Source: Fluviirhizobium alvei (lineage in GTDB: Bacteria > Pseudomonadota > Alphaproteobacteria > Rhizobiales > Rhizobiaceae). From it: DNA of 64,000 bases. Below, one piece after another: positions 1 through 64,000 of the stretch. Position numbers and translations under genes: made by a program. Within the stretch, counting starts at the first letter, position 1, and the number at the start of each line of letters is the position of its first letter. Where the stretch lies: contig NZ_JAUOZU010000016.1 of the NCBI RefSeq assembly GCF_030551875.1, positions 62,001 to 126,000 on the forward strand, given 5' to 3'. The notes below the pieces were generated by a model. The model saw only the letters and a program-made list of their open reading frames with translations, did not search any database and was not told the DNA's origin.

Positions 1-494
1 CCCATGATCACCGAGATCTGCGGAATGACGCCCGACACTTCGGCATTGCGACGGAACACTTCGGCATAGCCGGCAAGCGAGGCGACCCCTTCCTGGATAC
101 GGGCGCCGCCGGAATCGTTAAGACCGATGACCGGCGCCCCGTTGCGGGCTGCCATGTCCATGATCTTGCAGATCTTCTGCGCATGGGTTTCCGACAGCGA
201 ACCACCGAGAACGGTGAAATCCTGGCTGAATACATAGACGAGGCGACCGTTGATCGTGCCCCAACCGGTAACGACGCCGTCGCCGGGGACCTTGTTCTCT
301 TCCATGCCGAAATCGGTGCAGCGATGGGAGACATACATGTCATATTCTTCGAACGAGCCCTCATCGAGCAGGACGTCGATCCGCTCACGAGCCGTCAGCT
401 TGCCCTTGGAATGCTGGGTGTCGATACGCTTCTGACCACCGCCCACGCGGGCCGCCTCACGACGCGTTTCCAACTGTTCGAGTATCTGGCGCAT
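1..494 (-). CDS. pccB: Propionyl-CoA carboxylase beta subunit (5' part, runs off the left edge)
   Basis: Carboxyltransferase subunit of biotin-dependent propionyl-CoA carboxylase, which makes methylmalonyl-CoA in the cytoplasm. Reading leftward from the ATG at 494 gives 164 open codons. They contain the family's N-terminal signatures: an [14 protein letters not shown] segment, [18 protein letters not shown], and the acyl-CoA-binding stretch [22 protein letters not shown] lies 5 nt before the ATG. The full family length is about 510 residues, so roughly the first third is here. It is divergent from a ScfR-type regulator, the arrangement known for pccB/pccR in Rhodobacter. Assignment to propionyl- rather than another acyl-CoA rests on motif similarity plus this neighbour. 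Confidence 0.93.
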
Positions 495-604
495 GGTATC
501 TCCCACCCGATTGCTGAAGCCGGCCCACCTCCGGACCAGCCTCTTCATAAATCGTCGGCGCCTCTAACAAAATGCTTGATCATGCGAACATGCGCAGTTT
601 ACAC

Positions 605-635
605 TTTGTGAAACTGAATTTTGCAAATTTGCGAA
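605..635. promoter_or_regulatory. Candidate PccR/ScfR binding region between pccB and its regulator
   Basis: Three related octamers stand in the divergent intergenic region: TTTGTGAA at 605-612, TTTGCAAA at 620-627 and TTTGCGAA at 628-635, the last ending one base before the regulator's ATG at 637. TTTGCAAA-type repeats are the motif described for the R. sphaeroides PccR regulon. The regulator gene has no recognisable Shine-Dalgarno, because the octamers occupy that place. Autoregulation and control of pccB are inferred. Confidence 0.6.
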
Positions 636-636
636 C

Positions 637-2055
637 ATGGCTGTCGGCAAACTCTATATCGGACGCAAGGTCCGCGATCTCAGGCTCGAGAACCGCGCCA
701 CGCAGGCGCAGTTCGCCGAACGGATCGGCATTTCGGTTTCCTATCTCAACCAGATCGAAAACAACCAGCGTCCGGTATCCGCCGCGGTGCTCCTGTCGCT
801 CGCCGAAAAATTCAAGATCGATCTAGCCGACCTTTCTGCCGGGGAAGGCGACCGGCTGCTTTCGGCGCTGACGGAGACCCTGACCGATCCGATCTTCGAA
901 CCTTTCAGCACCAGCCTGCAGGAACTGAAGCTGATTACCCAGAATGCACCGGGACTGGCGCACGCGCTGATCGCATGCCATCAGGCCTACCGCCACAATT
1001 CCGAACAGCTCGCCTCGATCGACCAGACTTTGGGTCGCGCTTCCGGCGTGTTTGAAAACACGCCCTATGAGGAAGTCCGCGACTTTTTCCATTTCGTCGA
1101 CAACTACATCCACGAAATCGATCTGAAGGCGGAGAAGCTCGCGACCGAACTCGGCATCGGCGATACCGATCTCAATCCGGCGCTCACAGCCTTTCTCGAG
1201 CGTGAGTATGGCGTGCGCATCGTCCGCTCGACCCGCGATGACGACATGATCCGCGCCTATGACCATCAGGCACGCGTGCTGACGCTGAATGCCTATCTTC
1301 CGGCGTCGACACGCGATTTCCAGATCGCCATGCAGATTGCCCAGCTCCATGCCGCCGATTCGATTGACCAGGTTGCAAAGCAGGCCGGTTTCCGGACGAG
1401 CGAGGCCATGGAAATCTGCAAGATCGGGCTGCACAATTATTTCGCCGGCGCGCTGATCCTGCCCTACCGCAAGTTCATGCAGGCCGCGCGCGATGTGCGG
1501 CATGACATCGATCTTCTTTCGCTGCGGTTCGGCGCCAGCCTCGAGCAGGTCTGCCACCGGCTTTCGACCCTGCAGCGCCCCGGCCTCAAGGGGGTTCCGA
1601 TTTTCTTTGCCCGCATCGATCGTGCCGGCAACATCACAAAACGCCATTCTGCTGCCAAATTGCAGTTCGCCCGCTTTGGTGCTGCCTGTCCGCTCTGGAA
1701 TGCCCATCAGGCATTCGAAATGCCGGGGCGCATCATCCGCCAGCTCGCAGAAACGCCGGACGGCGTGCGCTACCTGTCGCTTTCGACCCAGGTCACCAAG
1801 GGCGGGCGCGGCTTTCGCCTGTCGCAACAGCATTACGCGCTCGCGCTCGGCTGCGAGATTTCCTATGCCGATGCCTTCGTCTATGCCGACGGGCTCGATC
1901 TTACCAACAAGGCGGCCTTCGATCCGATCGGCATTTCCTGCCGGATCTGCGAGCGCACCAAATGCGCAAGCCGCGCCATGCCGCCGTTGAAGGGCCGGCT
2001 GGTGATCGACCATGAGAACCGGGCCATTCTGCCCTATGGACTGCGCGAGAACTGA
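637..2055 (+). CDS. ScfR-family (short-chain fatty acyl-CoA) transcriptional regulator, PccR-like
   Basis: A 472-residue regulator with an N-terminal XRE helix-turn-helix (about residues 8-63, including QAQFAERIGISVSYLNQIE), a central IrrE/ImmA-like region, and a C-terminal acyl-CoA-sensing region ending in a Cys cluster (C435, C438, C443 in CRICERTKC). This architecture is that of RamB/MccR/PccR regulators of propionyl-CoA and acetyl-CoA assimilation. Position and divergent orientation make pccB the obvious target. The start at 637 matches the usual N-terminus of the family, although no ribosome-binding site precedes it, so the mRNA may be leaderless. Exact ligand is not readable from sequence. 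Confidence 0.88.
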   Translation: MAVGKLYIGRKVRDLRLENRATQAQFAERIGISVSYLNQIENNQRPVSAAVLLSLAEKFKIDLADLSAGEGDRLLSALTETLTDPIFEPFSTSLQELKLITQNAPGLAHALIACHQAYRHNSEQLASIDQTLGRASGVFENTPYEEVRDFFHFVDNYIHEIDLKAEKLATELGIGDTDLNPALTAFLEREYGVRIVRSTRDDDMIRAYDHQARVLTLNAYLPASTRDFQIAMQIAQLHAADSIDQVAKQAGFRTSEAMEICKIGLHNYFAGALILPYRKFMQAARDVRHDIDLLSLRFGASLEQVCHRLSTLQRPGLKGVPIFFARIDRAGNITKRHSAAKLQFARFGAACPLWNAHQAFEMPGRIIRQLAETPDGVRYLSLSTQVTKGGRGFRLSQQHYALALGCEISYADAFVYADGLDLTNKAAFDPIGISCRICERTKCASRAMPPLKGRLVIDHENRAILPYGLREN

Positions 2056-2070
2056 TCTGCAGATGCCCGC

Positions 2071-2811
2071 TCAGACCAGCTGGACCCTGTCGCCTGTTCG
2101 AATTGTGATGGCCCGCTCCGGAACGCAATAGACGCCGATATTGTGACCGTTGTTGCGGACCAGATGGCGCAGGATATCGGGATCATGCGCCAGATCCGTC
2201 TGGCTCTGTATCGTCAGACCACAGCGGCGGGTCGGTTCGGTGATTGTCAGGCGCTCTTCGCCGATCAGCAGGTCGCGCCCGATCCATTCGGTCTCCGGGA
2301 ACGAGCCCGGCATCTCGTCCATCTCGACAAAGATATTGGGCCGGAACCGCCTCGGATCGGCCTGACCAGCCGGATGCAGTGCCTTGAGGGCCGCAAGCGA
2401 TGCCGTCGTCAAAAGATGGATGGGGCTCGGCTGGTATCGATTGCGCGCCCCTTGAATATCCACCCCGGGCTTCGGCGCTGGATCGTCATAGCGGCGGAGT
2501 TCGACCGGAAATCCCATGAAACGAGACAGGGCCTCATCCATCGTTTCAGCCGATTGCCAGTCGCCATCCGGCAATTTGAGTTCCAGCGTGCCGGCAGAGG
2601 TCACGCGGCTCGTGATTTCGAGTATCGGACGCCAGCGCCCGTCGCGTGCCGGATCAGCAATCTGGCCGGTTTCCCGATCGAACAGGCCGAATTGCCGGTC
2701 TCCCGGAACGCCCTGCGGTGTCACGGTCAGCGTCGGGATTTCATGCCCGGCCATCGTGCTGACCGGATAGTGCCAGAGTGCGATGACCCTTCCGATGTCG
2801 ATCATGCCCAA
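2071..2811 (-). CDS. MOSC-domain protein
   Basis: 246 residues with an N-terminal MOSC beta-barrel domain (about 5-110) and a MOSC domain (about 115-245) bearing the conserved Cys of this fold (C197 in TRRCGLTIQ). MOSC proteins are related to the C-terminal part of molybdenum-cofactor sulfurase and to mARC/YcbX/YiiM; members handle sulfur or bind Moco for reduction of N-hydroxylated compounds. It is convergent with the ScfR gene (15 bp between stops) and faces away from ggt. The substrate is unknown. An alternative start is the ATG two codons downstream. Confidence 0.8.
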   Translation of the reverse strand: MGMIDIGRVIALWHYPVSTMAGHEIPTLTVTPQGVPGDRQFGLFDRETGQIADPARDGRWRPILEITSRVTSAGTLELKLPDGDWQSAETMDEALSRFMGFPVELRRYDDPAPKPGVDIQGARNRYQPSPIHLLTTASLAALKALHPAGQADPRRFRPNIFVEMDEMPGSFPETEWIGRDLLIGEERLTITEPTRRCGLTIQSQTDLAHDPDILRHLVRNNGHNIGVYCVPERAITIRTGDRVQLV

Positions 2812-2965
2812 TTCTCCTTTCGGGCAGTCTGGCCCACTCGCCGCAAGGATTCCAGTCTTTCTTGATGGCCCCCGACACTTCGAACCAGCATGAGGCGACC
2901 GTTCTTTCCGCTGGACTTGGGCTTCCGCTTCCGACAGGCTTATCGATCAACACAGGGAGAGCGCC

Positions 2966-4702
2966 ATGCTGCGAATTCGAACCCGGTCCATAATCGTCGC
3001 CACCTATATCCTGACCACGCTCGTCCCTCCCGGCTGGGCTGCGGCGCCGGCTCCGGTCAAGGCCGAGCATGGCATGGTGGTAACGGCCCAGAAGCTGGCA
3101 TCGGAAGCCGGCATCGAGGTTCTGAAATCCGGTGGCAATGCGGTGGATGCCGCAGTGGCCGTGGGTTACGTCCTCTCCGTGGTCTATCCGACCGCGGGCA
3201 ACATCGGCGGTGGCGGCTTCATGACCATTCGCATGGCCGACGGACGCGAAACCTTTCTCGATTTCCGCGAGCGCGCGCCGGGCAAGGCCTACAAGACAAT
3301 GTACCTTGATGGCGAGGGAAAGGTGATCCCCGGCCTGAGCACGCAGGGCTATCTGGCAGTGGGCGTGCCCGGCACCGTTGCGGGTCTGGAATATGCCCGG
3401 GAGCATTACGGTACCAAACCGCGCCGGGCACTGATGACCCGGGCGATCAATCTGGCGCGCGAAGGCTTCCTGCTCGAACAGGGCGATGCGACCATCCTGG
3501 CGTCCGGAGCCCGCAAGCTCGGCAAGGACAAGGCAGCGGCGGCGATCTTTCTCAAGCCTGATGGCTCGGCTCCGAAACCCGGTGAGAAGCTGGTGCAGCC
3601 CGATCTTGCCAAGGCGCTCGATGCCATTGCCTCCGAAGGACAGACCGCCTTCTACAAAGGCGCAATCGCTCAAAAGATCGTTGATGCCAGCAACGCCCAT
3701 GGCGGCCTGTTGGCGATGGAGGATTTCGCCTCCTATCAGGTCCGCGAACGCAAGCCGGTACGCTGCAACTACCGGGGTTACGCTATCATCTCGTCTCCGC
3801 CCCCAAGCTCCGGCGGCGTCATCCTCTGCGAGATCCTCAATATTCTCGAAGCCTATCCGCTCGGCCATCTCGGCTATCATTCCGCCGACAGCGTCCATCT
3901 GATGGTGGAAGCGATGCGGCATGCCTATGCGGACCGCAATTCGGCGCTTGGCGATCCGGATTTCGTCAAGAACCCGGTCGCAACCTTGCTGGACAAGTCC
4001 TACGCAGCGAAGATCCGTACGGAAATCTCGCCCTACCGGGCCGGAAAGTCTGCTGATGTGACCCCGATTGCCGCGGAAAGCGCTGAAACGACGCACTATT
4101 CGATCGTCGATGCCGAAGGGAATGCGGTTTCGGTGACCTACACGCTCAACGGCGCCTTCGGCACCGGCATCGTCGCGCCCGGGACCGGCATTCTGCTCAA
4201 CAACGAGATGGATGATTTCACCGCCAAACCCGGCACAGCCAATCTCTATGGCCTCGTTCAAGGAGAAGCCAACTCGGTCGAGCCGGGCAAGACGCCGCTC
4301 TCGTCCATGAGCCCGACAATCGTGACGCGCGACGGCAAGCTCTTCATGGTGATCGGTAGCCCGGGTGGCGCCCGCATCATTACCATCACGCTTGAAGCCA
4401 TCCTTAATGTGGTCGATCACGGTATGAATATCCAGGAAGCGATCGATGCGCCGCGTCTCCATCATCAGTGGCTGCCGGACAAGGTGTTCATGGAACCCTA
4501 TGCGCTCTCCGGCGACACGCTGAGGATACTCGCTGCCATGGGCCATGATGTGTCGATCGATCCCAACTGGACGATCTGGGGTCAGTCGGCGGGCATACTC
4601 GTCGGTGGGGAGGATGTTGCCGATATCGAATCCGGCAAAGGATCACGCCTCAATGGCGCCATCGACAGCCGCGCGATTGCCGGCGCGGCTGTGGGATACT
4701 GA
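2966..4702 (+). CDS. ggt: Gamma-glutamyltransferase (secreted)
   Basis: 578 residues, close to the usual length of periplasmic GGT. It hydrolyses or transfers the gamma-glutamyl group of glutathione and related peptides. An N-terminal signal peptide is visible (basic start, hydrophobic stretch to about residue 27, PGWAAA). The autoprocessing site is TTHYS with the nucleophile at about Thr375; downstream are the NGAFGTGIV segment and the GSPGGARIIT substrate-binding loop, all conserved in the family. GGGAGAG precedes the ATG by 4 nt. It stands alone, convergent with the aldehyde dehydrogenase; the hairpin at 4737-4763 lies between them. Confidence 0.93.
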   Translation: MLRIRTRSIIVATYILTTLVPPGWAAAPAPVKAEHGMVVTAQKLASEAGIEVLKSGGNAVDAAVAVGYVLSVVYPTAGNIGGGGFMTIRMADGRETFLDFRERAPGKAYKTMYLDGEGKVIPGLSTQGYLAVGVPGTVAGLEYAREHYGTKPRRALMTRAINLAREGFLLEQGDATILASGARKLGKDKAAAAIFLKPDGSAPKPGEKLVQPDLAKALDAIASEGQTAFYKGAIAQKIVDASNAHGGLLAMEDFASYQVRERKPVRCNYRGYAIISSPPPSSGGVILCEILNILEAYPLGHLGYHSADSVHLMVEAMRHAYADRNSALGDPDFVKNPVATLLDKSYAAKIRTEISPYRAGKSADVTPIAAESAETTHYSIVDAEGNAVSVTYTLNGAFGTGIVAPGTGILLNNEMDDFTAKPGTANLYGLVQGEANSVEPGKTPLSSMSPTIVTRDGKLFMVIGSPGGARIITITLEAILNVVDHGMNIQEAIDAPRLHHQWLPDKVFMEPYALSGDTLRILAAMGHDVSIDPNWTIWGQSAGILVGGEDVADIESGKGSRLNGAIDSRAIAGAAVGY

Positions 4703-4736
4703 AGCCGGTCTGCGGTCAAGCGTTTCAGGAGGATTG

Positions 4737-4763
4737 GACCCTGCCGATGGACCCGGCAGGGTC
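4737..4763. terminator. Hairpin between convergent ggt and aldehyde dehydrogenase genes
   Basis: A perfect 10-bp stem (GACCCTGCCG at 4737-4746 with CGGCAGGGTC at 4754-4763) and a 7-nt loop. It lies 35 nt after the ggt stop and just after the dehydrogenase stop on the other strand. There is no U-run on either side, so it may be a weak bidirectional terminator or a 3'-end protecting hairpin. Confidence 0.5.
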
Positions 4764-4768
4764 AGGCC

Positions 4769-7153
4769 TCATTCGCCGTAGGGAATCCAGACATTCTTGA
4801 TGTCGGTGGCGCGGCGCAGGAAGAGCGGGCCTTCCGCCTGTTTCGGATCGAACCAGTCGATGGCCTTGCCATAATCGGTGAACACCCGCTTCAGATTGCC
4901 AACCGAGAGTTTCTCAACCGTTGCCGACAGGGCCGTTGACCCGAACGCCCAGACAGCATCGACATCCATATGGCTTGCGAGCGCCTTGCCGAGTTCCAGC
5001 GACCCACCGGTGACGATGTTGACGACACCGGCCGGCACATCGGAGGTTTCGAGAACAGTATAGAAATCGGTTGCCGAAAGCGGGTACGGCTCGCTCGGCA
5101 CCGCGACAACGCGATTGCCGACCGCGATCAGCGGCGCGACAAGCGAGATCAGACCGAGAAGCGGCGCTTCGGGCGGGCAGACAATACCCACGACCCCTTG
5201 CGGTTCCGGCAGGGCGAGCGCCACACCACGCAGCGGCGGCTGGTGGACCAGCCCCTCATACTTGTCGGCCCAGGCGCCATAGGTGAAGAGCCGCGAAACA
5301 GATGCCTGCACTTCGGCTTCCGCGGAGACCATCGACCGTCCGGTCTGGGCGGCGATGCGGGCTGCAAATTCCGTTTCACGGGACGCGAGATTTTCCGCGA
5401 TGTAATAGAGGATCTGGGCACGGTTATGCGCCGTTGCCCCGCCCCAGCCACTGGCCGACTGGGCAGCAGCAACGGCATTGCGGATATCCTTGCGATTGCC
5501 TTCGCCGACCTCGCCGATCAGCTTGCCCTTGGGCGAAATCACCGGCCGCTCGTAATTGCCATCCGGACGCGCCTGCTTGCCTCCGATATAAAGCTTTACC
5601 GTGCGGTCGATCGTCGCCATGGCGAAATCACCGGCCGCAAGCTTGGCTTCGGGCACAGAGACGTCCGGCCGAGGCTTGAGTGCGGCCCATGCCTTTGGCT
5701 TGAGATATTCGTAAACCCCCTCACGGCCACCTTCGCGACCGAAACCGGATTCCTTCTTGCCGCCGAAACCGGCCGAGGCATCGAAGAGGTTGGTGGCATT
5801 GACCCAGACGACGCCGGCCTGCAATTTGGCCGCCACATGCAGCGCCAGGCCGATCGTTTCACTCCACACCGAGGCGGCCAGACCGTATCGAGCGTGGTTG
5901 GCGAGCTGGATCGCCTCTTCCGGCGTGCGGAAGGTCATCGTTATTGCAACCGGACCGAAGATTTCTTCGGTGGCGACGATCGATGTCGGCTGGACATTGG
6001 TCAGAAGCGTCGGGCGATAGAAGCAGCCACCGGACGGCAGGTCGATCGGCGCCTGATGCAGTTCTGCGCCTTCGGCAACGCCCTGTGCCACCAGCTTTTC
6101 GATACGCTGCAACTGCACCGGCGCCACGATCGCGCCCATATCGATGCATTTGTCGAGCGGCGGACCGACCCGCAGCGTTGCCATTCGTCTCTTTAGCCGG
6201 CTCAGGAATTTTTCGGCAATGCCTTCCTGCACAAGAATACGGGAACCGGCACAGCAGACCTGACCCTGATTGAACCAGATCGCATCGACCACGCCTTCGA
6301 CCGCGCCATCGAGATCGGCATCATCGAACACGATGAAGGGTGACTTGCCGCCAAGCTCGAGTGTCAGCGACTTGCCGGATCCAGCCGTCTTCTCACGGAT
6401 GATGCGGCCCACTTCGGTGGAGCCGGTGAAGGCGATCTTGTCGACACCCAGATGATCGACCAGAGCGGCCCCGGTTTCACCTTCGCCGGTGACGATGTTG
6501 ATCACGCCTGCGGGAAGCCCTGCGGCTGCTGCGAGTTCGGCGAACAGAAGCGCCGTCAGCGAGGTGAATTCGGCGGGCTTGAGCACCACCGTATTGCCGA
6601 GCGCGAGCGCCGGCGCCACCTTCCAGGCCAGCATGAGGAAGGGGAAGTTCCAGGGAATGATCTGGCCGATGACGCCGATCGGCTGATAATCGGCAAACTC
6701 GGTGTCCTGGATCTGCGCCCATCCGGCATGGTGATAGAAATGGCGGGCAGCCAGCGGAATATCGATGTCGCGGGTTTCGCGGATCGGTTTGCCATTGTCG
6801 ATCGTCTCGATGACGGCAATCAGCCGCGCATGGCGCTGGATCATGCGCGCCAGCGCATAGAGATGGCGGGCGCGCTGGTGACCGGACAGTTTCGACCAGG
6901 CGCCTTGCGCCTTGCGGGCCGCTGCAACGGCGAGATCGATATCGTCCTTCGTTCCTGCAGCCAGCATGGCCAGTTCATGACCGGTGGCGGGTTCGAAAGT
7001 CGGGAATGTCTTGCCGGATGCCGACGGGCGGAAGGCTCCATCGATGAAATGGCCAAACCGGCTTTCGTGGCGCTTCAGCCAGGCCCGCGCTTCCGCATCG
7101 CCTTCGGGTGCCGGTCCATAGGACATGGAATCGAAATACTGGGCAACGGTCAT
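4769..7153 (-). CDS. ALDH16-like two-domain aldehyde dehydrogenase
   Basis: 794 residues containing two aldehyde-dehydrogenase units. The first (about 1-490) is complete, with general base E266 in LTLELGGKS and nucleophile C300 in NQGQVCCAGSR. The second (about 520-794) repeats the fold in shortened form and has no Cys at the nucleophile position, so it is a pseudo-domain. This is the hallmark of the ALDH16 family; bacterial members keep the active-site Cys in the first unit. The gene follows deoC by 4 bp. DeoC releases acetaldehyde and glyceraldehyde 3-phosphate, so oxidation of one of these aldehydes is the likely role (inference). Confidence 0.85.
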   Translation of the reverse strand: MTVAQYFDSMSYGPAPEGDAEARAWLKRHESRFGHFIDGAFRPSASGKTFPTFEPATGHELAMLAAGTKDDIDLAVAAARKAQGAWSKLSGHQRARHLYALARMIQRHARLIAVIETIDNGKPIRETRDIDIPLAARHFYHHAGWAQIQDTEFADYQPIGVIGQIIPWNFPFLMLAWKVAPALALGNTVVLKPAEFTSLTALLFAELAAAAGLPAGVINIVTGEGETGAALVDHLGVDKIAFTGSTEVGRIIREKTAGSGKSLTLELGGKSPFIVFDDADLDGAVEGVVDAIWFNQGQVCCAGSRILVQEGIAEKFLSRLKRRMATLRVGPPLDKCIDMGAIVAPVQLQRIEKLVAQGVAEGAELHQAPIDLPSGGCFYRPTLLTNVQPTSIVATEEIFGPVAITMTFRTPEEAIQLANHARYGLAASVWSETIGLALHVAAKLQAGVVWVNATNLFDASAGFGGKKESGFGREGGREGVYEYLKPKAWAALKPRPDVSVPEAKLAAGDFAMATIDRTVKLYIGGKQARPDGNYERPVISPKGKLIGEVGEGNRKDIRNAVAAAQSASGWGGATAHNRAQILYYIAENLASRETEFAARIAAQTGRSMVSAEAEVQASVSRLFTYGAWADKYEGLVHQPPLRGVALALPEPQGVVGIVCPPEAPLLGLISLVAPLIAVGNRVVAVPSEPYPLSATDFYTVLETSDVPAGVVNIVTGGSLELGKALASHMDVDAVWAFGSTALSATVEKLSVGNLKRVFTDYGKAIDWFDPKQAEGPLFLRRATDIKNVWIPYGE

Positions 7154-7157
7154 GGCT

Positions 7158-8150
7158 TTATCCGATCGGGTGTCTCTGGAAGGAGGAGTAGGCGCCGGTT
7201 GCGTGATGCTCCAGCTGCCGCTCGATATCGGCCAGAAGCGAAGAGGCGCCGATCCGGAACAGATCCGGCTCCAGCCATTCGCGGCCCAGTTCGTCCTTCA
7301 TCAGGAACTGGTAGTTCAGGACGTCCTTGGCAGTCGAGATGCCGCCGGCCGGCTTGTAGCCGATCTTGATGCCGGTACGCTCCTCATATTCCCGGATCAT
7401 GCGGAGCATGACCAGCGTGACAAGCGGAGTGGCGTTGACGCCTTCCTTGCCGGTCGAGGTCTTGATGAAATCGGCACCGGCCATCATGCACACAAGCGAG
7501 GCACGCGCGACATTGCGCAAGGTCTTGAGATCGCCGGTGGCGAGAATGGCCTTCACATGGGCGTCACCGCAGGCGGCGCGATAATCCCGCATCTCGTCAT
7601 AGAGAGCCGTCCAGTTGGCGGTCAGTACATGTTCACGCGTGATGACGATATCGATTTCGCGCGCTCCATCGGCAACCGAAGCCTCGATTTCGCGCAGCTT
7701 CGTGTCATGTGGCGAAAGGCCGGCCGGAAACCCGGTCGAGACGGCCGCAACCGGAATGCCGGTCCCGTCCAGTGCTTCGACGGCGGTTGCAACGAACCGG
7801 TGGTAGACACAGACGGCGCCGGTGGTGATGCGCCGATCGGCCATTCCGATTGCTTCGAGAATATCGGGACGAACCGGATTGGCCGCTTTAGCACAGAGTC
7901 GCTTGACGCGACCGGCCGTGTCGTCGCCATTCAGCGTCGTCAGGTCGATACAGGTGAGTGCCTTCAAGAGCCAGGCAGCCTGCGCATCCTTCTTGACGGT
8001 GCGCCGGCCCGAGAGCGAGGCAATGCGACGCTCGCCGGCCGACAGGTTGACGCGCTGCTCGGCGACCCAGGCAAGATCGAGATCCATGCCCGGATTTCGT
8101 GGCCAGCCGTGGTTGGGGGCATGGCTGGTTTCAGTGCTCGGCATTTCCAC
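7158..8150 (-). CDS. deoC: Deoxyribose-phosphate aldolase
   Basis: 330 residues; class I aldolase splitting 2-deoxyribose 5-phosphate into acetaldehyde and glyceraldehyde 3-phosphate. The Schiff-base lysine is K200 (HVKAILATG) and the proton-relay lysine is K230 (ADFIKTSTGK), with KPAGGI further on closing the phosphate site. The protein is longer than E. coli DeoC (about 260 residues) because of an N-terminal extension, as in other long-type DERAs. GTG at 8150 has GGAGG 5 nt upstream; an in-frame ATG lies two codons later. It is the first gene of a deoC-aldh operon and is preceded by a candidate DeoR operator at 8187-8214. Confidence 0.92.
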   Translation of the reverse strand: MEMPSTETSHAPNHGWPRNPGMDLDLAWVAEQRVNLSAGERRIASLSGRRTVKKDAQAAWLLKALTCIDLTTLNGDDTAGRVKRLCAKAANPVRPDILEAIGMADRRITTGAVCVYHRFVATAVEALDGTGIPVAAVSTGFPAGLSPHDTKLREIEASVADGAREIDIVITREHVLTANWTALYDEMRDYRAACGDAHVKAILATGDLKTLRNVARASLVCMMAGADFIKTSTGKEGVNATPLVTLVMLRMIREYEERTGIKIGYKPAGGISTAKDVLNYQFLMKDELGREWLEPDLFRIGASSLLADIERQLEHHATGAYSSFQRHPIG

Positions 8151-8186
8151 CCTATCCTCCGGATCATAGACTGCGAGATCTGGGAT

Positions 8187-8214
8187 ATGTTATTTATCTA
8201 ACATTCTTTGTTAG
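8187..8214. promoter_or_regulatory. Candidate DeoR operator upstream of deoC
   Basis: Two overlapping perfect inverted repeats share their middle arm: ATGTTA (8187-8192) with TAACAT (8199-8204), and CTAACA (8198-8203) with TGTTAG (8209-8214). They lie 37-64 nt upstream of the deoC start and just after the adjacent DeoR-family regulator stop. DeoR-family repressors bind such AT-rich repeated half-sites. Binding by the neighbour is inferred. Confidence 0.6.
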
Positions 8215-8237
8215 GATTGCATCATTGCCGGACAGTG

Positions 8238-8972
8238 TCAACCGGTTTCGCTGATGTCGGTGAGACCATCTTCGGTGTAGATCGCGTCAAACTCGTCGTA
8301 ATTGCCGAAGAAGGCGGGTTTGACCCGGCCAATCTTGCTGCGGTCGACGACCATCAGGCATCTTTGCGCCAGCGCCATGGCCTTCTGCTTGATGGCGACC
8401 TCGTGAAAATGCGCACAGGTGGCGCCTCGATTGACCTCCAGGCCGGCGGCCGACAGGAAGGCGAGGTTGATGCCCAGACGGTCCAGCATTTCGAGACCCG
8501 GGGCCCCGGAAAAGGAAGCGGAAGCCGGAAAATATTCACCACCGAGCATGATGAGCCGCACACGGGGCTTGGCGGCCAGCTTTTCGGCCGTGTTCAGCGC
8601 ATAGCAGACTGCCGTTACCGGCATGTCCTCGGGCAACAGGTCCACGAGATGCATCAAGGTCGATCCGCAATCGATAAAGATCGTATCGTCGGGACGAATT
8701 TCCGCGAGCGCGTAACGGCAGGCCTGGCGTTTGGCCTCGGCATGCTTGTCGGTTGCCGCGGCAATCTGGTAGGGCGCCTCCGGTTCGATGGCGCCGGCCG
8801 GCATGATGTGACCACCGAGATAGGCAAACCGTCTCGTATCGCCGGCGATATCGCGCCGGATCGTCATCTCCGACACATCCAGCGCCCGCGCTGCCTCTTT
8901 CAGATGCAGCACGCCGCGCTCCTGCAAGAGGTTCGCCAGTCGATCCAGCCTGTCGCGGTTCCGGGGTGTCAC
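8238..8972 (-). CDS. DeoR-family transcriptional repressor (of the deoC operon)
   Basis: 244 residues: N-terminal DeoR winged helix (ARALDVSEMTIRRDI as recognition region) and a C-terminal sugar-phosphate-sensing domain (DCGSTLMHLVDLLP, VVDRSKIGR). The GTG at 8972 was chosen because GAGGAGG stands 5 nt upstream; a longer reading from 9005 lacks such a site. It lies directly upstream of deoC on the same strand, separated by the operator-like repeats, so repression of deoC-aldh with a deoxyribose-phosphate-type inducer is likely (inference). A separate inverted repeat lies upstream of this gene itself. Confidence 0.85.
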   Translation of the reverse strand: MTPRNRDRLDRLANLLQERGVLHLKEAARALDVSEMTIRRDIAGDTRRFAYLGGHIMPAGAIEPEAPYQIAAATDKHAEAKRQACRYALAEIRPDDTIFIDCGSTLMHLVDLLPEDMPVTAVCYALNTAEKLAAKPRVRLIMLGGEYFPASASFSGAPGLEMLDRLGINLAFLSAAGLEVNRGATCAHFHEVAIKQKAMALAQRCLMVVDRSKIGRVKPAFFGNYDEFDAIYTEDGLTDISETG

Positions 8973-9039
8973 ACGTGCCTCCTCGTGTCCTCCGACCGTC
9001 GCCACATTGGCGGCGGCGCTGGTTCAGGTCAATGACACC

Positions 9040-9065
9040 TGTGAATATTCTGACAGAAATTCACA
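9040..9065. promoter_or_regulatory. Inverted repeat upstream of the DeoR gene
   Basis: TGTGAAT (9040-9046) and ATTCACA (9059-9065) form perfect 7-bp arms 12 nt apart, about 70-95 nt upstream of the GTG of the DeoR-family gene and just after the aldolase stop at 9088. It may be an autoregulatory operator, but its sequence differs from the repeats before deoC, so another regulator could bind it. Confidence 0.4.
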
Positions 9066-9087
9066 TGCGTGCTTTTTGCCCGCTCGT

Positions 9088-9888
9088 TCAATAGCTGCCC
9101 GGAGTTTGCGGCGCCGCCGCCTCGCCGGAATAGCGGGCCTTGAGCCGCTTGCCGCCCTCGACCAGCAGGGTCACATCCGAACCGATCGCGATGAAAGAGG
9201 CGCCGAGCTCGATGTAACGGCGGGCATAGGTTTCATCCGTCATATAGACGCCGGCTGCCTTGCCGTGCTTGCGGATGCGGATGATCGCATCCTCAATGGC
9301 CGCCTGGACTTCCGGCGCAAAGGGTTGGCCGGGAAAACCCATATCGGCGGAAAGATCCGCCGGTCCGATGAAGACCGCATCCACACCTTCGGTGGCGGCA
9401 ATCGCATCAAGTGCGGCAAGCCCGGCACGGTTTTCGATCTGCAGCATCAGGCAGATTTCCTGATCGGCCGCCTGCATGTAGTTACCGATCAAGCCGAAAT
9501 TCGAGGCCCGGGCGATCGAGGCGCCGACGCCGCGGATGCCATTCGGCGGATAGCGAACCGCCTGCACCAGTTTCTGTGCCTGCTCGCCGCTTTCCACCAT
9601 TGGAATGAGAAGCGAAGTCGTGCCGATATCCAGGAGCTGCTTGATCAGCGCCACATCGCCGACCGGCGGCCGGACGATCACATGCGATTGCGATCCCTTG
9701 AGCGCCTGCAACTGCTGCAGGATCGATCTCAGGTCGTTCGGACCATGTTCGCCATCGATCAGCAGCCAGTCGAAATTGCAGTGGCCGAGAAGTTCGGCCG
9801 TGTAACCATTGGCGAGCGCGAGCCAGAGACCGGTCATGACACGGCCGGCCGCGAGATCGGCTTTCAATCCATTGGCGGGGAGATGCAT
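9088..9888 (-). CDS. HpcH/HpaI-family class II aldolase
   Basis: 266 residues, a typical length for HpaI/RhmA/GarL-type aldolases that cleave 2-keto-3-deoxy or 4-hydroxy-2-oxo acids to pyruvate and an aldehyde. Visible active-site residues: H48 (GEHGP), R73 (IVRPP), metal ligands E152 (LQIENRAG) and D178 (FIGPADLS). It lies 11 bp after a ferredoxin-reductase-like flavoprotein on the same strand, so the two are probably co-transcribed. Substrate cannot be told from sequence: 4-hydroxy-2-oxoheptanedioate and 2-keto-3-deoxy sugar acids are the usual ones. Confidence 0.85.
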   Translation of the reverse strand: MHLPANGLKADLAAGRVMTGLWLALANGYTAELLGHCNFDWLLIDGEHGPNDLRSILQQLQALKGSQSHVIVRPPVGDVALIKQLLDIGTTSLLIPMVESGEQAQKLVQAVRYPPNGIRGVGASIARASNFGLIGNYMQAADQEICLMLQIENRAGLAALDAIAATEGVDAVFIGPADLSADMGFPGQPFAPEVQAAIEDAIIRIRKHGKAAGVYMTDETYARRYIELGASFIAIGSDVTLLVEGGKRLKARYSGEAAAPQTPGSY

Positions 9889-9899
9889 CGGCTGACCTT

Positions 9900-11108
9900 T
9901 CAGAGAAGTGACTTGAGCACGAAGGACGGGTCGCGGATCTGTTCCGGCGTCGGACCCTTGCCGGCCTCGAGCAGCCGGCGGCTCATCATGTAGGTGGCCC
10001 CGTCATTGAGGCAGTCGGCAGCGAGAAAATCGTTGCCGCGGAAATAGAAATGCGATTTTGCCCCTTCGCGGGCACCGGCACGTGTCACCACCGTATCGTA
10101 ACCGGTGTTGAGACCGGCAATCTGCAGCTTGAGTTCGAACTGGTCGGACCAGAACCAGGGAACCGGGCGATAATCGACCGCCTCGCCCAGCGAATTGCGG
10201 GCAGCCACGATTCCCATGTCATTGGCATTCTGCACCGATTCCAACCGGATCATCTGGTCGTGATAGGGAAAACAGGCGCAGTCGCCGATGGCGAAGATCG
10301 TTTCGTCGGAGGTCTTGAGCTGGAGATCGACCTTGATACCATTGGCGATCTCCAGTCCGGCCGTTTCCGCAAGCGCGATATCAGGCACGACACCGATGCC
10401 TGTGATCACGAAATCGGCCGGCAACACTTCACCGCCCCCCAGTTCGACGCCGACAGCGGCACCGTCCTTCTCGACGATGCGGGCAAGTGCGGTATCCTCA
10501 AGGATCGTCACGCCATGCGCCTTGTGAAGTGCGCGGACATCATCGGCGGTTTCGGCGGATGCCACTCTCTTCAGAATACGGTCGGCAGCCTCGATGACGG
10601 TGACGGAGACGCCCTTCTTGGCGGCCTCGGATGCCGCTTCGAGCCCGATATAGCCGCCACCCACCACGACGAGCCGACGTCCTTCGACCATTTCGGCCAT
10701 CAGATGATGGGCATCGGCAAGATCGCGCATGACGAAGACATTCGGAAGAAGGCCGCCGATGGCTTCCGGCAGTCGGCGAGGTCTGGCGCCGGTCGCCAGA
10801 ACGAGCCGATCATAGGCGCGGATTTCGCCATTCGAGAGATGGATCCTGCGTTCGGCCCGATCGATGGCCGTAGCCCGAACGCCGCGAAGCAGCTCGATGC
10901 GGTTTGCCTGATACCACTCATCGGGACGCAGGACGATCTGCTCGAACGTCACCTTGCCCGACATATAGGCCTTGGAGAGCGGTGGCCGCTGATAGGGTGT
11001 TTCCGCATCGGACGAAAGGATGGTGATTTCGGCATCCTCGCTGAGCTTGCGCAGCTCTGCGGCATAGGCCAGGGCGGCATGACTTCCACCGATGACGACA
11101 GCCTTCAT
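9900..11108 (-). CDS. NAD(P)/FAD-dependent oxidoreductase, ferredoxin/rhodocoxin-reductase type
   Basis: 402 residues with a two-dinucleotide-fold plan: FAD-binding N-terminus (AVVIGGSHAALAYA), ATGARPR, a second NAD(P)H Rossmann motif VVVGGGYIGLEAA, and IFAIGDCACFP closing the FAD site, followed by a reductase C-terminal domain. The first glycine motif is GGSHAA rather than GxGxxG; a His-Ala pair is also seen in rhodocoxin/putidaredoxin reductases. Such enzymes pass electrons from NADH to a ferredoxin serving a P450 or Rieske oxygenase, but none of these partners is nearby. TGAGGATATTCC gives a ribosome site before the ATG. Confidence 0.85.
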   Translation of the reverse strand: MKAVVIGGSHAALAYAAELRKLSEDAEITILSSDAETPYQRPPLSKAYMSGKVTFEQIVLRPDEWYQANRIELLRGVRATAIDRAERRIHLSNGEIRAYDRLVLATGARPRRLPEAIGGLLPNVFVMRDLADAHHLMAEMVEGRRLVVVGGGYIGLEAASEAAKKGVSVTVIEAADRILKRVASAETADDVRALHKAHGVTILEDTALARIVEKDGAAVGVELGGGEVLPADFVITGIGVVPDIALAETAGLEIANGIKVDLQLKTSDETIFAIGDCACFPYHDQMIRLESVQNANDMGIVAARNSLGEAVDYRPVPWFWSDQFELKLQIAGLNTGYDTVVTRAGAREGAKSHFYFRGNDFLAADCLNDGATYMMSRRLLEAGKGPTPEQIRDPSFVLKSLL

Positions 11109-11218
11109 TGGAATATCCTCAGATAATCAGAAGTGAGCCCGGGGCGAGCCCGAACGAACGATATGCTGTTGAATATGATTTATCACGGCTTTGCAACGCC
11201 ATGCCGCAGCACGAGAAC

Positions 11219-12022
11219 TCATGTCCGGTCACGGTTGCCGGCGACGATCAGCTCCACCCGGTTCTGTTCCAGCATCTGGCGTATATCCGCCGGTGGGCTC
11301 GCATCCGTCACCAGAAGATCGTAATTATCCGGGCGATCGATGATGATCGGGGCACTACGCGAGAATTTATGTGCGTCGGCCACGACGATGCTGCGATCGG
11401 CCTGCCGCGCCGCCGCGCGCGAGAACTCGGCCTCGTCCATATCCTGCAGCATGAAGCCGGATTCGGCATTGATGGCCGCCACCGACAGGATGGCATGGCG
11501 GACGTGGAAACGGCGGACGAAATCGATGGCCTCGATACCGAAGGCGCCGCCATCGTGCGAGCGCAGCGCCCCGCCGGCAAAGAACACCTTGTTGCCGTTG
11601 CGCGTTGCCAGCGCATGGGCGACCGAAATCGAGTTCGTCACGATGAACAGGTTCTGGTGTTTCTGCAGGGCGACCGCGATGAAGGCTGTGGTCGATCCGA
11701 TATCAAGAAACAACGTATCGCCATCCTTGATCATGGTCGCGACTTCGGCGGCGATCAGCCGTTTGGCTTCCGGATTCTCGTTCATGCGGAAATGCAGCGG
11801 TTGCTCGGAGGAAAAATCCTTGAGATGAACTCCGCCATGCACCTTGGTGACGAGGCCGCCCTCCTCGAGAACCTTGATGTTGCGGCGAATGGTCTCTTCC
11901 GAAACACTCAGCCGCTCGGCCAGGAACTGAATTCGGCTCGACCCACCCGCAAGCCGCAGTTCTTCGAGAATCTCGCGCTCCCGGTGATTGGCATGCTGTG
12001 TGGGTCGCTCCTGCGCATTCAT
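11219..12022 (-). CDS. DeoR/GlpR-family transcriptional repressor
   Basis: 267 residues: DeoR helix-turn-helix near residues 20-60 (LAERLSVSEETIRRNIKVLEEGGL) and a DeoR C-terminal sensor domain (LDIGSTTAFIAVAL, FFAGGALRSHDGG, VVADAHKFSR). The ATG at 12022 is chosen because GGGAAGG lies 7 nt upstream; the open frame extends a further 70 codons upstream but that part looks non-coding. It sits divergently from the phosphotransferase/dehydrogenase pair and 110 bp upstream of the reductase/aldolase pair, so it may control either. GlpR-type members sense phosphorylated C3 or sugar compounds. Confidence 0.85.
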   Translation of the reverse strand: MNAQERPTQHANHREREILEELRLAGGSSRIQFLAERLSVSEETIRRNIKVLEEGGLVTKVHGGVHLKDFSSEQPLHFRMNENPEAKRLIAAEVATMIKDGDTLFLDIGSTTAFIAVALQKHQNLFIVTNSISVAHALATRNGNKVFFAGGALRSHDGGAFGIEAIDFVRRFHVRHAILSVAAINAESGFMLQDMDEAEFSRAAARQADRSIVVADAHKFSRSAPIIIDRPDNYDLLVTDASPPADIRQMLEQNRVELIVAGNRDRT

Positions 12023-12077
12023 TCGAAAACCTTCCCGGCTGTACGCTGCTGGTCGTTGCATGCCCGATTCATGGCGC

Positions 12078-12120
12078 AAAACCAACAAATAACCAAAATC
12101 GCGACCGAAAATGTGGTTTT
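12078..12120. promoter_or_regulatory. Repeat-containing divergent control region
   Basis: Between the GlpR-like gene and the phosphotransferase there are two direct AACCAA copies (12080-12085 and 12091-12096) and a distant inverted pair, AAAACCA (12078-12084) with TGGTTTT (12114-12120). A TTGACC hexamer follows at 12124-12129 on the plus strand without a convincing -10. This is a plausible repressor-binding region, but the evidence is only repetition. Confidence 0.35.
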
Positions 12121-12216
12121 TGCTTGACCAATTCGCGAATTTGAACGACCTTACATTCCACAACAAAACGCACGCAAGATGATTTTGCGGGCCGGCACCG
12201 GCCCGATGCGGCGCGC

Positions 12217-13140
12217 ATGAACCGTCTGGCACAAGAGGCAGGAGTGGGAGAGGTTTTGGGAATGGGGGAACATCCCGAAGACCAGATCAGAAATCTCGGC
12301 ATCTGGCGTGGCAAGCTGGAGATTTCGCCCCTGTCTGGCGGCATGACCAACCGGAACTTTCGTGTGACCGATGATCGCGGCACGGCCGTTGTACGCCTCG
12401 GCGATGATATTCCGGTCCATATGATCAGCCGCGCCAACGAACTGGCTGCAAGCCTGGCAGCCGAGGCGGCCGGCATTTCGCCCAGGGTCCTTCACCATGC
12501 CCCGGGCATGCTGGTCATGGAATTCCTGGAGGCAAAGACGCTGCGCGAGGAGGATGTCAACAACCCCGACATGCTCGGCCGCATCATCCCGCTTATCCGG
12601 CGTTGCCATCTCGAAATGCCGAAATATTTCCGCGGACCGACCTTCATCTTCTGGGTGTTTCAGGTCATCCAGCAATATGCGGGCGTGCTCAAGGACGGCG
12701 AGAGCGACTATCTGAAAGATCTGCCGCTGCTGCTCTCCCGCGCCGAACGTCTCGAAGCCGCTGCCGGACCCTATACGATCGTGTTCGGCCACAACGATCT
12801 CCTGGCGGCCAACTTCCTCGACGACGGCGATCGTCTCTGGCTGATCGACTGGGATTATGCCGGTTTCAACTCGCCGCTTTTCGATCTTGGCGGGCTCGCG
12901 TCCAACAATCTTCTCGGTGAAAGCCGCGAGATCAGCCTGCTCGAAGCCTATTACGAACAGCCGGTCGATGAGGCGCTGTGGCGGCGTTACCAGGCGATGA
13001 AATGCGCTTCGCTTCTTCGTGAGACGATGTGGAGCATGGTCTCGGAAATCCACTCCACCATCGGCTTCGACTACAAGGCCTATACGGCTCAGAACAGGGC
13101 GCGGTTTGAAAGCGCCTATGCACATTTTGACGGGATATGA
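12217..13140 (+). CDS. Choline/ethanolamine-kinase-like phosphotransferase (APH fold)
   Basis: 307 residues of the aminoglycoside-phosphotransferase/choline-kinase superfamily. The catalytic loop FGHNDLLAANFL (HxDxxxxN) and the metal-binding LIDWDYA are intact, and SGGMTNRNF corresponds to the nucleotide-binding loop. The last codon overlaps the start of the following dehydrogenase by 4 bases (ATGA), so they are translationally coupled. Start is uncertain: ATG 12217 has no ribosome site; in-frame GTG 12244 follows AAGAGG and in-frame ATG 12262 follows GGAGAGG. A substrate with an amino alcohol such as choline or a methylated ethanolamine is suggested by family and neighbour. Confidence 0.82.
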   Translation: MNRLAQEAGVGEVLGMGEHPEDQIRNLGIWRGKLEISPLSGGMTNRNFRVTDDRGTAVVRLGDDIPVHMISRANELAASLAAEAAGISPRVLHHAPGMLVMEFLEAKTLREEDVNNPDMLGRIIPLIRRCHLEMPKYFRGPTFIFWVFQVIQQYAGVLKDGESDYLKDLPLLLSRAERLEAAAGPYTIVFGHNDLLAANFLDDGDRLWLIDWDYAGFNSPLFDLGGLASNNLLGESREISLLEAYYEQPVDEALWRRYQAMKCASLLRETMWSMVSEIHSTIGFDYKAYTAQNRARFESAYAHFDGI

Positions 13141-15590
13141 TCATGAAGGAACTGCCTGCATCTGCCAAAGCGGTCGTCATTGGTGGCGGCATCATCGGCT
13201 GTTCGACCGCCTACCACCTTGGTAAGCTCGGCCTCACGGATACTGTGCTTCTCGAGCGCAAGAAACTTACCTCCGGCACCACCTTTCATGCTGCCGGCCT
13301 TGTGGGGCAGCTGCGCACCAGCGCCAACATTACCCAGCTCCTTGGCTATTCCGTCGATCTCTACAAGAAGCTCGAAGCCGAAACCGGGCTTGGCACCGGC
13401 TGGAAGATGAATGGCGGGCTGCGGCTTGCCTGTAACGAGGAACGCTGGACAGAGGTGAAGCGCCAGGCCACCACCGCCCATTCGTTCGGCCTTGAAATGC
13501 ATCTCCTCAACCCGAAGGAAGCGCAGGATCTCTGGCCGCTGATGCAGATCGATGATCTCGTCGGCGCCGCCTTCCTGCCGACCGACGGTCAGGCGAACCC
13601 GTCCGACATCACACAGGCGCTGGCGAAAGGCGCCCGCATGGCCGGCGTGTCGATCTTCGAAGATACCGAAGTGCTCGATCTCGAGATCGACAAGGGCAAG
13701 ATCCGCGCCGTCATCACCAATCGCGGCCGCATCGAATGCGAGAAGGTCGTGGTCTGCGCCGGCCAGTGGACGCGCAATTTCGCCTCCCGCTTCGGGGTCA
13801 ATGTCCCGCTCGTTTCGGTCCAGCACCAATATATGATCACGGAAGCCTTCGGGGTGCCCTCGAACCTGCCGACGCTGCGCGACCCCGACCGTCTGACCTA
13901 TTACAAGGAAGAGGTCGGCGGGCTCGTCATGGGCGGATACGAACCCAATCCGATCGGCTGCTTCGAGACCGGAATTCCGGACGGATTCCACTATACGCTG
14001 CTCGACAGCAATTTCGACCATTTCGAACCGATCATGGAACTGGCGCTCGGTCGCGTGCCGGCGCTCGAGACGGCCGGCATCAAGCAATTGCTGAATGGTC
14101 CGGAAAGCTTCACTCCTGATGGCAACTTCATTCTCGGCGAGGCGCCGGAACTCAAGAATTTCTATGTCGGCGCCGGCTTCAACGCCTTCGGCATCGCCTC
14201 CGGTGGCGGGGCCGGCATGGCGCTCGCCGAATGGGTCGCCAAGGGCGAAGCCCCCTATGATCTCTGGCCGGTCGATATCCGCCGCTTCGGTCGGCCGCAT
14301 TTCGACACCGACTGGGTGCGCACCCGCACCTATGAGGCCTATGGCAAACATTACACGATGGCCTGGCCGTTCGAAGAACATGCGTCGGGCCGGCCGGCTC
14401 GCAAATCACCGCTCTATGACCGGTTGAAAGCGCAAGGCGCCTGCTTCGGCGAAAAGCTGGGCTGGGAGCGGCCGAACTGGTTTGCCGATCTCGCCAAAGG
14501 CGAAGAAGCGCGCGACATATACACCTATGGCCGCCAGAACTGGTTCGGCGCTGTGGGTCGCGAACACCAGGCGGCCCGTGAACAAGCCGTGCTTTTCGAC
14601 CAGACGTCGTTTGCCAAATTCAGCCTCAAGGGCAGCGATGCCGAAAACGCCCTGCAGTGGATTGCCGCCAACAATGTCGCCAAGCCCGTCGGTTCGCTCA
14701 TCTATACCCAAATGCTGAACGACAAGGGTGGCATTGAGGCGGACCTGACCTGCGCCCGTGTTGCCGAGGATGAATATTACATCGTCACCGGCACCGGTTT
14801 CGCCACCCATGATTTCGACTGGATTGCCCGCAACATTCCCTCTGGAATGAATGCGAGCCTGGTGGATGTCACCTCGGCCTGGTCTGTCCTGTCACTGATG
14901 GGGCCGAAGGCACGCGATATTCTGGCCAGCGTGACGAGCGCCGATGTCTCGAATGCCGCCCTGCCCTTCGGCAAGTTCAAGACGATCGGCATTGCCGGCG
15001 CTCCCGTCCGGGCCCTTCGCATTACCTATGTCGGCGAACTCGGCTATGAGCTGCATCTGCCGGTCGAATATGCAAGCTCGGTCTATGAACTCCTGATGGA
15101 GAAGGGCCGCGCCTTCGGTCTTTCCAATGCCGGTTACCGCGCGATCGAAAGCCTGCGCCTCGAAAAGGGCTATCGCGCCTGGGGTTCGGATATCGGCCCC
15201 GATCATACGCCGGTAGAAGCAGGTCTCGGCTGGGCGGTGAAGATGAAGAGCAATGTCGCCTTCCGGGGACGCGAGGCGATCCAGCGCCAGAACGAGACCG
15301 GCGTCAAGAAAATGCTGGCCGGCTTCGTTGTCGATGATCCATCGATCGTCCTGCTCGGCCGCGAGACCATCTACCGCAATGGCAAGCGGGCCGGCTGGCT
15401 GACCTCCGGCGGCTTTGGCTACACAGTCGGCAAGCCGATCGGCTATGGCTATGTGCGCAATCCCGAAGGTGTCACCGCCGATTATGTGCTGGAAGGCGAT
15501 TACGAACTCGAAGTCGCGACCGAACGCGTCAAGGCGCGGGTTTCGCTTGCTCCGTTCCATGATCCGGAAAACCGGAACGTGAAGCTTTGA
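13137..15590 (+). CDS. Dimethylglycine/sarcosine dehydrogenase-like FAD and folate enzyme
   Basis: 817 residues in the dimethylglycine-dehydrogenase plan: FAD-binding DAO domain (GGGIIG at 16-21; H51 in TSGTTFHAAGL aligns with the His that carries covalent FAD in DMGDH), an FAO_M connector (about 370-430), and an aminomethyltransferase (GCV_T) tetrahydrofolate domain with its C-terminal barrel (about 430-817; YVGELGYELH, LRLEKGYRAWGSD). Such enzymes oxidatively demethylate N-methylated amino acids and hand formaldehyde to folate. Overlap with the kinase-like gene suggests a linked pathway. Whether the substrate is dimethylglycine, sarcosine or a related N-methyl compound is open. Confidence 0.9.
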   Translation: MIMKELPASAKAVVIGGGIIGCSTAYHLGKLGLTDTVLLERKKLTSGTTFHAAGLVGQLRTSANITQLLGYSVDLYKKLEAETGLGTGWKMNGGLRLACNEERWTEVKRQATTAHSFGLEMHLLNPKEAQDLWPLMQIDDLVGAAFLPTDGQANPSDITQALAKGARMAGVSIFEDTEVLDLEIDKGKIRAVITNRGRIECEKVVVCAGQWTRNFASRFGVNVPLVSVQHQYMITEAFGVPSNLPTLRDPDRLTYYKEEVGGLVMGGYEPNPIGCFETGIPDGFHYTLLDSNFDHFEPIMELALGRVPALETAGIKQLLNGPESFTPDGNFILGEAPELKNFYVGAGFNAFGIASGGGAGMALAEWVAKGEAPYDLWPVDIRRFGRPHFDTDWVRTRTYEAYGKHYTMAWPFEEHASGRPARKSPLYDRLKAQGACFGEKLGWERPNWFADLAKGEEARDIYTYGRQNWFGAVGREHQAAREQAVLFDQTSFAKFSLKGSDAENALQWIAANNVAKPVGSLIYTQMLNDKGGIEADLTCARVAEDEYYIVTGTGFATHDFDWIARNIPSGMNASLVDVTSAWSVLSLMGPKARDILASVTSADVSNAALPFGKFKTIGIAGAPVRALRITYVGELGYELHLPVEYASSVYELLMEKGRAFGLSNAGYRAIESLRLEKGYRAWGSDIGPDHTPVEAGLGWAVKMKSNVAFRGREAIQRQNETGVKKMLAGFVVDDPSIVLLGRETIYRNGKRAGWLTSGGFGYTVGKPIGYGYVRNPEGVTADYVLEGDYELEVATERVKARVSLAPFHDPENRNVKL

Positions 15591-15603
15591 GGCCACACGA
15601 AAG

Positions 15604-17169
15604 TCAGCGGATGGCCGCGATCTGCCGCCGGTGTTCCTGCATCATCAGGAACACCCGGTAATCGCGATCGAGCGCGGGCTGCGGCTGCGGGCGAATGACC
15701 GTCTCTTCCCGGCGCATGCGCTGACTGGTTTCGGCGAGACTGCCATGCCAGCCGGCAACCGTTGCCGCCGCAATCGCGGTGCCATGCAGCATGGTCTCGT
15801 CACCGGCACCGATCATGATCTCGCGACCCGTTGCATCGGCATAGAGCTGCGTTAGCAGACGATTACGCACATGCCCGCCGCCAAAGGCAAGCTGCGCAAT
15901 CGGCGCGCCCTTTTCCTCCAGCAATTCCACGATCTGGCGAATGCCGAGCGCGAGTGCCACCATGGCCCGATAATAGACTGCGCAGAGCCCGTCGAAAGAC
16001 GGATCGAGCGACAGTCCGTGAACGACGCCGCGCGACGTTACGTCCCCCAGCGGTGCCCGGTTTCCATGATAGTCGGGCAGAATGTGCAGATCGCCGGCAA
16101 AGCCCAGACCCTTTTCCTTCAGAAGCGCCTCGATACGCTCGAGAACCTTTTCATGACATTCGCTGTCGATACGGCCGCCAGCACCATGCGTGCGCAGGAT
16201 AAGATCCAGAAGCGCTCCCGTTGCGGATTGTCCGCCCTCGATTACCCAGAAACCATCAAGCGCGACATCCCGATAGGGTCCCCAGAAGGAGCGGACAAAT
16301 TGCGGCACCGCAGATAGCCGCATGACACAGCTTGAGGTGCCACCGATCAACGCGGCTGTCTCCTCCTGGTCAGGGCGCGAACCCAGCAGCGACAGAAGGC
16401 CTGCAAACGCATCCACCATACCGGCCGCCACCGGTATGCCAGCGCGAAGGCCGAGAGCCTCGGCAGCTTCGTTTGAAAGCGTCCCGACCGGCTTTCCAGG
16501 CGCGACAGGAGAGCCCGGCATGCCGGCCTTTTCCTTGAGCTCAGGCAGGCCCATAGCGGCCAGGAAATCTTTCGACCAGCCTTCCTCTGCATGGGCAAGA
16601 TAGTTCCACTTGGTCGTCAGCGTCGACAGTGACCGAACCGCACTCCCGGTGGCCCGGTAAGTGAGATAGTCCGCAAGATCAAAAATGAGGCCGGCTTTTT
16701 GCCAGGCATCCGGCCTCTTTTCCTTGAGCCACAGGAGCTTCGGCAACTGCATCTCGGGCGATACGATCTCGCCGGCATGACGAAGCGCAGAGTGGCAGGT
16801 CGCCGTCATACGTTCAGCTTCAGCGGTGGCGCGGTGATCGAACCAGCAGATCGTATCCCAGGCGCCACCGCCTTGGATCGAAACGTCTACCGGTTCGCCT
16901 TCCCCGGTCAGGACCGTCAGAGAACAGGTGGCGTCAAAGCCGATGGCATCGATCGACGCCCGATCGATGCCCGCCGTTTCGACGGCCTTCCGTACGGCTT
17001 GAACCACCGAATTCCAGATATCGTCAGAACTATGCTCGGCAATGTCCGGCGTTTCGCGGTTCGTGAGGATGGGATGTTCGGCTCGCGCGACAAGGCTTCC
17101 CCGGCGATCGAACAGACCGGCCCGGGCACTGCCAGTGCCAACATCGATTGCGAGAACGAATTCGCCCAT
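15604..17169 (-). CDS. FGGY-family carbohydrate kinase (pentulose kinase-like)
   Basis: 521 residues. The N-terminal ATPase motif VLAIDVGTGSARAGLFD and the C-terminal adenosine-side AFGGGHVRNRLLTQLYAD are typical of FGGY kinases; the GGTSSCVM and DYHGNRAPLGD segments resemble ribulokinase/FGGY pentulose kinases. The ATG at 17169 is preferred because TAGGGAGG stands just upstream and avoids overlap with the HAD gene, whose stop is 8 bp before it. It ends the polyol operon and would phosphorylate the ketose made by the upstream polyol dehydrogenases (ribulose, xylulose or fructose; inference). It is convergent with the dehydrogenase at 15590, 13 bp apart. Confidence 0.85.
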   Translation of the reverse strand: MGEFVLAIDVGTGSARAGLFDRRGSLVARAEHPILTNRETPDIAEHSSDDIWNSVVQAVRKAVETAGIDRASIDAIGFDATCSLTVLTGEGEPVDVSIQGGGAWDTICWFDHRATAEAERMTATCHSALRHAGEIVSPEMQLPKLLWLKEKRPDAWQKAGLIFDLADYLTYRATGSAVRSLSTLTTKWNYLAHAEEGWSKDFLAAMGLPELKEKAGMPGSPVAPGKPVGTLSNEAAEALGLRAGIPVAAGMVDAFAGLLSLLGSRPDQEETAALIGGTSSCVMRLSAVPQFVRSFWGPYRDVALDGFWVIEGGQSATGALLDLILRTHGAGGRIDSECHEKVLERIEALLKEKGLGFAGDLHILPDYHGNRAPLGDVTSRGVVHGLSLDPSFDGLCAVYYRAMVALALGIRQIVELLEEKGAPIAQLAFGGGHVRNRLLTQLYADATGREIMIGAGDETMLHGTAIAAATVAGWHGSLAETSQRMRREETVIRPQPQPALDRDYRVFLMMQEHRRQIAAIR

Positions 17170-17177
17170 GGACCTCC

Positions 17178-17852
17178 CTAGCTCCAAGCCGCAATCAGGG
17201 CAGGAAGCTTGGACATATCATCAAAAATGGTATCCGGCTTCAAGTCATGCATCTGTTCACGCAGGCGGCAGGGTCCGGCATGGGCGCCGCCCACGAATGC
17301 AAAAACCTTCATTCCTGCGGCCTTGGCTGCCGTAACGCCTGCCGGACTGTCTTCAATGACCAGGCAGTCTTCCGGCCGTCGTCCCATTGCATTTGCCGCA
17401 TGAAAAAAGAGATCCGGCGCCGGCTTGCCGTGATCGACCATCGTGGCGCTGAAGATATGCGGTTCGAAAAAATCGATGAGACCCGTGGTCGTCAGTGAAA
17501 GGCGAATACGCTCCGGCTGGCTCGAGGATGCAACGCAACGGTCGGCTTCAAGCGAGGCCAGCACATTACGGAGGCCCGGCATCGGCCGCAGTTCCTTTTC
17601 GAACCGGGCATAGAGTTCAAGCCGCATATCCTGCAGATGCTTATCGGTGATCTGCACGCAGAACTCCTCCGCAACCAGCTTCGTCACCGAGGCCAGGCTC
17701 TTGCCGAGAAAATCGTGATAGGCGCGCTTGAGCGGCACATCGGCGCCGACATCGGCCAGCATGCGATGCAGAACGGAAAAGGAGATCATTTCGCTGTCGA
17801 CGAGAACGCCGTCGCAATCAAAAATGATCAGGTGTGATCCGTCGCCTGCCAT
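17178..17852 (-). CDS. HAD-superfamily (subfamily IA) phosphatase
   Basis: 224 residues with all HAD motifs: nucleophile DCDGVLVDSE (motif I), the ASSSQPERI region (motif II), and VIEDSPAGVTAAKAAGM (motifs III/IV). The cap domain lies between motifs I and II, as in phosphoglycolate phosphatase and beta-phosphoglucomutase relatives. It sits between mtlK and the FGGY kinase in the polyol operon, as in Sinorhizobium. The probable role is dephosphorylation of a sugar phosphate, perhaps removing a toxic polyol phosphate; that is inference. Confidence 0.83.
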   Translation of the reverse strand: MAGDGSHLIIFDCDGVLVDSEMISFSVLHRMLADVGADVPLKRAYHDFLGKSLASVTKLVAEEFCVQITDKHLQDMRLELYARFEKELRPMPGLRNVLASLEADRCVASSSQPERIRLSLTTTGLIDFFEPHIFSATMVDHGKPAPDLFFHAANAMGRRPEDCLVIEDSPAGVTAAKAAGMKVFAFVGGAHAGPCRLREQMHDLKPDTIFDDMSKLPALIAAWS

Positions 17853-17935
17853 GGCCAGTGCCCTAACATCATCGCTTCCGTTTCGCCGGTCGAAACGCCT
17901 TCGACGTCATACCTGTTTGTCGTAGGCGCTCAAGC

Positions 17936-19414
17936 TCACAATGCATCATCCAGATAGGTCTGCAACGTTACGCGCGTCCCTTTCTCCCGCAAGGAAGCGA
18001 GTGCCGTTACGAAACGCCTGCGAAACAGATCCGAACGGGCAACATCCCCGAAAATGTCGTCAAGCGCGAGGAAGGCGAGCGGATCGCTTCTTGAGGCGAG
18101 CGCGGCTGCCTGCAACCGTTCGGCATTCGCATCGTTGAATGTGATCTGGCGTCCGCTGTCGGAACTCCCCTCGAAATAGCGACACCAGAGCGCCGATATC
18201 AGCGCCAGACCGGTAACATCCTCGCCACGGCTCAACCGGTCGCGCGTCGAAGGCAGGATGAATTTCGGCTGCCGGTTCGACCCATCCTGCGCGAGACGAG
18301 AGATCGTGTCGCCGATTTTCGGATTCGAGAACCGGCGTTCGATGAGCTTGAAATAATCGCCGAGATCCGTGTTCGGCACCGGCGGCACGCAGGGAATGAT
18401 TTCCTCGTTCTCGAGCTTGGCGAGAAAGGCCCGGATCAGTGGCTCCTCCATCGCCTCATGGACGAAATGGATATCCAGCAACTCACCCGGATAGGCGATG
18501 GCCGCATGACCGCCATTGAGAATGCGGATCTTCATCAGCTCGAAGGGGGCGACATCGTCAACGAAGGTGACACCGACCTTTTCAAGGGCAGGTCGGCCGG
18601 CCGGAAAATGATCTTCCATCACCCACTGGCGGAACTCTTCGCAGTAAACCGGCCAGGCATCGGCAATGCCGAACTCACGCGCGCAATGATCGATTTCGCG
18701 TGTACCCGTGGCGGGCGTAATGCGGTCGACCATCGAATTCGGAAAGGCAACATTTGCCCGGATCCAGGCGCCGAATTCCGGATCGGAGAGATCCGCGAGA
18801 CCGGCAACGGCATTTTCCGTCACATGGCCATTACCGGGGATATTGTCACAGGACATGACGGTGAAAGCCGGAAGCCCGGCGTTGCGCCGCGCCTTCAAGG
18901 CTGCAACGATGAGACCGAACACCGTTTGCGGTTCATCTGGTCTGGATGCATCGGCAACAATAGCGGGATGGTTGGGATCGAAATGTCCCGTCGCGGGATT
19001 GATGAAATAGCCGCCCTCGGTGATTGTCATCGAGACGATGCGGATTGCGGGGTCGCACAGGCGCGAAATCATCCCCGTCCGATCGGATGGATCAAGAAAA
19101 TCGATCATCGCGCCTGTGATGCGCGCAGCTGAAAGGCCGACATCCTGTTCCACCACCGTCGTCAGCCAGTCCTGGCTCGCGAGCTTCGCCCGCATCGCCC
19201 CGTCATAGGAGGTGACGCCAGCGCCGATCAGCGCCCAGTCGTGGTCGAGACCGAGATTGAAGAGATCATCGAGATAGACCGCCTGATGGGCACGATGGAA
19301 ATTGCCGATGCCGAAATGGACGATACCGGCGGCGAGATCGGAGCGCTCATAGCGCGGAATGGCCGCTTTGCCGGACAGTTTCTGGAGATTGGCGTTTGAG
19401 AGAGAGACTGTCAT
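17936..19414 (-). CDS. mtlK: Mannitol 2-dehydrogenase family polyol dehydrogenase
   Basis: 492 residues, the normal length of long-chain mannitol dehydrogenases. These NAD enzymes oxidise mannitol to fructose, and often arabinitol to xylulose and sorbitol. Visible: N-terminal HFGIGNFHRAHQAVYLDDL cofactor region, DNIPGNGHVTENAV, and the catalytic Lys segment MKIRILNGGHAAIAYPG. It follows smoS in the order known from Sinorhizobium smoEFGKS-mtlK, on which the symbol is based. Confidence 0.9.
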   Translation of the reverse strand: MTVSLSNANLQKLSGKAAIPRYERSDLAAGIVHFGIGNFHRAHQAVYLDDLFNLGLDHDWALIGAGVTSYDGAMRAKLASQDWLTTVVEQDVGLSAARITGAMIDFLDPSDRTGMISRLCDPAIRIVSMTITEGGYFINPATGHFDPNHPAIVADASRPDEPQTVFGLIVAALKARRNAGLPAFTVMSCDNIPGNGHVTENAVAGLADLSDPEFGAWIRANVAFPNSMVDRITPATGTREIDHCAREFGIADAWPVYCEEFRQWVMEDHFPAGRPALEKVGVTFVDDVAPFELMKIRILNGGHAAIAYPGELLDIHFVHEAMEEPLIRAFLAKLENEEIIPCVPPVPNTDLGDYFKLIERRFSNPKIGDTISRLAQDGSNRQPKFILPSTRDRLSRGEDVTGLALISALWCRYFEGSSDSGRQITFNDANAERLQAAALASRSDPLAFLALDDIFGDVARSDLFRRRFVTALASLREKGTRVTLQTYLDDAL

Positions 19415-19443
19415 CTCTGAATTCCTTCATAATATGGATGAGA

Positions 19444-20217
19444 TCAACTCATCCAGTTGCCGCCATCGACATTGTAGGTCTGGGCGACGATGTAGTCGGC
19501 GTCGGATGACGCGAGGAAAATCGCCATGCCGGTAAGATCTTCCGCCCGACCCATGCGACCGAACGGCACCGCCTCACCGACGAGCTTTTTCTTTTCGCCG
19601 ATCGGTCGGTTCTCATATTTTGCAAACAGGCGATCGACGCCGTCCCAGTGCTCGCCGTCGACCACGCCGGGCGCGATGGCATTGACGTTGATGCCGTATT
19701 TGATGAGGTCGAGGCCGGCCGACTGCGTGAGCGAAATGACGGCGGCCTTGGTGGCGCAATAGACGGCAACAAGCGCCTCACCACGACGACCGGCCTGCGA
19801 GGCCATGTTGATGATCTTTCCGCCCTTTCCACGCGCAATCATCGATTTCGCCGCCGCCTGCAGGGTGAAGAGCGTTCCCGCGACATTGATGGAAAAAAGC
19901 GTATCGTAACTCTGGCGCGTGATCTCGACGATCGGCGCGAGATCGAAAAGAGCCGCATTGTTGATCAGGATATCGATGCCGCCGGTCCGGTCATCGACCG
20001 CTGCAATCGCCTTGTCGATCGACGTCTGGTTCGTCACATCCATTTCGATCGCATAGGCTTTCAAACCGAGTTCGGATGCCGTTGCCTCCGCGCGCGCAAG
20101 GTCGATATCGGCGATTGCCACCGTGGCACCTTCGCGAATGTAGGCCTCCGCGAAGGCGCGACCGATGCCACGCGCCGAGCCGGTGATCAGCGCCGATTTT
20201 CCCGCCAGCCTGGTCAT
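19444..20217 (-). CDS. smoS: Sorbitol (L-iditol 2-) dehydrogenase, SDR family
   Basis: 257 residues; classical short-chain dehydrogenase with NAD-binding [19 protein letters not shown], catalytic Ser in NMASQAG, and YCATK for the Tyr-Lys pair. It oxidises D-sorbitol to fructose (and galactitol in close homologues). The start overlaps the smoK stop by 4 bases (ATGA), so the two are translationally coupled. Confidence 0.92.
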
Positions 20218-21215
20218 CGGATCGCCTTTCCGTTGGCGTCGAACCGGTGGATGCGGTTCTCATCCGGCGTGACGAAGACGCGGTCGCCATGGACCAGATC
20301 GGTGTCACCAGCGGTACGGACCGTCATCGGACCAATTCCCTCGACATGCACATGCAGGAACGTGTCGGAGCCGAGATGTTCGGTGACACCGATCGTACCG
20401 TTCCAGGTCCCTTCCGTTTTCGAAAGCCGCAGATGCTCCGGCCGGATGCCGATCGTATGTGCCTGGTAACGACCGGCGACATCGCCAATGGCGAAGTTCA
20501 TGCGCGGAGAACCAATGAAACCGGCAACGAAGAGATTATCCGGTCGATTGTAGAGCTCCATCGGCGAGCCGACCTGTTCGATGACGCCGGCCTGCAGCAC
20601 CACGATCTTGTCCGCCATGGTCATGGCCTCGACCTGGTCATGGGTGACATAGATCATCGTGGTGCCAAGCTGCTGGTGCAGTTCGGAGATTTCGAGCCGC
20701 ATGGTGCCGCGCAATGCCGCATCGAGATTGGAAAGCGGCTCGTCGAACAGAAAGGCCGAAGGCTCGCGGACGATAGCGCGACCGATCGCGACACGCTGGC
20801 GCTGACCGCCCGACAATTGACCGGGACGGCGATCGAGATAAGTCGTGAGGTTGAGGATGCGGGCGGCATCCTTGACCTTCCTGTCGATGATCTCCACCGG
20901 CAGGCCAGCCATCTTCAGCGGGAAGGCGATGTTCTTGTAGACGCTCATATGCGGATAAAGCGCATAGGACTGGAAGACCATCGCCAGTCCACGCTTGGCA
21001 GGAGCGGCACGGGTCACATCATTGCCATCGATCTCGATCTTGCCGGAGGACGTGTCTTCCAGACCGGCGATCAGCCGCAGGAGCGTCGATTTCCCGCATC
21101 CGGATGGCCCGACGAAGACGACGAACTCACCGTTTTCGATCGTCAGGTCGATGCCGGGAATGACGATGGTGGCGCCAAAGGTCTTGTTGACCTTGGTAAG
21201 TTTGATATGTCCCAT
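20214..21215 (-). CDS. smoK: Polyol ABC transporter ATP-binding protein
   Basis: 333 residues of the MalK/UgpC group. Walker [17 protein letters not shown], signature [15 protein letters not shown], Walker [13 protein letters not shown] and a C-terminal TOBE/regulatory domain ([11 protein letters not shown]). It drives import through SmoF/SmoG. The ATG at 21215 is chosen for the CGGGAGGAAAAC ribosome site and because MGHIKL matches MalK-type N-termini; the frame runs upstream but that part overlaps smoG. Confidence 0.93.
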
Positions 21216-21247
21216 GTTTTCCTCCCGCCGGTTCTGCCGGCTTGCCC

Positions 21248-22072
21248 CTATTTCACCGCGCCGAAGGTCAGTCCGCGCACCAGCTGCTTCTGCGAGAACC
21301 AGCCCATCACGAGGATGGGGGCGATCGCCAATGTGGAGGCAGCGCTGAGCTTGGCCCAGAACAGGCCCTGTGGACTGGAAAAGGAGGCGATGAAAGCCGT
21401 CAGTGGTGCGGCATTGGTTGTTGTCAGGCGAATGGTCCAGAAGGCTTCGTTCCAGGCCAGAATGATGTTGAGCAGCATGGTCGAGGCAATGCCCGGCACG
21501 GCCATCGGGGTCAGCACATGCCAGATCTCGCCCCACAGCGAGGCGCCATCCATGCGTGCCGCCTCAAGGATTTCACCCGGAATCTCGCGGAAATAGGTGT
21601 AGAGCATCCAGACGACGATCGGCAGGTTGATCAGCATCAGCATGATGGTGAGACCGAAGCGGCTATCGAGAAGGCCGAGATCGCGAAACAGCAGATAGAT
21701 CGGCACCAGCACCGCCACTGCCGGCATCATCTTGGTCGAAAGCATCCACATCAGGATATCTTTCGTCTTCGATGTCGGCGCAAAGGCCATCGACCAGGCG
21801 GCCGGTACCGCCACGAGAAGCGCAAGCAGGGTCGAGCCGATCGACAGGATCACCGAATTCATGAAGGGCTTGAAATAGTCCTTCTGGGTCTGGACCTCGA
21901 TATAGCTTTCGAACGTGCCGGACGGGATGAGGTTGAAGCCCTGGATCGCTTCGGTCTCGGACTTGAAGCTCGTGATGATCGTGTAGAGGATCGGAAAGAA
22001 GATCACGAGCGCTATGATCCATGCGAGCAGGGTGAAGGCGAGCGTCCGTCTGGTGGAAGTTGCACGTGCCAT
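21248..22072 (-). CDS. smoG: Polyol ABC transporter permease (MalG type)
   Basis: 274 residues, six predicted membrane segments beginning with [19 protein letters not shown], and the cytoplasmic EAA loop [18 protein letters not shown] that docks on the ATPase. Inner-membrane partner of SmoF in sorbitol/mannitol uptake. It begins 12 bp after the smoF stop. Confidence 0.92.
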
Positions 22073-22084
22073 GTCCGTTCTCCC

Positions 22085-22957
22085 TTACTTGTCGAGGTTC
22101 TTGCCGACGGCGCGCATCAGGAAGAAGGCGACGATGTTGGCGAGGATGACCGCTATGATGCCGCCGGCCGATGCACCCCCGACATCATAGCCGAGCAGCG
22201 CGGTCCGATAGATCAGGAACGGCAGGTTGGTGGAGGCATAGCCAGGGCCGCCATTGGTGGTGACGAGGATTTCGGCATAGACCCCGAGCAGGAAAATCGT
22301 CTGGATGAGGATCACCACCGTGATCGACCGGGCCAGATGCGGCAGCGTGAGATAGATGAAGCGGCTGATAAAGCCGGCGCCATCCATTTCGGCGGCTTCC
22401 TTCTGCTCGCTGTCGAGCGATTGCAGGGCTGTGAGCAGGATCAGCGTCGCGAAAGGCAGCCATTGCCAGGCGACGATGATGATGATCGACAAAAGCGGAA
22501 ATTGCGCAAACCAATCAACCGGTTGCAGACCGAGAGCGCGGGCTAGATCCGCCAGGACCCCGTAGCCCGGATGCATGATCATGTTCTTCCAGACCAGTGC
22601 CGCAACAGGCGGCATGACGAAGAAGGGCGAGATGATCATGATACGGACCACCCCCTGGCCGATCATCGGCTGATCCAGAAGAAGTGCGATGGCAATACCG
22701 CCAATCACGGTGATCGCAAGGACGCCGACGACGATGATCAACGTATTGGCGATCGAGACGAAAAAGGCCGGGTCGGTGTAGAAATATTTGTAGTTGAACA
22801 GGCCGGCGAAGGAGACATTGGCCGGGTTCAGCAGATTGTAGTTCTGGAAGGAGAACCAAAGGGTCATTGCCAGTGGTACGATCATCCAGACCAGGAGCAG
22901 CCCAACGGACGGCGCCATCATCATTCTGGCAAGGGTTCTGGTCTGTTGCGTCGCCAT
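22085..22957 (-). CDS. smoF: Polyol ABC transporter permease (MalF type)
   Basis: 290 residues, hydrophobic with about six membrane spans and the EAA-type loop EAAEMDGAGFISRFIYLTL. It pairs with SmoG in the inner membrane. A strong hairpin at 23060-23083 separates it from the preceding binding-protein gene, consistent with lower expression of the permease than of the binding protein. Confidence 0.92.
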   Translation of the reverse strand: MATQQTRTLARMMMAPSVGLLLVWMIVPLAMTLWFSFQNYNLLNPANVSFAGLFNYKYFYTDPAFFVSIANTLIIVVGVLAITVIGGIAIALLLDQPMIGQGVVRIMIISPFFVMPPVAALVWKNMIMHPGYGVLADLARALGLQPVDWFAQFPLLSIIIIVAWQWLPFATLILLTALQSLDSEQKEAAEMDGAGFISRFIYLTLPHLARSITVVILIQTIFLLGVYAEILVTTNGGPGYASTNLPFLIYRTALLGYDVGGASAGGIIAVILANIVAFFLMRAVGKNLDK

Positions 22958-23059
22958 GATGCGATCCTCCCCGATGCGGCGGCAGTCATGAAAGACAGCC
23001 TTGAGCCGATGCTGGCGCGTGAATGAATGTCGGTGGCAATGATCCGCGAGGCGGAAAGG

Positions 23060-23083
23060 GGTTGCCCGGATTTCCGGGCAACC
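23060..23083. other. GC hairpin between smoE and smoF
   Basis: Perfect 10-bp stem GGTTGCCCGG (23060-23069) with CCGGGCAACC (23074-23083) and an ATTT loop, about 20 nt after the smoE stop on the minus strand. There is no U-run after it. Such hairpins after a binding-protein gene usually protect the upstream mRNA or cause partial termination before the permease genes. Confidence 0.65.
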
Positions 23084-23101
23084 AGAGGGCCTTGGGAGCT
23101 G

Positions 23102-24412
23102 TTATTTTATATAGCCGGCCCGGGTCATTTCACGGGTTGCGACGTCCTGAGCCTGCGCCAGAGCGTCATCGACGCTGGACTGGCCGGCAAGTGCGGCCGA
23201 GAAGAGCTGACCGACCGTGGTGCCGAGACCCTGGAATTCCGGGATCGCGACGAACTGGACGCCGACGTAAGGCACCGGCTTGACGGTCGGCTTGGTCGGA
23301 TCGGCCGAGTTGATCGAGTCGAGCGTCATTTTGGCAAACGGCGCCGCCTTCTGGTATTCCGGGTTGTTGTAGAGCGAAGTACGCGTGCCCGGAGGAACGT
23401 TGGCCCAGCCTTCCTTGGAGGCGACGAGGTCAAGATAGGCTTTCGACGTTGCCCAGGAGATGAACTTCTCGGCAGCTTCCGCCTTCTGGGTGCCGGCCGG
23501 GATGGCGAGCGTCCAGGCCCAGAGCCAGTTACCACGCTTGCCGAGACCGTTATCGGGTGCCAGTGCATAGCCAACCTTGTCGGCAACCGTCGAATCCTTC
23601 GGATTGGACACGAACGAGGCTGCGACCGTCGCATCGATCCACATGCCGCACTTGCCCTGCTGGAAGAGCGCCAGGTTTTCGTTGAAGCCGTTGGAGGATG
23701 CGCCTTCCGGTCCGGCGTCCTTCATCAGGTTGACGTAGAAGTCGAGTGTCGCCTTCCATTCCGGCTGGTCGAACTGCGGCTTCCAGCTTTCGTCAAACCA
23801 GCGGGCACCAAAGGAGTTCGACATGGCGGTAAGGAAGGCCATGTTTTCGCCCCAGCCGGCCTTGCCGCGCAGGCAGATGCCGTTCACGCCATTGGCGCGG
23901 TCCGTCATCTTGCGGGCCGCATCGGCGATGAATTCCCAGGTCGGCGCGTCAGGCATGGATAGCCCGGCCTTTTCCATCAGGTCCTTGCGGTACATCACCA
24001 TCGAGCTTTCGCCATAGAAGGGCGCCGCAAAGAGCTTGCCATCCATGGAGAGGCCGCCGCGGATGGCCGGCAGAAGATCGTCGACATCGTAGTCGGCGCC
24101 GAGATTGTCGAGCGGAACGAGCCAGCCCTGCTTGGCCCAGATCGGCACTTCATAGGTGCCGATGGTCATGACGTCATACTGACCACCCTTGGTCGCGATG
24201 TCGGTCGTGACGCGTTCACGGAGCACGTTTTCTTCGAGCGTGACCCATTGCAATTCGATGCCGGGATTCTTGGCTGTGAAATCATCCGTAAGTTTCTGCA
24301 TACGGATCATGTCGCCGTTATTGACGGTCGCAATGGTCAGCGTTTCCGCATTCGCGAGCGAAAACAGTGCGAGTGCCGAGCTTGCGCCCAGCAGAAGGGT
24401 CTTGAGGTTCAT
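23102..24412 (-). CDS. smoE: Polyol ABC transporter substrate-binding protein (periplasmic)
   Basis: 436 residues: Sec signal peptide (LKTLLLGASSALALFSLANA) and a family 1 extracellular binding-protein fold (FLTAMSNSFGARWF, ETLTIATVNNGDMIR at the mature N-terminus). It captures sorbitol/mannitol-type polyols. The ATG at 24412 is used because CGGGAGGAAGATC precedes it; the frame's earlier start at 24460 falls in the promoter/operator. Confidence 0.93.
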   Translation of the reverse strand: MNLKTLLLGASSALALFSLANAETLTIATVNNGDMIRMQKLTDDFTAKNPGIELQWVTLEENVLRERVTTDIATKGGQYDVMTIGTYEVPIWAKQGWLVPLDNLGADYDVDDLLPAIRGGLSMDGKLFAAPFYGESSMVMYRKDLMEKAGLSMPDAPTWEFIADAARKMTDRANGVNGICLRGKAGWGENMAFLTAMSNSFGARWFDESWKPQFDQPEWKATLDFYVNLMKDAGPEGASSNGFNENLALFQQGKCGMWIDATVAASFVSNPKDSTVADKVGYALAPDNGLGKRGNWLWAWTLAIPAGTQKAEAAEKFISWATSKAYLDLVASKEGWANVPPGTRTSLYNNPEYQKAAPFAKMTLDSINSADPTKPTVKPVPYVGVQFVAIPEFQGLGTTVGQLFSAALAGQSSVDDALAQAQDVATREMTRAGYIK

Positions 24413-24458
24413 GATCTTCCTCCCGAGAAGTAAGTGAGCATTTGCTATACTCCTGGGC

Positions 24459-24487
24459 ATTTACTCGTTCATTCGTAAATCTGTCAA
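24459..24487 (-). promoter_or_regulatory. smo operon promoter with overlapping inverted-repeat operator
   Basis: On the minus strand TTGACA (24482-24487) is followed by a 17-nt spacer and GTAAAT (24459... reading 24475-24459 region) as a weak -10. An inverted repeat, ATTTAC (24459-24464) and GTAAAT (24475-24480), spans the spacer and -10. It lies 47-75 nt before the smoE ATG and faces the SorC-family gene, the expected place for its operator. Promoter strength and exact -10 are uncertain. Confidence 0.55.
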
Positions 24488-24657
24488 TCAGGATTCGTTG
24501 CTGCGTCGCAACAGATGGCAGGCGGAATCGTCCCCGCAGGCAGGCCAAGCCTCTGAGGAAAAACGAGATTTTAAATTTCAGGAATCGTGAAGGAAAGCAT
24601 GCGTGCGAACGCGCTCGACCGAGCGACGACAGTCACGAGATGGTTGCGATGGAGGGT

Positions 24658-25608
24658 TCAGGCTGCCGAAGCGAGCAAGGCTTCTGCCGTGTCCTCGTCG
24701 GTGATCAGACCATTGACGAGATTGCCGCGAATGGCACCGAGGATGCCGGGCAACTTCTTGCGGCCCATCGCGGCAGCAATCACGAGCGATGTTTCGCGCG
24801 ACGGAATGGGGGCGGATGCAACCCGGTCGTTGGTAATGTCCTTGATCAACCTGCCCTGGATATCGAAGGACCAACCGACGATTTCGCCCACGGCTCCCGC
24901 CTTTTGCAACGCCTTGAGCTCGGCCTCGGTGATGAACCCATCGAGGTAGAGCGGCGCAGCATCGCTGAGATCGCCGATCCCGACGAAGGTGACATCGGCC
25001 TTGGCGGCGAGCGCCAGCGTCGGCTTCACCATCGCCTGGGCATGCAGCATTTCGCGTTCGCCGGGCGAGGAGGCGATGACCGGCAGCGGCATCGGAAATG
25101 ACCGGATGTTGACCGTATCGGACATGGTGAAAACAACGTTATAGAAGGCCGCCGATCCATCGGGGGCAATGTTTCCGGTCAGCGAAACCACGCGATGGTG
25201 CCGGCAATCCATACGTGGCAGCATTTCGACCGCAGCCTTGAGCGTTCTGCCTGTTCCCACCGCAATCAGAACCGGCGTTTCCTGCTTGAGCCATCGCTCC
25301 AGCTCGGAACTTGCCGCTTCCGCGACACCGGTCACGGTCGATTCAGAACCGGGATCGGTGGGGACGACTTCGACTGACCGGAGTTTGAATTTCTGGCGCA
25401 GCCGCTCGGCCAGTTCAAGACAATTGGCAATCGGATGATCAATCTGCACCCGGACGAGCCGTTCGGACCGGGCGAGAGACACAAGCCGCTGCGCCGATTG
25501 CCGCGACACGCCGAGCTTGGTGGCGATCTGGTCCTGGGTGTTGCCCGCGACGTAATAGAGCCAGCCTGCACGGGCGGCATCATCGAGGCGGCTCGTACGC
25601 TTGCTCAC
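24658..25608 (-). CDS. smoC: SorC/DeoR-type transcriptional regulator of the polyol operon
   Basis: 316 residues. N-terminal helix-turn-helix (AGNTQDQIATKLGVSRQSAQRLVSLA, about residues 22-48) followed by a SorC sugar-binding domain (IAVGTGRTLKAAVEML, VVSLTGNIAPDGSAAFYNVV, DVTFVGIGDLSDAAPLY). It lies immediately upstream of smoE in the same direction, with 245 bp between them holding the candidate operator. A phosphorylated or free polyol is the likely effector. The symbol follows the Sinorhizobium/Rhodobacter locus. Confidence 0.87.
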   Translation of the reverse strand: MSKRTSRLDDAARAGWLYYVAGNTQDQIATKLGVSRQSAQRLVSLARSERLVRVQIDHPIANCLELAERLRQKFKLRSVEVVPTDPGSESTVTGVAEAASSELERWLKQETPVLIAVGTGRTLKAAVEMLPRMDCRHHRVVSLTGNIAPDGSAAFYNVVFTMSDTVNIRSFPMPLPVIASSPGEREMLHAQAMVKPTLALAAKADVTFVGIGDLSDAAPLYLDGFITEAELKALQKAGAVGEIVGWSFDIQGRLIKDITNDRVASAPIPSRETSLVIAAAMGRKKLPGILGAIRGNLVNGLITDEDTAEALLASAA

Positions 25609-25748
25609 CCGGTCTCTCCCTCATTTTCGACGGCAATCATAGAATGACGGACAAGGTGCGGACAAGATCAAATAATTCCTGAAAAATGGATTGGCATTAG
25701 CAAACAAGCCGTTAGTCTCATGGCGAGTCGCATCGTCCGGGGAAAATC

Positions 25749-26453
25749 ATGCAGAAGCGCGTACTGGTCATCGAAAATTACAATCTCTCCCATTACGGCG
25801 TTGTGGGCCGGGCGCTGGAAGACGCCGGAATCCAGTCCGACATCCGCCAGATGTGGGCTGGTGCACCTCTGCCCGAAATGTCGGACGGGTTCGATGGGTT
25901 GGTAGTGCTTGGCGGCGAACAGAGCGCTGTCGATGACGAAAAACACCCCTACCTGCCGGCGCTCGCCAATCTGATGGCCGAGTTCGGCGCCCAGTCAAAG
26001 GCGGTACTCGGCATTTGCCTCGGGAGCCAATTGCTGGCTCGCGCCCATGGCGGCCAGAATCTGATCGGTGCTGCACCGGAATTCGGCTGGCAGACCGTTC
26101 ACCTGACCGAAGAGGGCCAGCGCGATCCCGTTCTGTCGTCCGTTACGGAGAGCTTCCCCATTTTCCAGTGGCATGACGACACATTCACCCTGCCAGCGGA
26201 CGCTGTACATCTCGCCACCAACACGACGGCAACCAACCAGTGTTTCCGCATCGGTCGGGCGTCTTACGGCATGCAGTTCCATTTCGAGGCGAACCGCAGC
26301 CTCGTCGAGACCTGGAACAAGGCTTTTTCCAGCGTGATCGAGCGCAAGGCTCCGGACTGGCTGGCCGACTACGAGCATCATGCCGCCACAGCCGGCGTTC
26401 ATGCCGATGTCGCGGGCATGGCGATCGCCAAGGCCTGGGTCGGAATGATCTGA
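25749..26453 (+). CDS. Class I glutamine amidotransferase-like protein
   Basis: 234 residues with the complete triad of the class I fold: C90 in LGICLGSQLLA, H178 and E180 in MQFHFEAN. It resembles GMP-synthase-type stand-alone amidotransferases (GuaA N-domain-like, gamma-Glu-polyamine hydrolases differ in motif). No partner synthetase domain lies nearby; recF begins 94 bp downstream on the same strand. Substrate is unknown. Confidence 0.82.
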   Translation: MQKRVLVIENYNLSHYGVVGRALEDAGIQSDIRQMWAGAPLPEMSDGFDGLVVLGGEQSAVDDEKHPYLPALANLMAEFGAQSKAVLGICLGSQLLARAHGGQNLIGAAPEFGWQTVHLTEEGQRDPVLSSVTESFPIFQWHDDTFTLPADAVHLATNTTATNQCFRIGRASYGMQFHFEANRSLVETWNKAFSSVIERKAPDWLADYEHHAATAGVHADVAGMAIAKAWVGMI

Positions 26454-26547
26454 ACGCAGGATATCTCCCCGGATTTCCAAGATTTGGCTTTGGCCATGAC
26501 GCGCAAACCTCTATGGTCGCGCGATTCTTCGTCCTGTCGTCAGCATA

Positions 26548-27681
26548 ATGGCCAGCAAAGTCACCATTCTCCGCCTCGTGCTCAGCAATTTCCGCAACTA
26601 CGGCGCCCTGTCGCTGCGGTTCGACGGACGCCATGTCGTGCTGACCGGCGACAATGGTTCTGGCAAGACCAATCTTCTCGAGGCAATCTCGTTTCTATCG
26701 CCCGGACGCGGGCTAAGGCGGGCCGTCTATGGCGATGCCGTTCGGGAAGGGCAAGACCAGGGCTTTACCATTTTCTCCGAACTTGAGGGGATGGAGGGTG
26801 AAGTTGAAATCGGCACCGGCGTTGGCGCGGGTCCCGATGCAGGCAGCCTGCGCAAAGTCCGGATCAACGGAACCGAGATGAAATCGGCCGACGAACTGCT
26901 CAACCATCTGAGAATTCTCTGGCTGACCCCCTCCATGGACGGGCTGTTCACCGGCCCGGCTTCCGACCGCCGTCGCTTCCTCGACCGGCTGGTCCTGTCT
27001 CTCGATCCCACACACGGCCGGCGTGCCGCTGATTTCGAGAAGGCGATGAAAATGCGCAACCGTCTGCTGGAAGACGGCAAGCCCGATGAGACATGGCTCT
27101 CGGGCCTCGAACAGCAGATGGCCGAACTCGGCATCGCGATGACCATTGCGCGCAACGAAATGCTGTCACTGATCGCCCAGCTCGGTGATATGGCAACCGG
27201 CAATGGCGCCTTTCCAAGCGCCCGGCTGCGTCTGGAAGGTTTCCTAGATGATGCGGCAGGCCTGCCGGCGCTCGATCTCGAGGAGCGCTATCTTGCCCTT
27301 CTCCGCGAAGGCCGCTGGCGCGACCAGGCCGCAGGGCGAACCTTACAAGGCCCGCACCGGGTCGATCTCCTCGTCGACCATAGCGAGAAGAACATGGATG
27401 CAGCCCGCTGTTCGACCGGCGAGCAGAAGGCCCTGCTGACCGGTCTCATACTCGCCCATGCCAGGCTGACCGCCAGCCTGACCGGTTATGCGCCGGTTTT
27501 GCTGCTCGATGAAATCGCCGCTCATTTCGACGAAAAACGGCGGGCTGCCCTCTTCGATCTCATCGAGGAATTGGGAGGCCAAGCCTTCATGACCGGAACA
27601 GATCGGCAGCTGTTCAACGCGCTGGGCAGTCGCGCGCAGTATTTCTCGGTCTCGGCTGGCGCGCTGACGCCCATCGACTGA
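26548..27681 (+). CDS. recF: DNA replication and repair protein RecF
   Basis: 377 residues, standard RecF length. SMC-like ATPase: Walker A TGDNGSGKTNLLEAISFLSPG (residues about 33-48), the RecF ABC signature CSTGEQKALLTGLILAHA, and Walker B LLLDEIAAHFD. It loads RecA at single-strand gaps with RecO/RecR. In many bacteria recF is beside dnaA-dnaN; here it stands after an amidotransferase gene, as in other rhizobia. Confidence 0.95.
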   Translation: MASKVTILRLVLSNFRNYGALSLRFDGRHVVLTGDNGSGKTNLLEAISFLSPGRGLRRAVYGDAVREGQDQGFTIFSELEGMEGEVEIGTGVGAGPDAGSLRKVRINGTEMKSADELLNHLRILWLTPSMDGLFTGPASDRRRFLDRLVLSLDPTHGRRAADFEKAMKMRNRLLEDGKPDETWLSGLEQQMAELGIAMTIARNEMLSLIAQLGDMATGNGAFPSARLRLEGFLDDAAGLPALDLEERYLALLREGRWRDQAAGRTLQGPHRVDLLVDHSEKNMDAARCSTGEQKALLTGLILAHARLTASLTGYAPVLLLDEIAAHFDEKRRAALFDLIEELGGQAFMTGTDRQLFNALGSRAQYFSVSAGALTPID

Positions 27682-27702
27682 TCCCGAAACGCCTGAGGAT
27701 TT

Positions 27703-27720
27703 CATTACAAATTTGTAATG
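27703..27720. promoter_or_regulatory. Perfect 18-bp palindrome downstream of recF
   Basis: CATTACAAATTTGTAATG reads the same on both strands. It is AT-rich in a GC-rich setting and looks like a dimeric-regulator operator, yet it lies between the convergent recF and fecR-like genes, with no annotated gene starting after it. It may control a small RNA ending at the terminator at 27885-27930. Confidence 0.55.
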
Positions 27721-27884
27721 GGTGGGTCGCTAGGCGATCCATTGAAATGCCACAATTGGATAGCCAGATAACGATTATCGGCAGTCATCGCCCCTTTGAC
27801 TGCCTGTTCCGGAGCAACGGCATGTCCCCCGCCGTCCCGGAGATGCGGACAAAGACGCCCCTTTTACTTTGTTCCGCGTTATAC

Positions 27885-27930
27885 AGGACCGCCATGGCTC
27901 CGCCCTCCAGCCGTGGCGGTCCTTTCGTTT
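27885..27930 (+). terminator. Strong Rho-independent terminator
   Basis: A 15-bp stem (27885-27899 with 27909-27923, one G-U pair) with a 9-nt loop CCGCCCTCC, followed by TTCGTTT on the plus strand. It lies about 200 nt after the recF stop. On the minus strand no U-run follows, so it serves plus-strand transcripts: recF read-through or a separate small RNA. The loop is C-rich and could pair with Shine-Dalgarno-like sequences. Confidence 0.75.
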
Positions 27931-27974
27931 CCAGAGTCCAGTACGACAGAAGAGCAATCGACGGGGACGCGCCC

Positions 27975-28634
27975 TCAGAGCAGGCCAACCTTCTTGTAAG
28001 CCTCATCGATACGGGCCTTGCCCCAGGTCTTGGTTTCCGACATGTCGGAGCCAAAGAGCGAGCGGGTTTTCGCATCCGTTGCGATATCGACACCTTCACC
28101 GGCGCCGATCCGCCGGACGGTTTCTCCACTCGAAATCTCGACCTGACCATGTTCGACGAAAACGGCGAAATTCCCACGGCTGCGTCCGGTGAAGAACTTG
28201 GTTCCGCGCACACCGATCTGGCCAAAGGTGGTGCGGATCGTCAGGTCGATCTTGGGGAGCCCTTCAGGCCGGTCGAACACCATATCGCCGGAGACGAGCT
28301 CAAGCGTGCCGCCCTGTTCGGCAAGAAACGTGTCGAGAAGCACCTCGGTGTTCGGACCCATGAGGATCTTGGTATCGGCACCCAGCGACATCGAAGCGAA
28401 ACTCTCTTCGCGGGTGGCGACCAGGTCATTGTCGATCAGTTCGGCACCGGAAGCGATCTGGGTTTCGACATCGTTCTGCCGTTTCAGCACCATGCCACGG
28501 GCATCGATCAGCGAACCGATCGCCTGGGAAGCACGCGCAGGCAACCCGTTCGCGACAGCCAAGGCAGCCGCACCGGCGAGTATTTCGCGTCGGCGAAGCG
28601 CGACAATCTTGTGGAACTGATCGATATCCTGCAT
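27975..28634 (-). CDS. FecR-domain protein, Tat-exported
   Basis: 219 residues from the ATG at 28634 (GGAGG about 10 nt upstream; the frame opens further upstream but that part is in a hairpin-rich leader). The N-terminus has a twin-arginine signal (LRRREILAGAAALAVA, then ARA), followed by a FecR domain (FGQIGVRGTKFFTG, FAVFVEHGQVEIS). FecR domains are extracytoplasmic; here no ECF sigma factor or TonB receptor is adjacent, so it is not a classical FecIRA system. Function unknown. It stands alone on the minus strand. Confidence 0.8.
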   Translation of the reverse strand: MQDIDQFHKIVALRRREILAGAAALAVANGLPARASQAIGSLIDARGMVLKRQNDVETQIASGAELIDNDLVATREESFASMSLGADTKILMGPNTEVLLDTFLAEQGGTLELVSGDMVFDRPEGLPKIDLTIRTTFGQIGVRGTKFFTGRSRGNFAVFVEHGQVEISSGETVRRIGAGEGVDIATDAKTRSLFGSDMSETKTWGKARIDEAYKKVGLL

Positions 28635-28659
28635 GTCCGAAGGCCTCCGGGAACCATCC

Positions 28660-28715
28660 GTGCCTGACACTATTCGACTTGCCGCCATTTGCAAAGCGCA
28701 AGTCGAACCAGGCAC
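28660..28715. repeat. Large two-part hairpin upstream of the FecR-like gene
   Basis: An outer perfect pair GTGCCTG (28660-28666) with CAGGCAC (28709-28715) encloses an inner perfect 10-bp pair TTCGACTTGC (28673-28682) with GCAAGTCGAA (28698-28707). It lies 26-81 nt upstream of the FecR-like start and 84-139 nt after the racemase stop. It could be the 3' end of the racemase operon or a leader element of the FecR-like gene; no U-run follows. Confidence 0.6.
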
Positions 28716-28798
28716 TCACTTGGCGCCACAATCGCCTGAACCGGGGCCTGCCCGCCGTTCCCTGCGGAACAGCAGGCGCATAGCCGTACCGGTTTCAC

Positions 28799-29833
28799 CT
28801 AGCGGATCTGACCGGCTTCCGGACCCCAGACATCGGTGACCGCAAAGCCATCGGCTGTCGGATCGAACGGATCGAGCGCGACCTGTGTGAGCCCGAAGGT
28901 CCAGGCGCGGCCGGAGATGGTGGGGATGATGGCCGGGCGCCCGGCAATTTCGGTGACAGCCTTGAGGCCGACGCGGAATTCCGTGCCGATGGTCGAACGC
29001 GAGACGAACACATCACCCGGCTTGGCGAGGCCGCGCGCATGGAGGGTCGCAAGATTGGCCGAGCTGCCGGTGCCGCAAGGAGAGCGATCCACCCGACCGG
29101 GCCACATGGTGGTACAGGTACGCACGGCACCGTCCGGTTCCTGTCCCCGGAACATCACATAGGCAACGCCCGAGATTTCAGGAATTTCGGGATGGACGAC
29201 CGGGATCTTGCGGTTGATTTCCGCCTTGATCGCCATGCCGGCTTCCACCAGTGCCCGTGCGTTGGCCTTGTCGATGGTCAGCCCCACGGCCGAGGCATCG
29301 ACAATGGCGTAGAAGATGCCGCCAAAGCAAAGGTCGAGCTTGATCTTGCCCCAGTTGTCGGTGTCGAGTTCGAGGTCAAGTTCCTGAACGAAGGATGGTG
29401 TCATCGTCAGCTCGACGCTTTCGCAACGGCCGTCACGGCAGGTTGCGGTGGCCGTGACGAGGCCCGCAGCAGTATCCAATTTCACGATCGTGGTCGGTTC
29501 CTGCATCTCGACCATGCCGGTTTCCAGAAGCGCCGTCGTCACGCAGATCGAGTTCGAGCCCGACATCGCATGGGCCTGATCTGCCTGCAGGATGATGAAG
29601 CCAGCATCGGCGCCTTCACGCTTCGGCGGCACCAGCAGATTGACAGAACCGAGCGGTCCCTGCCGGGGCTCAAGGCAAAGGAACCGTCTGAGACTATCGT
29701 CCACCGTGTTGATGTAGTTGAGCTGCTCGGCAATGGTCTTGCCGGGAATGTTCGGCACGCCACCGGTGGCTACTCGGCCGATTTCGCCTTCGCAGTGCAC
29801 ATCCACCAGCTGAATCGTTCTTTTCCAACGCAT
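28799..29833 (-). CDS. Proline racemase family enzyme (4-hydroxyproline epimerase-like, Ser/Cys type)
   Basis: 344 residues of the proline racemase superfamily, which epimerises trans-4-hydroxy-L-proline to cis-4-hydroxy-D-proline or dehydrates 3-hydroxyproline. The two catalytic positions are S91 (HAMSGSNSIC, where most members have MCGH) and C253 (DRSPCGTGSS). It is thus a Ser/Cys member rather than Cys/Cys (racemase, 4HypE) or Cys/Thr (3-hydroxyproline dehydratase). It ends the operon pxpB-pxpC-FAD dehydrogenase-racemase, 18 bp after the dehydrogenase. The family call is firm; the exact substrate is not. Confidence 0.88.
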   Translation of the reverse strand: MRWKRTIQLVDVHCEGEIGRVATGGVPNIPGKTIAEQLNYINTVDDSLRRFLCLEPRQGPLGSVNLLVPPKREGADAGFIILQADQAHAMSGSNSICVTTALLETGMVEMQEPTTIVKLDTAAGLVTATATCRDGRCESVELTMTPSFVQELDLELDTDNWGKIKLDLCFGGIFYAIVDASAVGLTIDKANARALVEAGMAIKAEINRKIPVVHPEIPEISGVAYVMFRGQEPDGAVRTCTTMWPGRVDRSPCGTGSSANLATLHARGLAKPGDVFVSRSTIGTEFRVGLKAVTEIAGRPAIIPTISGRAWTFGLTQVALDPFDPTADGFAVTDVWGPEAGQIR

Positions 29834-29851
29834 CGTCTTTTCCTTGCGATA

Positions 29852-31102
29852 TCAGAATCGGTTGACGCGGAACGGCCGCATGTCCACCGCCGGCGCCTCG
29901 CCGGTCATCATGTCGGCCATGATGTTGGCCGTCGTTGCCGAATAGGTTAGGCCGAGATGACCGTGTCCGGTCGCGTAATAGAGGCCCGGATGACGGGCCG
30001 ACGCCGAGATGACCGGAATCGTATCGGGCAGTGCCGGACGGTGGCCCATCCATTCCTCGGCATTCTCAACCTTCAGACCCGGCAGCGCGAATTTCGCATG
30101 ATCGACAAGAATGCGGGCGCGCCGCCAGTTGGGTGCGCGCTCCAGCCCTGCCATTTCCACCGATCCGCCGACGCGGATGCCGCCCGCTGTCGGCGTGATC
30201 ATGAAGGCCCTTTCCGGCCAGATGATCGACCATTTGAGATCGATGCCCGGCGCCATGATCTGGGTATGATAACCGCGCTCGGTTTCGAGCGGAATCGGTT
30301 CGGCGAGGCGACCGGCGAGCTCTCGCGTATGCACACCAAGGGTGAGCGCGACCTTGCTGCCCGCAATGGTGCGGCCATCCGTCAGCCGTACGCCGGTAAC
30401 AAGACCATTGTCGCGCTCGACATCGGCGACTTCACCGCGAACGAGCGTACCGCCATGGGACTGCATGGCTGCAACGAGCCGACCGACAAGCTCGAACGGA
30501 TTGGACACGAAGTGATTATCCGGCAGCAGAGCCGCATGCTGGATCTCACGGGTGAGAAGGGGTTCGCGATCCTGGATCTCGGCACCGCGGAGGATTTCGT
30601 ATTTGAGCCCGTAGCGGCCCATCATCTCCAGATTGCCCTGCCCTGCACGATATTCGCTTTCCGAACCGAAAACGCAGAGGCAGCTGGTCTCGCTCAGCAT
30701 ATGGTCAGCGCCAAGCAACGACAACATCAGGCGGAGATCTTCCAGCGAACGGGTTGCCAGGCTCGCGCCCGCATCCTCGATCTCACGAATGCGGGAGGAT
30801 GTGCCGGCTCTCAGGAAGCGAAGGAACCAGGGGACCATGCGCCAGGCATAGAGCGGGTCCGCCGCCACCGGAGCCACCGGATTGGCGAGCCAGAAGGGTA
30901 TCTTCTTCCAGGTCGACGGACGCGAGACGGCATCGAAACCGTTGATGGCAATCGAGGCCATGTTGCCAAACGAGGCGCCGCGGCCCGGCTCCTGGCGGTC
31001 GATCAGCACGACCTTCCGGCCACGACGGGAGAGTTCGAATGCAATTGCGGCGCCAACGATACCGGCTCCAGCAATGATGATGGGATCGCTCATTTCAGTC
31101 AT
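29852..31102 (-). CDS. FAD-dependent D-amino-acid dehydrogenase (D-hydroxyproline dehydrogenase-like)
   Basis: 416 residues of the DadA/DAO family: N-terminal FAD motif IIAGAGIVGAAIAFELSRRG with glycines at 12, 14 and 17, a substrate-side RGYHTQIM region, and the C-terminal GLYYATGHGHLGLTYS that closes on the flavin. It is probably membrane-associated and oxidises a D-imino or amino acid, which fits the product of the racemase next door. It starts 3 bp after pxpC, so it is co-transcribed with the 5-oxoprolinase subunits. Confidence 0.87.
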   Translation of the reverse strand: MTEMSDPIIIAGAGIVGAAIAFELSRRGRKVVLIDRQEPGRGASFGNMASIAINGFDAVSRPSTWKKIPFWLANPVAPVAADPLYAWRMVPWFLRFLRAGTSSRIREIEDAGASLATRSLEDLRLMLSLLGADHMLSETSCLCVFGSESEYRAGQGNLEMMGRYGLKYEILRGAEIQDREPLLTREIQHAALLPDNHFVSNPFELVGRLVAAMQSHGGTLVRGEVADVERDNGLVTGVRLTDGRTIAGSKVALTLGVHTRELAGRLAEPIPLETERGYHTQIMAPGIDLKWSIIWPERAFMITPTAGGIRVGGSVEMAGLERAPNWRRARILVDHAKFALPGLKVENAEEWMGHRPALPDTIPVISASARHPGLYYATGHGHLGLTYSATTANIMADMMTGEAPAVDMRPFRVNRF

Positions 31103-31105
31103 GCT

Positions 31106-32104
31106 TCATCCTGCTCCGGATTGGGCGTTCAAGGCCAGCGGCATGAGATTGCCGAGGCGGGCGAGTTTCTGTCGTTCCAGTCGTTCCGCTGCGATCGCCG
31201 CAGAACGGGTGATGATTTCAAAGCGCAGTTTCGAGCCGGATGGTGCCTGCGCGAGCTTCCAGTGATCGGCTTCGATGACATGTGCGATCTTGGGATAGCC
31301 GCCGCAGGTATTGGCTTCCGCGAGCTGGATCACTGCCTGACCCGAAGGCGGCACCTGGATCGTCCCTGGCATGATGCCATGCGAATGCAGTTCGAGCCTA
31401 TTCGTCAATGTCAGTACCGGTCCCTCAAGCCGCATGCCCTGGCGGTTGTTTTCCGACGAAACGACGAAATCGCTCCGGTTCAGGGCGGCTTTCGCCTCCT
31501 CGGAGAAGGCTTCGTATTCAGCGCCTATCATGATCCGGATCGTCTGGGCATCGCAACCGGTTTGGCCACCAAATCCATCCCGGAAATAGTTTGGATCGGC
31601 GCCGTGACCAGCGGATTGCCTTGGCTGTACAGCATTCAGGGTCGACATCAGAGCGAGGCGATCGCCTCGCATCAGTGCAGCCCCGCGAAGCCCGCCAAAA
31701 CCGCTCTTGAGATCTGTCGCGCGCGATCCCTGCACCTGAGGGCAGTCGATGCCGCCGGCCAGGGCGATATAGGCACGGGCCCCTCTGCGCGGTGGCGCCA
31801 GGCGCAGTTCGCCGCCGGCTGGAAGTGTGGTGGCCCACCAAGGCGGCAGCCCTCTGCCATTGACGGAGACATCGCAATCGCAACCGGTGACCGCGACAAG
31901 CACCTCCTGTTCCACTCTCAGACGGAAAGGGAAGATAGAGACCTCGATGCCGGCCAGATCATCGGCATTGCCGACCAACCGGTTGGCGATGACAAGCGCC
32001 TTGCGATCCATCGCGCCGCCACGGCCGATACCCTGGTTGAGCAAACCGGTACGGCCGAGATCCTGCACCGAATTCATCAGTCCGGAGGTGAGGATCTCGA
32101 TCAT
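31106..32104 (-). CDS. pxpC: 5-oxoprolinase subunit C (KipA-like, biotin-dependent carboxyltransferase-type domain)
   Basis: 332 residues of the AHS2/KipA/urea-amidolyase-like family. The N-terminal VQDLGRTGLLNQGIGRGGAMD and central GADPNYF, with the terminal QLAEANTCGGYPKIAHVI, are diagnostic. PxpA, PxpB and PxpC together hydrolyse 5-oxo-L-proline to glutamate using ATP. Its start overlaps the pxpB stop by 4 bases. PxpA is divergent 200 bp away, an unusual split of the trio. Confidence 0.9.
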   Translation of the reverse strand: MIEILTSGLMNSVQDLGRTGLLNQGIGRGGAMDRKALVIANRLVGNADDLAGIEVSIFPFRLRVEQEVLVAVTGCDCDVSVNGRGLPPWWATTLPAGGELRLAPPRRGARAYIALAGGIDCPQVQGSRATDLKSGFGGLRGAALMRGDRLALMSTLNAVQPRQSAGHGADPNYFRDGFGGQTGCDAQTIRIMIGAEYEAFSEEAKAALNRSDFVVSSENNRQGMRLEGPVLTLTNRLELHSHGIMPGTIQVPPSGQAVIQLAEANTCGGYPKIAHVIEADHWKLAQAPSGSKLRFEIITRSAAIAAERLERQKLARLGNLMPLALNAQSGAG

Positions 32105-32763
32105 CGAACCCGCTCCTGAACGAAACGGATCCGGTCGCCGGGTCGGAAAAGGGCAGGACGCTCCCGCTCCGGGTCAAACAGTTCGAGTGATGTACGTCCA
32201 AGGATATGCCAGCCGGACGGTGCCGTGACCGGCATGATGCCGGCCTGCGCGCCACCCACGATGACCGATCCTTTCGGTACCGCCGAACGGGGGTTGGACA
32301 GGCGTGGTGCCGCAAGGCTCGGATCGAGACCCGAGAGATAGACGAAACCCGGCATCGCGCCAACGGCGGCGACCGAGTAGATCGCATGGCTGTGGCGCGC
32401 GATGACCTCTGCCTCGCTCAGGCCTTTTGCGTTCGCAAAGGCTGACAGATCCGGGCCCGATTCACCGCCATAGACAACAGGAACCTCGCGTATAGGACCA
32501 TCGTCACCATCGCCTTTGGCCCGATGCCAGGCCGATCTGATCGCGGCTTCGAGTTCTTCTCCCTCGAGACGGAACGGATCGAACACCACCATGAGATTAT
32601 TCATGCCTGGCACGGTTTCCAGAATGCCGGGAACCGGCAGAAGCGCATCAGCAATTTCGAGTATCTGCCTTTGGCTGCGGGAGTCGAAGGCACCATCGGA
32701 CACATCCACCAGGATGGAACCCGTACCTTCATAATAGAGTTTCGGCTCGTTCACTGCCGGCAC
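32101..32763 (-). CDS. pxpB: 5-oxoprolinase subunit B (KipI-like)
   Basis: 220 residues of the AHS1/KipI family. Typical features: MNNLMVVFDPF, EVPVVYGGESGPDL and the signature GAMPGFVYLSGLDPSLAAPR, then PSGWHILGRTSLELFDP. It begins with GTG, with GGAAG 6 nt upstream. It is first in the operon; the palindrome at 32792-32803 lies just upstream. It forms a complex with PxpC in 5-oxoproline hydrolysis. Confidence 0.9.
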   Translation of the reverse strand: MPAVNEPKLYYEGTGSILVDVSDGAFDSRSQRQILEIADALLPVPGILETVPGMNNLMVVFDPFRLEGEELEAAIRSAWHRAKGDGDDGPIREVPVVYGGESGPDLSAFANAKGLSEAEVIARHSHAIYSVAAVGAMPGFVYLSGLDPSLAAPRLSNPRSAVPKGSVIVGGAQAGIMPVTAPSGWHILGRTSLELFDPERERPALFRPGDRIRFVQERVR

Positions 32764-32791
32764 CGCATTCTTCCGCCAAAGTCGAGATGAA

Positions 32792-32803
32792 CTGATATAT
32801 CAG
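32792..32803. promoter_or_regulatory. 12-bp palindrome in the pxpB-pxpA divergent region
   Basis: CTGATATATCAG is a perfect palindrome 29 nt upstream of the pxpB GTG and 166 nt upstream of the pxpA ATG. It is AT-rich and in the right place for an operator of the minus-strand operon. No regulator gene is adjacent. Confidence 0.4.
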
Positions 32804-32968
32804 AATGGCGCGCTTGCCTACTGGGTATGATAAATTTCCTTACCCTTCCGCCATGGACGCAATGAAAAGCGATCGGAACGATCATCCTAGCGGATTGGGC
32901 GAGATCCGGTTTGATTTTTCGCTCGAATTCCGCGACTTGTTGGCGGTCATGCATTCAGGGAGAACATC

Positions 32969-33739
32969 ATGTCCGGCATCAGCGTCGATCTCAATTCTGA
33001 CATGGGGGAAGGTTTTGGCGCCTATCGTATCGGCGACGATGCCGCCATGCTCGATATCGTCTCGTCGGCGAATGTTGCCTGCGGTTTCCATGCCGGCGAC
33101 CCCGAAGTGATGGCCGAGACCTTCCGCAAGGCAAAGGAACGCGGCGTTTCGGTTGGCGCCCATCCGGGCTATCCGGATCTCTGGGGATTCGGACGCCGCA
33201 ACATGCCCTACACCTATGCCGAGACGGAGCGCCTGATCGCCTACCAGATCGGTGCTGCCGAAGCGATGGCGGCGTATGCTGGCCATAAGCTGACACATGT
33301 GAAACTGCATGGGGCGCTTGGCAATCTCGGCCAGCAGAACCGCGACATCGCGCTCGCAGCCTGCCGTGCCATCAAGGCGGTCAACGACAAGCTCGTCTGC
33401 CTTGCTATTGCGCTTGGCGAACAGGAGCGGTTGGCAGGTGATTTCGGCCTCGACGTTCGCTCGGAGATCTTTGCCGACCGGGCCTATACCGACGAGGGTT
33501 TTCTGGTCGACCGCCGGCTGGAGGGGGCTGTGCTGCATGATCCCGACCTGATCGCCCGACGCATTCTGTCGATGCTCGAAACTGGCGCCATCGAAACGAT
33601 CACCGGCAAACGGCTCAAGACCAGGATCGATTCGATCTGCGTCCATTCGGATACGCCATCCGCCGTGGAGATCGCGCGCCGGCTCAGACAATCGTTGCAG
33701 GCTGCCGGCGTGGCCATCGCGCCCTTCGCTACCTCTTGA
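32969..33739 (+). CDS. pxpA: 5-oxoprolinase subunit A (LamB/YcsF family)
   Basis: 256 residues; begins VDLNSDMGEGFGAYRIGDD, the family signature, followed by SANVACGFHAGDP and GVSVGAHPGYPDL. It is the lactam-ring-opening component working with PxpB and PxpC. GGGAGA lies 7 nt before the ATG. It leads a short operon with two biotin-carrier-like genes, and is divergent from pxpBC. Confidence 0.92.
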   Translation: MSGISVDLNSDMGEGFGAYRIGDDAAMLDIVSSANVACGFHAGDPEVMAETFRKAKERGVSVGAHPGYPDLWGFGRRNMPYTYAETERLIAYQIGAAEAMAAYAGHKLTHVKLHGALGNLGQQNRDIALAACRAIKAVNDKLVCLAIALGEQERLAGDFGLDVRSEIFADRAYTDEGFLVDRRLEGAVLHDPDLIARRILSMLETGAIETITGKRLKTRIDSICVHSDTPSAVEIARRLRQSLQAAGVAIAPFATS

Positions 33740-33750
33740 GGACCGTACGG

Positions 33751-34185
33751 ATGGATCTTGAACTCATTGAAAAGCTGATGCGGATGCTCGAACAATCCTC
33801 CCTCGAGGAGCTTGATGTCACCGAAGAAGGCATGCGTATCAGGCTGGCGAAACAACGGCGCGCGTCTGGCGATAGTCTCGGTCCGATCGATCCGGATGCG
33901 ACCGGTCAAGGACAGACCGGCATTGCAGTTCCGGACGACGGGGCGCTTCATGCCGGTCTTTCCGGCACCTTCTATCGCGCGCGGTCTCCGGGCGAGGCGC
34001 CCTTTGTCGAGGTCGGCAGCCTTGTCCGGGATGGTCAGCAACTCGCGATCATCGAGGCGATGAAGATGTTCAATCCGGTCGAGTGCGACCGCGATGGCGT
34101 CGTGCTCGCGGTCCATATCGAAAATGGCGCCCCGGTGGACCAGGGTGATCTCATGTTCACGATCGGGCCGGCAGACAATGCGTGA
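33751..34185 (+). CDS. Biotin carboxyl carrier protein-like subunit (acetyl-CoA carboxylase BCCP family)
   Basis: 144 residues with a BCCP N-terminal helix (IEKLMRMLEQSSLEELDV), a variable linker, and a complete biotinyl domain: GTFYRARSPGEAPFVEVG thumb and the biotin-accepting K105 in IIEAMKMFNPV. The ATG at 33751 (GAGG 9 nt upstream) is preferred to a TTG at 33736 that would overlap the pxpA stop. It probably serves the pxp cluster, since the housekeeping accBC pair is normally elsewhere. No biotin carboxylase gene is present in the window. Confidence 0.87.
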   Translation: MDLELIEKLMRMLEQSSLEELDVTEEGMRIRLAKQRRASGDSLGPIDPDATGQGQTGIAVPDDGALHAGLSGTFYRARSPGEAPFVEVGSLVRDGQQLAIIEAMKMFNPVECDRDGVVLAVHIENGAPVDQGDLMFTIGPADNA

Positions 34186-34525
34186 CAGCCAGGAGGAAAG
34201 GCTGCGCAGATTGATGCGCCGTTACGGCATCGCCGAATTCGATTATGCGGCCCCCGACGGACAGATTCGGATCGTCTTAGCGGATGCGGGTTCTGTCGAA
34301 GGTGCTTTCCGGGCCAGCGGGCCGGCTCGCTTTACGCGCCGGCACCCTTCGGTCAATCCTGTTACCGATGATGGAATGGTGGCTATCGATCCCGAAATCG
34401 CTGGCTTCCTGACCGTCGGACCGCTTGTCCGGCCGATCATGGCACCTCGCTCTGGCAGGGCGTTTCGCATCGTGGCGGAGGAAGGATCCATAGTCGGCTA
34501 TGGAGATCCCTTGATCATCCTATAG
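34178..34525 (+). CDS. Degenerate BCCP-like protein lacking the biotin site
   Basis: 115 residues, starting inside the preceding gene (8-base overlap, ATGCGTGA). Its N-terminus (RLRRLMRRYGIAEFDYAAPDG) parallels the BCCP N-terminal helix region of the gene before it, and its C-terminus (RPIMAPRSGRAFRIVAEEG, VGYGDPLIIL) resembles a biotinyl-domain half. It ends where AMKM would follow, so no biotin-accepting Lys exists. It looks like a diverged duplicate. The coupling and intact frame argue against a simple pseudogene. Function unknown; a structural partner of the intact carrier is possible. Confidence 0.65.
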   Translation: MRDSQEERLRRLMRRYGIAEFDYAAPDGQIRIVLADAGSVEGAFRASGPARFTRRHPSVNPVTDDGMVAIDPEIAGFLTVGPLVRPIMAPRSGRAFRIVAEEGSIVGYGDPLIIL

Positions 34526-34531
34526 CCTGCA

Positions 34532-35665
34532 CTATTCTTCCGCTTGATCTGTCCCGGTTTGCGGTTCGGCGCTTTCGGCACCGTCCTTGACGTTTCGTCG
34601 CCGCGGCGCATGGCGCTTGCGGGTGATCCGCACCCTTTTGATCCGTCGCGGATCGGCATCCAGCACGTGAAACTCGAACCCGGGCACGGCCTGAACCACT
34701 TCGCCACGGGCCGGAATGCGGCCAAGCTCGGCGAAGATCAATCCGCCCAGCGTATCGACTTCATCGATCTGGCCGGACACATCGAAATCGGGGCCGATGG
34801 CCTTGGCGATATCTTCAAGCTCCACACGAGCATCGGCCAGGAACACGTCGTCGGACTGGCGGGTGAACATCGCCTCTTCATCGTCATGCTCGTCTTCGAT
34901 ATCTCCGACCAGCATCTCGACAATATCCTCGAGCGAGGCAAGCCCGTCGGTGCCGCCATATTCGTCGATCACCAGCGCCATCTGGGTGCGCTCGGCCTGC
35001 ATCTTCACCATCAGTTCGGAGGCGAGCATCGACGGCGGCACGAAGAGAACAGGGCGAATGACCGCTGCTTCGGCAATCGTCGTGTCGGTATTGACCCGCG
35101 CCAGATCGAACGGCTTGCTGGTTTTGGTGGTCTTGGTGGCCGGGCTCGTTGTCGTCCCAGCATCGGTAGCCGTTGCGGCGGCTGCGCGGGTGCGGCGCTT
35201 GTTGCGACCTTCCTTGATCATATAGCCGAGCAGGTCGCGAATATGGACCATGCCTTTCGGATCATCGAGCGTTTCGGAATAAACCGGCATGCGCGAGCGG
35301 CCCGTTTCGTGAAACAGCATCATCAGTTCGCCGATCGAGATATTCTCGTCCACGGCTTCGATTTCCGCCCGCGGCACCATGATATCTTCGACCCGCACCT
35401 CGCGGAACCGAAGGATATTGTTGAGAAGCGCGCGTTCGACCGGCGTGAAGCCGACACTGCCGCCATCCTCGGCGAGCGCATCGGCGAGATCTTCGCGCAG
35501 ACTATGCGCCGAATGCGGCTTTAAAAACCGTGCCGCCCTTGCCCAGAGCGATTGCCTGGGCACGGTGGTACTGTCACCTTTTGGGGAGTTGCCGCCATCA
35601 TCGCCGCTCTTCTGCTGCGATGCGTCTCGGGAAGCCTCTTCGGGCCGCGTGGAAAAATCGCTCAT
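34532..35665 (-). CDS. corC: CorC/TlyC-family CBS-domain protein
   Basis: 377 residues. A CBS-domain pair (about residues 90-260: VEDIMVPRAEIEAVD, then LASELMVKMQAERTQMALVIDEYG) and a C-terminal CorC transporter-associated domain (VDTLGGLIFAELGRIPARGEVV). No membrane segments are seen, so it is the soluble type, implicated in Mg/Co handling or as a YbeX partner of YbeY in ribosome metabolism. Between the CBS repeats is an odd Ala/Thr-rich insert (ATATDAGTTTSPATKTTK). The ATG at 35665 follows the ybeY stop by 4 bp. It is convergent with the BCCP-like gene (6 bp). Confidence 0.87.
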   Translation of the reverse strand: MSDFSTRPEEASRDASQQKSGDDGGNSPKGDSTTVPRQSLWARAARFLKPHSAHSLREDLADALAEDGGSVGFTPVERALLNNILRFREVRVEDIMVPRAEIEAVDENISIGELMMLFHETGRSRMPVYSETLDDPKGMVHIRDLLGYMIKEGRNKRRTRAAAATATDAGTTTSPATKTTKTSKPFDLARVNTDTTIAEAAVIRPVLFVPPSMLASELMVKMQAERTQMALVIDEYGGTDGLASLEDIVEMLVGDIEDEHDDEEAMFTRQSDDVFLADARVELEDIAKAIGPDFDVSGQIDEVDTLGGLIFAELGRIPARGEVVQAVPGFEFHVLDADPRRIKRVRITRKRHAPRRRNVKDGAESAEPQTGTDQAEE

Positions 35666-35669
35666 TGCC

Positions 35670-36191
35670 TCAATTGTCGTTCTGGGAGTGATCCCCATAA
35701 GGATCGTCAAGGCCGAGTTCCGCCAGAATCCGGATTTCCAGGCCTTCCATCACCTCCGCTTCCGCGTCGGTCATGTGGTCATAGCCGAAAAGGTGCAGGA
35801 ACCCATGCACCAGAAGATGGATCAGATGATCCTCAAACGGCTTGCCGAGGTCAAGTGCCTCGCGCTGGAGGGTTTCCAGAGCGAGGATAATGTCCCCGAG
35901 CATCGGGCCAGGCTCATCGCCGGGCGCGATCGGATAGGCCGGGAAGGACAAGACGTTGGTCGGCTTGTCCTGCTGACGCCATTCCGCATTGATGGCTCTT
36001 ATAGCGTCATCGTCGGTGAAAACCAGCGAAATCTCGACTGGATCATCCGCAAAGGGTTGTTCGGTCTCCCGCGCCAGATGGACCGCGGCCGTTTCCAGCA
36101 CCCGGGTGGCAAGGGTTTCGAGTGTCGCCTCCTCCGGCCAGCCGTCACATTCCAGGCTGAGCTGGAGTTCCAATCGCTGCCGTTCAGACAT
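35670..36191 (-). CDS. ybeY: Endoribonuclease YbeY (16S rRNA maturation)
   Basis: 173 residues. The Zn-binding H-x3-H-x5-H motif is intact (H129, H133, H139 in VHGFLHLFGYDHM), and the conserved TDDDAIRAIN and TNVLSFP segments precede it. It trims the 16S rRNA 3' end and takes part in 70S quality control. Its ATG overlaps the phoH stop by one base (TGATG), and corC follows. Confidence 0.95.
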   Translation of the reverse strand: MSERQRLELQLSLECDGWPEEATLETLATRVLETAAVHLARETEQPFADDPVEISLVFTDDDAIRAINAEWRQQDKPTNVLSFPAYPIAPGDEPGPMLGDIILALETLQREALDLGKPFEDHLIHLLVHGFLHLFGYDHMTDAEAEVMEGLEIRILAELGLDDPYGDHSQNDN

Positions 36192-37333
36192 CAGGCGTCA
36201 TCGACTGCACTTGCGGCGGCGTTTGCCGCAGCCTTTGCCGCCCCTTCCGCCTCATAGGCACGCACGATACGGCCAACGAGCGGATGACGCACGACATCGG
36301 CATCGCGGAAGCGCGTTACCGCCACTCCTTCAACACCATGGAGAATGTCGAGCGCTTCAACGAGCCCCGAGCGGACGCCGCGCGGCAAGTCGACCTGGCT
36401 CGGGTCGCCCGTGACGATCATGCGGGCATTTTCGCCCAGACGCGTCAGGAACATCTTCATCTGCATCGACGTCGTGTTCTGCGCTTCGTCGAGAATGACG
36501 GCAGCGTTCGAGAGCGTCCGGCCGCGCATGAAGGCCAGTGGTGCGATCTCGATCACGCCCGCCGTGATCGCCCGCTCGACCTTGTCGCCGGGGATCATGT
36601 CGTAGAGCGCATCGTAAAGCGGACGCAGATAGGGATCGACCTTCTCCTTCATGTCGCCGGGAAGGAAGCCGAGACGTTCGCCGGCTTCGACGGCCGGACG
36701 CGAGAGGATGATCTTGTCGATGGCGCCGCGTTCCAGAAGCTGGGCGGCATGGGCCACGGCGAGATAGGTCTTGCCGGTACCGGCCGGGCCGACGCCGAAC
36801 ACGAGCTCGAACCGTTCGAGCGCCCGCATATAGGCATCCTGTGTCGGCGTGCGGGCAACGATGGTTTTCTTGCGGGTGGAAATCTGGCCCATCGTCAGCT
36901 TGGCCTTCTTTTCCAGCGACGGGAAAACCAGCTGATCGTCAGCCGCCTGAGCCATACGGATCGCACCTTCGACATCGGAGGCTTCGATCGAGGCGCCGCT
37001 CTGCAGTCGGTCATAGAGATAGTCGAGCGTGCGGCGCGCCAGGTTGGTCGCGTTCAGTTCGCCGGTGATCGAGACCGTGTTGCCGCGGGCGCGGGCATCG
37101 ATGCTGAGCTTGTCCTCGATCAGTTTCAGATTCTGGTCGAACTGCCCGAACAACTGGCTTGCCAGGCGATTGTTCTCGAAGGTGAGCACAAAGTGGTTGG
37201 CGTCTGACGATGACCGGGCTGGCTGGCGTTCTGGTGAAGGCATCAACTCTGGTCTGACCAAGCCGTGCTGCTCCCTGCTGTTGTCGTCCACCGTCTCAGA
37301 CCGTTTCGGCATGGAGACTGTTGGTACCGACAT
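36191..37333 (-). CDS. phoH: PhoH-family ATPase
   Basis: About 380 residues with a PhoH/YbeZ P-loop ATPase domain: Walker [20 protein letters not shown], then [19 protein letters not shown], Walker [11 protein letters not shown], and [13 protein letters not shown]. An N-terminal KH-like region precedes it. YbeZ works with YbeY and CorC/YbeX, the gene order here. The start is uncertain: ATG 37333 overlaps miaB by 38 bp; in-frame ATGs at 37312 and 37243 are alternatives and none has a good ribosome site. Confidence 0.9.
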
Positions 37334-38687
37334 TGGTGATTCGCACCTTTATAATGTCACCAATTTTCAGATTGTCATGGCTTTTCGTTTCGATAACCAC
37401 AGGCAGAAGCCAGGGCGAGCGTCCGACGAACTGAGCCTGGAAGCGGCCCGGCTTTTCGACGAGCACATCGAAGGTCATGTGAAGTCGCGATTTCTGGAAG
37501 TCGGTCTGCTGCTGCATGAGCAGCGCCTGCAGCCGTTCGAGCCGATCCGCCTTGACCTCTTCGGACACATGATCGGGCAGTTCGGCACCGGGCGTTCCGG
37601 GCCGCGAGGAATATTTGAAGGAATAGGCCTGCGCGTAATTGACGGCCCGCACCAGTTCCATCGTGTCTTCGAAATCGCGGTCGGTCTCACCCGGAAAGCC
37701 GGTGATGAAATCGCCCGACAGAGCGATATCGGGCCTTGCGGCACGAATGCGCTCGATCAGCGCGATATAGTCTGCGGCCGTATGGCGCCGGTTCATGGCT
37801 TTCAGAATGCGGTCGGAACCGGACTGGACCGGCAGATGCAGGTAAGGCATCAGCTTGGGCAGATCGCGATGCGCCTCGATCAACCTGTCGTCCATGTCGC
37901 GTGGATGGCTGGTCGTGTAGCGCAGCCGTTCGATGCCATCGATTTCGGCCAAATGGTAGAGCAGTTCGCCCAGCCCCCAGGCAGTCCCATCAGTTCCATG
38001 GCCATGCCAGGCATTGACGTTCTGACCGAGAAGGGTGATTTCGCGGACACCCGCATCGGCAAGGCGCCTTGCTTCGTCGACGATCTGCGCCAGCGGGCGC
38101 GACACTTCCGAACCACGCGTATAGGGCACGACGCAGAAGGTGCAGAACTTGTCGCAGCCTTCTTGCACAGTCAGGAAAGCCGTGACGCCGCGCGAACGCG
38201 TCTTTTCCCGGTTGGTGGCCGGCAGATGCTCGAACTTGTCCTCGACCGCATATTCGGTCTCGACGATCTTTTCGCCATTGCGCGCCCGTTTCACCGCTTC
38301 CGGCAGCCTATGATAGGTGGTCGGGCCGATCACCAGGTCGACGACCGGCGCCCGGCGGATGATCTCGTTGCCTTCCGCCTGCGCCACGCAGCCGGCGACA
38401 CCCACCATCAGATCGCGGCCCTTGGCGGCGCGCAGACGCTTCATCTTCTGCAGCTTGCCGAGCTGCGAATAGACTTTTTCGGCGGCCTTTTCACGAATAT
38501 GGCAGGTGTTGATGAGAACGAGGTCGGCATCATCGATCGTATCGGTCGGCTGATAGCCGCTCTCCGACAGCGCGTCCGACATGCGCTGGGAGTCGTAGAC
38601 ATTCATCTGGCAGCCATAGGTCTTCACGAACACCTTGCGCGGTGTTTGCGATGCTGCAGCTTCTGCGATCTCGGTGGTCTGGTCCAT
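37296..38687 (-). CDS. miaB: tRNA-2-methylthio-N6-dimethylallyladenosine synthase
   Basis: 463 residues; methylthiotransferase adding the 2-methylthio group to i6A37 of tRNA. N-terminal MTTase domain with three Cys of the auxiliary cluster ([24 protein letters not shown]), radical SAM CxxxCxxC in [17 protein letters not shown], and a C-terminal TRAM domain. It is followed by phoH with an overlap, as in most rhizobia. Confidence 0.96.
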
Positions 38688-38757
38688 GCCGGCTCTTTAG
38701 AGCATCGGGGGCCGGTTTTGAAGCGGATTCTTGCGACCCCCGACTACGGCGCAGGCG

Positions 38758-39552
38758 TCAATGCTCGCGGCCCCGCAATCGATCTTCCAGCATCAAGCGA
38801 ATCTGGCGTTCGGCGCGCGCGCTGATCTCCTTGCGGTTCGATCCCGGCGTGACATCGATGGCCTCGCCGAAACTGACTTCGGCATCAATCGCGCCTTCGC
38901 GCAGGACCCCCAGAAGATGCGGCATCAGTTCGACATCGCCGGGCCAGGCGGCGATAGGCCGGTGATAATGCCCCATCGGCATGCCCTGGATGCGCGTGTA
39001 GGCAATTGCGACCGGCTGCACATGCACGCACTTGCCGGCCGAATGGGTCGCAGCCGAGGTTGCCGCCGCAAAGAGCGAGGATTTGATCAGGCCAAGACGG
39101 TTGCCGTCCGAGGTCGTTCCTTCCGGAAACAGAACCACGATTTCTCCCGCGCCGAGGCGTTCGGCGATCTCATCGGCCTGGTCCTGGGTCCGCTGCCGCT
39201 GTTCGCGAACAACGAAGATCGATCGCTGCAACTTTGCCAGAAATCCGAAGACCGGCCAGTCCCGCACTTCGGACTTGGCGACATAGGTCACATCCGCCAC
39301 CGAGGCGAGAACCAGGATATCAAGCCAGGAAACATGGTTGGCAGCGACCAGCAGTGGCCGCCGGCTATCGATCCGCCCATGCGTGACGACCTTGATCCCG
39401 ATCGCCCAGAGGGCCGCGCGATGCCAGTATTTCGGCAGCCGCGTCCGCCAGGGATGCCGCAGGGCGAGAAGCAGTAGATGGATCGGCAACAGGACGATCG
39501 TCACCAGCACGACGAAAAAAACGGCGAGGACGATCCTGGCATTGCCAATCAT
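38758..39552 (-). CDS. plsC: 1-acyl-sn-glycerol-3-phosphate acyltransferase
   Basis: 264 residues with an N-terminal membrane segment (VLAVFFVVLVTIVLLPIHLLL), the acyltransferase HX4D motif NHVSWLD, and the glycerophosphate-binding FPEGTTSDGN. It makes phosphatidic acid at the inner membrane, although some rhizobial paralogues acylate ornithine lipids. It lies 9 bp after the Fur-family gene. Confidence 0.9.
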   Translation of the reverse strand: MIGNARIVLAVFFVVLVTIVLLPIHLLLLALRHPWRTRLPKYWHRAALWAIGIKVVTHGRIDSRRPLLVAANHVSWLDILVLASVADVTYVAKSEVRDWPVFGFLAKLQRSIFVVREQRQRTQDQADEIAERLGAGEIVVLFPEGTTSDGNRLGLIKSSLFAAATSAATHSAGKCVHVQPVAIAYTRIQGMPMGHYHRPIAAWPGDVELMPHLLGVLREGAIDAEVSFGEAIDVTPGSNRKEISARAERQIRLMLEDRLRGREH

Positions 39553-39561
39553 GGGAGAGCG

Positions 39562-39990
39562 TCAGCTTTCGTCCTTGGAGAGCGGAACGCCATAAAGCTC
39601 GAGCCGGTGATCGACGAGCCTGAAGCCGTATTTGCGGGCGATGAGCTCCTGCAGCGCCTCGATCTCCGGCGAATGGAACTCGATGACCTTGCCGGTCTTC
39701 AGATCGATGAGATGGTCGTGATGCTCTTCAGGCACGGTTTCGTAGCGCGAGCGGCCTTCCCGAAAATCATGACGTTCGATGATGCCGGCATCTTCGAAAA
39801 GCTTGACGGTCCGATAGACCGTCGCAATCGAAATCCGGCTGTCGATCTCGGAGGAACGCCGATAGAGCTCCTCGACATCGGGGTGATCGGTCGATTGCTG
39901 CAGGATACGGGCGATGACGCGCCGCTGCTCGGTCATGCGCAGGCCTCGGGCCGCGCACAGCTCCTCGAGCGTTTGTGTGAGATCCGCCAT
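39562..39990 (-). CDS. fur: Fur-family metalloregulator (rhizobial Fur/Mur)
   Basis: 142 residues: winged helix (HPDVEELYRRSSEIDSRIS, ATVYRTVKLFEDAGI) and a dimerisation domain with the metal-site residues HDFREGRSRYE and HHDHLIDLKTGKVIEF. No CxxC structural-zinc motif is seen, as in many alphaproteobacterial members. In rhizobia this ortholog usually answers to manganese (Mur) rather than iron. Position between rimI and plsC is the conserved rhizobial one. An Irr-type haem motif was not seen. Confidence 0.87.
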   Translation of the reverse strand: MADLTQTLEELCAARGLRMTEQRRVIARILQQSTDHPDVEELYRRSSEIDSRISIATVYRTVKLFEDAGIIERHDFREGRSRYETVPEEHHDHLIDLKTGKVIEFHSPEIEALQELIARKYGFRLVDHRLELYGVPLSKDES

Positions 39991-40024
39991 CGGATTCCCT
40001 CCGCCAACGATTGCCTTCGTGGCA

Positions 40025-40531
40025 CTAGCGGAGATCGAGCCTCATGACAAGCGCCGTGGAGGTCTTGCCCCGTCCATCGGAGTAATAGCCCTTGCGTTCG
40101 CCGACCTTCTTGAAACCGTGTTTTCGATAAAGACCGATGGCCGCATCGTTTCCCTCATCGACTTCGAGAAAGAGCGTTTCGCCGCCGCGGGCCCGCACTT
40201 CACGGATCGCAGCCAGCATCAGACGCCAGCCAAGCCCGGCGCGGGCATATTTGTCGGAGACGGCAATCGTGAGGATTTCCGCTTCGCCGCCGGCTTCGCG
40301 GGCGATCACGAAACCGCCGAGATCACGATCCGACGCATTGGTATCGCGGGCGGAAAAGCCGAACACGCTCGATTGCGTAAGCAACGAGTGAAATTCACCA
40401 TCACCCCATCCCTTGTAGAACCGCTCGCCATGAAGTCGCGAAAAATCGTGGCAATCATCCGCGCCGGCGGAAAAGAGATCGAACTCGGCCTTGCGTCCAA
40501 ACAGCGTTCCAAGCATGGCAACCGGATTCAT
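40025..40531 (-). CDS. rimI: Ribosomal-protein-alanine N-acetyltransferase (RimI-like GNAT)
   Basis: 168 residues of the GNAT fold: acetyl-CoA pyrophosphate loop (AVSDKYARAGLGWRLM) followed by LFLEVDEGNDAAIGLYRKHGF and VGERKGYY, the RimI C-terminal pattern. It acetylates the N-terminal alanine of ribosomal protein S18 in E. coli. Located beside tsaB, its usual partner. A shorter start at the ATG in position 6 is possible. Confidence 0.9.
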   Translation of the reverse strand: MNPVAMLGTLFGRKAEFDLFSAGADDCHDFSRLHGERFYKGWGDGEFHSLLTQSSVFGFSARDTNASDRDLGGFVIAREAGGEAEILTIAVSDKYARAGLGWRLMLAAIREVRARGGETLFLEVDEGNDAAIGLYRKHGFKKVGERKGYYSDGRGKTSTALVMRLDLR

Positions 40532-40652
40532 GAGCGACTCCCTTGTTCGTCCTCCCGAAACAGTTTTGCTGAAAAGATTGAAGAATTTCCAAATGCGCGA
40601 CCGTCATGCCGCTTTTCATGGCGTCTGATGGCAAATTGGGCAGCCAGACGCA

Positions 40653-41306
40653 TCAGACGCGGCTGACGGCAAAGCCGTGCTGCGGTTTGGCATCGGCTCC
40701 ACGGATGTAAAGCGGCTTCGGCAAACGATCCAAGCCGGAGCGCGCACCGATGCGTCCCACCAGCGCCAGAGGAATCGCATCCATGGCAGCGGTTTCGGCA
40801 CCCTCAAGGATTGCCGCGCCCGAGCCGCAGCATTCCGCAGCAAGATTTGCCGCAAGATGGCGAGCGTCTTCGTAAGGCATGACTGACGCTTTTGACAGGC
40901 TCTTCCCCGATGGTGCAAAGCCTTCGGCATAGATTTCGCCGCGCTTGGCATCGATCAGCGCCAGAACCGCGGCCTCCGGATTTTTCCGCTCATGGGCTTC
41001 GGCCAGCACGGCAAGGGTGGAGACACCGACAGCCGGACGATCGATCGCGAGCGCGAGACCGCGCGCAGCCGCCACGCCGACACGAATTCCGGTGAATGAC
41101 CCTGGGCCAACGGTGACGGCAATCCTGTCAATGTCGCGAAAGCCAAGCTTGGCCTCGTTCAGGACCGCGGCAATCATCTCCATCAGTCGTTCGGCATGCC
41201 CCTTGCCGATGATCTCGGAGATCTCCGAAATCATGCGATCGGCATGATCGTCATAGACGCCGGCGGCGCAGGCCGGACCCGACGTATCGATGCACAGAAC
41301 CAGCAA
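40653..41306 (-). CDS. tsaB: tRNA threonylcarbamoyladenosine biosynthesis protein TsaB
   Basis: 217 residues of the ASKHA fold: LCIDTSGPACAAGVYD at the N-terminus, GHAERLMEMI, and VGPGSFTGIRVGVAAARGLA, all diagnostic. It is the partner of TsaD in making t6A37 of ANN-decoding tRNAs. Encoded 18 bp after the NifU-like gene and upstream of rimI. Confidence 0.95.
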   Translation of the reverse strand: MLVLCIDTSGPACAAGVYDDHADRMISEISEIIGKGHAERLMEMIAAVLNEAKLGFRDIDRIAVTVGPGSFTGIRVGVAAARGLALAIDRPAVGVSTLAVLAEAHERKNPEAAVLALIDAKRGEIYAEGFAPSGKSLSKASVMPYEDARHLAANLAAECCGSGAAILEGAETAAMDAIPLALVGRIGARSGLDRLPKPLYIRGADAKPQHGFAVSRV

Positions 41307-41324
41307 GATCTGCTCCGCTCGGCC

Positions 41325-41888
41325 TCAGACGGCCTCGACTTCCTGAACTTCAGGGATGAAATGGCGCAAAAGGTTCTGCACACCATGCTTCAACGTCGCA
41401 GTTGAAGATGGGCAACCTGCGCAGGCACCCTTCATGTTGAGGAAAACCTTGCCATCACGGAAGCCCTTGAAGGTGATGTCGCCGCCATCCTGTGCTACGG
41501 CCGGACGCACGCGCGACTCAAGCAGCTCCTTGATGGTATTGACGACGTTGATATCCTGCGGGTCGAAGAATTCGCCATCGGACGACGCCGTCGCCGAACC
41601 GGCCTTGGCACCCATGACCGGCACGCCGGACATGAAATGCTCCATGATGGCGCCGAGGATTGCCGGCTTCAGATGGGCCCAGTCGCCTCCATCTTTGCTG
41701 ACGGTGACGAAGTCGTAGCCGAAGAATACGCCAGTAACACCCTTGACCGCAAAGAGGCGCTCGGCCAGCGGCGATTGCTCTGCCTCAGCAGCCGAACGGA
41801 AATCGGCGGTGCCTTCTTCAAGCACAACCTTGCCCGGAAGAAACTTCAGGGTCTGCGGATTGGGCGTCGCTTCGGTTTGGATGAACAT
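41325..41888 (-). CDS. NifU-like iron-sulfur carrier (NfuA type)
   Basis: 187 residues: an Nfu N-terminal scaffold domain (FIQTEATPNPQTLKFLPGK) and a C-terminal NifU domain with the cluster-binding CxxC in MKGACAGCPSSTATLKHGV. It delivers Fe-S clusters to target proteins. This domain order is that of Nfu/HIRIP-type proteins, not the nitrogen-fixation NifU, which has an IscU domain. Confidence 0.92.
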   Translation of the reverse strand: MFIQTEATPNPQTLKFLPGKVVLEEGTADFRSAAEAEQSPLAERLFAVKGVTGVFFGYDFVTVSKDGGDWAHLKPAILGAIMEHFMSGVPVMGAKAGSATASSDGEFFDPQDINVVNTIKELLESRVRPAVAQDGGDITFKGFRDGKVFLNMKGACAGCPSSTATLKHGVQNLLRHFIPEVQEVEAV

Positions 41889-42027
41889 CTGGCTCTCCTA
41901 TCAAGGCTGTTCAAGGCAGCCCGATTGTTTAGAATGTTTCAAAAGAATAGGCATTTTATGGTCATCAGGCAAGGGCAAAGCCGAAAGTGGATGAAAATTC
42001 TCCGCTTCCCCAAGGCGCCAGCTGGCC

Positions 42028-42519
42028 TCAACTGAGGGCTTCGATTTCCTCGTCGGTGAGGTTTTCGGGAACGATCGTCACCGGAATGGGGAACGACGCA
42101 CCGCGATTGGCCACCATGGAAACGAGCGGTCCCGGCCCATCCTTGCCGGACGAGGCGGCCAACACCAGAATGGCGATGTCGCGATCCTCCTCGATCAGCT
42201 TCATGATTTCATCGGCGCCCTTGCCTTCGCGAATCGCCAGTTCTGGTTCAGTGCCGATGGATTCGCGGACTTCCTGGGCAATTTTCGCCATCACGGTTTC
42301 AGCTTCTTCACGCGCCTCGGCCCGCATGATTTCGCCGACACCGATCCACTGGTTGAAGTCGGCATCCGAGATCACATAGAGAAGAACCAGGCCGCCGCCG
42401 GAATTCCTGGCGCGCATGCCAGCATATCGAACGGCCCGGCCGCATTCCGGCGTATTGTCGATCACCGCCATGAATTTGCGGCGGTGACCTTCCAGTCGAG
42501 ACTGTCTCTTCGAGACCAT
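42028..42519 (-). CDS. Universal stress protein (UspA family)
   Basis: 163 residues of the UspA fold: FMAVIDNTPECGRAVRYAG at the start, then GGGLVLLYVI, and the C-terminal ILVLAASSGKDGPGPLVS. The usual ATP-binding pattern GxxGxxxxxxxGS is not well formed, so it may belong to the non-ATP-binding group. Conserved neighbour of trpS in rhizobia; cellular role unknown. Confidence 0.88.
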   Translation of the reverse strand: MVSKRQSRLEGHRRKFMAVIDNTPECGRAVRYAGMRARNSGGGLVLLYVISDADFNQWIGVGEIMRAEAREEAETVMAKIAQEVRESIGTEPELAIREGKGADEIMKLIEEDRDIAILVLAASSGKDGPGPLVSMVANRGASFPIPVTIVPENLTDEEIEALS

Positions 42520-42553
42520 GGCTGAGACCCTGGCAGTTGTTCGGGCGAGAGTC

Positions 42554-43618
42554 TTAGCGCAGAAAACCGACGATGTCGCGGACTTCGTTCATGGTCTTTT
42601 CGGCCCGTTCCCGTGCCCGTTCGCCACCCTTGCGCAGGATATTGTCGATGTGGCTCGTGTCGTCCATCAGCCGGCGCATTTCGGCGGTGATCGGCGACAG
42701 GACGTGAACCGCAAGCTCGACCAGAGCCGGCTTGAAGACCGAGAATTGTTGGCCACCGAACTCCGAGAGGACCTGGGCCTTCGACTTGTCCGCCAGCGCC
42801 GCATAGATGCCGACGAGATTGTCGGCTTCCGGACGACCCTTCAGGCCTTCGATGTCGGACGGCAACCCATCCGGATCGGTCTTGGCCTTGCGGATCTTCT
42901 TGGAAATCGTTTCCTCGTCATCCATGAGGTTGATGCGCGACAGATCCGACGGATCGGACTTCGACATTTTCTTGGTGCCGTCGCGCAGGCTCATCACGCG
43001 CGGCGCCGGACCGTCGATCAGGGGTTCGACCATCGGGAAATAGGCGTGAACCGGCTCGTCGCCCACCTTGATGTCCGTGCCCAATCCGGCCTTGCGGATA
43101 TTGTCAGCATAATCGAGGTTGAACTTCATGGCGATATCGCGGGCCAGTTCCAGATGCTGCTTCTGGTCGTCGCCCACCGGCACATGAGTGCCACGATAGA
43201 CGAGAATGTCGGCTGCCATCAGGGACGGATAGGCGAGCAGACCGAGCGAAGCATTCTCGCGGTCCTTGCCGGCCTTGTCCTTGAACTGGGTCATGCGGTT
43301 CATCCAGCCGATGCGGGCGACGCAATTGAAGACCCAGGCCAGTTCGGCATGCTGCGGTACGGCCGACTGGTTGAACACGATGTGCTTTTCGGCGTCGATG
43401 CCAGAGGCGATGAAGGCGGCCGCAATCGAGCGGATCTGGCCCGGCAGGTCCGGATGAACGAGCTGCGCAGTGATCGAATGCAGATCGACGACACAGTAGA
43501 TGCAGTCATTGCCGTCCTGCAGCGCCACGAACTTGCGGATAGCGCCAAGATAATTGCCAAGATGGAGATTGCCGGTCGGTTGCACGCCGGAGAAGACGAG
43601 CTTGTTGAATTCGCCCAT
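42554..43618 (-). CDS. trpS: Tryptophanyl-tRNA synthetase
   Basis: 354 residues, class I synthetase. The HIGH-type motif is [12 protein letters not shown] near the N-terminus and the KMSKS motif is [28 protein letters not shown] is the conserved tRNA/Trp-site region. It charges tRNA-Trp. Lies between usp and the repeat-bearing spacer after the VOC gene. Confidence 0.97.
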
Positions 43619-43736
43619 GATGAAGTTCCTCGGTTAGGCTGGTGGAGGGCCCCAGGGCTTTTGCCCATGTTGCTGACGCTGGCGCTTATGCACGGCTAAG
43701 CGGTGCGGATCAAGAGGTATAGAGCCCTGCTGGGAG

Positions 43737-43894
43737 TAGCCCCTCCCAAACCCTCCCCACAAGGGGGAGGGCTTAATCCGGAGCTCGCATAGCGACCAAA
43801 ACGACGCTTCGGCTCACACGGCCTAGGAGTTTGAATGCGAACGGCGCAACGAACTAGCCCCTCCCCCTCGTAGGGAGGGGTTGGGGAGGGGTGT
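43737..43894. repeat. Nested palindromic intergenic repeat element (RIME/MITE-like)
   Basis: The 312-bp spacer 43619-43930 between the glyoxalase-like gene and trpS holds this element and otherwise only the short trpS leader. Two C/G-rich arms, 43737-43775 and 43854-43894, are inverted copies of each other with a few mismatches. Each arm is itself a hairpin (CCCTCCCC...GGGGGAGGG in the first; CCCTCCCCCTC...GGGAGGGG in the second). About 80 bp of less repetitive sequence lies between. Such cccctcccc/ggggaggg elements are dispersed in many alphaproteobacterial genomes. No open reading frame or target-site duplication was identified. Confidence 0.75.
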
Positions 43895-43930
43895 TCTCAC
43901 CACAGATCTGAGGAAATCATCTTTCCAATC

Positions 43931-44323
43931 TCAACCCTTGGGCTCGATCAGATCCCACCGATTGCCGAAGTCATCCTGAAAGACGGCGACGGTGCCATAG
44001 GCTTCGTGCCGGGGCTCCTCGAGAAATGCTACCCCGCGCGCGCTATAGAGCGCATGATCGCGCGCGAAATCATTCGTCTCGAGAAAGAAGGAAACACGCC
44101 CGCCGGTCTGGTTGCCGATCGCACGCTCCTGATCCTCCCCATCCGCCCTGGCGAGCAGGAGTGCGGCACCCTTGCCGCCCGCAGGACGGACCAGCACCCA
44201 GCGCTTGCCGTCGCCGAGATCGCTGTCGGCCACGAGTTCGAAACCGAGCCGGTCGCGATAGAAAACGATACCTGCATCGTAATCTGGAACCACGAGCGTG
44301 ACCGTTGCAACCGACTGGCTCAT
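43931..44323 (-). CDS. VOC-family (glyoxalase/bleomycin-resistance) protein
   Basis: 130 residues, one vicinal-oxygen-chelate module: TLVVPDYDAGIVFYRDRLGFELVAD at the start, then WVLVRPAGGKGAALLLARA and AVFQDDFGNRWDLIEPKG at the end with the terminal metal-ligand Glu. Members include glyoxalase I, dioxygenases and resistance proteins; nothing here tells which. Its start overlaps the murJ stop by 4 bases. Confidence 0.85.
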   Translation of the reverse strand: MSQSVATVTLVVPDYDAGIVFYRDRLGFELVADSDLGDGKRWVLVRPAGGKGAALLLARADGEDQERAIGNQTGGRVSFFLETNDFARDHALYSARGVAFLEEPRHEAYGTVAVFQDDFGNRWDLIEPKG

Positions 44324-45912
44324 GGGGCGTCCTCGCTTTTTGCCGCGGGCGCTGCGCCGCGCTTGATGTTGCGGCGGATCATGCCGAGGCTCGCGCCGCC
44401 GATGGCAAAGGCAACGCCGAAATAGACGATCATCGCCAGGCCGATCAGCGCAAAGACGGCGCCGACCTGTTCGAGCAGGCCCGATTCGGGCCGGATATAG
44501 GGCGCCGTGTAAATCGAGGCATATTCCAGCACTGCCGCCATGATGCCAGCTGCGATCACCAGCCGGACCAGCCGCCAGACGAGCGCGCGTTCGACTTCGA
44601 AATGACCGCGCCTGACGAGCGTGGCGAACAGCAGAACCGTCGTCAGCCAGCCGGACACCACTTCTGCGGTGGCAATGCCGCGTTCGGCAAAGAACGGAAA
44701 CAGCGAAACAGCCAGCGCACAGTTGACGGCAACCGACGCCATGGTGAAGCGCATCGGCGTCTTGGTATCCTCGCGGGCGAAAAAGCCCGGGTTAAGCGCC
44801 TTGATCATCACGAAACCCGGCAGGCCGAGGCCGTAGATGGCGAGGATCGATGCGACCGTTGCCGTCATGCCCGGGTTGAAGGCGCCGCGCTCATAGACCA
44901 CACGGATGATTTCGTCCGAGAGCACCCAGATCGCGGCGGCCGCCGGCAAGGTGAGGAACAGCACGAATTCCATCGAGCGGTTCTGCAGGTTGGAGGCTTC
45001 GCGCAGATGCCCGCCGCGCAGAGCGCGCGCAAGTTCTGGCAGGAGAACCACGCCGACAGCGATCCCGACTACCCCCAGCGGCAGCTGATAGATGCGATCG
45101 GCATATTGCAACGCCGAGATTGCGCCTTCCTTGGTGGAGGCGATCATCTGGCCGATAATCTGGTTGATCTGGGTGATACCGCCTGTAACCGCCGCCGGAA
45201 CGGCGAGGACCAGCAGGCGCTTGACATTCTCCGTCATGCGCGGACGCCGAAAGCGGATCGACATGCCCGCATGGAGTACGCCGGCATAGAGCACGCCCAT
45301 CTGCAAAAGGCCCGCTCCCAGCACGCCCCAGGAGAGGTACCAGGCCGTCGTCAAAGGATCGGCGCCGGTCCAGAGACCATAACCAAGCGCGCCGATCATC
45401 ATGATATTGAGGAAGATCGGGGCAATGGCTGCCGCAAAATAATGATGCAGCGAATTGAGCATGCCCGACAGCATGGCCGTCAGCGACATGCACATCAGAT
45501 AGGGAAACATCACGATCGCGAGTTTGACGGTGACGTCATATTTCTCCGAACCGACCTCGAAACCCGGCGCGATGATCGTCCGCACGATCAGTGGCATCGC
45601 CAGTTCCATGACGATGGTGATCAGGAGCAGGACGGTGAAGAGAACCCCGAACACCTCTTCGGAAAAGCGCTTGGCCGCCTCCTTGCCACCACCTTCGATT
45701 TCCTTCGCGAACAGCGGCACGAAGGCGGCGTTGAAGGCGCCCTCGGCAAAGAGGCGCCGGAACAGGTTGGGGAAACGGAAGGCGGCGTAAAACGCGTCCG
45801 CCATCGGACCGGTGCCAAGGGCGGCCGCCATCAGCGTTTCGCGCGCAAAACCCATGACACGGCTGCCGAGCGTTGCTCCGCCGACGGTGATGAACTTCTT
45901 GACGATGCTCAT
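44320..45912 (-). CDS. murJ: Lipid II flippase MurJ (MviN)
   Basis: 530 residues, predominantly hydrophobic with about 14 membrane segments; begins [20 protein letters not shown], with [21 protein letters not shown] the MviN signature. It moves the peptidoglycan precursor lipid II across the inner membrane. Start overlaps the glnD stop by 4 bases. The glnD-murJ-trpS order is conserved in rhizobia. Confidence 0.96.
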
Positions 45913-48761
45913 TTGTCCGACACCGGCGTCTTGACCACGACCCCCTTGGGCGGCAACGGCGCCACCACACCGGGTGCCACCCGTGGCTTCTGATCGTCCA
46001 ACTCCTCGGAAATCACCGACTTGAGCCGCGCCGCGATCAGCGCCTGGCGGTTGTCGGTGGTGATCTTCTCGCCGGTCAGGTCAGTGACATAGAATGTGTC
46101 GATGACCTTTTCGCCGAAAGTGGTGATGAGCGCCGAGGCAATATCGAGCGACAGATCCGCCAGCATGGAGGTAATGTCGGAAAGCAGGCCGGGCCGATCA
46201 AGGCATTCCACCTCGATGACCGAGAAGCGGTTGGACAGCATGTTGGAAATGGTGACCGTGGGCGAGATGACGAAGGTCTTGTCCTTCTTCTTGCCCTTGG
46301 TGCGGGTGGCAATCACCTCCGGCAGGCGCCGCTTGCCCGAGAGCACATCCTCGATGGTTTTCGAAATGGTGGCTGCGCGCCGGGTCTCGTCTTCATCATC
46401 CTTGAACTGGCGCGAAATATGGATCGTATCGAGCGCGCGTCCAAAGGCGGTGGTGAAGATCTGCGCATTGACGATGTTGCCACCGGCAGCGGCACAGCAA
46501 CCGGCAATGACGGCCAGAAGGCGCGGATGATCGGGAGCCAGGACGGTGATTTCCGTAATGGCCCGGAAGGAATCGGTGCGGACCATGGTTGCGAGCACCT
46601 TGCCATCGCGATCGGCCTCGCGGATGAACTGGGTGTGGCGAACCTGATCCTCGATCGGTACCGACAGAAGATAAGGGTTGTAGTGCATCCGCACATAGGC
46701 CATGCGCTCCTGCTCCGGCCAATCCGAGAGAGCTGCAGCCAACCGGTCACGCGCCACCTTGACGCGTTCGGTGCGGCTGATTTCGGAGAAACCGCCCGCG
46801 AGATGCAGCTCGGTTTCGTAATAAAGCATGCGGATAAGCTGGCCTTTCCAGCCGTTCCAGACACCGGGACCGACGGCGCGGATATCGCAGACCGTCAGGA
46901 TGACCAGCAGCTTCAACCGTTCCATGGACTGGACACGGCTCGCAAAATCGGAAATCGTCTTCCAGTCGTTGAGATCGCGGGTCTGGGCGACCATCGACAT
47001 GGTCAGATGTTCCTCGATCAGCCAGGCGACGGTATCGGTCTGCTTGGCCGTCAGGCCGAAACGCGGGCAGAGCTTGCGTGCAACCTTGGCCCCGGCAATC
47101 GAATGATCTTCCGGCCGGCCTTTGGCGATGTCGTGCAGCAGCATCGCAACATAGAGAACCTGACGGTCCTCGATGGTGCGAATGAGCGAATCGGCCAGCG
47201 GATGCGCCTCGGCCTCGGTTCCCTTCTCGATGTTCGACAGGGCTTCGACCGAGCGGATCAGATGTTCGTCCACGGTATAGTGATGATACATCGAGAACTG
47301 CATCATCGAGACGATCTTGCCGAATTCGGGAATGAAACGGCCGAGCACACCCGCCTCATTCATACGCCTGAGGATGAGAGCGGGATCGCGCCGCGAAGTC
47401 AGGATATCGAGAAAGAGCCGGTTGGCCTCCTCATTGTCGCGCAGGGCATCGTCAATGCGGGAAAGCGAGCGCGTCAGCGACTTCAGCGCATTGGGATGCA
47501 GTTCAAGATTCCGCACGTCGGCAAAATGAAAGAAGCGGATAAAATTGACCGGATCGCGTTTGAAGACCTCGGCGTCGGCGACATCGATCCGGCCCTTGTC
47601 CTCGACAAAATCCTGCGTACCGGCAATCTTGCGGCGCCGGTTGGAGAAGCGGGAGAACATGCCGCCAATGCCCGGGATTTCCTTGACCTGCTGCTCCTCG
47701 AGCGCGGCGCAGAGAATGCGGGTCAGATCACCGACATCCTTGGCGACAAGGAAGTAATGCTTCATGAACCGTTCGACCGCCGACAGGCCCGGACGCGGCT
47801 GATAACCGAGTGCATCAGCGACTTCACGCTGATTGTCGAAGGACAGCCGGTCCTCCGCCTTGCCGGTGACGAAATGCAGATGGCAACGCACGGCCCAGAG
47901 AAAATCTTCCGATTTCTGGAACAGCGCATATTCGGATCTGGACATGACGCCGAGCTTCACCAGGTCGGCAGTATCGGTGACGCGATAAAAATACTTCGTG
48001 ATCCAGAACAGCGTATGGAGGTCGCGGATACCGCCCTTGCCTTCCTTAACGTTGGGCTCGACCAGATAGCGCGTGTTGCCGGAGCGCTGATGGCGATCAT
48101 CACGCTCGGCGAGCTTTGCGGCGATGAATTCCGGTCCGGTGATGCGAACGATTTCCTTGTCGAACCGCGCGACCAGCTCCCGCTCCAATGCTTCGTTACC
48201 GCAGATGAAGCGGGTCTCCAGAATGGCGGTGCGGATAGTGATATCGGTCCTGGAAAGGCGGATGCACTCTTCAACCGTGCGCGTGGCATGGCCAACCTTC
48301 TGGCCCATGTCCCACAGGAGATAGAGCACGAATTCGATGATCTTCTGGGTGCCGGCTCCCTGCTTGCCGGGCAAGAGGAAAAGCAGGTCGATATCCGAAC
48401 CGGGCGCCAGCGTCCCGCGTCCGTAGCCACCCACGGAGGTTACGGCAATATCGGCTGCAGCCTTGGGATACATGTACTGCGTGGCGTAACGGTAAGCCTG
48501 GATAAGGAGCTGGTCCTGCAGCCACGAAATCCGCCGCGCGCAGCCCATGCCGGAACCGTCTTCGTTCAGGATCGCGCGCGCCTTGTCACGACCATCCTGG
48601 TTGACCTGCTTGAACAGCGCCAGTATCGCCGCGCGACCGTCTTCGGGCTTGCTGCGATTGTCGTGCGCAATTTTCTCCACCGAATCGGAGAGGGCTGTCA
48701 CATCGAGGATTTCCGGATAGCCAGCGGTCGCACGTTCCGCCTGCATCGGTTTTTGCTGCAT
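45909..48761 (-). CDS. glnD: [Protein-PII] uridylyltransferase / uridylyl-removing enzyme
   Basis: 950 residues from the ATG at 48761 (AGAGGA 8 nt upstream; the frame opens 38 codons earlier without support). Domains in order: nucleotidyltransferase ([22 protein letters not shown] region with its DxD), a GlnE/PII-like helical linker, an HD phosphohydrolase ([14 protein letters not shown]), and two C-terminal ACT domains ([17 protein letters not shown] and [17 protein letters not shown]) that sense glutamine. It uridylylates PII proteins when nitrogen is scarce and reverses this when glutamine is high. Confidence 0.96.
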
Positions 48762-48837
48762 CGATCCATTCCTCTGGCCCATTTGCCGGCACCGGCCTAT
48801 ACCTTGGCTCGGAATGGAAATACAGGAAATAGTTTGC

Positions 48838-48861
48838 CCGGCGCTTAACGCGAAGCGCCGG
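48838..48861. terminator. Hairpin between the aminotransferase gene and glnD
   Basis: Perfect 9-bp stem CCGGCGCTT (48838-48846) with AAGCGCCGG (48853-48861) and a 6-nt loop, 27 nt beyond the aminotransferase stop on the minus strand. No clear U-run follows, so it may be a Rho-aided or weak terminator that separates it from glnD. Confidence 0.5.
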
Positions 48862-48887
48862 TGAACACGCTGCAAACGGCCTCTTTG

Positions 48888-50078
48888 TCAGGCGATCCGT
48901 CGGGCTGGGCCAGCGATTTCGCGGCCAAGTTCGGCGACGCGATCCATGGCGGTTTCGAGACGATCTTCCGGCACAGTCAGGGATACACGAATGAAGTTGC
49001 GGGCCTGCTCGCCGAAGGAGGAGCCCGGCATGACGGCCACCTTCTTCTCATGCAGAAGCCTGAGCGCGAAGGCCTCGCCGGTGAGACCGGTACCGCTGAC
49101 ATCGATGAGGATGAACATGCCGCCTTCGGGCATCATCGGTTTCAGCATGTTCGATCCGCTCAGATGCTGCCGCACCAGATCGGCCCTCTTGCGATAGCTC
49201 GCGCGCATCCTGGCCGACGTATCAAAATCCTCAGACACCGCCATCGCCGTCATGTCGGCAATGAATGGCTGGACGCCGAACAGCATCGTTTCACTGACCG
49301 GCAGCAGGCGATCGCAGAATTCCACCGGACCTGCCGCCCAGCCCGAGCGGAAACCCGGTGCCGCATGCGATTTGGAAATCGATGAGACGACCACGGTCCG
49401 TTCGGCATAGGCCGGCATATCGAAAGGCGAGGCAAATTCCTTGTCGAAGATCAGCTCTTCATAGACCTCGTCGCAAACAATCCAGAGATCGTGACGCCGG
49501 CAGACTTCGGCAATTTCGGCAATCTCGTCCGCGTCAAGCACGGCACCGGATGGATTGTGCGGATTGTTGAGCAGGAGAACCCGCGCATTGGGCGTGATTA
49601 CGGCCTCGAGGTCTTTTGCCTGCAGGTGAAAACGATTTTCGGGGCGCAGCGGCACGGGAACCAGCTTGGCGCCTGTCGAAGCGATCACCCCTTCGTAAGT
49701 GGCATAGAGCGGATCGCCGACCAGAACGTCATCACCCGCCTCGACCAGACCCAACATGACGCCGAAGAGTGCTGTCTGGGTGCCGGGAAAGCAGAGAATG
49801 TTCGAGGCGGTAACATCCTCGCGGCGACGGCGATATTTGTCGACGAGAGCTGCGACCACGGAAGGTTCACCGCGCCCGTTCGAATAGCGAATGCGACCGG
49901 CATACATGGCCGCCGAACAGGCATCGAGCAGGCGGCGATCCGGCGGAAGATCCGGTTCACCGATGGTGAGCTCGATCACCGGCTCGCCACGCTGGGCCAT
50001 GGCCCGTGCCTCGATATGGAGCGCCCATTTTCCCGAGCCGAGGCCGGACAATCTGTCTGTGATCGATGCGTAACGCAT
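48888..50078 (-). CDS. Class I/II PLP-dependent aminotransferase
   Basis: 396 residues from the ATG at 50078 (AAGGA 6 nt upstream; another ATG lies two codons earlier; the frame extends further but then overlaps the TetR gene). Fold type I: LLNNPHNPSGAV, VCDEVYEELIFD, and PLP lysine in SSISKSHAAPGFRSGW. It resembles AspC/arginine-pyruvate-type transaminases of the rhizobial AruH class. It is downstream of TetR and the dimethylargininase-like gene, so it may act on an amino acid from that pathway; that is inference. Confidence 0.85.
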   Translation of the reverse strand: MRYASITDRLSGLGSGKWALHIEARAMAQRGEPVIELTIGEPDLPPDRRLLDACSAAMYAGRIRYSNGRGEPSVVAALVDKYRRRREDVTASNILCFPGTQTALFGVMLGLVEAGDDVLVGDPLYATYEGVIASTGAKLVPVPLRPENRFHLQAKDLEAVITPNARVLLLNNPHNPSGAVLDADEIAEIAEVCRRHDLWIVCDEVYEELIFDKEFASPFDMPAYAERTVVVSSISKSHAAPGFRSGWAAGPVEFCDRLLPVSETMLFGVQPFIADMTAMAVSEDFDTSARMRASYRKRADLVRQHLSGSNMLKPMMPEGGMFILIDVSGTGLTGEAFALRLLHEKKVAVMPGSSFGEQARNFIRVSLTVPEDRLETAMDRVAELGREIAGPARRIA

Positions 50079-50116
50079 GTCCATTCCTTCCCTGCGGCCG
50101 CTTTTGCGAACCCCAT

Positions 50117-50749
50117 TCATGATGCCTTGTCGAAATCGATTCCCAGGAGGGTGGCGACGGAGGCCAGCGCAATGTCGCCGAGCTCCTGTTCGCGGAACAG
50201 GCTGCCCGCCATGCATCCTTCCAGCCACAGACCGTCGATCATGCCATTGATGGCAATGGCCATGCGGCGGCAATCATCCTGGTTCGGCTTGCGGCCGGCT
50301 TCGGTCAGAACATCCTGCAACAATGTTTCCAGCCGATCGCGGAACGCCAGATAGCCTTCGCGATGAATGGAGGCCAGTTCGGGATCCACTCCGATCTGCG
50401 AGATGAAGGTCGCCCAGAGCGACAGCATGCGCGGATCGATGATCGGCGGCCGGAAATTCGCAAGAACGAAGACCTTGAGCCTGCCGATCGCATCGCTGCC
50501 ATGCTCTTCCGATGCCTTGCTCGCAGTCTCGAACATCGTGTTCATGATCTCGCGATAGGCCGTCTGGAACATGCGCTCCTTGCTGACGAAATAGTGCCGG
50601 ATGAGGCCCGGCGTCACGCCTGCCCGCTCGGCAATCTGCCGGACCGTCGCACCCTGAATTCCATAGTCGGCGATGCAATCGAGCGTGGCCGCGATCAGAT
50701 CCTGCCGCCGGACATCTTCGCTCTCATGTCGAAACGGTCGACGCGTCAT
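50117..50749 (-). CDS. TetR-family transcriptional regulator (BetI-like)
   Basis: 210 residues: N-terminal TetR helix-turn-helix (DLIAATLDCIADYGIQGATVRQIAERAGVTPG region) with GLIRHYFVSKE, and a C-terminal domain of the BetI type (FRDRLETLLQDVL, DGLWLEGCMAG). Its start overlaps the dimethylargininase stop by 4 bases, so it is in one operon with it. The inverted repeat at 51679-51705 in the divergent promoter is its candidate operator. Confidence 0.87.
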   Translation of the reverse strand: MTRRPFRHESEDVRRQDLIAATLDCIADYGIQGATVRQIAERAGVTPGLIRHYFVSKERMFQTAYREIMNTMFETASKASEEHGSDAIGRLKVFVLANFRPPIIDPRMLSLWATFISQIGVDPELASIHREGYLAFRDRLETLLQDVLTEAGRKPNQDDCRRMAIAINGMIDGLWLEGCMAGSLFREQELGDIALASVATLLGIDFDKAS

Positions 50750-51624
50750 GCCGCTCCCCGGAGAATGGGTCGGGTGAGGCAGGTCGGGCCGCCTTCACAG
50801 GCGATGCAGAGCGCATCGGCAGCAAAGGTCTCGACGGTGCAACCGGCCTCTTCCATGGCTTTGCGGGTGGCCGGGAAGCCATCGACCATGATCACCTTGC
50901 GCGGCGAAAGCGGGAGGACATTCAGATTGAGGCCGTTGGACGCGGCAAATTCCTCGGGCGGCGCAACAATCATGCGGATGCCCTTGTCGCGCAACAGCAT
51001 GTAGAAGGCGGCCGGCAGGAGCGGCGCATGCACCAGCGCGAGGTCCGAAGCCAGCGGCGAAATCACGCTCATCAGATGCAGGCAGGCTTCTTCACCCTGC
51101 CAGAGCGGCAGGTCGAAACCGAGGACCGATACGCCGAGCGGCGCCAGAATGGCTTGCAGTTGCTCGATACCCGCCTGGTTGGAGCGAACACCGCGGCCAA
51201 CGGCCAGCGTCTTTGCGTCAACCCAGACACAGTCTCCACCTTCGACGGTTCCCGGCGCGACGATGCGGCCAAGAATGGGAATGCCGGCCTTGTTGTAGGC
51301 CTCTTCATGCAGAGCGGTTTCGGCAAGGCGAAGCGGTTTGCCCATGCGCAGGAGAATGGCGCCCTTTTCCGTCATCAGGGACGGGTCGTGGGTAAACATC
51401 GCATCCGCCAGTCCGTCGCCGGAATCCTCGAGCCAGAGGATCTCTGCGCCGCCGGCTTGCACCAGCTGGGCGAAATGCTTGTATTGCTCGACAGCACGGG
51501 CGCCATCAAAGGTCGGGCCATAATGCCATTTCTGCGGATCTGCCGCCTTCAGGCTTTCGCCCGGCCGGCGCATCAACACGCGTTCCAGCTTGGCAGACAT
51601 TTCCTGGCATCCATAGGCGCTCAT
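50746..51624 (-). CDS. Dimethylargininase / amidinotransferase-family hydrolase
   Basis: 292 residues of the guanidino-group-modifying superfamily (pentein fold). Candidate catalytic residues are E128 (VEGGDCVWVD), H183 (CLHLMSV) and nucleophile C282 (GPTCLTRPI). DDAH members turn methylated arginine into citrulline and dimethylamine; relatives act on arginine or citrulline. It is first in a minus-strand operon with TetR and probably the aminotransferase, and is divergent from a polar amino-acid ABC transporter. ATG 51624 has GGAG 8 nt upstream; an in-frame ATG at 51600 is an alternative. Confidence 0.85.
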   Translation of the reverse strand: MSAYGCQEMSAKLERVLMRRPGESLKAADPQKWHYGPTFDGARAVEQYKHFAQLVQAGGAEILWLEDSGDGLADAMFTHDPSLMTEKGAILLRMGKPLRLAETALHEEAYNKAGIPILGRIVAPGTVEGGDCVWVDAKTLAVGRGVRSNQAGIEQLQAILAPLGVSVLGFDLPLWQGEEACLHLMSVISPLASDLALVHAPLLPAAFYMLLRDKGIRMIVAPPEEFAASNGLNLNVLPLSPRKVIMVDGFPATRKAMEEAGCTVETFAADALCIACEGGPTCLTRPILRGAA

Positions 51625-51678
51625 GCATTCACTCCGGCCGATTTTAGTGGAAGATCATTCTCCGATGGGTGTGATTAT

Positions 51679-51705
51679 ACACTTGAATAATTTTAGGACA
51701 AGTGT
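51679..51705. promoter_or_regulatory. Inverted repeat in the divergent promoter, candidate TetR operator
   Basis: ACACTTG (51679-51685) and CAAGTGT (51699-51705) form perfect 7-bp arms 13 nt apart in an AT-rich stretch between the hydrolase (start 51624) and the transporter ATPase (start 51818). The position would let the BetI-like repressor control both directions. Direct proof is lacking. Confidence 0.55.
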
Positions 51706-51817
51706 TTTACTCTCCGCATTCAAGCAACGGGAGACCAGCGGCCCGATTGCAAAAAAGAAGCTGGGGGAACAGCAATCAGAAGAGGCGGGCAATGATTGCC
51801 CGGCATTGGCGGTATCT

Positions 51818-52591
51818 ATGGACGATTCGGCGAAAGCCATCGAAGTTATTGATCTGCATAAAAAATTTGGCCCTTTGGAAGTTTTGAAGGGTGTTTCCAT
51901 CACCGCCAAGCGCGGCGATGTCATTGCCCTGATCGGTGGGTCCGGATCCGGCAAATCCACCTTTCTGCGCTGTATCAACATGCTCGAACTTCCGAGCGCC
52001 GGCACCATTTCGGTGCATGGCGAAACAATCGCGATGAAGGGTGACGGTCGCGGCGGATTGCTTCCGTCCAACCGCAGGCAGGTTCAGCGTATTCGCTCGA
52101 AACTGGCGATGGTCTTCCAGAACTTCAATCTCTGGCAACATATGACGGTTCTGCAGAATGTCATCGAAGTGCCGGTGCATGTGCTTGGAATCTCCCGGGA
52201 CGAGGCAATCGCCCGGGCCGAGACGCTTCTGCGTCGGGTGGGGCTGTTTGAAAAGCGCGACATCTATCCAGCCTTTCTCTCCGGCGGCCAGCAGCAACGC
52301 GCAGCCATTGCGCGGGCGCTTGCAATCGATCCGCTCGCCATGCTGTTCGATGAGCCAACCTCGGCGCTCGATCCGGAACTCGTCGGTGAGGTTCTGTCGG
52401 TCATCGGCGACCTCGCTGCCGAAAAGCGGACGATGGTTCTCGTAACCCACGAGATGAAATTCGCCCGTTCGGTGGCGAGCCATGTCGTGTTCCTGCACAA
52501 TGGAAAGATCGAAGAAGAAGGACCGCCGGAACAGCTTTTCGGCGATCCAAAATCCGAACGGCTGAAAAAGTTCATCAGTTCGATTCACTGA
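51818..52591 (+). CDS. Polar amino-acid ABC transporter ATP-binding protein
   Basis: 257 residues of the HisP/OccP/ArtP group. Walker [21 protein letters not shown]-loop MVFQNFNLWQHMTVLQNV, signature [18 protein letters not shown], Walker B AMLFDEPTSALDPEL and the H-loop TLVTHEMKFAR-like segment. Starts at ATG 51818 because MDDSAKAIEV fits family N-termini; the frame runs upstream into the promoter. The ribosome site is weak (GGCGG). Drives import with the next three genes. Confidence 0.92.
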   Translation: MDDSAKAIEVIDLHKKFGPLEVLKGVSITAKRGDVIALIGGSGSGKSTFLRCINMLELPSAGTISVHGETIAMKGDGRGGLLPSNRRQVQRIRSKLAMVFQNFNLWQHMTVLQNVIEVPVHVLGISRDEAIARAETLLRRVGLFEKRDIYPAFLSGGQQQRAAIARALAIDPLAMLFDEPTSALDPELVGEVLSVIGDLAAEKRTMVLVTHEMKFARSVASHVVFLHNGKIEEEGPPEQLFGDPKSERLKKFISSIH

Positions 52592-52650
52592 AACCGCTCG
52601 AGCCAGACAAAACAAAATGGACGAGTTGACGGACAACAAAGGGGAATATC

Positions 52651-53427
52651 ATGAAAGAAGGTCTCAAAGTCCTGGCGATTGCCGCTGTGATGGGTTTGGC
52701 AGCAGCCGCCCAGTCACAGGCTGAAACCATCAAGGTCGGTTTTGCAGCAGAACCCTACCCGCCCTTCACCTCAATGGATGCCGCCGGCAAATGGGTCGGC
52801 TGGGAAGTCGAATTCCAGGAAGCCATCTGCAAGGAAGCCAAGCTCGATTGCGTAATCACGCCGGTCGCCTGGGATGGCATCATTCCCGCGCTCACCAGCA
52901 AGAAGATCGATGTGATCATCGGTTCGATGTCGATCACCGAAGAGCGGATGAAAACCATCGACTTCTCCGATAAATATTACAACACGCCGACCGGCATCAT
53001 CGGCAACAAGACCGACAAGCTGGACGCCACCCCGGCGGGTCTTGCCGGCAAGATCATCGGCGTTCAGGTTTCCACCGTGCATGCCGACTATGCCAAGAAG
53101 CATTTCACGCAAGCGGCCGAAATCAAGGAATACCAGACCCAGGACGAGGCCAACCAGGATCTCGCTGCCGGACGCGTTGACGCCGTTCAGGCCGATGCGA
53201 TCGCGCTCGACGCCTTCCTGAAATCGGAAGCCGGTGCCTGCTGCGAGCACAAGGGCAATGTCGAGGATGATCCGGCCGTACTCGGCCTGGGCGTCGGGAT
53301 CGGCGTTCGCAAGGAAGACGGCGCGCTGAAGGAAAAGCTCAACGCGGCCATCAAGGCGATCCGCGCCAACGGCACCTACGATACCTTCTCGAAGAAGTAC
53401 TTCGACTTCAACATCTACGGCGATTGA
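52651..53427 (+). CDS. Polar amino-acid ABC transporter substrate-binding protein
   Basis: 258 residues. Signal peptide (KVLAIAAVMGLAAAAQSQA) and a family 3 solute-binding fold: KVGFAAEPYPPFTSMDAAGK at the mature start, WDGIIPALTSKKIDVIIGSMS and RVDAVQADAIALDAFL. Similar to lysine/arginine/ornithine-binding and octopine/opine-binding proteins. With the divergent dimethylargininase, an arginine-like guanidino compound is a reasonable ligand. AAAGGGG precedes the ATG. Confidence 0.92.
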   Translation: MKEGLKVLAIAAVMGLAAAAQSQAETIKVGFAAEPYPPFTSMDAAGKWVGWEVEFQEAICKEAKLDCVITPVAWDGIIPALTSKKIDVIIGSMSITEERMKTIDFSDKYYNTPTGIIGNKTDKLDATPAGLAGKIIGVQVSTVHADYAKKHFTQAAEIKEYQTQDEANQDLAAGRVDAVQADAIALDAFLKSEAGACCEHKGNVEDDPAVLGLGVGIGVRKEDGALKEKLNAAIKAIRANGTYDTFSKKYFDFNIYGD

Positions 53428-53436
53428 GCGCGAGCC

Positions 53437-53457
53437 GGCGCCGGCCAAACCGGCGCC
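53437..53457. other. GC hairpin between binding-protein and permease genes
   Basis: Perfect 8-bp stem GGCGCCGG (53437-53444) with CCGGCGCC (53450-53457), loop CCAAA, 10 nt after the binding-protein stop. ACCTTTTCTCC follows, so it may partly terminate transcription and lower permease expression. Confidence 0.65.
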
Positions 53458-53489
53458 ACCTTTTCTCCTGAAATGTGGGTGGCAAGCAC

Positions 53490-54221
53490 ATGACCTATGT
53501 GCCGGTGACACTTGCCGATCTCAGCCTTCTGGCGCTCGAACCGCCAGGCTGGGGTGGCGTTCTGCTCGCGGGTTTCCGCAACTCGATCTATATTGCCGTG
53601 GGCGGCTATTCGCTCGGGATGCTGATCGGTCTCTTCGGCGCGGCCGGCAAGCTCTATGGCGGCCTGATCCTGCGCGATCTTTTGGAAATCTATACGACGC
53701 TGGTTCGTGCGGTTCCTGAACTGGTTCTGATCCTGCTGCTCTATTATGCCGGCACCGATCTGGTGAACCAGATCCTGGCATTTTTCGGCCACGAACCGAT
53801 GGATATTTCGGGGCTGCTGGCGGGGATCGTGGTGATCGGCGTGGTGCAGGGCGCCTATACGACCGAAGTCATCCGCGGTGCCATCAAAGCCGTACCGATC
53901 GGCCAGATCGAAGCGGGTCGCGCCTATGGCATGAGCCCCTTCATGATCTTCCGCCGCATCACCATACCCGCCATGCTGCCGCATGCCCTGCCCGGGCTTG
54001 GAAATCTCTGGCTGATCGCCACCAAGGACACGGCCCTGCTCGCTGTCGTCGGATTTACCGAGCTGACGCTCGCAACCCGGCAGGCGGCCGGCGCCACCAA
54101 GGCCTACATGACCTTCTATCTCGCTGCTGGCGCCCTCTATCTTGCGCTTTCGCTCGTCTCGGGACTTGTCATCCGGGTTCTCGAACATCGCGCCCGGCGC
54201 GGCATTGCGGGGCCCGTCTGA
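53490..54221 (+). CDS. Polar amino-acid ABC transporter permease (HisQ type)
   Basis: 243 residues, about five membrane segments, with the EAA-type loop EAGRAYGMSPFMIFRRITIPAM. ATG 53490 (GGGTGG 7 nt upstream) preferred over GTG 53475. The stop overlaps the next start by one base (TGATG). Inner-membrane partner of the second permease. Confidence 0.92.
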   Translation: MTYVPVTLADLSLLALEPPGWGGVLLAGFRNSIYIAVGGYSLGMLIGLFGAAGKLYGGLILRDLLEIYTTLVRAVPELVLILLLYYAGTDLVNQILAFFGHEPMDISGLLAGIVVIGVVQGAYTTEVIRGAIKAVPIGQIEAGRAYGMSPFMIFRRITIPAMLPHALPGLGNLWLIATKDTALLAVVGFTELTLATRQAAGATKAYMTFYLAAGALYLALSLVSGLVIRVLEHRARRGIAGPV

Positions 54222-55027
54222 TGGCTGATGCGGTTCCCAACACGGACAAAAGGAATGGCGGCGCCAGCTGGCTGATGCCGCACCGAATCGTTCTGGCGTT
54301 GATCTTCGCCGGATTGATCGTTCTTGTCGCGACGACGATGCGCTGGGACTGGCTGGTCGACTATCAGGGGCAGCTTATCGCCGGCGTCGGTCGGAGCCTG
54401 GCCATGCTGTTCTCCAGTGCGTTCGTCGGCATGATCTTTGCGATCGGACTCGGGCTGGTTCAGGTCACCGGCCCCAAGCCGCTGGCCTGGCTTGCCTCCG
54501 GCTTCTGCGGCATCATTCGCGGCACGCCGCTTCTGCTGCAGCTCTGGCTTCTCTATTACGGCCTCGGCTCCATCTTCGCCCAGTATCCCGAAATCAAGTC
54601 CTCTTTCCTCTGGCCCTATCTGCGGCAGGCCTGGCCTTACGGCTTCCTGAGCCTGATGATCTCGTTTGCGGCCTACGAGGGCGAGGTCATGCGCGGCGCC
54701 TTCAAGGGCGTACCCCGCGGCGAGCTTGAGGCCGCCAAGGCCTATGGCATGGGTCGATCGACGATGTTCCGCCGCATCTGGTTGCCGCGCGCCGTCCAGC
54801 GCGTATTGCCGACGCTGAATGGTGAAACGGTGCTGCAGCTGAAATCGACACCGCTGGTCGCCACCATTACCGTGGTGGATGTCTATGGCGTGATTTCGAA
54901 GGTGCGTCAGAACACGTTCTTGACCTATGAGCCCCTGCTGCTGCTGGCGCTCATCTATCTCGTCCTGACAGCGATTCTGGTGGCGGTGTTCCGCTATTTC
55001 GAAAACCGCATTCCCGTGAAAACCTGA
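54221..55027 (+). CDS. Polar amino-acid ABC transporter permease (HisM type)
   Basis: 268 residues, hydrophobic, with EAAKAYGMGRSTMFRRIWLP as the ATPase-docking loop. Together with the preceding permease it forms the membrane channel. It is the last gene of the transporter operon and is convergent with the queuosine-precursor transporter, 16 bp apart. Confidence 0.92.
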   Translation: MADAVPNTDKRNGGASWLMPHRIVLALIFAGLIVLVATTMRWDWLVDYQGQLIAGVGRSLAMLFSSAFVGMIFAIGLGLVQVTGPKPLAWLASGFCGIIRGTPLLLQLWLLYYGLGSIFAQYPEIKSSFLWPYLRQAWPYGFLSLMISFAAYEGEVMRGAFKGVPRGELEAAKAYGMGRSTMFRRIWLPRAVQRVLPTLNGETVLQLKSTPLVATITVVDVYGVISKVRQNTFLTYEPLLLLALIYLVLTAILVAVFRYFENRIPVKT

Positions 55028-55043
55028 GCCTTCGTCAAGCCGA

Positions 55044-55682
55044 TCACCGGGTCTTTGCAAGATCCGGCATCGGCTTGATGACGCTCATCAGCGCGCCATA
55101 AGGCAGAAGCAGCAGAAGCGCCGCCGCGATCTTGACCGAAAGATCACCCAGGGCCCAGGAAATCCAGCGCGGCAATTCGGTCGAAAACACACCGAGCACC
55201 GGCGCCCATTCGATGGCGAAATCGTCGTTCGGGCCGAAGAAAGAAAAGGCCGGCGCAAAGGCAAAGCTGAAGAACATCGCCGTATCGAGCAGCGAGCCTA
55301 AAACCGAGGCGATCAGTGGCGCCCGCCACCAGGACTGGCGGCGCAAGCTGTTGAACACCGAGATATCGAGCATCTGGCCGAACAGGAAGGCCGAACCCGA
55401 GGCAATGGCGATGCGCGGTGCCGAAGTGTAAGCCGAAATTGCGATCGCAATCACAAAGCCGACCGCCACCACGATGCGGGCCCGGTTCGGACCGAATTCG
55501 CGATTGGTCAGATCGGTGATCAGAAAGACAACAGGATAGGTGAATGCACCCCAGGTCAGCAAATCGGCGAGATTGATGGCGCCGACAGTCGCATTGACCG
55601 GAAACTGGACGAGGTAGTTGGAGGCGACGATGACAGCTGTCATCAGCGCGACATAGAGAAACGTATCACGAAGTGATCGCAT
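55044..55682 (-). CDS. yhhQ: Queuosine precursor transporter (YhhQ/VUT family)
   Basis: 212 residues, about six membrane segments (LYVALMTAVIVASNYLVQF at the start, AFTYPVVFLITDLTNREFGPNRA). The YhhQ family imports queuine or preQ0/preQ1 for the tRNA base queuosine. Its ATG has only an A-tract upstream, no Shine-Dalgarno, and lies inside a candidate preQ1-I aptamer, which would explain ligand control and supports the function. Confidence 0.9.
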   Translation of the reverse strand: MRSLRDTFLYVALMTAVIVASNYLVQFPVNATVGAINLADLLTWGAFTYPVVFLITDLTNREFGPNRARIVVAVGFVIAIAISAYTSAPRIAIASGSAFLFGQMLDISVFNSLRRQSWWRAPLIASVLGSLLDTAMFFSFAFAPAFSFFGPNDDFAIEWAPVLGVFSTELPRWISWALGDLSVKIAAALLLLLPYGALMSVIKPMPDLAKTR

Positions 55683-55710
55683 TTTTTTATCCTGGGTGAT
55701 GCCACCAGTT
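55678..55710 (-). promoter_or_regulatory. Candidate preQ1-I riboswitch with pseudoknot over the yhhQ start codon
   Basis: On the minus strand: stem CTGG (55708-55705) with CCAG (55695-55692), a loop containing GCAT (55702-55699), ACC-type C before the 3' stem strand, and an A-rich tail ATAAAAAA running into ATGCG. Loop GCAT is complementary to ATGC at 55682-55679, the start codon plus one base, giving the H-type pseudoknot of preQ1-I aptamers. Length and the stem-ACC-stem-A-tract order match the family (compare the Thermoanaerobacter type). Translation would be blocked when preQ1 is bound. Found by eye; a covariance search would settle it. Confidence 0.65.
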
Positions 55711-55746
55711 AGAGGAATGTCGGGGCCGGGTCGGCCCGGTCAAAGG

Positions 55747-55780
55747 AAAAAGGCCTGGTCGCACTCGACCAAGCCTTTTT
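55747..55780. terminator. Bidirectional Rho-independent terminator after rpmB
   Basis: AAAAAGGC (55747-55754) pairs with GCCTTTTT (55773-55780), and TGGTCG (55756-55761) with CGACCA (55766-55771), around a CACT loop with one mismatch. U-runs exist on both strands. It is 22 nt past the rpmB stop on the minus strand and so ends rpmB before the riboswitch leader. Confidence 0.88.
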
Positions 55781-55801
55781 CAAAATTCATGCATGCCTTG
55801 A

Positions 55802-56086
55802 TCAGGCAGCGATCTTCTTGGCGATCTGACGCTTCAGCAGGCGAGCGCGAACCGACAGTTCGTTTTCGTCAGCCTTCGCGAGGAACGCATCAAGACCACC
55901 GCGATGTTCGACCGAACGCAGTGCCGCAGCCGAGACGCGAAGACGGAAACGCTGGCCGAGAGCATCGGAGATCAGCGTGACGTTGCAGAGGTTCGGCAGG
56001 AACCGACGCTTGGTCTTGTTGTTCGCATGGCTTACATTGTGGCCCGACTGGACGGCCTTGCCGGTCAATTCGCAACAACGGGACAT
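55802..56086 (-). CDS. rpmB: 50S ribosomal protein L28
   Basis: 94 residues beginning [21 protein letters not shown], followed by [11 protein letters not shown] and [21 protein letters not shown], the alphaproteobacterial long L28. The ATG at 56086 is chosen by homology over one four codons earlier. It is monocistronic, between its promoter at 56177-56205 and the terminator at 55747-55780. Confidence 0.97.
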
Positions 56087-56127
56087 GTTATCACCCATTT
56101 CTACTGTGGCCGCACCACGCGAAAACA

Positions 56128-56143
56128 GGCCCGAAAAGGGGCC
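56128..56143 (-). promoter_or_regulatory. Small hairpin with U-tract in the rpmB leader
   Basis: On the minus strand GGCCC and GGGCC (56139-56143 with 56128-56132) form a 5-bp stem with a CTTTTC loop followed by TGTTTTCGCG, some 42-58 nt before the rpmB start. It could be a weak attenuator in the ribosomal-protein leader, or chance. Confidence 0.3.
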
Positions 56144-56176
56144 CGCATGCAGCTGGCCTGTTCTTGAAGTTGCGGT

Positions 56177-56205
56177 TCAATAGTCAGACGGCGCCGGCCT
56201 GTCAA
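56177..56205 (-). promoter_or_regulatory. rpmB promoter (sigma-70 type)
   Basis: On the minus strand TTGACA (56205-56200), a 17-nt spacer, and TATTGA (56182-56177), giving a predicted start near 56170 and a leader of about 85 nt before the rpmB ATG at 56086. The -35 is a perfect match; the -10 is moderate. Confidence 0.65.
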
Positions 56206-56540
56206 GCAAAAGCTGCGTTTTTTTCGCCTGAAGCGACGATTCAATCGATTCCGCCCGATCGCTGTCCGGTCGGGCCCAACATCAGCTCTGAGAGCACAGC
56301 GAATAGACCGATGGAAACGCCCAGAAAAGCCCACAGAGGGCCAGGAGACGCATTTTCAGATGTAATCCACGGTCAAGGGCGTGAGGCGCACCGTACGCTT
56401 CCCAGGGGCGATTTCGGTGAAAACCGACGCTGTGCGATCCGGAACGAGAATCGGTCACCGACCGGTCCGATCGAGCCGAGCGGCGCTCAAAAGCTATCGA
56501 CGAGCCTGGACCAGCCGTTCGGCTGCCAATGACACTGCCA

Positions 56541-56569
56541 AAACAAAACAGCCGGCTATGAACCGGCTG
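56541..56569 (-). terminator. Rho-independent terminator after phoB
   Basis: Perfect 7-bp stem CAGCCGG/CCGGCTG (56563-56569 with 56549-56555) with a 7-nt loop, then TTTTGTTTT on the minus strand, 36 nt beyond the phoB stop. It ends the pst-pho operon. Confidence 0.85.
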
Positions 56570-56604
56570 CTTGCTCAAGTACGTTTTGATCAGGAGAAAA
56601 GCCT

Positions 56605-57288
56605 TCAGGCTTCCATCGCATAACCGGCGCCGCGCACCGTGCGGATGACATCGGGCATGTTGGACAGGTTCAATGCCTTGCGCAACCGGCCGACATGCAC
56701 ATCGACCGTACGCTCATCGACATAGATGTCGTGACCCCAGACGCCGTCCAGAAGCTGCGAGCGGGAGAAGACGCGACCGGGTGACGACATGAAGAATTCA
56801 AGCAGCTTGAACTCCGTCGGCCCGAGCCGGACTTCCCGCGAGCGGCGATGCACGCGATAGGTCTCACGGTCGAGTTCGACATCGCCGCATTTGAGAAGTG
56901 AGGAAATCGTCGATGGCCGTACGCGACGCAGCATGGCCTTGACGCGCGCCATCAGTTCCGGCGTCGAGAAAGGCTTGACGACATAGTCGTCTGCACCCGT
57001 AGAGAGGCCACGCACGCGCTCGCTTTCTTCACCGCGGGCGGTGAGCATGATGACCGGCAACCGTTCGGTTTCCGACCGCATCCGCAGGCGACGGCAAAGC
57101 TCGATGCCCGAGACGCCCGGCAGCATCCAGTCGAGGATGAGAAGGTCAGGTACACGCTCCTGCAGGCGAATATCCGCCTCGTCGCCGCGCGTGATCACCT
57201 CGACGTCGTATCCTTCGGCCTCGAGATTGTAGCTGAGCAACGTGCCCAGGGCCTCTTCATCTTCAACAACCATGATTCTCGGCTGCAT
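56605..57288 (-). CDS. phoB: Phosphate regulon response regulator PhoB
   Basis: 227 residues. Receiver domain with the phospho-acceptor Asp in LLILDWMLPGVSG and the conserved Lys in DDYVVKPFSTPEL; OmpR-type winged-helix output domain with SRSQLLDGVWGHDIYVDERT and DVHVGRLRKAL. It binds Pho boxes such as the one before pstS. It is the last gene of the operon; no phoR is in the window. Confidence 0.96.
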   Translation of the reverse strand: MQPRIMVVEDEEALGTLLSYNLEAEGYDVEVITRGDEADIRLQERVPDLLILDWMLPGVSGIELCRRLRMRSETERLPVIMLTARGEESERVRGLSTGADDYVVKPFSTPELMARVKAMLRRVRPSTISSLLKCGDVELDRETYRVHRRSREVRLGPTEFKLLEFFMSSPGRVFSRSQLLDGVWGHDIYVDERTVDVHVGRLRKALNLSNMPDVIRTVRGAGYAMEA

Positions 57289-57343
57289 GGATGTCTATGC
57301 TCCTTATGCATCGATCAGCCGGATCCTGGATCCGGCCCGCATC

Positions 57344-58063
57344 TTATCCCTGGTCGACCGGCTGGATTACCGAAGCGGTATTGTCGTCCTTGGGACGTTC
57401 ACCGGTCGGGTTTTCGCCCGTCGACATGTAGTAGATCGTTTCTGCGATGTTGGTCGCGTGATCGCCGATCCGCTCGATGTTCTTGGCGCAGAACAGAAGA
57501 TGCGTGCAGGATGTGATGTTGCGCGGATCTTCCATCATGTAGGTCAGAAGCTCGCGGAACAGCGAGGTGTACATCGCATCGATTTCCTCGTCGCGACGAC
57601 GAATGGCTTCCGCCTTCTCCGCCGAGCGATTGGAAAACACATCCAGCACTTCCTTGAGCTGGAACAGGGCCAGTTCGGAAAGATGTTCGATGCCACGGGC
57701 GAGCGGACGCGGCACGCCGGTATTCTGAACAGCGATGACGCGCTTGGCATTCGACTTGCCGAGATCGCCGACACGTTCGAGATCAGACGCGATGCGGATC
57801 GAGCCGATCACTTCGCGCAGGTCGGAGGCGACCGGCTGGCGCTTTGCTATCATCAGAATGGCCTTGTCGCCGATTTCGCGCTCGGCCTCGTCCATGAGAA
57901 CGTCTTCCGAAATCACCCGCTGGGCGAGTGCAGAATCCGAATTGACCAGCGCGCGCACGGCATCGGAGACCATCTGTTCGGCCATGCCGCCCATTTCGGC
58001 GATACGACGGGCGAGATATTTCAGCTCTTCATCGAAGGGCGAGTAGATATGTGAATTTGCCAT
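57344..58063 (-). CDS. phoU: Phosphate transport/signalling regulator PhoU
   Basis: 239 residues, all-helical, with two PhoU repeats (FDEELKYLARRIAEMGGMAEQM and LLTYMMEDPRNITSCTHLLF). It links PstSCAB to PhoR and restrains phosphate uptake. Lies 43 bp after pstB and 55 bp before phoB. Confidence 0.96.
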   Translation of the reverse strand: MANSHIYSPFDEELKYLARRIAEMGGMAEQMVSDAVRALVNSDSALAQRVISEDVLMDEAEREIGDKAILMIAKRQPVASDLREVIGSIRIASDLERVGDLGKSNAKRVIAVQNTGVPRPLARGIEHLSELALFQLKEVLDVFSNRSAEKAEAIRRRDEEIDAMYTSLFRELLTYMMEDPRNITSCTHLLFCAKNIERIGDHATNIAETIYYMSTGENPTGERPKDDNTASVIQPVDQG

Positions 58064-58106
58064 TGTCTATCCTCCACAGGATTACGTTTGACCGTCGTTG
58101 AACAAA

Positions 58107-58925
58107 TCAGCCGAAACGGCCCATGATGTAATCCTGGGTGCGCTGGTCATCCGGATTGGTGAACATCTTGTCGGTGTCGTTTTCTTCCACCAGGTTGCCG
58201 AGGTGGAACATCGCCGTGCGCTGCGAGACGCGAGCGGCCTGCTGCATCGAGTGGGTCACGATAACGATGGTGAAGTTGGCACGCAGTTCGTGGATCAGTT
58301 CCTCGACCTTGGCGGTCGCGATCGGATCGAGCGCCGAGCAGGGCTCGTCCATCAGGATGACTTCCGGCGACACTGCCACGGCGCGAGCAATGCAGAGGCG
58401 CTGCTGCTGACCACCCGAGAGACCGGTGCCCGGCTCGTTGAGGCGATCCTTCACTTCGTTCCAGAGGCCGGCACGCTGCAGGCTCTTTTCGACGATCTCG
58501 TCCATCTGCGCCTTGGTGCGCGCCAGGCCATGGATCTTCGGGCCGTAGGCGACATTCTCGTAGATCGACTTCGGGAAGGGGTTGGGCTTCTGGAACACCA
58601 TGCCGACGCGGGCGCGCAGTTCCACGACATCGAGGTTCGGATCGTAGATATCAGCCGTGTCGAGGGTGATCTTGCCGGTCACCCGGCAACCGTCGATCGT
58701 GTCGTTCATGCGGTTGAGGCAGCGCAGGAAGGTGGATTTGCCGCAGCCCGAGGGGCCGATAAGCGCCGTCACCGTGTTCTTGCGGATGTTGAGGTTGACA
58801 TCGAACAGAGCGCGTTTCTCGCCGTAATAGACGGAAACATCCTTGCCGATCATCTTGTAGTCCTGAACTGCAGTCATGGTTTTTTCAAGCGCCTTTTCGA
58901 CTTCAATATCCGTAACCATATTCAT
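58107..58925 (-). CDS. pstB: Phosphate ABC transporter ATP-binding protein
   Basis: 272 residues. Walker [21 protein letters not shown], signature [16 protein letters not shown], Walker [17 protein letters not shown], and the H-loop in [11 protein letters not shown]. Powers high-affinity phosphate import. The first 16 residues are poorly conserved; the ATG at codon 17 is an alternative start. Confidence 0.97.
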
Positions 58926-58937
58926 GGGAATGGCTCC

Positions 58938-60254
58938 TTACCAGCGGCGTTCGAACCGCCTGCGCAACATGATTGCACCGAGATTCATGATGATGAGGAA
59001 GACGAGCAGTATGATGATGGCACCCGAGGTCCGTTCAACGAATGCACGTTCAGCCTCGTTCGCCCACATGTAGATCTGCACCGGAAGCGCCGTCGCCGGA
59101 TCGAAGGGCGTCGTCGGATAATCGACCACGAAGGCGACCATGCCGATCAGAAGCAGCGGCGCGGTTTCGCCCAGCGCATTGGCGAGACCAATGATCGTGC
59201 CGGTCAGAATGCCGGGCATGGCGAGCGGCAGGACGTGATGGAACACGGTCTGCGTTTTCGATGCACCGAGGCCGAGAGCGGCATCGCGGATCGAGGGCGG
59301 TACGGCCTTGAGCGCGGCACGGGTGGCAATGATGATAGTCGGCAGCGTCATCAGGGCCAGCACAAGACCACCGACGATTGAAGCCGAGCGCGGCAGACCC
59401 ATGAAGTTGATGAAGATCGACAGGCCGAGAAGACCATAGACGATCGAGGGAACAGCCGCGAGGTTAGAGATATTGACCTCGATGACATCGGTCCAGCGGT
59501 TCTTCGGCGCATATTCCTCAAGATAGATCGAGGCCGCGACCCCGATCGGCAGCGCAAGCGCCAGAACGATCAGCATCGTATAGAGCGAACCGAGAATGGC
59601 AACACCAAGGCCAGCCGCCTCCGGTCGCGACGATGCGCCGAGCGTGAAGAAATCCGTATTGAACGACAGGCCAAGCATGCCCTTCTGATGCAGATCATTC
59701 ATGATCTTGAGCTGGACATCCTTCACCTTGCGATCGGCTTCCGGAACGGTCAGGTCGATCTGACCCTTATAGGCGGAATCGATGTTGGCGGAGGCGAGGA
59801 AGGTGACAGGGACTGTTTTTCCAATCAGGGCCGGATCGGCAGCGACAAGATCGCGCAGCTTGACGCGGACGCTATCCGAGACCACGTCCTTGATCGCCTT
59901 CATGGCCGCCTTGTCGGTTTTTTCGATGCCAAGGGCCTGGGCGACCGCATTACGGGCGATGACCGGATAATTGGCCGTTACGAGCACCGTCGGATCGGTG
60001 GCGCGCTTGTTCGACGGATCGATGACGGTTTCCGACAGTTCCACCGGCACGGTGATCATCGTCTGAAAGAAGGATGTGTATCCCTTCGATACGATGCTGA
60101 CGAGCAGCATGATCAGGAAGAGGATACCCAGAACGATCGCGGTGACACCATAGATGCGGAACCGACGTTCAGCAGCGCGGCGCTTGGCCAGTCCGATATC
60201 GCGGCGGCCCGACAGCGACGTGCCGAGGGCGGGGTTGAGAACGGCGTCGGTCAT
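58938..60254 (-). CDS. pstA: Phosphate ABC transporter permease PstA
   Basis: 438 residues, longer than the E. coli protein (about 296) because of an inserted periplasmic region after the first membrane segment, as in other rhizobia. C-terminal permease core with the loop IRDAALGLGASKTQTVFHHVL. Start overlaps the pstC stop by 4 bases. Confidence 0.95.
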   Translation of the reverse strand: MTDAVLNPALGTSLSGRRDIGLAKRRAAERRFRIYGVTAIVLGILFLIMLLVSIVSKGYTSFFQTMITVPVELSETVIDPSNKRATDPTVLVTANYPVIARNAVAQALGIEKTDKAAMKAIKDVVSDSVRVKLRDLVAADPALIGKTVPVTFLASANIDSAYKGQIDLTVPEADRKVKDVQLKIMNDLHQKGMLGLSFNTDFFTLGASSRPEAAGLGVAILGSLYTMLIVLALALPIGVAASIYLEEYAPKNRWTDVIEVNISNLAAVPSIVYGLLGLSIFINFMGLPRSASIVGGLVLALMTLPTIIIATRAALKAVPPSIRDAALGLGASKTQTVFHHVLPLAMPGILTGTIIGLANALGETAPLLLIGMVAFVVDYPTTPFDPATALPVQIYMWANEAERAFVERTSGAIIILLVFLIIMNLGAIMLRRRFERRW

Positions 60255-61735
60255 TCGTACTGCTCCCGGTACTTGCGGACGATGTAGAGCGCATAGACAT
60301 TGAGGATGAGGGTGATCACGAAGAGCGTGATGCCGAGCGCGAAGGCCACCAAGGTCTGCGGCGAATTGAACTCAAGGTCGCCCGTCAACTGGTTGACGAT
60401 CTTGACGGTAATGGTTGTCATCGGCTGGAAGGGCGAAAACTGCAGGTTTGCGGCAACGCCAGCGGCCAGAACAACGATCATGGTTTCGCCAATCGCACGC
60501 GAGGCGGTCAGAAGCAGGGCGCCGACAATCCCCGGAAGCGCGGCTGGCAAAAGCACCCGCTTCATGGTTTCCGACCGCGTGGCTCCCAGTCCGAGCGAAC
60601 CATCGCGCATGGCCCGCGGCACGGCGGTGATAATGTCATCCGACAGCGACGAGACGAAGGGGATGAGGCGGATCGACATGACAAAGCCGGCTGTCAGTAC
60701 GCTCTGCGCTTCGATGAAATTGGTATAGTTTCCGGTCAGCGCGCCCCAGAGCTGGGCCGAGAAATCACGGAAGAACGGACCGATCGTGATCAGCGCGAAG
60801 AAGCCGTAGACGATGGTCGGAATACCGGCCAGAACCTCAAGCAGCGGCTTTACGATGGAACGGATACGGCTGGATGCATATTCCGACATGTAGATGGCGG
60901 CAAAGAGGCCGATCGGCGTCGCAATGAGCATCGCCACAAGCGCGATATAGACCGTTCCGAGAAGCAGCGGAATGAGGCCGAACTGGCCGTGCGCATTGGC
61001 GTCGCCTGCAGCCGAGAAGCGCGGATCCCAGACGGTTCCGAAGAAGAAATCAAGCGGCGGCACGACGGCAAAGAAGCGCACAGTCTCGGAGATAAGGGAA
61101 CCGATGATGCCGACGGTGGTCAGGATGGCAATGGTGGAGGAAATGATCAGACCGGCGAGCACGACATGCTCGACCCGGTTGCGGGCACGGAAGGTCAGCG
61201 AAACCCGAGAAAGCGCGAAAAACATCCCCAGCAGCGCGACCGCGACCGAGAGAATGCCCACCGAAAGACGGACGTTGCTCGCGTTCGAAGAATAGATTTC
61301 GGCCGCATCTACCATGAAGGGTTCGGGCTCTCTGGCGAGCGGAACGCCCTTGGACCCGAGAATGGCCTTCAGCGTGCTGATATCCGCCTTGGCGGTGGCC
61401 TTTTCTTCCGTCGTCATCTTTTCGATGCCACCGGACATGCCCTGGATCATGTGGAAAATGACATTCTGTTCTTCGACCGGCTTGGAAAGAACGTCGGCCG
61501 GCAGCGCATTGCGCAGGGAACGATCCACGAGCTCGGAACCGATCGCCATGCCGATGACAAGCACCAGCAGAGCAGGCAGCAACGATAGAATGGCGGAATA
61601 TGAGCCGAAATAGCCCGGCCGCGAATGGAGCTTCGATTCATCACCGGCGGCAACCGCAATCGCGCGGGACCGTCCCAACACGTAAGCAGCAACGCCGATC
61701 AGAACAATGATCAGCAGAAATACGGAAGTACCCAT
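60251..61735 (-). CDS. pstC: Phosphate ABC transporter permease PstC
   Basis: 494 residues, the long rhizobial form with a large periplasmic insert after the N-terminal membrane segments. ATPase-docking loop MRDGSLGLGATRSETMKRVLL. The ATG at 61735 is chosen because AGGA stands 6-7 nt upstream and MGTSVFLLIIV starts the first membrane span. Confidence 0.95.
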   Translation of the reverse strand: MGTSVFLLIIVLIGVAAYVLGRSRAIAVAAGDESKLHSRPGYFGSYSAILSLLPALLVLVIGMAIGSELVDRSLRNALPADVLSKPVEEQNVIFHMIQGMSGGIEKMTTEEKATAKADISTLKAILGSKGVPLAREPEPFMVDAAEIYSSNASNVRLSVGILSVAVALLGMFFALSRVSLTFRARNRVEHVVLAGLIISSTIAILTTVGIIGSLISETVRFFAVVPPLDFFFGTVWDPRFSAAGDANAHGQFGLIPLLLGTVYIALVAMLIATPIGLFAAIYMSEYASSRIRSIVKPLLEVLAGIPTIVYGFFALITIGPFFRDFSAQLWGALTGNYTNFIEAQSVLTAGFVMSIRLIPFVSSLSDDIITAVPRAMRDGSLGLGATRSETMKRVLLPAALPGIVGALLLTASRAIGETMIVVLAAGVAANLQFSPFQPMTTITVKIVNQLTGDLEFNSPQTLVAFALGITLFVITLILNVYALYIVRKYREQYE

Positions 61736-61780
61736 TTTCGATCCTATCCGGCGGGCCGGCACTGTCGGTGCAAACATGAT

Positions 61781-61808
61781 GGCACCGGCGGGAGTGTCCG
61801 CCGGTGCC
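61781..61808. other. GC hairpin between pstS and pstC
   Basis: Perfect 11-bp stem GGCACCGGCGG (61781-61791) with CCGCCGGTGCC (61798-61808) and a 6-nt loop, 7 nt beyond the pstS stop on the minus strand. No U-run. Likely protects pstS mRNA and sets binding protein above permease. Confidence 0.75.
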
Positions 61809-61815
61809 GCTATGA

Positions 61816-62850
61816 TTACATGTTCTTCCAGCTGGAAACGGCAGCGCGAACAGCTTCACGCTCGGCATCCGGAGCCGGGATCAGGCCATATTCGGCCAGC
61901 GGGCCTTCCGGACCGATCATCTGGTCGCCGGTGAAGAACTCGACATATTCCTTGAGACCCGGAACGGCTTCGAGGTGAGCCTTCTTGACATAGAAGAACA
62001 GCGGACGCGAAACCGGATACTCGCCCTTGGCAACCGATTCAACCGTAGGAACGACGCCGTTGACGGTCGAGACCTTCAGCTTGTCGGCATTGTTTTCATA
62101 GAAGGAGAGGCCGAAGACGCCGACGGCGGTCTTGTTGGCGTCGATACGGGCCAGGGTTTCGGAGTAATCGCCGTCGATATCGACAGCCTTGCCATCCTTG
62201 CGAACGGCCTTGCAGGCCTTCTCGGCAGCCTTTTCTTCCATGCCGCCCTTGACCATCAGTTCAAGCGCGCCGGTGGCCTTGCAGCCAGCAACGAGGAGCT
62301 TTTCCTCGAACACTTCGCGGGTGCCGTGCTTTTCGCCCGGGATGAAAGCCTGGATGTCGGTGTCGGAGAAGGACGCGTTGACAGCCTTCCACTTGGTGTT
62401 CGGGTTGGCAACCATCTTGCCATCAACCGGAACTTCGGCAGCGAGAGCCAGGTAAACGTCGGTCGGGGTCAGAGCGAGATCCGGAGCAGACTTGTCGAGA
62501 GCGAAGACGATGCCGTCATAGCCGATCTTGACTTCGGTGATATCGGTCACGCCATTCGACTTGCAGGTTTCCAGTTCGGAATCCTTGATCTTGCGCGAAG
62601 CATTGGCAATGTCGATGGTTTCCGGACCTGCACCCTTGCAGAATTCCTTGAGGCCAGCGCCCGTGCCACCCGATTCAACGACCGGAGCCTTGAAATCCGG
62701 ATAGGTCTCGGCGAAGTTTTCCGCAACGATCTTGGCGTAGGGAAGCACGGTCGAGGAACCGGCGATGTGGATCTGGTCGGCGGCAGCTGCAGCGCCGGCG
62801 AATGCTACGGAAGCGACAAGCGCTGCCACGGTGGTCTTTGCGAATTTCAT
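61816..62850 (-). CDS. pstS: Phosphate-binding periplasmic protein PstS
   Basis: 344 residues: Sec signal peptide (about residues 1-23, ending FAGAAAAAD), then IHIAGSSTVLPYAKIVAENF and the phosphate-contact ESGGTGAGLKEFC loop. Captures phosphate for PstCAB. Preceded by a three-repeat Pho box at 62913-62941, so strongly phosphate-regulated. Confidence 0.97.
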   Translation of the reverse strand: MKFAKTTVAALVASVAFAGAAAAADQIHIAGSSTVLPYAKIVAENFAETYPDFKAPVVESGGTGAGLKEFCKGAGPETIDIANASRKIKDSELETCKSNGVTDITEVKIGYDGIVFALDKSAPDLALTPTDVYLALAAEVPVDGKMVANPNTKWKAVNASFSDTDIQAFIPGEKHGTREVFEEKLLVAGCKATGALELMVKGGMEEKAAEKACKAVRKDGKAVDIDGDYSETLARIDANKTAVGVFGLSFYENNADKLKVSTVNGVVPTVESVAKGEYPVSRPLFFYVKKAHLEAVPGLKEYVEFFTGDQMIGPEGPLAEYGLIPAPDAEREAVRAAVSSWKNM

Positions 62851-62912
62851 TGGATTTCTCCCGTTCGGAAATTGAGACGTTCGCTACGTCGCCGTCCCTG
62901 TAGAACTCCAAT

Positions 62913-62941
62913 ATTACAGTTCCATGACAGTTTTGTTACAG
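62913..62941 (-). promoter_or_regulatory. Pho box (three PhoB half-sites) upstream of pstS
   Basis: On the minus strand three 7-mers with 4-nt spacers: CTGTAAC (62941-62935), CTGTCAT (62930-62924) and CTGTAAT (62919-62913). The 11-bp period and CTGTCAT core are the PhoB consensus. A TTCTAC-like -10 follows near 62899-62904, and the pstS ATG is at 62850. Confidence 0.9.
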
Positions 62942-63065
62942 CTCGGCTACATCTGCCCGATCGTGGCCCGGACTCCGACAATAGGTGCTGCGGATGGCTG
63001 GACGCAGACCCTTCGTTGGCGCTATCGGTGCTGCACGCGCCGAAGCTGAAGTTGGGGGAATATTC

Positions 63066-63998
63066 ATGGCCAAACGCAAGGTGATCATCAGCTGTGCCAT
63101 CACAGGCTCGGTGCACACGCCATCGATGAGCCCCTACCTTCCCTATCGGCCCGAGGATATCGCACGCCAGGCGATCGAAGCAGCGGAAGCCGGTGCCGCC
63201 ATTCTTCATCTGCACGCCCGCGATCCAGAAAACGGGCGTCCAAGTGCCGACCCCGAAGTGTTTCTTCGCTTTCTCCCGTCCATACGGCAGGCTTCGGATG
63301 GCATCATCAACATTTCTACCGGCGGCTCGTCCGTGATGAGCCTCGATGACCGTCTGGCCCCTGCCTTGCGGACAAAGCCTGAAATGTGCTCGCTCAACAT
63401 GGGCTCGATGAATTTCGGCATCTATCCGCTCATGCGGGACGGCATGGAATGGCGGCATGAGTGGGAACCCAAACTGCTCGAAGCAACCCGCTCCACCATT
63501 TTCCGCAACACCTTTGCCGATATCGAGGATATTCTCTTGCGGCTCGGCCGTGATTGCGGCACGCGTTTCGAGTTCGAATGCTACGATGTCGGCCATCTCT
63601 ATACGCTCAAGCATTTCGTCGATCGCGGGCTGGTCAAGGGACCCTTCTTCATCCAGTTCGTCATGGGCATTCTCGGCGGCATCGGTGCTGACGCGGACAA
63701 TCTCATCCATATGAAGCGCATTGCCGACAAACTGTTCGGCGATGACTATCTGTTCTCGGTTCTGGCCGCCGGACGCCAGCAAATGCCGCTTGCCACGATG
63801 GGTGCGACGCTCGGCGGCAATGTGCGGGTGGGGCTCGAGGACAATCTCTTTCTCGACCGGGGCACGCTTGCCCGGTCCAATGCCGAACAGGTCAGCCGCA
63901 TCCGCTCCATTCTCGAAGGACTGTCGCTCGATATCGCGACACCGGACGAAGCCCGCGCGATGCTGGATCTCAAGGGCAAGGACGAGGTGGATTTCTGA
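63066..63998 (+). CDS. BKACE-family beta-keto acid cleavage enzyme (DUF849)
   Basis: 310 residues. The Zn-ligand pair is H48/H50 in AILHLHARDPENGRPS; INISTGGSSVMS and CSLNMGSMNFG further on are family signatures. BKACE enzymes condense a beta-keto acid with acetyl-CoA to give acetoacetate and a CoA ester; members act on 3-dehydrocarnitine, 3-keto-5-aminohexanoate and others. GGGGGAA gives a ribosome site before ATG 63066. The stop overlaps another ATG (63998-64000), so the next gene, beyond the edge, is translationally coupled. A carnitine-type dehydrogenase there would point to dehydrocarnitine. Confidence 0.87.
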   Translation: MAKRKVIISCAITGSVHTPSMSPYLPYRPEDIARQAIEAAEAGAAILHLHARDPENGRPSADPEVFLRFLPSIRQASDGIINISTGGSSVMSLDDRLAPALRTKPEMCSLNMGSMNFGIYPLMRDGMEWRHEWEPKLLEATRSTIFRNTFADIEDILLRLGRDCGTRFEFECYDVGHLYTLKHFVDRGLVKGPFFIQFVMGILGGIGADADNLIHMKRIADKLFGDDYLFSVLAAGRQQMPLATMGATLGGNVRVGLEDNLFLDRGTLARSNAEQVSRIRSILEGLSLDIATPDEARAMLDLKGKDEVDF

Positions 63999-64000
63999 TG

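Follow-up and report, generated by a model that had tools for sequence, protein, structure and literature searches.

A conserved yhhQ leader element in Rhizobiaceae and the likely capture of its start codon by a preQ1-I-like pseudoknot

Introduction

In the literature searched, preQ1 riboswitches hide the Shine-Dalgarno (SD) sequence or drive a terminator. The leader of yhhQ in the window (the whole stretch of 64,000 nucleotides of Fluviirhizobium alvei DNA that was analysed) raises the question of whether such a switch could hide the start codon itself. A sequence-only reading had described in this leader a CTGG/CCAG stem, a loop with GCAT, an unpaired C and an A-rich tail running into ATGC. 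It had proposed that a preQ1-I pseudoknot takes up the AUG of a queuosine-precursor transporter gene devoid of an SD, the binding of preQ1 being stated as an inference.

Materials and methods

YhhQ was searched for in the genus and in 121 genomes of the Rhizobium family (Rhizobiaceae). Leaders were taken from 116 loci (8 from the genus search, 28 and 80 from the family search), six family places being left out, and alignment statistics refer to the 100 gapless leaders among the 110 bearing the motif. Two covariance models were used, R1 built from alphaproteobacterial yhhQ leaders and R2 trained on gammaproteobacterial type III sequences; the R1 searches of the order and the class were run with stricter filters, at which some weak matches are lost. 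A pattern scan of named genomes, in which the base after the AUG (+4) was left free, gave at least 118 loci, and species overlap between this set and the 110 leaders was not excluded. To check the reading frame, each of the three frames that follow the motif was scored for its match to YhhQ. From the YhhQ tree 8 of the 118 pattern-scan loci were excluded because of short or cut-off ORFs, and the translations in its two Aureimonas rows (L126 and L156) are out of frame. In a search of the phylum both the loop and the tail letters were left free; 62 of 398 genomes were matched and 30 loci were taken. Crystal numbering of U6, C14, G5 and A27 of the E. coli switch was partly derived by the analyst.

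Results

Anatomy of the element and its locus

Read on the minus strand from 55708 to 55679, the element is CUGG UGGCAUCAC CCAG GAUAAAAAA AUGC (in full CUGGUGGCAUCACCCAGGAUAAAAAAAUGC), and its presence directly before yhhQ is plain; the start codon of the gene (55682-55680) lies near its 3' end. The features are collected in Table 1. The G at 55705 is taken to be the counterpart of the E. coli pocket-floor G5, the U at 55704 that of U6 and the C at 55696 that of the specificity base C14, while the A tract of L3 is taken to stand for E. coli A25-A27 and their neighbours.

Table 1. Features of the yhhQ leader in the window
Feature	Position	Strand	Basis or remark
Leader element (P1, loop, tail and AUGC)	55679-55708	minus	30 nt, before yhhQ
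P1 5' strand, CUGG	55705-55708	minus	sequence and leader alignment
Aptamer loop UGGCAUCAC, 9 nt	55696-55704	minus	sequence; length equals that of the E. coli loop
P2 5' strand, GCAU, complementary to AUGC	55699-55702	minus	agreement of loop class and +4 base
P1 3' strand, CCAG	55692-55695	minus	sequence and leader alignment
Shine-Dalgarno AGGA, half inside P1	55690-55693	minus	sequence; function inferred
A-rich L3 tail, six A ahead of AUG	55683-55688	minus	leader alignment
P2 3' strand, AUGC (start codon and first base of codon 2)	55679-55682	minus	
yhhQ, queuosine precursor transporter, 212 aa	55044-55682	minus	ORF and TIGR00697

The letters and pairings described in the sequence-only reading are all present, and the complementarity of GCAT and ATGC, start codon included, held and is conserved in yhhQ orthologs. 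The identity of the gene held as well, its product matching TIGR00697 with 86.3 bits (cut-off 50.95). The statement that yhhQ has no SD failed: AGGA stands 7 nt before the AUG and overlaps the last two pairs of P1. Capture of the AUG by the pseudoknot is supported, whereas the notion of an SD-less leader is not, both the start codon and part of the SD being covered. A start codon further upstream, named in that reading as a refutation, does not exist in frame, and the ORF begins at the first ATG, GTG or TTG after the preceding stop.

Upstream of yhhQ, on the same strand, rpmB (L28) is found, and between the two genes lies a long, near-perfect hairpin of 16 pairs with a T-rich 3' arm (55746-55781, minus strand), possibly a terminator. 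It is separated from the element by only 37 nt, so if it does terminate transcription, the yhhQ promoter must be very close to the hairpin or overlap it. A promoter scan for yhhQ found none, and the transcript start could therefore not be placed.

Conservation and taxonomic range

Genes for YhhQ were found in 116 of the 121 family genomes, and the leader motif in 110 of the 116 loci. Among the six loci without it is the reduced genome G014, whose yhhQ leader (L075) carries a possibly decayed motif, CTGGTGCTCAAAAAATGA. In the 100 gapless leaders the 30-nt motif is conserved at a mean of 1.79 bits per position, whereas the 20 nt preceding it reach 0.19 bits and the 30 nt after it 0.30 bits, and on this basis the arrangement of stem, loop, tail and AUGC lies far beyond chance. 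The loop U and the specificity C, the six A preceding the AUG and the G-C pairs G4-C14 and G3-C15 of P1 (motif numbering) are invariant in 100/100 of these leaders, and AGG is present in all 47 of each of the two main loop classes. This was the alignment of ortholog leaders that the sequence-only reading had put forward as a check, and both the stem and the complementarity of loop and tail passed it. P1 hardly varies at all: the single compensatory change seen is a U-A to C-G replacement in L071, a locus where the captured AUG is in frame and lengthens the N terminus by about 50 residues.

With E<=2.2e-4 as the limit, model R1 gave a single strong match in each of 110 genomes among the 121 of the family, and two further weak ones in the whole set; in the five family genomes without yhhQ it gave no strong match and one weak (E 0.079). 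No strong match outside the Rhizobium family was obtained in 249 genomes of the order, and in 289 genomes of the class the only strong one was in the window's own genome; weak matches beyond the family (10 in the order, 14 in the class; E 0.012-0.099) were treated as chance. In 27 loci of other families (of 28 order loci), inspection by eye of the 75-nt stretch leading up to the projected start revealed no motif. The 80 titles from the pattern scan name Rhizobium, Sinorhizobium, Agrobacterium, Mesorhizobium, Brucella, Bartonella, Aureimonas, their relatives or unclassified isolates.

Loop classes and the base after the start codon

The 110 leaders fall into three classes by their loop, GGCAU (GG, to which the window belongs), GCCAU (GC) and UCCAU (UC), and the base after the AUG follows the class. 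A GGCAU loop is accompanied by AUGC in 51/51 leaders and a GCCAU loop by AUGG in 7/7, so that in the two G classes combined the loop matches the +4 base in 58 of 58. UCCAU loops are accompanied by AUGA (24), AUGC (16) or AUGU (12) and never, in 52 leaders, by AUGG. The pattern-scan set gave the same picture (GG with C in 56/56, GC with G in 8/8, UC with G in 0/54), the UC class there having 35 A, 11 U, 8 C and no G. This agreement is directly observed, and it follows from it that with G at position 6 (numbering starts at the C of CUGG) position 7 pairs with +4, while with U at position 6 no such pair is seen. In the G classes the loop constrains the coding sequence, as codon 2 starts with the matching C or G. 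It may be inferred that UC leaders lack G at +4 because the ceiling triple requires C8, which a G there would draw into pairing.

The YhhQ tree has 146 rows, on which 6 changes of loop class are needed. At +4, a minimum of 14 changes fall within the 53 UC rows, none of which has G, and no change within the 88 GG rows. Only 2 independent pairs of loop and +4 base are supported on the tree, both as expected (sign test p 0.5), and with so few pairs significance is out of reach. The captured AUG is in the YhhQ frame in 107/107 GG and 106/106 UC loci.

Leaders of the GC class

Fifteen GC-class loci were read, one of them cut off, and of the 14 readable ones only half (7) have the captured AUG in the yhhQ frame. 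Six carry AGG before the A tract, and in these AUGG opens the yhhQ frame, followed by A (AUGGA) in 3 and not in 3. The other eight have AGC instead of AGG and no AGGA, and AUGGA occurs in all 8; yhhQ lies in a different frame in 7 of them, L058 alone staying in frame. In the out-of-frame loci an ATG or GTG is found 13-17 nt past the captured A (L107 has an additional ATG at 7 nt), and in the AGC-type loci GGA lies 7-11 nt ahead of the likely yhhQ start, as an SD would. It can be inferred, from sequence alone, that AGC-type leaders have returned to SD capture. The P2 partner AUGG has been kept in all 8 of them, although in 7 the AUG has ceased to open the yhhQ frame, which supports the view that P2 is selected as a pairing, and the AGC-type leaders also support AGGA as a working SD in the other leaders. 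As a separate observation, in the Aureimonas loci L176 and L222 the captured AUG opens an ORF of 5 or 6 codons, the TGA of which overlaps the likely yhhQ start (GTGA, ATGA) in a manner resembling translational coupling.

Relation to the E. coli yhhQ switch

The preQ1-I type III switch of E. coli yhhQ is a proven preQ1 aptamer that has been crystallised (PMC10622847). In the crystal, P2 consists of U11-A28, C10-G29 and C9-G30, the triples U7-A27-preQ1 and C8-A28-U11 are formed, and the conserved specificity cytidine is, by position, C14; changes to U6, C14, G5-C15 or A27 cost at least 645-fold in affinity (PMC10622847). The counterparts of these four are kept in the window leader. The E. coli leader reads GGG UUCCCUCAC CCC ... 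AAAAAGG and the UC-class leader GG UUCCAUCAC CC ... AAAAAAAUG; comparison of the two shows loops one base apart (C10 to A) and tails that differ by the matching change of G29 to U (AAGG in E. coli, AAUG here). The bases making the listed E. coli contacts are invariant in the 47 gapless UC leaders. Because the change from C-G to A-U is two-sided, the helix that grips the SD in E. coli would grip the AUG in these leaders. Among the 30 loci from the phylum search 27 are linked to yhhQ (17 with C-G, 10 with A-U, none crossed), and the remaining 3 have no yhhQ nearby. This covariation amounts to a single two-sided change between two groups, not to many.

Model scans and folding

The Rfam PreQ1 model RF00522, with which the sequence-only reading had suggested scanning, gave no match in the window or in its own genome, but the proven E. 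coli yhhQ leader was missed equally. The silence of Rfam is thus uninformative and carries little weight, and the scan was set aside as a test of membership. The only Rfam match above threshold in the window is ar7, an alphaproteobacterial small RNA (27786-27925, plus strand; 64.2 bits, gathering 60). R1 did not recover the E. coli yhhQ leader. R2 found all 30 UC-class loci given to it (of 52) at 10.1-17.8 bits (E 0.003-0.2), with two lower off-target matches; the window leader scored 6.4 bits, third in a stretch of 501 nt, and was not listed when the whole window was scanned, where a chance site on the other strand scores 17 bits. The hairpin is energetically unremarkable (MFE z -0.86). When folded without the pseudoknot, P1 of the window is extended by pairing of UG with CA and the specificity C is bulged, a fold that is impossible in leaders with other bases at positions 11-12.

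Queuosine genes

In the window's genome tgt directly follows queA, no QueF match was obtained, and QueC-like matches all remained below threshold. According to our reading of PMC5372724, in the absence of QueF preQ1 is the precursor to be salvaged, while tgt alone points to queuine; yhhQ stands under various classes of preQ1 riboswitch in different bacteria (PMC5372724). By analogy with that work, the retention of queA-tgt without QueF makes a preQ1 feedback on the importer plausible. Cross-tabulation of 104 motif-bearing genomes gave 27 with both QueF and QueC over the cut-off, 33 with QueF only and 44 with neither, the last group comprising 17/45 GG, 24/52 UC and 3/7 GC genomes. In two genomes a second, weak YhhQ-like match (G053:C16:31591-32761 and G083:C3:9714-10868) adjoins a QueC gene and could represent a separate transporter paralogue.

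Discussion

Proposed mechanism

The element is likely to be a translational preQ1-I (H-type) riboswitch, a Rhizobiaceae variant derived from type III and placed at yhhQ, the binding of the ligand being, now as in the sequence-only reading, inferred. Capture of the AUG by a preQ1-I-like pseudoknot is likely too, and well supported by comparative data, owing to the near-invariant stem and loop, the agreement between loop class and +4 base, and the near identity of the UC class to the E. coli switch. In the proposed mechanism preQ1 would bind between P1 and P2, the loop GCAU would pair with AUGC so that P2 encloses the start codon, and P1 would hold half of the AGGA; with both initiation signals covered, translation of yhhQ would stop. 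Without the ligand P2 would open and translation would begin, the predicted outcome being feedback on the import of queuosine precursors. The identity of the ligand, the ligand-driven fold and the OFF direction of regulation are all inferences, there being neither ligand nor probing data.

A bolder reading can be formulated, towards which the balance tilts only slightly when it is taken as a whole. The initiation codon would itself be part of the ligand pocket, the A before the AUG occupying, judged by position, the place of E. coli A27, which contacts preQ1, and the A of the AUG that of A28 in the pocket ceiling. The family would have evolved a P2 of 4 bp, into which the opening base of codon 2 is drawn, so that residue 2 is constrained, and Aureimonas and relatives would have turned the captured AUGG back into an SD, with a new start downstream. 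With the start codon in the pocket, the ribosome and the metabolite would compete for the same codon.

Alternative explanations

The rival that survives best, unlikely as it is, retains the start-codon pseudoknot and supposes that the GG and GC classes changed their ligand to preQ0, queuine or another 7-deazaguanine. In its favour, the U7 of the E. coli U7-A27-preQ1 triple is G in these classes, a fourth P2 pair was gained, and 44 of the 104 motif-bearing genomes lack QueF and QueC over the cut-off. Against it, neither the A-rich strand nor the bases at U6 and the specificity C have changed, QueF/QueC status does not track loop class, and the adjacency of queA and tgt in the window's genome fits preQ1 rather than queuine salvage. 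Very unlikely is a conserved translational operator that is no riboswitch, such as the target of a protein or small RNA, or a hairpin that responds to temperature. The strong conservation, and base pairing that spans SD and AUG, would serve it equally, and no ligand data speak against it; however, the UC class is one loop base away from a proven preQ1 aptamer at the same gene and keeps the bases that make contacts in the E. coli structure, and each genome has one strong copy. The last possibility is that there is no regulatory pseudoknot, only a weak hairpin at a conserved ribosome-binding site. It has on its side the normal initiation region AGGA-N7-AUG and the modest MFE z of -0.86, but is all but excluded and leaves unexplained the conservation of the loop bases, the rule linking loop and +4, and the AUGG kept out of frame.

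Novelty and significance

Neither a start-codon-capturing preQ1 switch nor a preQ1 switch in Rhizobiaceae is mentioned in the open-access literature searched, which did not include the 2014 paper defining type III, and neither appears in the relevant passages of PMC11625349, PMC1273637, PMC3738593 and PMC5372724. In the 2024 review (PMC11625349) "start codon" and "alphaproteobacteria" occur 0 times and "initiation codon" once, in a different context. If the riboswitch reading is true, the smallest known riboswitch design is extended to a new expression platform, in which the AUG itself is buried; the element concerned is widespread and goes unreported by the Rfam model. There would also be a natural series, from SD capture in gammaproteobacteria through AUG capture in most sampled Rhizobiaceae to SD-like capture in some Aureimonas-type genomes, which lets one ask which initiation signal a riboswitch must hide.

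Comparison with known systems

Like the metA (SAM-II), serC, speF, suhB and ybhL motifs of alphaproteobacteria (PMC1273637), the element is a conserved RNA of Agrobacterium and its relatives; that paper names no motif for yhhQ, and yhhQ, queuosine and preQ1 occur in it 0 times. With preQ1-I types I and II (PMC11625349) it shares the H-type pseudoknot with a P1-P2 tail and a C left unpaired ahead of the 3' strand of P1, preceded by A as it is in type II. It differs from them in that their pseudoknot either extends into part of the SD or acts through a terminator, and capture of a start codon is absent from the passages of PMC11625349 that bear on these types.

The closest relative is type III, with which are shared the position in a yhhQ leader, the 9-nt loop, the specificity C, the pocket-floor G-C, the A-rich L3 and the P2 formed by loop and tail. 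Several type III criteria are met by the window leader: a short P1 with G-C as the pair bordering the loop, an A-rich L3, position before yhhQ, and AC before the P1 3' strand (the window has CAC; C in 100/100, the preceding A in 47/47 UC, 39/47 GG and 3/6 GC gapless leaders). Three are not: UU after the P1 5' strand (the window has UG, while 47/47 UC leaders comply), a pyrimidine-rich loop (the window has UGGCAUCAC), and AAGG as an SD in P2, in place of which alphaproteobacterial leaders have AAUG. The window sequence was therefore not filed as a member of type III. The GG class departs from type III in having G7 and G8 (E. coli numbering), by which the U7 contact is lost and a fourth P2 pair, with the base after the AUG, is gained. 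It is nevertheless likely that the window element works like a type III switch, a link that runs through the UC class only, with the difference that P2 would capture the AUG and the SD is found in P1 and L3 instead.
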